From Actinomycetes bacterium (GTDB taxonomy: Bacteria; Actinomycetota; Acidimicrobiia; Acidimicrobiales; RAAP-2), in contig JAKAZC010000083.1 in NCBI GenBank assembly GCA_021826655.1, positions 1-9,797 on the forward strand: a DNA stretch of 9,797 nucleotides. The letters are read 5' to 3'. The first letter of the stretch is position 1. Every line of letters begins with the position of its first letter. The notes beneath the pieces are model-generated. The model saw only the letters and a program-made list of their open reading frames with translations, did not search any database and was not told the DNA's origin. Of this stretch, positions 1 through 9,797 are shown piece after piece. The position numbers and the translations under genes are program-made.

Positions 1-1581
1 GACGATCTTCTCGCCGTTGATCGTGGGGAGGGTCGCCATGCGGAGGTCGATGCCCTTGGCTCCGACGTTGAGGGAGATCCGTCCGTCCTGGGGGACGCGG
101 TGCTCGGCGATGTTCATGTCCGCCATCACCTTCAGCCGGGTCGTCACGGCCGCGGCGATCGTCTTCGGCCCCGTGGAGACGTCGTGGAGGACGCCGTCGA
201 TGCGGTAGCGGATGCGCAGGTCGGTGGCGGTCGGTTCGATGTGGATGTCCGAGGCGCGCTCGTTCAACGCCTGCAGGATCAGGAGGTTCACGTACCGGAC
301 GATCGGGGCCGTCTCGGTGACGGCCTGGATGTCGTCGACCCCGCTGTCCTGGGATACCCCGTCCATGCCGAGCGAGGCCTCCATGGCCATGTCGGAGGCG
401 TCGCCGCTGCTGAACGCCCGGCTGATGTAGGCGGCGATCTGGGCACGGGTGGCCACGACGATGATGAAATTCGAGCCGAGGATCGTCCGCAGGTCGTCCA
501 TGGCGAACACGTCGGTGGGGTTCGCAGCAGCCACCACGGGGACCCCGTTCTCCAGGGCGATCACGATGACGTTGTGGTGCCGCGCGGTGCTCTCGGGGAT
601 GACGTTGGACACGCTCAGGTCGACACCGACGATGTCGAGGTCGACGAACCGGAGTCCCATCTCCTCGGCCATGCCCCACATGAGGTCCGCCTCGGTCACC
701 AGCTTCTGGTTGGTCAGGATCCTGGCGATGCTCTGCCCGGTGAGGTGATACTCCTCGACCGCCAGGCTCATCGCCTCGAGCGGCACGCGCCCGCCGTCGA
801 CCAGCGCCTTGGCGAGCGGGGGGAACCCGGCGGTGCCTGCGGCCGTGTCGCTCGGGTCCGGGCCGTCCGGGTGGAGGTCGTGATAGGTCGCCACCGCCTC
901 TGCCACCAGATCCGCGGCATCGACAGTTGACACCGCTCCCTCGGGGGTCGGTTCGGCGACCGGGGTCGACCCGCCCACCTCGACGGAACGTGCCAGCGCA
1001 GCGAGCTCGTCGATCGTCTCGTCCGGGGAGGACGGCGACCCGACCCGACCGGGCCCGGCGGGGCCTTGGTCCGGCGCCATCGGCCGGTTCGACGTGATCG
1101 GGGGTGCGAGGTCCAGAGCGGGCAACGGCGGAAGTTCGCCGACCTGCGCGACGTCGGCGAACACCTGGCCGAACGCGTCCAGCGACGCCGTGGCGTCGAC
1201 CCCGTCGGCGCCGGGCATGGTGGCGGGGGCCTGGGGCAGCACCGCCCCGTCGAACACCATGGCGATATACCGGTCGATCTGGTCCGACGAGGCGACGACG
1301 GTGATGAAGTCGCGACCGAGGAGCGCCCGGATCGAGTCCATGGCGTAGAGATCGTCCGGGTCGGCGGTGGCGATCACCGGCGTGCCGAACTTCCGCTTCA
1401 CGGCGAGGACTCGGTGGTGGCGCGACAGGTCGGCGGGGAGCAGGGCGCCCGCGGCCGGATCGACGCCGTAGGCGTCGAGGTCGACGAACTCGAGATCGCG
1501 TTCGCTGGCCAGGTACCTGGTGGCCTCCACATCGCTCATGCGACCTACATCGGCAGACTTCCCGCCGAGATTGAATGGCAT
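1..1581 (-). CDS. pilB: Type IV pilus assembly ATPase PilB / GspE family, N-terminal part (runs off left edge)
   Basis: This is the cytoplasmic hexameric ATPase that drives pilin polymerisation. The minus-strand frame stays open from 1581 to base 1 (527 codons) with no stop. Residues ~15-112 match the second half of an MshEN domain (EFVDLDAYGVDP, PVIATADPDDLYAMDSIR). A Pro/Ala/Asp-rich linker follows (~115-250). A full second MshEN domain spans ~252-395 (LAKALVDGG, LVTEADL, LRFVDLDIVGVD, PVVAAANPTDVFAMDDLR). The start of the GspE core spans ~424-527 (APIVRYVNLLILQALNERAS then DIHIEPTATDLRIRYRIDG, VPQDGRISL, LRMATLPTINGEKIV). The visible part ends just before the expected Walker A loop, so catalytic motifs are outside the window. 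ATG at 1581 (MPFNLGGKS) gives the longest sensible start; ATG at 1539 (MSDVEATRYL) is the alternative. Neither has a good Shine-Dalgarno site. The first MshEN domain lacks its usual N-terminal helices with either start. The gene is divergent from the PilD-like gene. Confidence 0.9.
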   Translation of the reverse strand, partial: MPFNLGGKSADVGRMSDVEATRYLASERDLEFVDLDAYGVDPAAGALLPADLSRHHRVLAVKRKFGTPVIATADPDDLYAMDSIRALLGRDFITVVASSDQIDRYIAMVFDGAVLPQAPATMPGADGVDATASLDAFGQVFADVAQVGELPPLPALDLAPPITSNRPMAPDQGPAGPGRVGSPSSPDETIDELAALARSVEVGGSTPVAEPTPEGAVSTVDAADLVAEAVATYHDLHPDGPDPSDTAAGTAGFPPLAKALVDGGRVPLEAMSLAVEEYHLTGQSIARILTNQKLVTEADLMWGMAEEMGLRFVDLDIVGVDLSVSNVIPESTARHHNVIVIALENGVPVVAAANPTDVFAMDDLRTILGSNFIIVVATRAQIAAYISRAFSSGDASDMAMEASLGMDGVSQDSGVDDIQAVTETAPIVRYVNLLILQALNERASDIHIEPTATDLRIRYRIDGVLHDVSTGPKTIAAAVTTRLKVMADMNIAEHRVPQDGRISLNVGAKGIDLRMATLPTINGEKIV

Positions 1582-1843
1582 TCCGCACCCGTGCCGCCGC
1601 GGTGTCCGGCACCGCCTGGGCCGCGGCTCACGCCCGTGCCGACCGGCGGACCCACCACCGGTACTCCCACCGGCCACCCGTCCGTCTCCTCCCGCCCGTC
1701 GCCCGCCCGACCGTGCGGTCACCCTGGCCCGTTCGGCGTCCGGCGGGGACGGGAGGCCGACCGCGGCCGGGCGGGAGGCACGGGTTCCGGGGCGGGGACA
1801 ACTAATGTGGCCCACTCGCAGCGGATTTCGGACGAGGACCCAC
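1582..1843. other. Divergent intergenic region between pilB and the PilD-like gene
   Basis: About 260 bases without a convincing gene. The stretch is extremely C-rich on the plus strand. The pilB frame stays open through it, but its translation (Gly/Arg/Pro-rich) does not resemble an MshEN domain, so I treat it as non-coding. A short dyad, GACCG-TG-CGGTC, lies at 1709-1720 and could be an operator or small hairpin. Purine-rich GGGAGG-like words recur around 1751-1780. No clear promoter for pilB was found on the minus strand. Confidence 0.5.
1803..1808 (+). promoter_or_regulatory. Possible -10 box (TAATGT) for the small ORF / PilD-like gene
   Basis: TAATGT fits the actinobacterial TANNNT -10 pattern and lies 35 nt upstream of the ATG at 1844. 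No convincing -35 hexamer sits at 16-18 nt spacing, so the call is weak. Confidence 0.25.
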
Positions 1844-1981
1844 ATGCGCGCAGACGCGACACCGAACCACACGAACTCCCTGGTCGAAGACGTTCTGTCC
1901 CCAGAGCGAGCGGCATCGGTCGCGCCCGCTGGTGGCGGTGCCGTGCGCCTCGCCGTCCCGGCCGGCGGACGGCTCTGGTGA
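1844..1981 (+). CDS. Possible 45-aa small protein overlapping the PilD-like gene
   Basis: ATG at 1844 is preceded by GAGGA at 1834-1838 with a 5-nt spacer, a good ribosome binding site. The frame encodes 45 residues beginning MRADATPNHTNSLVEDVL and ending in LAVPAGGRLW. Its TGA (1979-1981) overlaps the GTG start of the next gene at 1978 as GTGA, the usual arrangement for translational coupling. It has no signal peptide, membrane segment or cysteine, and I recognise no family. It could be a real small protein, a leader that sets translation of the downstream gene, or chance. The binding site and the overlap are visible; the coding status is inference. Confidence 0.35.
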   Translation: MRADATPNHTNSLVEDVLSPERAASVAPAGGGAVRLAVPAGGRLW

Positions 1982-2814
1982 TCGGTGGGACGGGCGTCCC
2001 CACCGGCCTCGTCGTGGTCCTCGCCGCCACGGTCGGCCTCTTCGTCGGATCGTTCCTCAACGTCGTCGTCTACCGGGTGCCCCTCGGGCTGTCCGTGTCC
2101 GCGCCGCGCTCGTTCTGCCCCACCTGCGACCGTCAACTCCGATGGTGGGAGAACATCCCGGTCGCCTCCTGGATGGCTCTCCGGGGGAGGTGCCAGCGGT
2201 GCCACGAGCCGATCTCGGCCAGGTATCCCCTGGTGGAGGGGGCGACCGCCCTGGCATTCGCCGGCGTGGCGTGGGCGTGGCACGGGTCCGGATTCTCCGC
2301 CGGCTACTGCATCCTCGCCGCCACGGCGATCGCCGTCGCCCTGATCGAGTACGCCGGCACCCGCTCGCCGCTGTCGGTCGCGGCCACCGGCGCCGGACTG
2401 GGTGCGGTCGCACTCCTCGTTCCCCCGATCTGGATCGGCCACTGGTCCGTGCCCGTCCTGTCCCTGGTCGGCCTCGCCCTGGCTGCGCTCGCCTTCGCCC
2501 TGCTCCGGATCCGGGATCCCGCCTGCCTCGACCCCCGGGCGCACGGCCGCTCCCTGCTCCTCGTGGCCGGCGGCTGGATCGGAGGACTGGTGGCGGTCGG
2601 GGGACGAAGCGCCCGACCCCTCGTGTGGGGAGTCGCCGCCGCCGTCCTCGCCGCGTCCGGTTCCATGGTCGTCCTCTGGATCGGCATCCGCACCGATCCG
2701 GGGCCAGGTGCCGCCGGTCGGGTCGCCACCCGTCGCGTGCGGCAGGTCGCCACCGTGCCGCTCGTCACCGCGTTGCTGGCCGCGTGCGCGGTGTCCCTGA
2801 CGGTCGTCGGGTGA
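1978..2814 (+). CDS. Prepilin peptidase (PilD/A24) homologue lacking the catalytic aspartates
   Basis: This is a 278-aa polytopic membrane protein of the family that cleaves and N-methylates type IV prepilins at the cytoplasmic membrane. The N-terminal domain is well kept: GSFLNVVVYRVP (24-35), two cysteine pairs C47-x2-C50 and C72-x2-C75 that bind zinc in the family, ENIPVASWMALRGRC, and ISARYPLVE (79-87). About eight hydrophobic segments can be seen. The peptidase half is degenerate. Where active enzymes have an Asp followed by a PD pair, this one reads ALIEYAGTRSPLSV (E124). Where they have GxGDxKL, it reads HGRSLLLVAGGWIGG with no Asp. Family membership is clear, but proteolytic activity is doubtful. 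GTG at 1978 is chosen because it directly precedes the first membrane helix and follows GGCGGA at 1964-1969. It overlaps the 45-aa frame by four bases. Confidence 0.85.
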   Translation: MIGGTGVPTGLVVVLAATVGLFVGSFLNVVVYRVPLGLSVSAPRSFCPTCDRQLRWWENIPVASWMALRGRCQRCHEPISARYPLVEGATALAFAGVAWAWHGSGFSAGYCILAATAIAVALIEYAGTRSPLSVAATGAGLGAVALLVPPIWIGHWSVPVLSLVGLALAALAFALLRIRDPACLDPRAHGRSLLLVAGGWIGGLVAVGGRSARPLVWGVAAAVLAASGSMVVLWIGIRTDPGPGAAGRVATRRVRQVATVPLVTALLAACAVSLTVVG

Positions 2815-2826
2815 CGCTCCTACGAT
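2797..2826 (+). promoter_or_regulatory. Promoter for the two-component operon
   Basis: CTGACG (2797-2802, four of six matches to TTGACA) and TACGAT (2821-2826, a strong TANNNT -10) are separated by 18 bases. The -35 lies in the last codons of the PilD-like gene. The predicted transcription start falls at about 2833, exactly on a GTG codon. Confidence 0.5.
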
Positions 2827-2832
2827 GGTCCC

Positions 2833-2895
2833 GTGGGACAGGCTGAGTCGGACGACCCGTCCGTGTGTCGTGTGCGCAGGTGGACCGCACCGTGA
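2833..2895 (+). CDS. Possible leaderless 20-codon upstream ORF (leader peptide)
   Basis: GTG at 2833 lies six bases after the TACGAT box, where a leaderless transcript would begin. The frame codes for a 20-residue peptide beginning MGQAESDDPS and ending RRWTAP. Its TGA at 2893-2895 overlaps the GTG at 2892 proposed as the response-regulator start. Peptides this short arise easily by chance; placement at both ends is the only support. Confidence 0.3.
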   Translation: MGQAESDDPSVCRVRRWTAP

Positions 2896-3557
2896 CCGGG
2901 GACGGCGAGGGGATCCGGACGGTGATCGTCGACGACCACGAACTCCTCCGGAACGGGACCCGTGGGATCCTCGAGGGAGCGGAGGGATTCACCGTCGTGG
3001 GCGAGGCGGCGGACGCGGAGGCCGCATACCTGGTGGTGGGCGACGCCGCACCCGATCTGGTGATCGCCGACATCCGACTCCCGACCTCGAACGGCATCGA
3101 ACTCGCCGCCCGACTCGTCGACGACCATCCCGGTCTGGTCGTGGTGATCCTGAGTGCATACGACGACGAGCACTACGTGCGGGCAGCCATGGCCGCCGGG
3201 GTGGCTGCCTACCTGCTGAAGACCCTGCCCGGCCACGAGCTCGTGCGCGCGCTGCGCGTCGCCTGCTCGGGCGACGGTCCCCTCGCCCGACGGCCGCTCG
3301 GCTATGGCGAGAAGGACCGGGGGCGGACAGAGCCGGACGAGCGTCTGACCACCCGCGAGGCCGAGATCGTGCGCCTCGTCGCTCGCGGGATGTCGAACAA
3401 GGCGATCGCACACCACCTCGGCATCAGCTCGAGGACCGTCGAGGGTCACCTCAACCACGTGTTCGACAAGCTGGACGTCGCGTCCCGGACCGAGCTCGTC
3501 CATGTGGCACTGGCCGACAGCTTCGTCAGCCGTGACGTCTCACCCCCCTCCCGATGA
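2892..3557 (+). CDS. NarL/LuxR-family response regulator
   Basis: This 221-aa DNA-binding regulator would be phosphorylated by the kinase encoded next. The receiver domain spans ~9-125: acidic pair D14-D15 (VIVDDHELLRNG), phospho-acceptor D60 (DLVIADIRLP), S88 (VVVILSAYDDEHYVRAAM) and K110 (AAYLLK). A charged linker leads to a GerE/LuxR helix-turn-helix at ~155-215 (LTTREAEIVRLVARGMSNKA, then IAHHLGISSRTVEGHLNHVF). GTG at 2892 is chosen because AGGTGGA at 2878-2884 gives a well-spaced binding site and because the stop of the upstream 20-codon frame overlaps it. GTG at 2865 or 2880 would add 9 or 4 residues. Its last codon overlaps the kinase start as ATGA, so the two genes are translationally coupled. 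Targets are unknown; the neighbouring pilus genes are candidates by position only. Confidence 0.93.
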   Translation: MTGDGEGIRTVIVDDHELLRNGTRGILEGAEGFTVVGEAADAEAAYLVVGDAAPDLVIADIRLPTSNGIELAARLVDDHPGLVVVILSAYDDEHYVRAAMAAGVAAYLLKTLPGHELVRALRVACSGDGPLARRPLGYGEKDRGRTEPDERLTTREAEIVRLVARGMSNKAIAHHLGISSRTVEGHLNHVFDKLDVASRTELVHVALADSFVSRDVSPPSR

Positions 3558-5164
3558 GTGCCGACGGCCCGAGCCCGGGCGGTGACCGGTTCGACCGGCA
3601 CGGCATCTCGTCCGCCAGGACGCCGTGGACCGAGTCGGGGTTCTGGGTCCTCCAGCTGGTCGTCCTGGCGTTGGCCCTCGTTCGACTGGCGGTGACCGTC
3701 GGATTCGGACTGGATCCACGCAACCTGGTCCTGGAGGTGTCGACCGCCGCCCTCTTCGTGGTGCCCGTCGCCCTCGCTGCGCTGAACTACGGACTGTCGG
3801 GGGGCATGGCGACCGTCGTCTGGGTCGCGGTGCTCTGCATCCCGCGGATGGCCCAGGCGTCGGGTCGGGGGGGTGCTACCGCACTGTGGGCGGAGTTGGT
3901 ACAGGTGGCCGTACTCGGCGCCGTCGCCGTGCCGGTCGGGCGGCGGGTGACGGCCGAGTCGGTCTCCCGCCACCAGGCGGAACTCGCACGCTCGGCACGG
4001 CTGGAGGCGGAACTCCTCTACCAGGAGATGTTCGAGTCCAACCTGTCCCCGATCCTCATCGTCGACGCCGACGGCTTCGTGATCGGCTCCAACGCCTCCG
4101 CCGACCGGGCATTCCGCCCACCGCCGCACAGCCCGCCCGGTCCAGCTGGCGGGGACGGCGGGGGTCGTACCGCCGGAACCACGGTCGGGGCCACCGAGCC
4201 ACGTCGGTTGGTCGACGTGATCGGACCCGACGCCGCGTCCCTCGTGCTCACCCGGTTGATCGCGGTGGGCGACCCGACCACGTCCCCACAGGGCGGTCTC
4301 GCTCCGGTCGGCGTCCGGTCGGACGGACGACCGCACACGGGGGGAAGGGACACCGAGGACCGCGTCCCTCCGGTGCCCGTCGAGATCAGCGGCCGGATGA
4401 CACTCCTCCGGCCGACCGTGACCCGGGTCGGTCGGCACGGACGGGACCGGCGGATGCAGGTGATCTTCGAGGACGTCACCGCGGAGACGAGACGTCACGA
4501 TCTCATGGAGGCGTTCGCCGGCCAGGTCGTTCTGGGCCAGGAGGAGGAGCGGAGACACCTCGCCCAGGAATTGCACGACGGACCACTCCAGTCACTGATC
4601 CACCTGTGTCGTCAGATCGACACCCTGACGCCCGGTCGAGGGCCGCAGGGCCCCGCCCCGACACCCTTCGCCTCGATGCGTGCCACGGTGGAGGAGACGG
4701 TGGCCGAACTCCGCTCGATCGCCCGCGGCCTGCGACCGTCGGTGCTCGACGACCTCGGCCTGGTCGCTTCGATCAACCAGGTCCTGGTCGAGGCGACGGC
4801 CCGTCAGGGCTTCGCCAGCCGGTTCGACGTCACCGGTTCCGAGCGTCGGCTTCAACCGGCGATCGAGTTGGCGATCTTCCGGATCGCCCAGGAGGCCATC
4901 ACCAACATCGAGCACCATGCGATGGCGGAGCGGGTGACGCTGACACTGGGCTTCGGTGACTCCGGCCTGCGCTTACGGGTGGAGGACGACGGAGCGGGCT
5001 TCGACCCGAACCACCAGCGCCGTGGGGACGGCGGGAGGTCCCTCGGTCTCCCCGGCATGACCGAACGGGCCCGGCTCGTCGGCGCCCGACTGCGCGTGGA
5101 CTCCGCCCCCGGTCGGGGCACGACGGTCGAGACCTGGCTACCGGGGGGGCAGGCCGACGGGTGA
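3554..5164 (+). CDS. Membrane sensor histidine kinase, HisKA_3 / NarL-partner type
   Basis: This is a 536-aa kinase partner of the preceding response regulator. The N-terminal region carries about four hydrophobic segments (~30-52, 60-78, 82-100, 110-128), followed by a helical stretch rich in Ala/Glu/Arg (~134-157). A PAS-like domain follows from ~155 (MFESNLSPILIVDADGFVIG) to ~310 (MQVIFEDVTAETRRHD). It is interrupted at ~187-275 by a Pro/Gly/Thr/Arg-rich stretch. The dimerisation domain has the phospho-accepting H341 in EEERRHLAQELHDGPLQSL. The ATPase domain has an N box around N451 (AQEAITNIEHHAMA), G1 DDGAGFD (478-484) and G2 GLPGM (498-502). The sensor lacks a recognisable extracellular ligand domain, so the signal is unknown. 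ATG at 3554 overlaps the regulator stop (ATGA). No transcription terminator separates the pair. Confidence 0.93.
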   Translation: MSADGPSPGGDRFDRHGISSARTPWTESGFWVLQLVVLALALVRLAVTVGFGLDPRNLVLEVSTAALFVVPVALAALNYGLSGGMATVVWVAVLCIPRMAQASGRGGATALWAELVQVAVLGAVAVPVGRRVTAESVSRHQAELARSARLEAELLYQEMFESNLSPILIVDADGFVIGSNASADRAFRPPPHSPPGPAGGDGGGRTAGTTVGATEPRRLVDVIGPDAASLVLTRLIAVGDPTTSPQGGLAPVGVRSDGRPHTGGRDTEDRVPPVPVEISGRMTLLRPTVTRVGRHGRDRRMQVIFEDVTAETRRHDLMEAFAGQVVLGQEEERRHLAQELHDGPLQSLIHLCRQIDTLTPGRGPQGPAPTPFASMRATVEETVAELRSIARGLRPSVLDDLGLVASINQVLVEATARQGFASRFDVTGSERRLQPAIELAIFRIAQEAITNIEHHAMAERVTLTLGFGDSGLRLRVEDDGAGFDPNHQRRGDGGRSLGLPGMTERARLVGARLRVDSAPGRGTTVETWLPGGQADG

Positions 5165-5283
5165 GCCCGTCGACGGCCGCTACACCTGTTTCCGGCCGAC
5201 AGCGCACGCACAGGACACCGGCTCCACCTGCAACTGTCACCCAACCGACATGTAATTGCGCTGGGCATCCAGCGAGAGCGTGG

Positions 5284-5289
5284 GATACT
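5284..5289 (+). promoter_or_regulatory. Possible -10 box (GATACT) for the 98-aa gene
   Basis: GATACT matches four of six positions of TATAAT and lies six bases before the GTG at 5296, the spacing expected for a leaderless transcript. No convincing -35 at normal distance; TTGCGC at 5256-5261 would need a 22-nt spacer. Confidence 0.3.
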
Positions 5290-5295
5290 GCCTTC

Positions 5296-5592
5296 GTGGA
5301 AGAAATCGTCATCGAGTCCTGCCACAGCACCTGGATCATCGACCGTGCCAACTCCCGGTTCCGACGTGTCGTCAAGTCGGCGCACGGCACCGGCGCCCCC
5401 GCGTCCACCGAATGGCAACCCTGTTACGGCGTGGAGATCGACCCGCTCTCGGAGTCCTTCGTGGTGCTGTTGAATCGCGAGGGGACACGGCTGCTTCGGA
5501 GCTGGCGCCACGTGGAGCACTGCTCCCAGTGCGGTGGCGAGGCCACGTCCGAGCTGTCGCTCCGAGACCTGCGCTCCGCCGTCCGGAACTGA
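5296..5592 (+). CDS. Conserved-looking hypothetical protein, 98 aa
   Basis: I do not recognise this protein. It begins MEEIVIESCHSTWIIDRANS and is soluble-looking, with no signal peptide or membrane helix. It has cysteines at 9, 43, 76 and 79; the last two form CSQCG, a possible half zinc knuckle. The middle (CYGVEIDPLSESFVVLLN, ~43-60) looks like beta strands; a basic segment TRLLRSWRHVEH follows. The GTG start is favoured because a -10-like box lies six bases upstream and because the frame before it does not look coding (low-complexity Thr/Pro). G/C at third positions is as high as in the neighbours, so it is probably a genuine resident gene. It lies alone between the kinase and the convergent moaC. 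Confidence 0.7.
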   Translation: MEEIVIESCHSTWIIDRANSRFRRVVKSAHGTGAPASTEWQPCYGVEIDPLSESFVVLLNREGTRLLRSWRHVEHCSQCGGEATSELSLRDLRSAVRN

Positions 5593-5613
5593 GGCGCCGG
5601 TCTCGTTCCCGAA

Positions 5614-5644
5614 GACGGGCGTGGTTGGGTCGCGCCCGCCCGTC
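5614..5644. terminator. Possible terminator hairpin between convergent genes
   Basis: GACGGGCG (5614-5621) and CGCCCGTC (5637-5644) form a perfect 8-bp stem with a 15-nt loop, 22 bases after the stop of the 98-aa gene. No T tract follows. Confidence 0.4.
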
Positions 5645-5665
5645 GCGTCCAGGTGGGCGGCGAGC

Positions 5666-5696
5666 GGTGCAGCGCCCGTCGCTTGCGGGCCGCACC
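5666..5696. terminator. Second possible terminator hairpin, close to the end of moaC
   Basis: GGTGC/GCACC (5666-5670 with 5692-5696) and GCCCG/CGGGC (5674-5678 with 5686-5690) stack around an asymmetric internal loop, with a 7-nt apical loop. It ends six bases beyond the moaC stop, as expected for termination of that gene. No T tract follows. Confidence 0.35.
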
Positions 5697-5701
5697 CTGG
5701 C

Positions 5702-6187
5702 TCAGACGGACCGCCCCCGCTTCCACTGGCCGGAACTCCCCCCGGTCTTCTCCCACAGCATCAGCTGTCCGATGCTCATGGTCCGGTCCGCCGTCTTGCA
5801 CATGTCGTAGACGGTGAGTGCCGCGATGGCGCAGGCCGTCATCGCCTCCATCTCGACCCCGGTCCGGTCGATCGCTTCGACCTTCGCCTCGACCTCGACG
5901 TAGTCGTCGCCGATGGTGAAGTCGACCTGCACCGAGCCGACCAGCAGCGGGTGGCACATGGGGACGAGCTCGGCGGTCCGCTTCGCCGCCTGGATGCCGG
6001 CCACCCTGGCCGCAGCCAGGACGTCCCCCTTTGTGATCGCGTTGTTGGCCACCTGGGCCGTCGTCTCGGGCTTCATGGCCACCCGACACCGGGCCAACGC
6101 CTTGCGCAGCGTGGCCTCCTTCGGGGACACGTCTGCCATCCGGTTCCCGCCGAACGGGTCCAGGTGGTGCAAGCTCCGGTCCGTCAC
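5702..6187 (-). CDS. moaC: Cyclic pyranopterin monophosphate synthase MoaC
   Basis: MoaC converts the MoaA product, 3',8-cyclo-7,8-dihydro-GTP, to cyclic pyranopterin monophosphate, an early step of molybdenum cofactor synthesis in the cytoplasm. The 161-aa length is normal. Family motifs are intact: HLDPFGGNRMADVSPKEATL near the N terminus, KGDVLAAARVAGIQAAKRT (K53, equivalent to the catalytic K51 of E. coli), CHPL (78-81), DRTGVEMEAMTA (107-118), and VYDMCKTADR with D128 and K131 at the same numbers as in E. coli. The end reads LWEKTGGSSGQW. GTG at 6187 is supported by GGGAG six bases upstream (plus-strand 6194-6198) and by the family's usual distance to the HLD motif. No other Mo-cofactor gene is in the window. 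The gene is divergent from fmdB. Confidence 0.96.
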   Translation of the reverse strand: MTDRSLHHLDPFGGNRMADVSPKEATLRKALARCRVAMKPETTAQVANNAITKGDVLAAARVAGIQAAKRTAELVPMCHPLLVGSVQVDFTIGDDYVEVEAKVEAIDRTGVEMEAMTACAIAALTVYDMCKTADRTMSIGQLMLWEKTGGSSGQWKRGRSV

Positions 6188-6214
6188 AGTCCACTCCCGT
6201 CGTCCACTGGCGAC

Positions 6215-6220
6215 AGTCTA
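6215..6220 (-). promoter_or_regulatory. -10 box (TAGACT) for moaC
   Basis: On the minus strand TAGACT fits TANNNT and lies 27 nt upstream of the moaC GTG, leaving room for the ribosome binding site. No clear -35 hexamer. Confidence 0.35.
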
Positions 6221-6262
6221 CGGGAGCGCACCGTCGACGGCCGGTTCTGGCACTCGTGTGGC

Positions 6263-6268
6263 TAGACT
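6263..6268 (+). promoter_or_regulatory. -10 box (TAGACT) for fmdB
   Basis: TAGACT lies 39 nt upstream of the fmdB GTG. A ribosome binding site GGAAGGA at 6293-6299, eight bases before the start, follows. No clear -35 hexamer. The same hexamer serves the divergent moaC side. Confidence 0.35.
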
Positions 6269-6307
6269 GCCAGACCAACGCCGCCTCGAACCGGAAGGAA
6301 CACGCGC

Positions 6308-6763
6308 GTGCCCACCTACGAATACCGCTGCGACCACTGTGCGACGAACTTCGACGTCGTCCAGTCGTTCCAGGACGACCCGCTGACCGAGTGCCCGACC
6401 TGCGGGAGTCCGGTCCGCAAGGTCTTCGGCAGCGTCGGGATCGTGTTCAAGGGGAGCGGGTTCTACAAGACGGACAGTCGGCCGGGGAACGGGTCCTCGT
6501 CCCGACCCGGGGAGTCGACGGCCGCCGCCGCGGCCGGAGACGCGGCCCCGGGTGGTTCCGGCCCGACCACCGAGTCGTCCACGTCCGACTCGTCCACGTC
6601 CGACTCGTCCGACTCGTCCGACTCGAAGGGGGGCGTGTCTCCCGACAAGAACACGTCGGGAGGGACGCCGTCAGACAAGGCGGCGCCGTCGACCAAGGTG
6701 CCGTCCGGCTCCACGTCGTCCTCGGGGGGATCCGGCTCGGGGAGTTCCACCGCGCCCGCCTGA
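6308..6763 (+). CDS. fmdB: FmdB-family zinc-ribbon protein with a Ser/Asp-rich repeat tail
   Basis: This 151-aa protein starts with the classic FmdB zinc ribbon: MPTYEYRCDHC (C8, C11), then TECPTCGSPVRKVFGSVGIV (C29, C32) and FKGSGFYKTD (48-56). The family is widespread and named after a putative regulator of formamidase; its molecular function is not established. After residue ~57 the sequence becomes a low-complexity tail of Ser, Gly, Thr, Pro and Asp, including STSDSSTSDSSDSSDS, ending STAPA. Family members often carry such a disordered tail of variable length. The GTG start is supported by GGAAGGA at 6293-6299. It has its own promoter-like box and is followed by a strong hairpin, so it is probably monocistronic despite standing beside pilT. 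Confidence 0.9.
   Translation: MPTYEYRCDHCATNFDVVQSFQDDPLTECPTCGSPVRKVFGSVGIVFKGSGFYKTDSRPGNGSSSRPGESTAAAAAGDAAPGGSGPTTESSTSDSSTSDSSDSSDSKGGVSPDKNTSGGTPSDKAAPSTKVPSGSTSSSGGSGSGSSTAPA
6575..6625 (+). repeat. Short tandem repeats inside fmdB
   Basis: Two perfect 15-bp units TCGTCCACGTCCGAC (6575-6589, 6590-6604) run directly into two perfect 9-bp units TCGTCCGAC (6605-6613, 6614-6622) and a partial copy. All units are multiples of three, so copy-number change keeps the fmdB frame. Confidence 0.9.
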
Positions 6764-6766
6764 CAC

Positions 6767-6783
6767 CGGCCGGCCGCCGGCCG
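6767..6783 (+). terminator. Hairpin directly after fmdB, likely terminator
   Basis: CGGCCGGCCGCCGGCCG folds as a 7-bp all-GC stem with a 3-nt loop, three bases after the fmdB stop. No T tract follows, as is common in high-GC genomes. Confidence 0.5.
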
Positions 6784-6866
6784 CCCAGTCCGGTCCACGT
6801 GGCGGATCCGACACCACGACGGCCGCGGCGCCGCCGGGTCCTTCGGCGACCACTCTCCGGAGTGCC

Positions 6867-6894
6867 TTGTCCGCGCAGAGTGGTCCTGTACCAT
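6867..6894 (+). promoter_or_regulatory. Promoter for pilT
   Basis: TTGTCC (6867-6872, four of six matches to TTGACA) and TACCAT (6889-6894) are spaced by 16 bases. The -10 ends seven bases before the ATG at 6902, so the transcript would be leaderless and the ATG at 6893 would lie inside the -10. Confidence 0.5.
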
Positions 6895-6901
6895 GGGAAC
6901 G

Positions 6902-8014
6902 ATGGACATCGCAGACCTGGACCGACTGCTGATCGCCCTCGGCGAATTCGACGGCTCGGACCTCCACATCAAGGCCGGTGCCCCGCCCCGCATGCGGATC
7001 GCCGGCGCCCTGCGCACGGTCGAAGGTGAGCCCGACTTCACCGCCGAGGAGACCGAGGCCATCGCCGAGTCGATGATGACCGAGTCCGTGCGCCAGACGT
7101 TCGCGGAACGCCACGAGGCCGATTTCGCCTACAGCATCCCCGGGACGGGCCGGTTCCGCGTCAACGCCTACTACCAGCGGTCGTCGGCCGCACTCGCCAT
7201 CCGACGGGTCAGGGCGACGCCCGCCACGGCCGACGAGCTCGGCCTCCCGTCCGTGGTCACCGAGCTCGCCCAGCAGATGCGTGGGCTGGTGCTGGTCACC
7301 GGGCCCACCGGCTCGGGCAAGACGACGACCCTGGCGGCGATGATCGACTACATCAATCATTTCCGCTCCTGTCACATCGTGACGATCGAGGACCCCGTCG
7401 AAGTACTGCACCGAGACGACCTGGCGGCGATCGACCAGCGCGAGGTGGGGTTCGACACCGAATCGTTCAACTCGGCGATGCGGGTCGTCCTCCGTCAGGA
7501 CCCCGACGTGATCCTGGTCGGCGAGATGCGCGACCAGGAGACCGTCGCGGCCGCTCTGGGCGCCGCCGAGACGGGTCACCTGGTCTTCTCGACGCTCCAC
7601 ACCATCAACGCCACGGAGACGATCAACCGGATCGTCGACTTCTTCCCGCCCCATCAGCAGTCCCAGATCCGACTCAGCCTGGCCGGGTCGCTCCAGGGCA
7701 TCGTCTGCCAGCGCCTGATCCCCACCGTCGACGGCGACGGCCGGGTGCCGGTCCTCGAGGTCCTGGTGATCAACGGTCGGATCCAACAGGCCATCGTCGA
7801 CCCGTTGCTGACCGGGGACATCGAGGGCATCGTCGCCGACGGCGCCTACTACGGGATGGTCACGTTCGACCAGTCGCTGGCCACCCTGATCGCGTCGGGT
7901 CGGATCTCGCTCGCCGAGGCGATGGCGACCGCGAGCAACCCCCACGACCTCAAGGTCTTGCTCGAGCGCCAGGGAATCCTGCAGACAGGCTCGTTCGCGG
8001 CCCAGCTGGGCTGA
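6902..8014 (+). CDS. pilT: Type IV pilus retraction ATPase PilT
   Basis: PilT is the cytoplasmic hexameric ATPase that disassembles the pilus and powers twitching. The 370-aa length is normal. The N-terminal domain has the PilT hallmark SDLHIKAGAPPRMRIAGALR (19-38). The ATPase core has Walker A GPTGSGKTTT (134-143, K140), Asp box TIEDPVE (161-167), IDQREVG (177-183), Walker B DPDVILVGEMRD (200-211, catalytic E208) and His box STLHT (230-234). The end shows YYGMVTFDQSLATLIASGRI and ATASNPHDL, typical of PilT. The AIRNLIRE motif associated with retraction reads DIEGIVAD here (306-313). ATG at 6902 is preferred over 6893 because the promoter's -10 overlaps the latter. The next gene encodes PilM-PilN, but a 232-bp gap with its own promoter-like signals separates them. 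Confidence 0.95.
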   Translation: MDIADLDRLLIALGEFDGSDLHIKAGAPPRMRIAGALRTVEGEPDFTAEETEAIAESMMTESVRQTFAERHEADFAYSIPGTGRFRVNAYYQRSSAALAIRRVRATPATADELGLPSVVTELAQQMRGLVLVTGPTGSGKTTTLAAMIDYINHFRSCHIVTIEDPVEVLHRDDLAAIDQREVGFDTESFNSAMRVVLRQDPDVILVGEMRDQETVAAALGAAETGHLVFSTLHTINATETINRIVDFFPPHQQSQIRLSLAGSLQGIVCQRLIPTVDGDGRVPVLEVLVINGRIQQAIVDPLLTGDIEGIVADGAYYGMVTFDQSLATLIASGRISLAEAMATASNPHDLKVLLERQGILQTGSFAAQLG

Positions 8015-8033
8015 CGGCACCGACGACTTCGCC

Positions 8034-8061
8034 TCAAGGTACATCGACTCCGTTCCGATAC
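8034..8061 (+). promoter_or_regulatory. Possible FliA/WhiG (sigma-28 type) promoter upstream of pilM
   Basis: TCAA (8034-8037) and TCCGATAC (8054-8061) are 16 bases apart. The known sigma-28 consensus is TAAA, 15-16 bases, GCCGATAA; matches are three of four and six of eight. The leader to pilM would be about 180 nt. The match is suggestive only. Confidence 0.3.
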
Positions 8062-8170
8062 ATGCGGTACGGCCCGCCAGGCCATGAGATGCGTCGACGT
8101 ACTACGAAGGACCGGAGACGACCAATGAGCTCATCGAGGTTGCGTTCATCAACAAGGGTGGGTGACGCCC

Positions 8171-8185
8171 GTCCGCACGGCGGAC
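8171..8185 (+). other. Hairpin in the pilM leader
   Basis: GTCCGC-ACG-GCGGAC forms a perfect 6-bp stem with a 3-nt loop, 61 bases upstream of the pilM start. The rest of the 232-base gap after pilT holds a weak 44-codon frame (8125-8259) and no gene I can support. No known riboswitch consensus was recognised. Confidence 0.35.
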
Positions 8186-8246
8186 ACGCCGCCCCCTACT
8201 CACGCCGATCGATCCTCGCCGCCGGCCCGACCACTGGAGCCCGCAC

Positions 8247-9590
8247 GTGGCACGCCTGATCGTCGGACTGGACATCGGAACCAGCGCCGTCCGGGCCGCA
8301 GAGCTCGACGTCTCCAAGCACACACCGGTCCTCATGACCTACGGCCAGGTGGGTCTCCCGCCCGGCTCACTCGAGGACGGCGAGATCCGCGACGCGTCCT
8401 CGGTCGCCAAGGCGATCGAGAAGCTCTGGAAGAACGGGCAGTTCAGCGGCTCGTCGGTCATCGTGGGTATCGCCGGACTGCGGGCGATCACCCGCGAGGT
8501 CGACCTTCCCTACGTGCCCGACGACGAGGTGGAGAGCGCCGTCCGCTTCCAGTCCGAAGAGGTCGTCCCCTTCCCCCCGGACCAGACGATCCTGTCCTCC
8601 CAGGTGCTGGCCGACTACACCAACGACGAGGGCGCCAAGATGCGGCGCGTGCTCATCGCCGCGGCCCACGTCGACCTGGTGAACGGAGTGATCGGCGCCG
8701 TCGAACAGGCGGGCCTCACGGTGGACGCGGTGGACCTCATCTCCTCGGCACTGGTGCGTTCGATCGGCAGCCACGAGGCCTCGGACCGTCCGGAGGCGAT
8801 CGTCTCGGTGGGGGCCGGGCTCACGGTGGTGGTCGTCCACCAGTCCGGCCGGCCCCAGTTCGTCCGCACCATCGGGTCCGGCGGCAACGCCACCACCGCC
8901 GCCATCGCCGCCTCCCTGGACATGCCCATCGTCGACGCCGAGGCCCTCAAGTACCGGTTCGGCGCGGACTCGACACAGATCCAGGCCGGCGAGCGGGTCG
9001 CCCAGGCGAGCATGCGCGACCTGGTCGACGAGATCCGGAATTCGATCCAGTACTTCGCATCGCTGCCGGACCGGCTCCCCGTGTCGCAGATCCTCGTGAC
9101 CGGCGGCGGCTCCGAGCTCCCCGGCTTCGTCCCCATGCTCGAGTCCCAGGTCCACCTCCCCGTGCGGACCGTGTCGCCACTCGACCGCGTGGACGTCTCG
9201 AAGCTCGACCTCACACCCGAGCAGTCGACCGCCGTCGCTCCGGTCCTGGCCTCACCCATCGGCCTGGCGCTCCCCGAGCCCGACAAGGCGGTCAAGAAGT
9301 TCAACCTGCTCCCGGCCGAGGTGGCGGAGAAGTCCCGGATGCGCCGGATCCAGCAGCGCACGGTCGTCGGCTCGGTCGCCGTGATCGTCCTCCTCCTCCT
9401 CTTCGGGGGTTGGAAGTTCCTCCAGGTGCGCAGCGAACAGAACAAGGTCGGCGACCTCCAGGCCAGCATCGCCTCGCTGAACGCCCAGGTCCCCAAGTAC
9501 GACCTGGTGGTGGCGGCCCACGACGCCTACACGGCCGGGCTCAGCCGGCGGGCGTCGGTGATCAACTCCGCCATCGACTGGCCGCTGGTC
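8247..9590 (+). CDS. pilM: PilM-PilN fusion, type IV pilus alignment protein, truncated by a chimeric junction
   Basis: PilM is an actin-like cytoplasmic protein that binds the N-terminal tail of inner-membrane PilN, linking the pilus motor to the envelope. Residues 1-~340 are PilM: phosphate-1 loop [15 protein letters not shown] (6-20), [18 protein letters not shown] (73-90), [15 protein letters not shown] (95-109), [11 protein letters not shown] (188-198), and the adenosine loop [12 protein letters not shown] (282-293). Then comes [13 protein letters not shown] (350-362), matching the INLLP motif at the start of PilN, a transmembrane helix [20 protein letters not shown] (373-392) and a helical region with [12 protein letters not shown] (437-448), typical of early PilN. 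Authentic sequence stops near 9590. The frame then reads 28 meaningless codons antisense to tolB and ends at 9674. GTG at 8247 has GGAG at 8236-8239. Confidence 0.9.
9578..9590. other. Chimeric junction (13-bp shared stretch)
   Basis: CTGGCCGCTGGTC encodes WPLV of PilN on the plus strand and the end of LTSGQ of TolB on the minus strand. Left of it only the PilN reading makes sense; right of it only TolB does. Confidence 0.75.
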
Positions 9591-9797
9591 AGGAATCGGT
9601 GGTTGGCCCCGTCCGAATCCATGATCGCAAGGCGCTTCATGCGATGGTCCTTGGGACCGGTCTCGGCGATGTAGGCGATCTTCGAATCGAAGAACGGGCT
9701 TTCCCCCGACAGACGCGAATAGACCATGTCCGCGCACTTGTGCGCCGCGCGGCGCCAGTCCGAAGGCGGAACCTGCCAGCCGCCCTTCACCAGCTGC
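9578..9797 (-). CDS. tolB: TolB fragment of alphaproteobacterial type (foreign to the rest of the window)
   Basis: TolB is a periplasmic beta-propeller protein of the Tol-Pal system, which holds the outer membrane of Gram-negative cells. The minus-strand frame is open from the right edge and reads, in order, [60 protein letters not shown] and [13 protein letters not shown]. This is the end of the N-terminal TolB domain and the start of the propeller. The style ([21 protein letters not shown]) is alphaproteobacterial and closest in my memory to Sphingomonadales. Codons such as GAT, TAT, CGT and CTT appear more often than in the actinobacterial genes. Homology stops at ~9578, where the propeller should continue with LTPRFSP-like sequence but PilN DNA begins. 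Both ends are incomplete. Actinomycetota lack a Tol-Pal system, so this is not a resident gene. Confidence 0.88.

Follow-up and report, generated by a model that had tools for sequence, protein, structure and literature searches.

A contig from an acidimicrobial genome assembly with a right end that is very probably an artificial chimera of pilMN and Novosphingobium-type tolB

Introduction

Chimeric joins have been described both for amplified DNA and for assembled contigs. The parts of Lasken and Stockwell (2007; PMC1855051) drawn on here attribute over 70% of the junctions formed during multiple displacement amplification (MDA) to re-priming at complementary stretches of 2-21 nucleotides, mostly within one molecule; where the joined segments lay more than 10 kb from each other, complementary bases were present in 34.8% (inverted) and 27.6% (direct) of cases. 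With regard to assembly, the portions of PMC3100316 used here report that simulated metagenome assemblies contain contigs chimeric between species; many of these, to an extent that varied with the assembler, stayed within a genus, species or family, and sequence similarity was named as the main cause.

The DNA considered here (the window) is a stretch of 9,797 nucleotides, contig JAKAZC010000083.1 of assembly GCA_021826655.1, which is assigned to an actinomycetote of the order Acidimicrobiales. Its right end resembles MDA chimeric reads in that two segments are joined at a short shared stretch, but the chimeras in the cited parts of PMC1855051 came from one E. coli genome and mostly joined segments within 10 kb, whereas the window joins two phyla. 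It likewise resembles assembler chimeras in carrying the DNA of two species on one contig; those in the cited parts of PMC3100316, however, lay mostly at the level of genus, species or family, or at deeper ranks depending on the assembler, while the window brings together two phyla over about 20 shared bases.

The two genes that meet at this join have close relatives in intact form. The PilMN proteins of Acidimicrobiales (P0001 and P0002) are 98% and 92% identical to the window copy over the query, which lacks their last 129 and 117 residues, respectively. The TolB of Novosphingobium (TIGR02800; P0242) shares 75 of 76 residues with the fragment in the window, which differs from it in being internal and cut at both ends. 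A reading made from the letters of the window (hereafter the sequence-only reading) had proposed that the contig end is a chimera of these two genes, and the analysis described below follows up that proposal. The coordinates of the features are collected in Table 1.

Table 1. Features at the right end of the window
Feature	Coordinates	Strand	Evidence
Acidimicrobial pilMN (fused PilM-PilN type), 5′ part, cut at the join	8247..9568	+	PilM_2 and TIGR01175 above cut-off; P0001 98% identical; pilT-pilMN in 6/6 MAG loci
pilMN stretch diverging from the closest relative, possibly another strain's template	9519..9568	+	4/9 differences from P0001 (residues 2-442) fall in 425-442
20 bases that either gene could supply (microhomology or overlap)	9569..9588		A at 9573 is the base needed for the TolB Met codon
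Internal fragment of a Novosphingobium-type tolB, cut at the join and at the window edge	9569..9797	-	TIGR02800 positions 125-191 of 418; 76/76 aa to P0241, 75/76 to P0242

Results

The acidimicrobial pilMN gene and its relatives

The plus-strand frame from 8247 stays open to 9674. Up to 9588/9590 it belongs to the PilM family, scoring 172.8 bits on TIGR01175 (cut-off 133), and the Pfam PilM_2 match of the frame reaches 143.9 bits (cut-off 27). The tail is called PilN here, a name taken over from the sequence-only reading; the profile searches matched no PilN family. In the 120 listed homologues PilM and the PilN-like tail form a single protein of 506-638 aa, and Pfam searches of P0001 and P0002 picked out the PilM portion together with related actin-like families, and no PilN family.

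The homologue search for PilMN returned 971 homologues among 7993 scored candidates, of which 120 were listed. The best of those listed, P0001, covers 100% of the 448 aa of the query, and three of the 120 carry Acidimicrobiales in their source name. P0001 has 576 aa in all and goes on with DWPLALNSLIAITP. All 120 listed relatives have 94-132 residues from column 449 onwards, and it is at 9588-9590 that the window departs from them. Over residues 449-460 the residue of the window occurs in none of the 120 at seven positions, including the Arg at 449, and in one of them at another; its residues 450, 454, 455 and 456 are found in 36, 39, 120 and 9 of the listed relatives, respectively.

A genome scan with pilMN located six further loci, 75-79% identical and all in metagenome-assembled genomes (MAGs) titled Acidimicrobiaceae or Acidimicrobiales. 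The pilMN frame goes on beyond the join position in every one of them. In five it ends at 560-575 aa and is followed by an open frame of 257-271 aa, and in the sixth (L006) it runs off the contig. The frame after pilMN is PilO in both loci tested (L005 and L008; Pfam scores of 25.9 and 24.6 against a 22-bit cut-off), and pilT lies upstream of pilMN in all six. The continuation of the gene in the listed relatives and in the six loci thus agrees with the sequence-only reading, which had considered pilMN good to about 9590 and nonsense thereafter.

The tolB fragment

On the opposite strand, a frame from 9796 matches TIGR02800 with E values of 7.3e-18 (as a 73-aa fragment) and 3.3e-18 (as a 76-aa fragment). 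The 76-aa version scores 65.8 bits over 67 of the 418 profile positions (125-191), below the 343-bit cut-off for a whole TolB protein, which is out of reach for so short a fragment. Over the section present it is identical to P0241 at 76 of 76 residues and to P0242 at 75 of 76, and 75 of 76 residues are also identical in P0253; P0241 and P0242 are themselves full-length TolB proteins, whose scores of 395.4 and 392.2 bits exceed the cut-off. The feature is a fragment of a TolB gene and not a TolB. Since identity to P0241 holds throughout the 76 residues, and to P0242 at all but one, the TolB sequence extends to 9569, nine bases further than the end at 9578 that the sequence-only reading had given to what it correctly recognised as an internal TolB fragment. 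At the first residue after the identity ends, 119 of the 120 listed TolB relatives have Leu and one has Met; the window has Glu, which occurs there in none of the 120.

The 73-aa fragment had no match in Pfam and matched TolB chains in the PDB weakly (best E 0.0014), and the identification is therefore carried by NCBIfam and the direct homologues. The source of P0242 is named as Novosphingobium sp. fls2-241-R2A-195, and the other named TolB matches are to Novosphingobium species (85-95%) and Altererythrobacter (88%). The taxonomic name of the TolB donor rests on these, P0241 and several others being listed with no source name, and they narrow the alphaproteobacterial origin suggested earlier to a Novosphingobium type. 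The TolB sequences found in a plasmid collection, in six records, were all more distant; the best was 67.1% identical in amino acids and 72.9% in DNA (Sphingomonas parapaucimobilis), and a search with that protein listed Sphingomonas-type proteins.

TolB was also sought among relatives of the pilMN host. None of the six genomes with pilMN loci had a TIGR02800 match over the cut-off (two had weaker matches), nor did any of the 395 genomes in a sample of the L008 genome's class, which we take to be Acidimicrobiia; two of 14 control genomes did. Matches below the cut-off were found in 244 of the 395 class genomes, and those listed span profile positions 150-418. The 76-aa fragment matched none of the 395 class genomes and none of 396 sampled from the phylum, two samples that share some genomes, and its 73-aa version matched none of the six acidimicrobial genomes of the loci. 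As a positive control for the fragment search, the 73-aa version matched a Sphingomonas plasmid with an E value of 1.2e-33. For the relatives sampled, these counts bear out the view that TolB is foreign to the pilMN host.

The join

The two frames face each other tail-to-tail and are broken at one shared stretch, as the sequence-only reading had it; its figure of 13 bp for that stretch was too small. The window is compatible with pilMN to 9588 and with TolB down to 9569, so that either gene could supply the 20 bases between, and the shared stretch would grow to 22 bp (to 9590) if native codon 448 encodes Val, as it does in 15 of the 120 listed PilMN relatives. The codon that holds position 9573 specifies Val in 95 and Ile in 25 of these relatives, and the A in the window is the base of the TolB Met codon. 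With Val native at this codon, the exact shared word would be 9574-9588, that is 15 bases (17 with Val at 448), and the switch would lie at or left of 9573; with Ile native, the word would be 20-22 bases long. Lengths of about 20 bp, or about 15 if 9573 is not native, fall within the 2-21 nt of complementary sequence given for MDA junctions in the cited parts of PMC1855051. The 20-base word occurs once in the window, even with up to three mismatches allowed, and a 37-base pattern spanning the join had no exact match in viral contigs.

Immediately left of the join, pilMN is less similar to its closest relative than elsewhere. Differences from P0001 number five in residues 2-424 and four in residues 425-442, a comparison that leaves out position 1 (a GTG start read as Val) and the positions from 443 (permutation) or from 448 on. 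A floating-cut permutation test of this clustering gave p of about 0.002; a fixed-cut hypergeometric value of 5e-5, in which residue 443 was also counted, is the less fair of the two. The best match to the 18-residue piece among the 120 listed relatives is P0107, with 16 of 18 residues and only 74.2% identity over the rest, while P0001 has 14 of 18 and 98.8% over the rest. This pattern suggests that some 50 bases just left of the join may derive from another strain, in which case the last ~280 bases of the contig could be one foreign read or path.

A step in GC content at the join, which the sequence-only reading had proposed to look for, is present and weak (0.638 after 9590 against 0.701 before), and 3.6% of the 207-bp stretches left of the join reach equally low values. 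Being only mild, the step was dropped as proof of the join. A search of Rfam at the gathering threshold found no RNA family anywhere in the window, including at the join.

Discussion

Origin of the join

Taxonomy compared separately for the two sides gives Acidimicrobiales to the left and Novosphingobium to the right, that is, two origins on either side of one breakpoint. Within the samples covered, the join is absent from the relatives of both parents: the tolB fragment is found in none of the 395 class or 396 phylum genomes, and the join is lacking in all six pilMN loci, all 120 listed PilMN relatives and all 120 listed TolB relatives. The presence of two phyla at high identity, a shared cut in mid-frame, relatives that continue normally and the absence of TolB from sampled relatives of the host together argue that the right end is, with high probability, an artificial inter-species chimera formed at a contig end, as the sequence-only reading had maintained. 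The join is almost certainly an artefact of sequencing or assembly and not biology.

The parents would be an uncultured Acidimicrobiales bacterium, the source of pilMN, and a Novosphingobium-like bacterium, the source of tolB, both present in one mixed sample or one of them as a contaminant of it. The join would have arisen in vitro or in silico at the roughly 20 bases common to both genes (9569-9588). In the first case a 3′ end would have re-primed on foreign DNA while the sample was amplified or the library prepared; in the second an assembler would have passed through the shared short word. The last 210-280 bases may be a single read or fragment. A template switch in the molecule and a step by the assembler both fit, and our confidence in an artificial origin divides about evenly between them; the overlap joining and amplification rearrangement offered by the sequence-only reading are thus both possible.

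For a chimeric molecule we see about an even chance. Here a 3′ end, either displaced or left incomplete, would have annealed to the shared stretch and primed synthesis along the DNA of the other organism (by MDA, library PCR or the like), and the contig end would be one such read or fragment. Base 9573 is the one that TolB requires, and the tail of 209-229 bases past the join would be the size of a read; the route would call for an amplified sample. According to the cited parts of PMC1855051, MDA junctions do carry complementary stretches of 2-21 nt; the chimeras described there are, however, mostly intramolecular, and judged by the proportions with complementary bases beyond 10 kb a join between species at ~20 bp of homology would be an atypical MDA product. 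The chance that the assembler made the join, through a small-k de Bruijn or overlap step that walked across a word common to the two genomes, is put a little short of even. At 20-22 bases, the stretch that either gene could supply is near the smallest word sizes used by assemblers, and the divergence left of the join would fit a different path through the graph. With a native G (Val) at 9573, however, the longest exact shared word shrinks to about 15-17 bases, which is short for the usual assembler k. Interspecies chimeric contigs are on record in PMC3100316, but in the parts cited here they often unite members of one genus, species or family, with sequence similarity as the main cause.

Readings in which the join or the fragment is genuine fare far worse. 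Horizontal transfer or illegitimate recombination would have carried a piece of Novosphingobium tolB into an acidimicrobial pilMN at ~20 bp of shared sequence, and what speaks for such an event is the sequence itself and nothing else. Both genes are broken, the fragment keeps 99-100% amino-acid identity to full-length TolB, the join, about 210 bases short of the window edge, coincides with the ~20 bp common to the two genes, and no copy of the fragment was found in the 395 class and 396 phylum genomes; we regard genuine transfer as highly improbable. If true, it would represent a cross-phylum, microhomology-guided transfer caught in progress. The fragment could alternatively belong to a native acidimicrobial propeller gene instead of a proteobacterial TolB, a notion to which the sub-cut-off TIGR02800 matches in 244 class genomes lend some colour. 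With none of the 395 class genomes reaching the cut-off, and the fragment itself unmatched in them yet 75/76 identical to a Novosphingobium TolB, this candidate was rejected as unsupported, with next to no chance of being correct.

Consequences for use of the contig

On the preferred interpretation of the right end as an artificial chimera, positions 9569-9797 should be trimmed (or, more cautiously, everything from about 9519), as they are unfit for gene calls, for binning or for any claim of a Tol-Pal system in this actinomycetote. The join is useful as a curation flag, and illustrates that some 20 shared bases can suffice for DNA of two phyla to become linked at the end of a contig.

The remainder of the window

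For the rest, the window carries an ordinary pilus cluster of acidimicrobial type. Between a prepilin-peptidase-like ORF, which carries an A24_N domain, and pilT, positions 2865-6763 hold genes for a response regulator, a histidine kinase, moaC (minus strand) and an FmdB-type zinc-ribbon protein, and matches to these neighbours occur in three of the MAG loci (L004, L005 and L008). Both edges of the window cut genes, tolB at the right and a minus-strand pilB frame at the left. The latter (1-1563) corresponds to the first half of PilB (TIGR02538, 215.6 bits, below the cut-off of 675.65 bits) and exits through the left edge.
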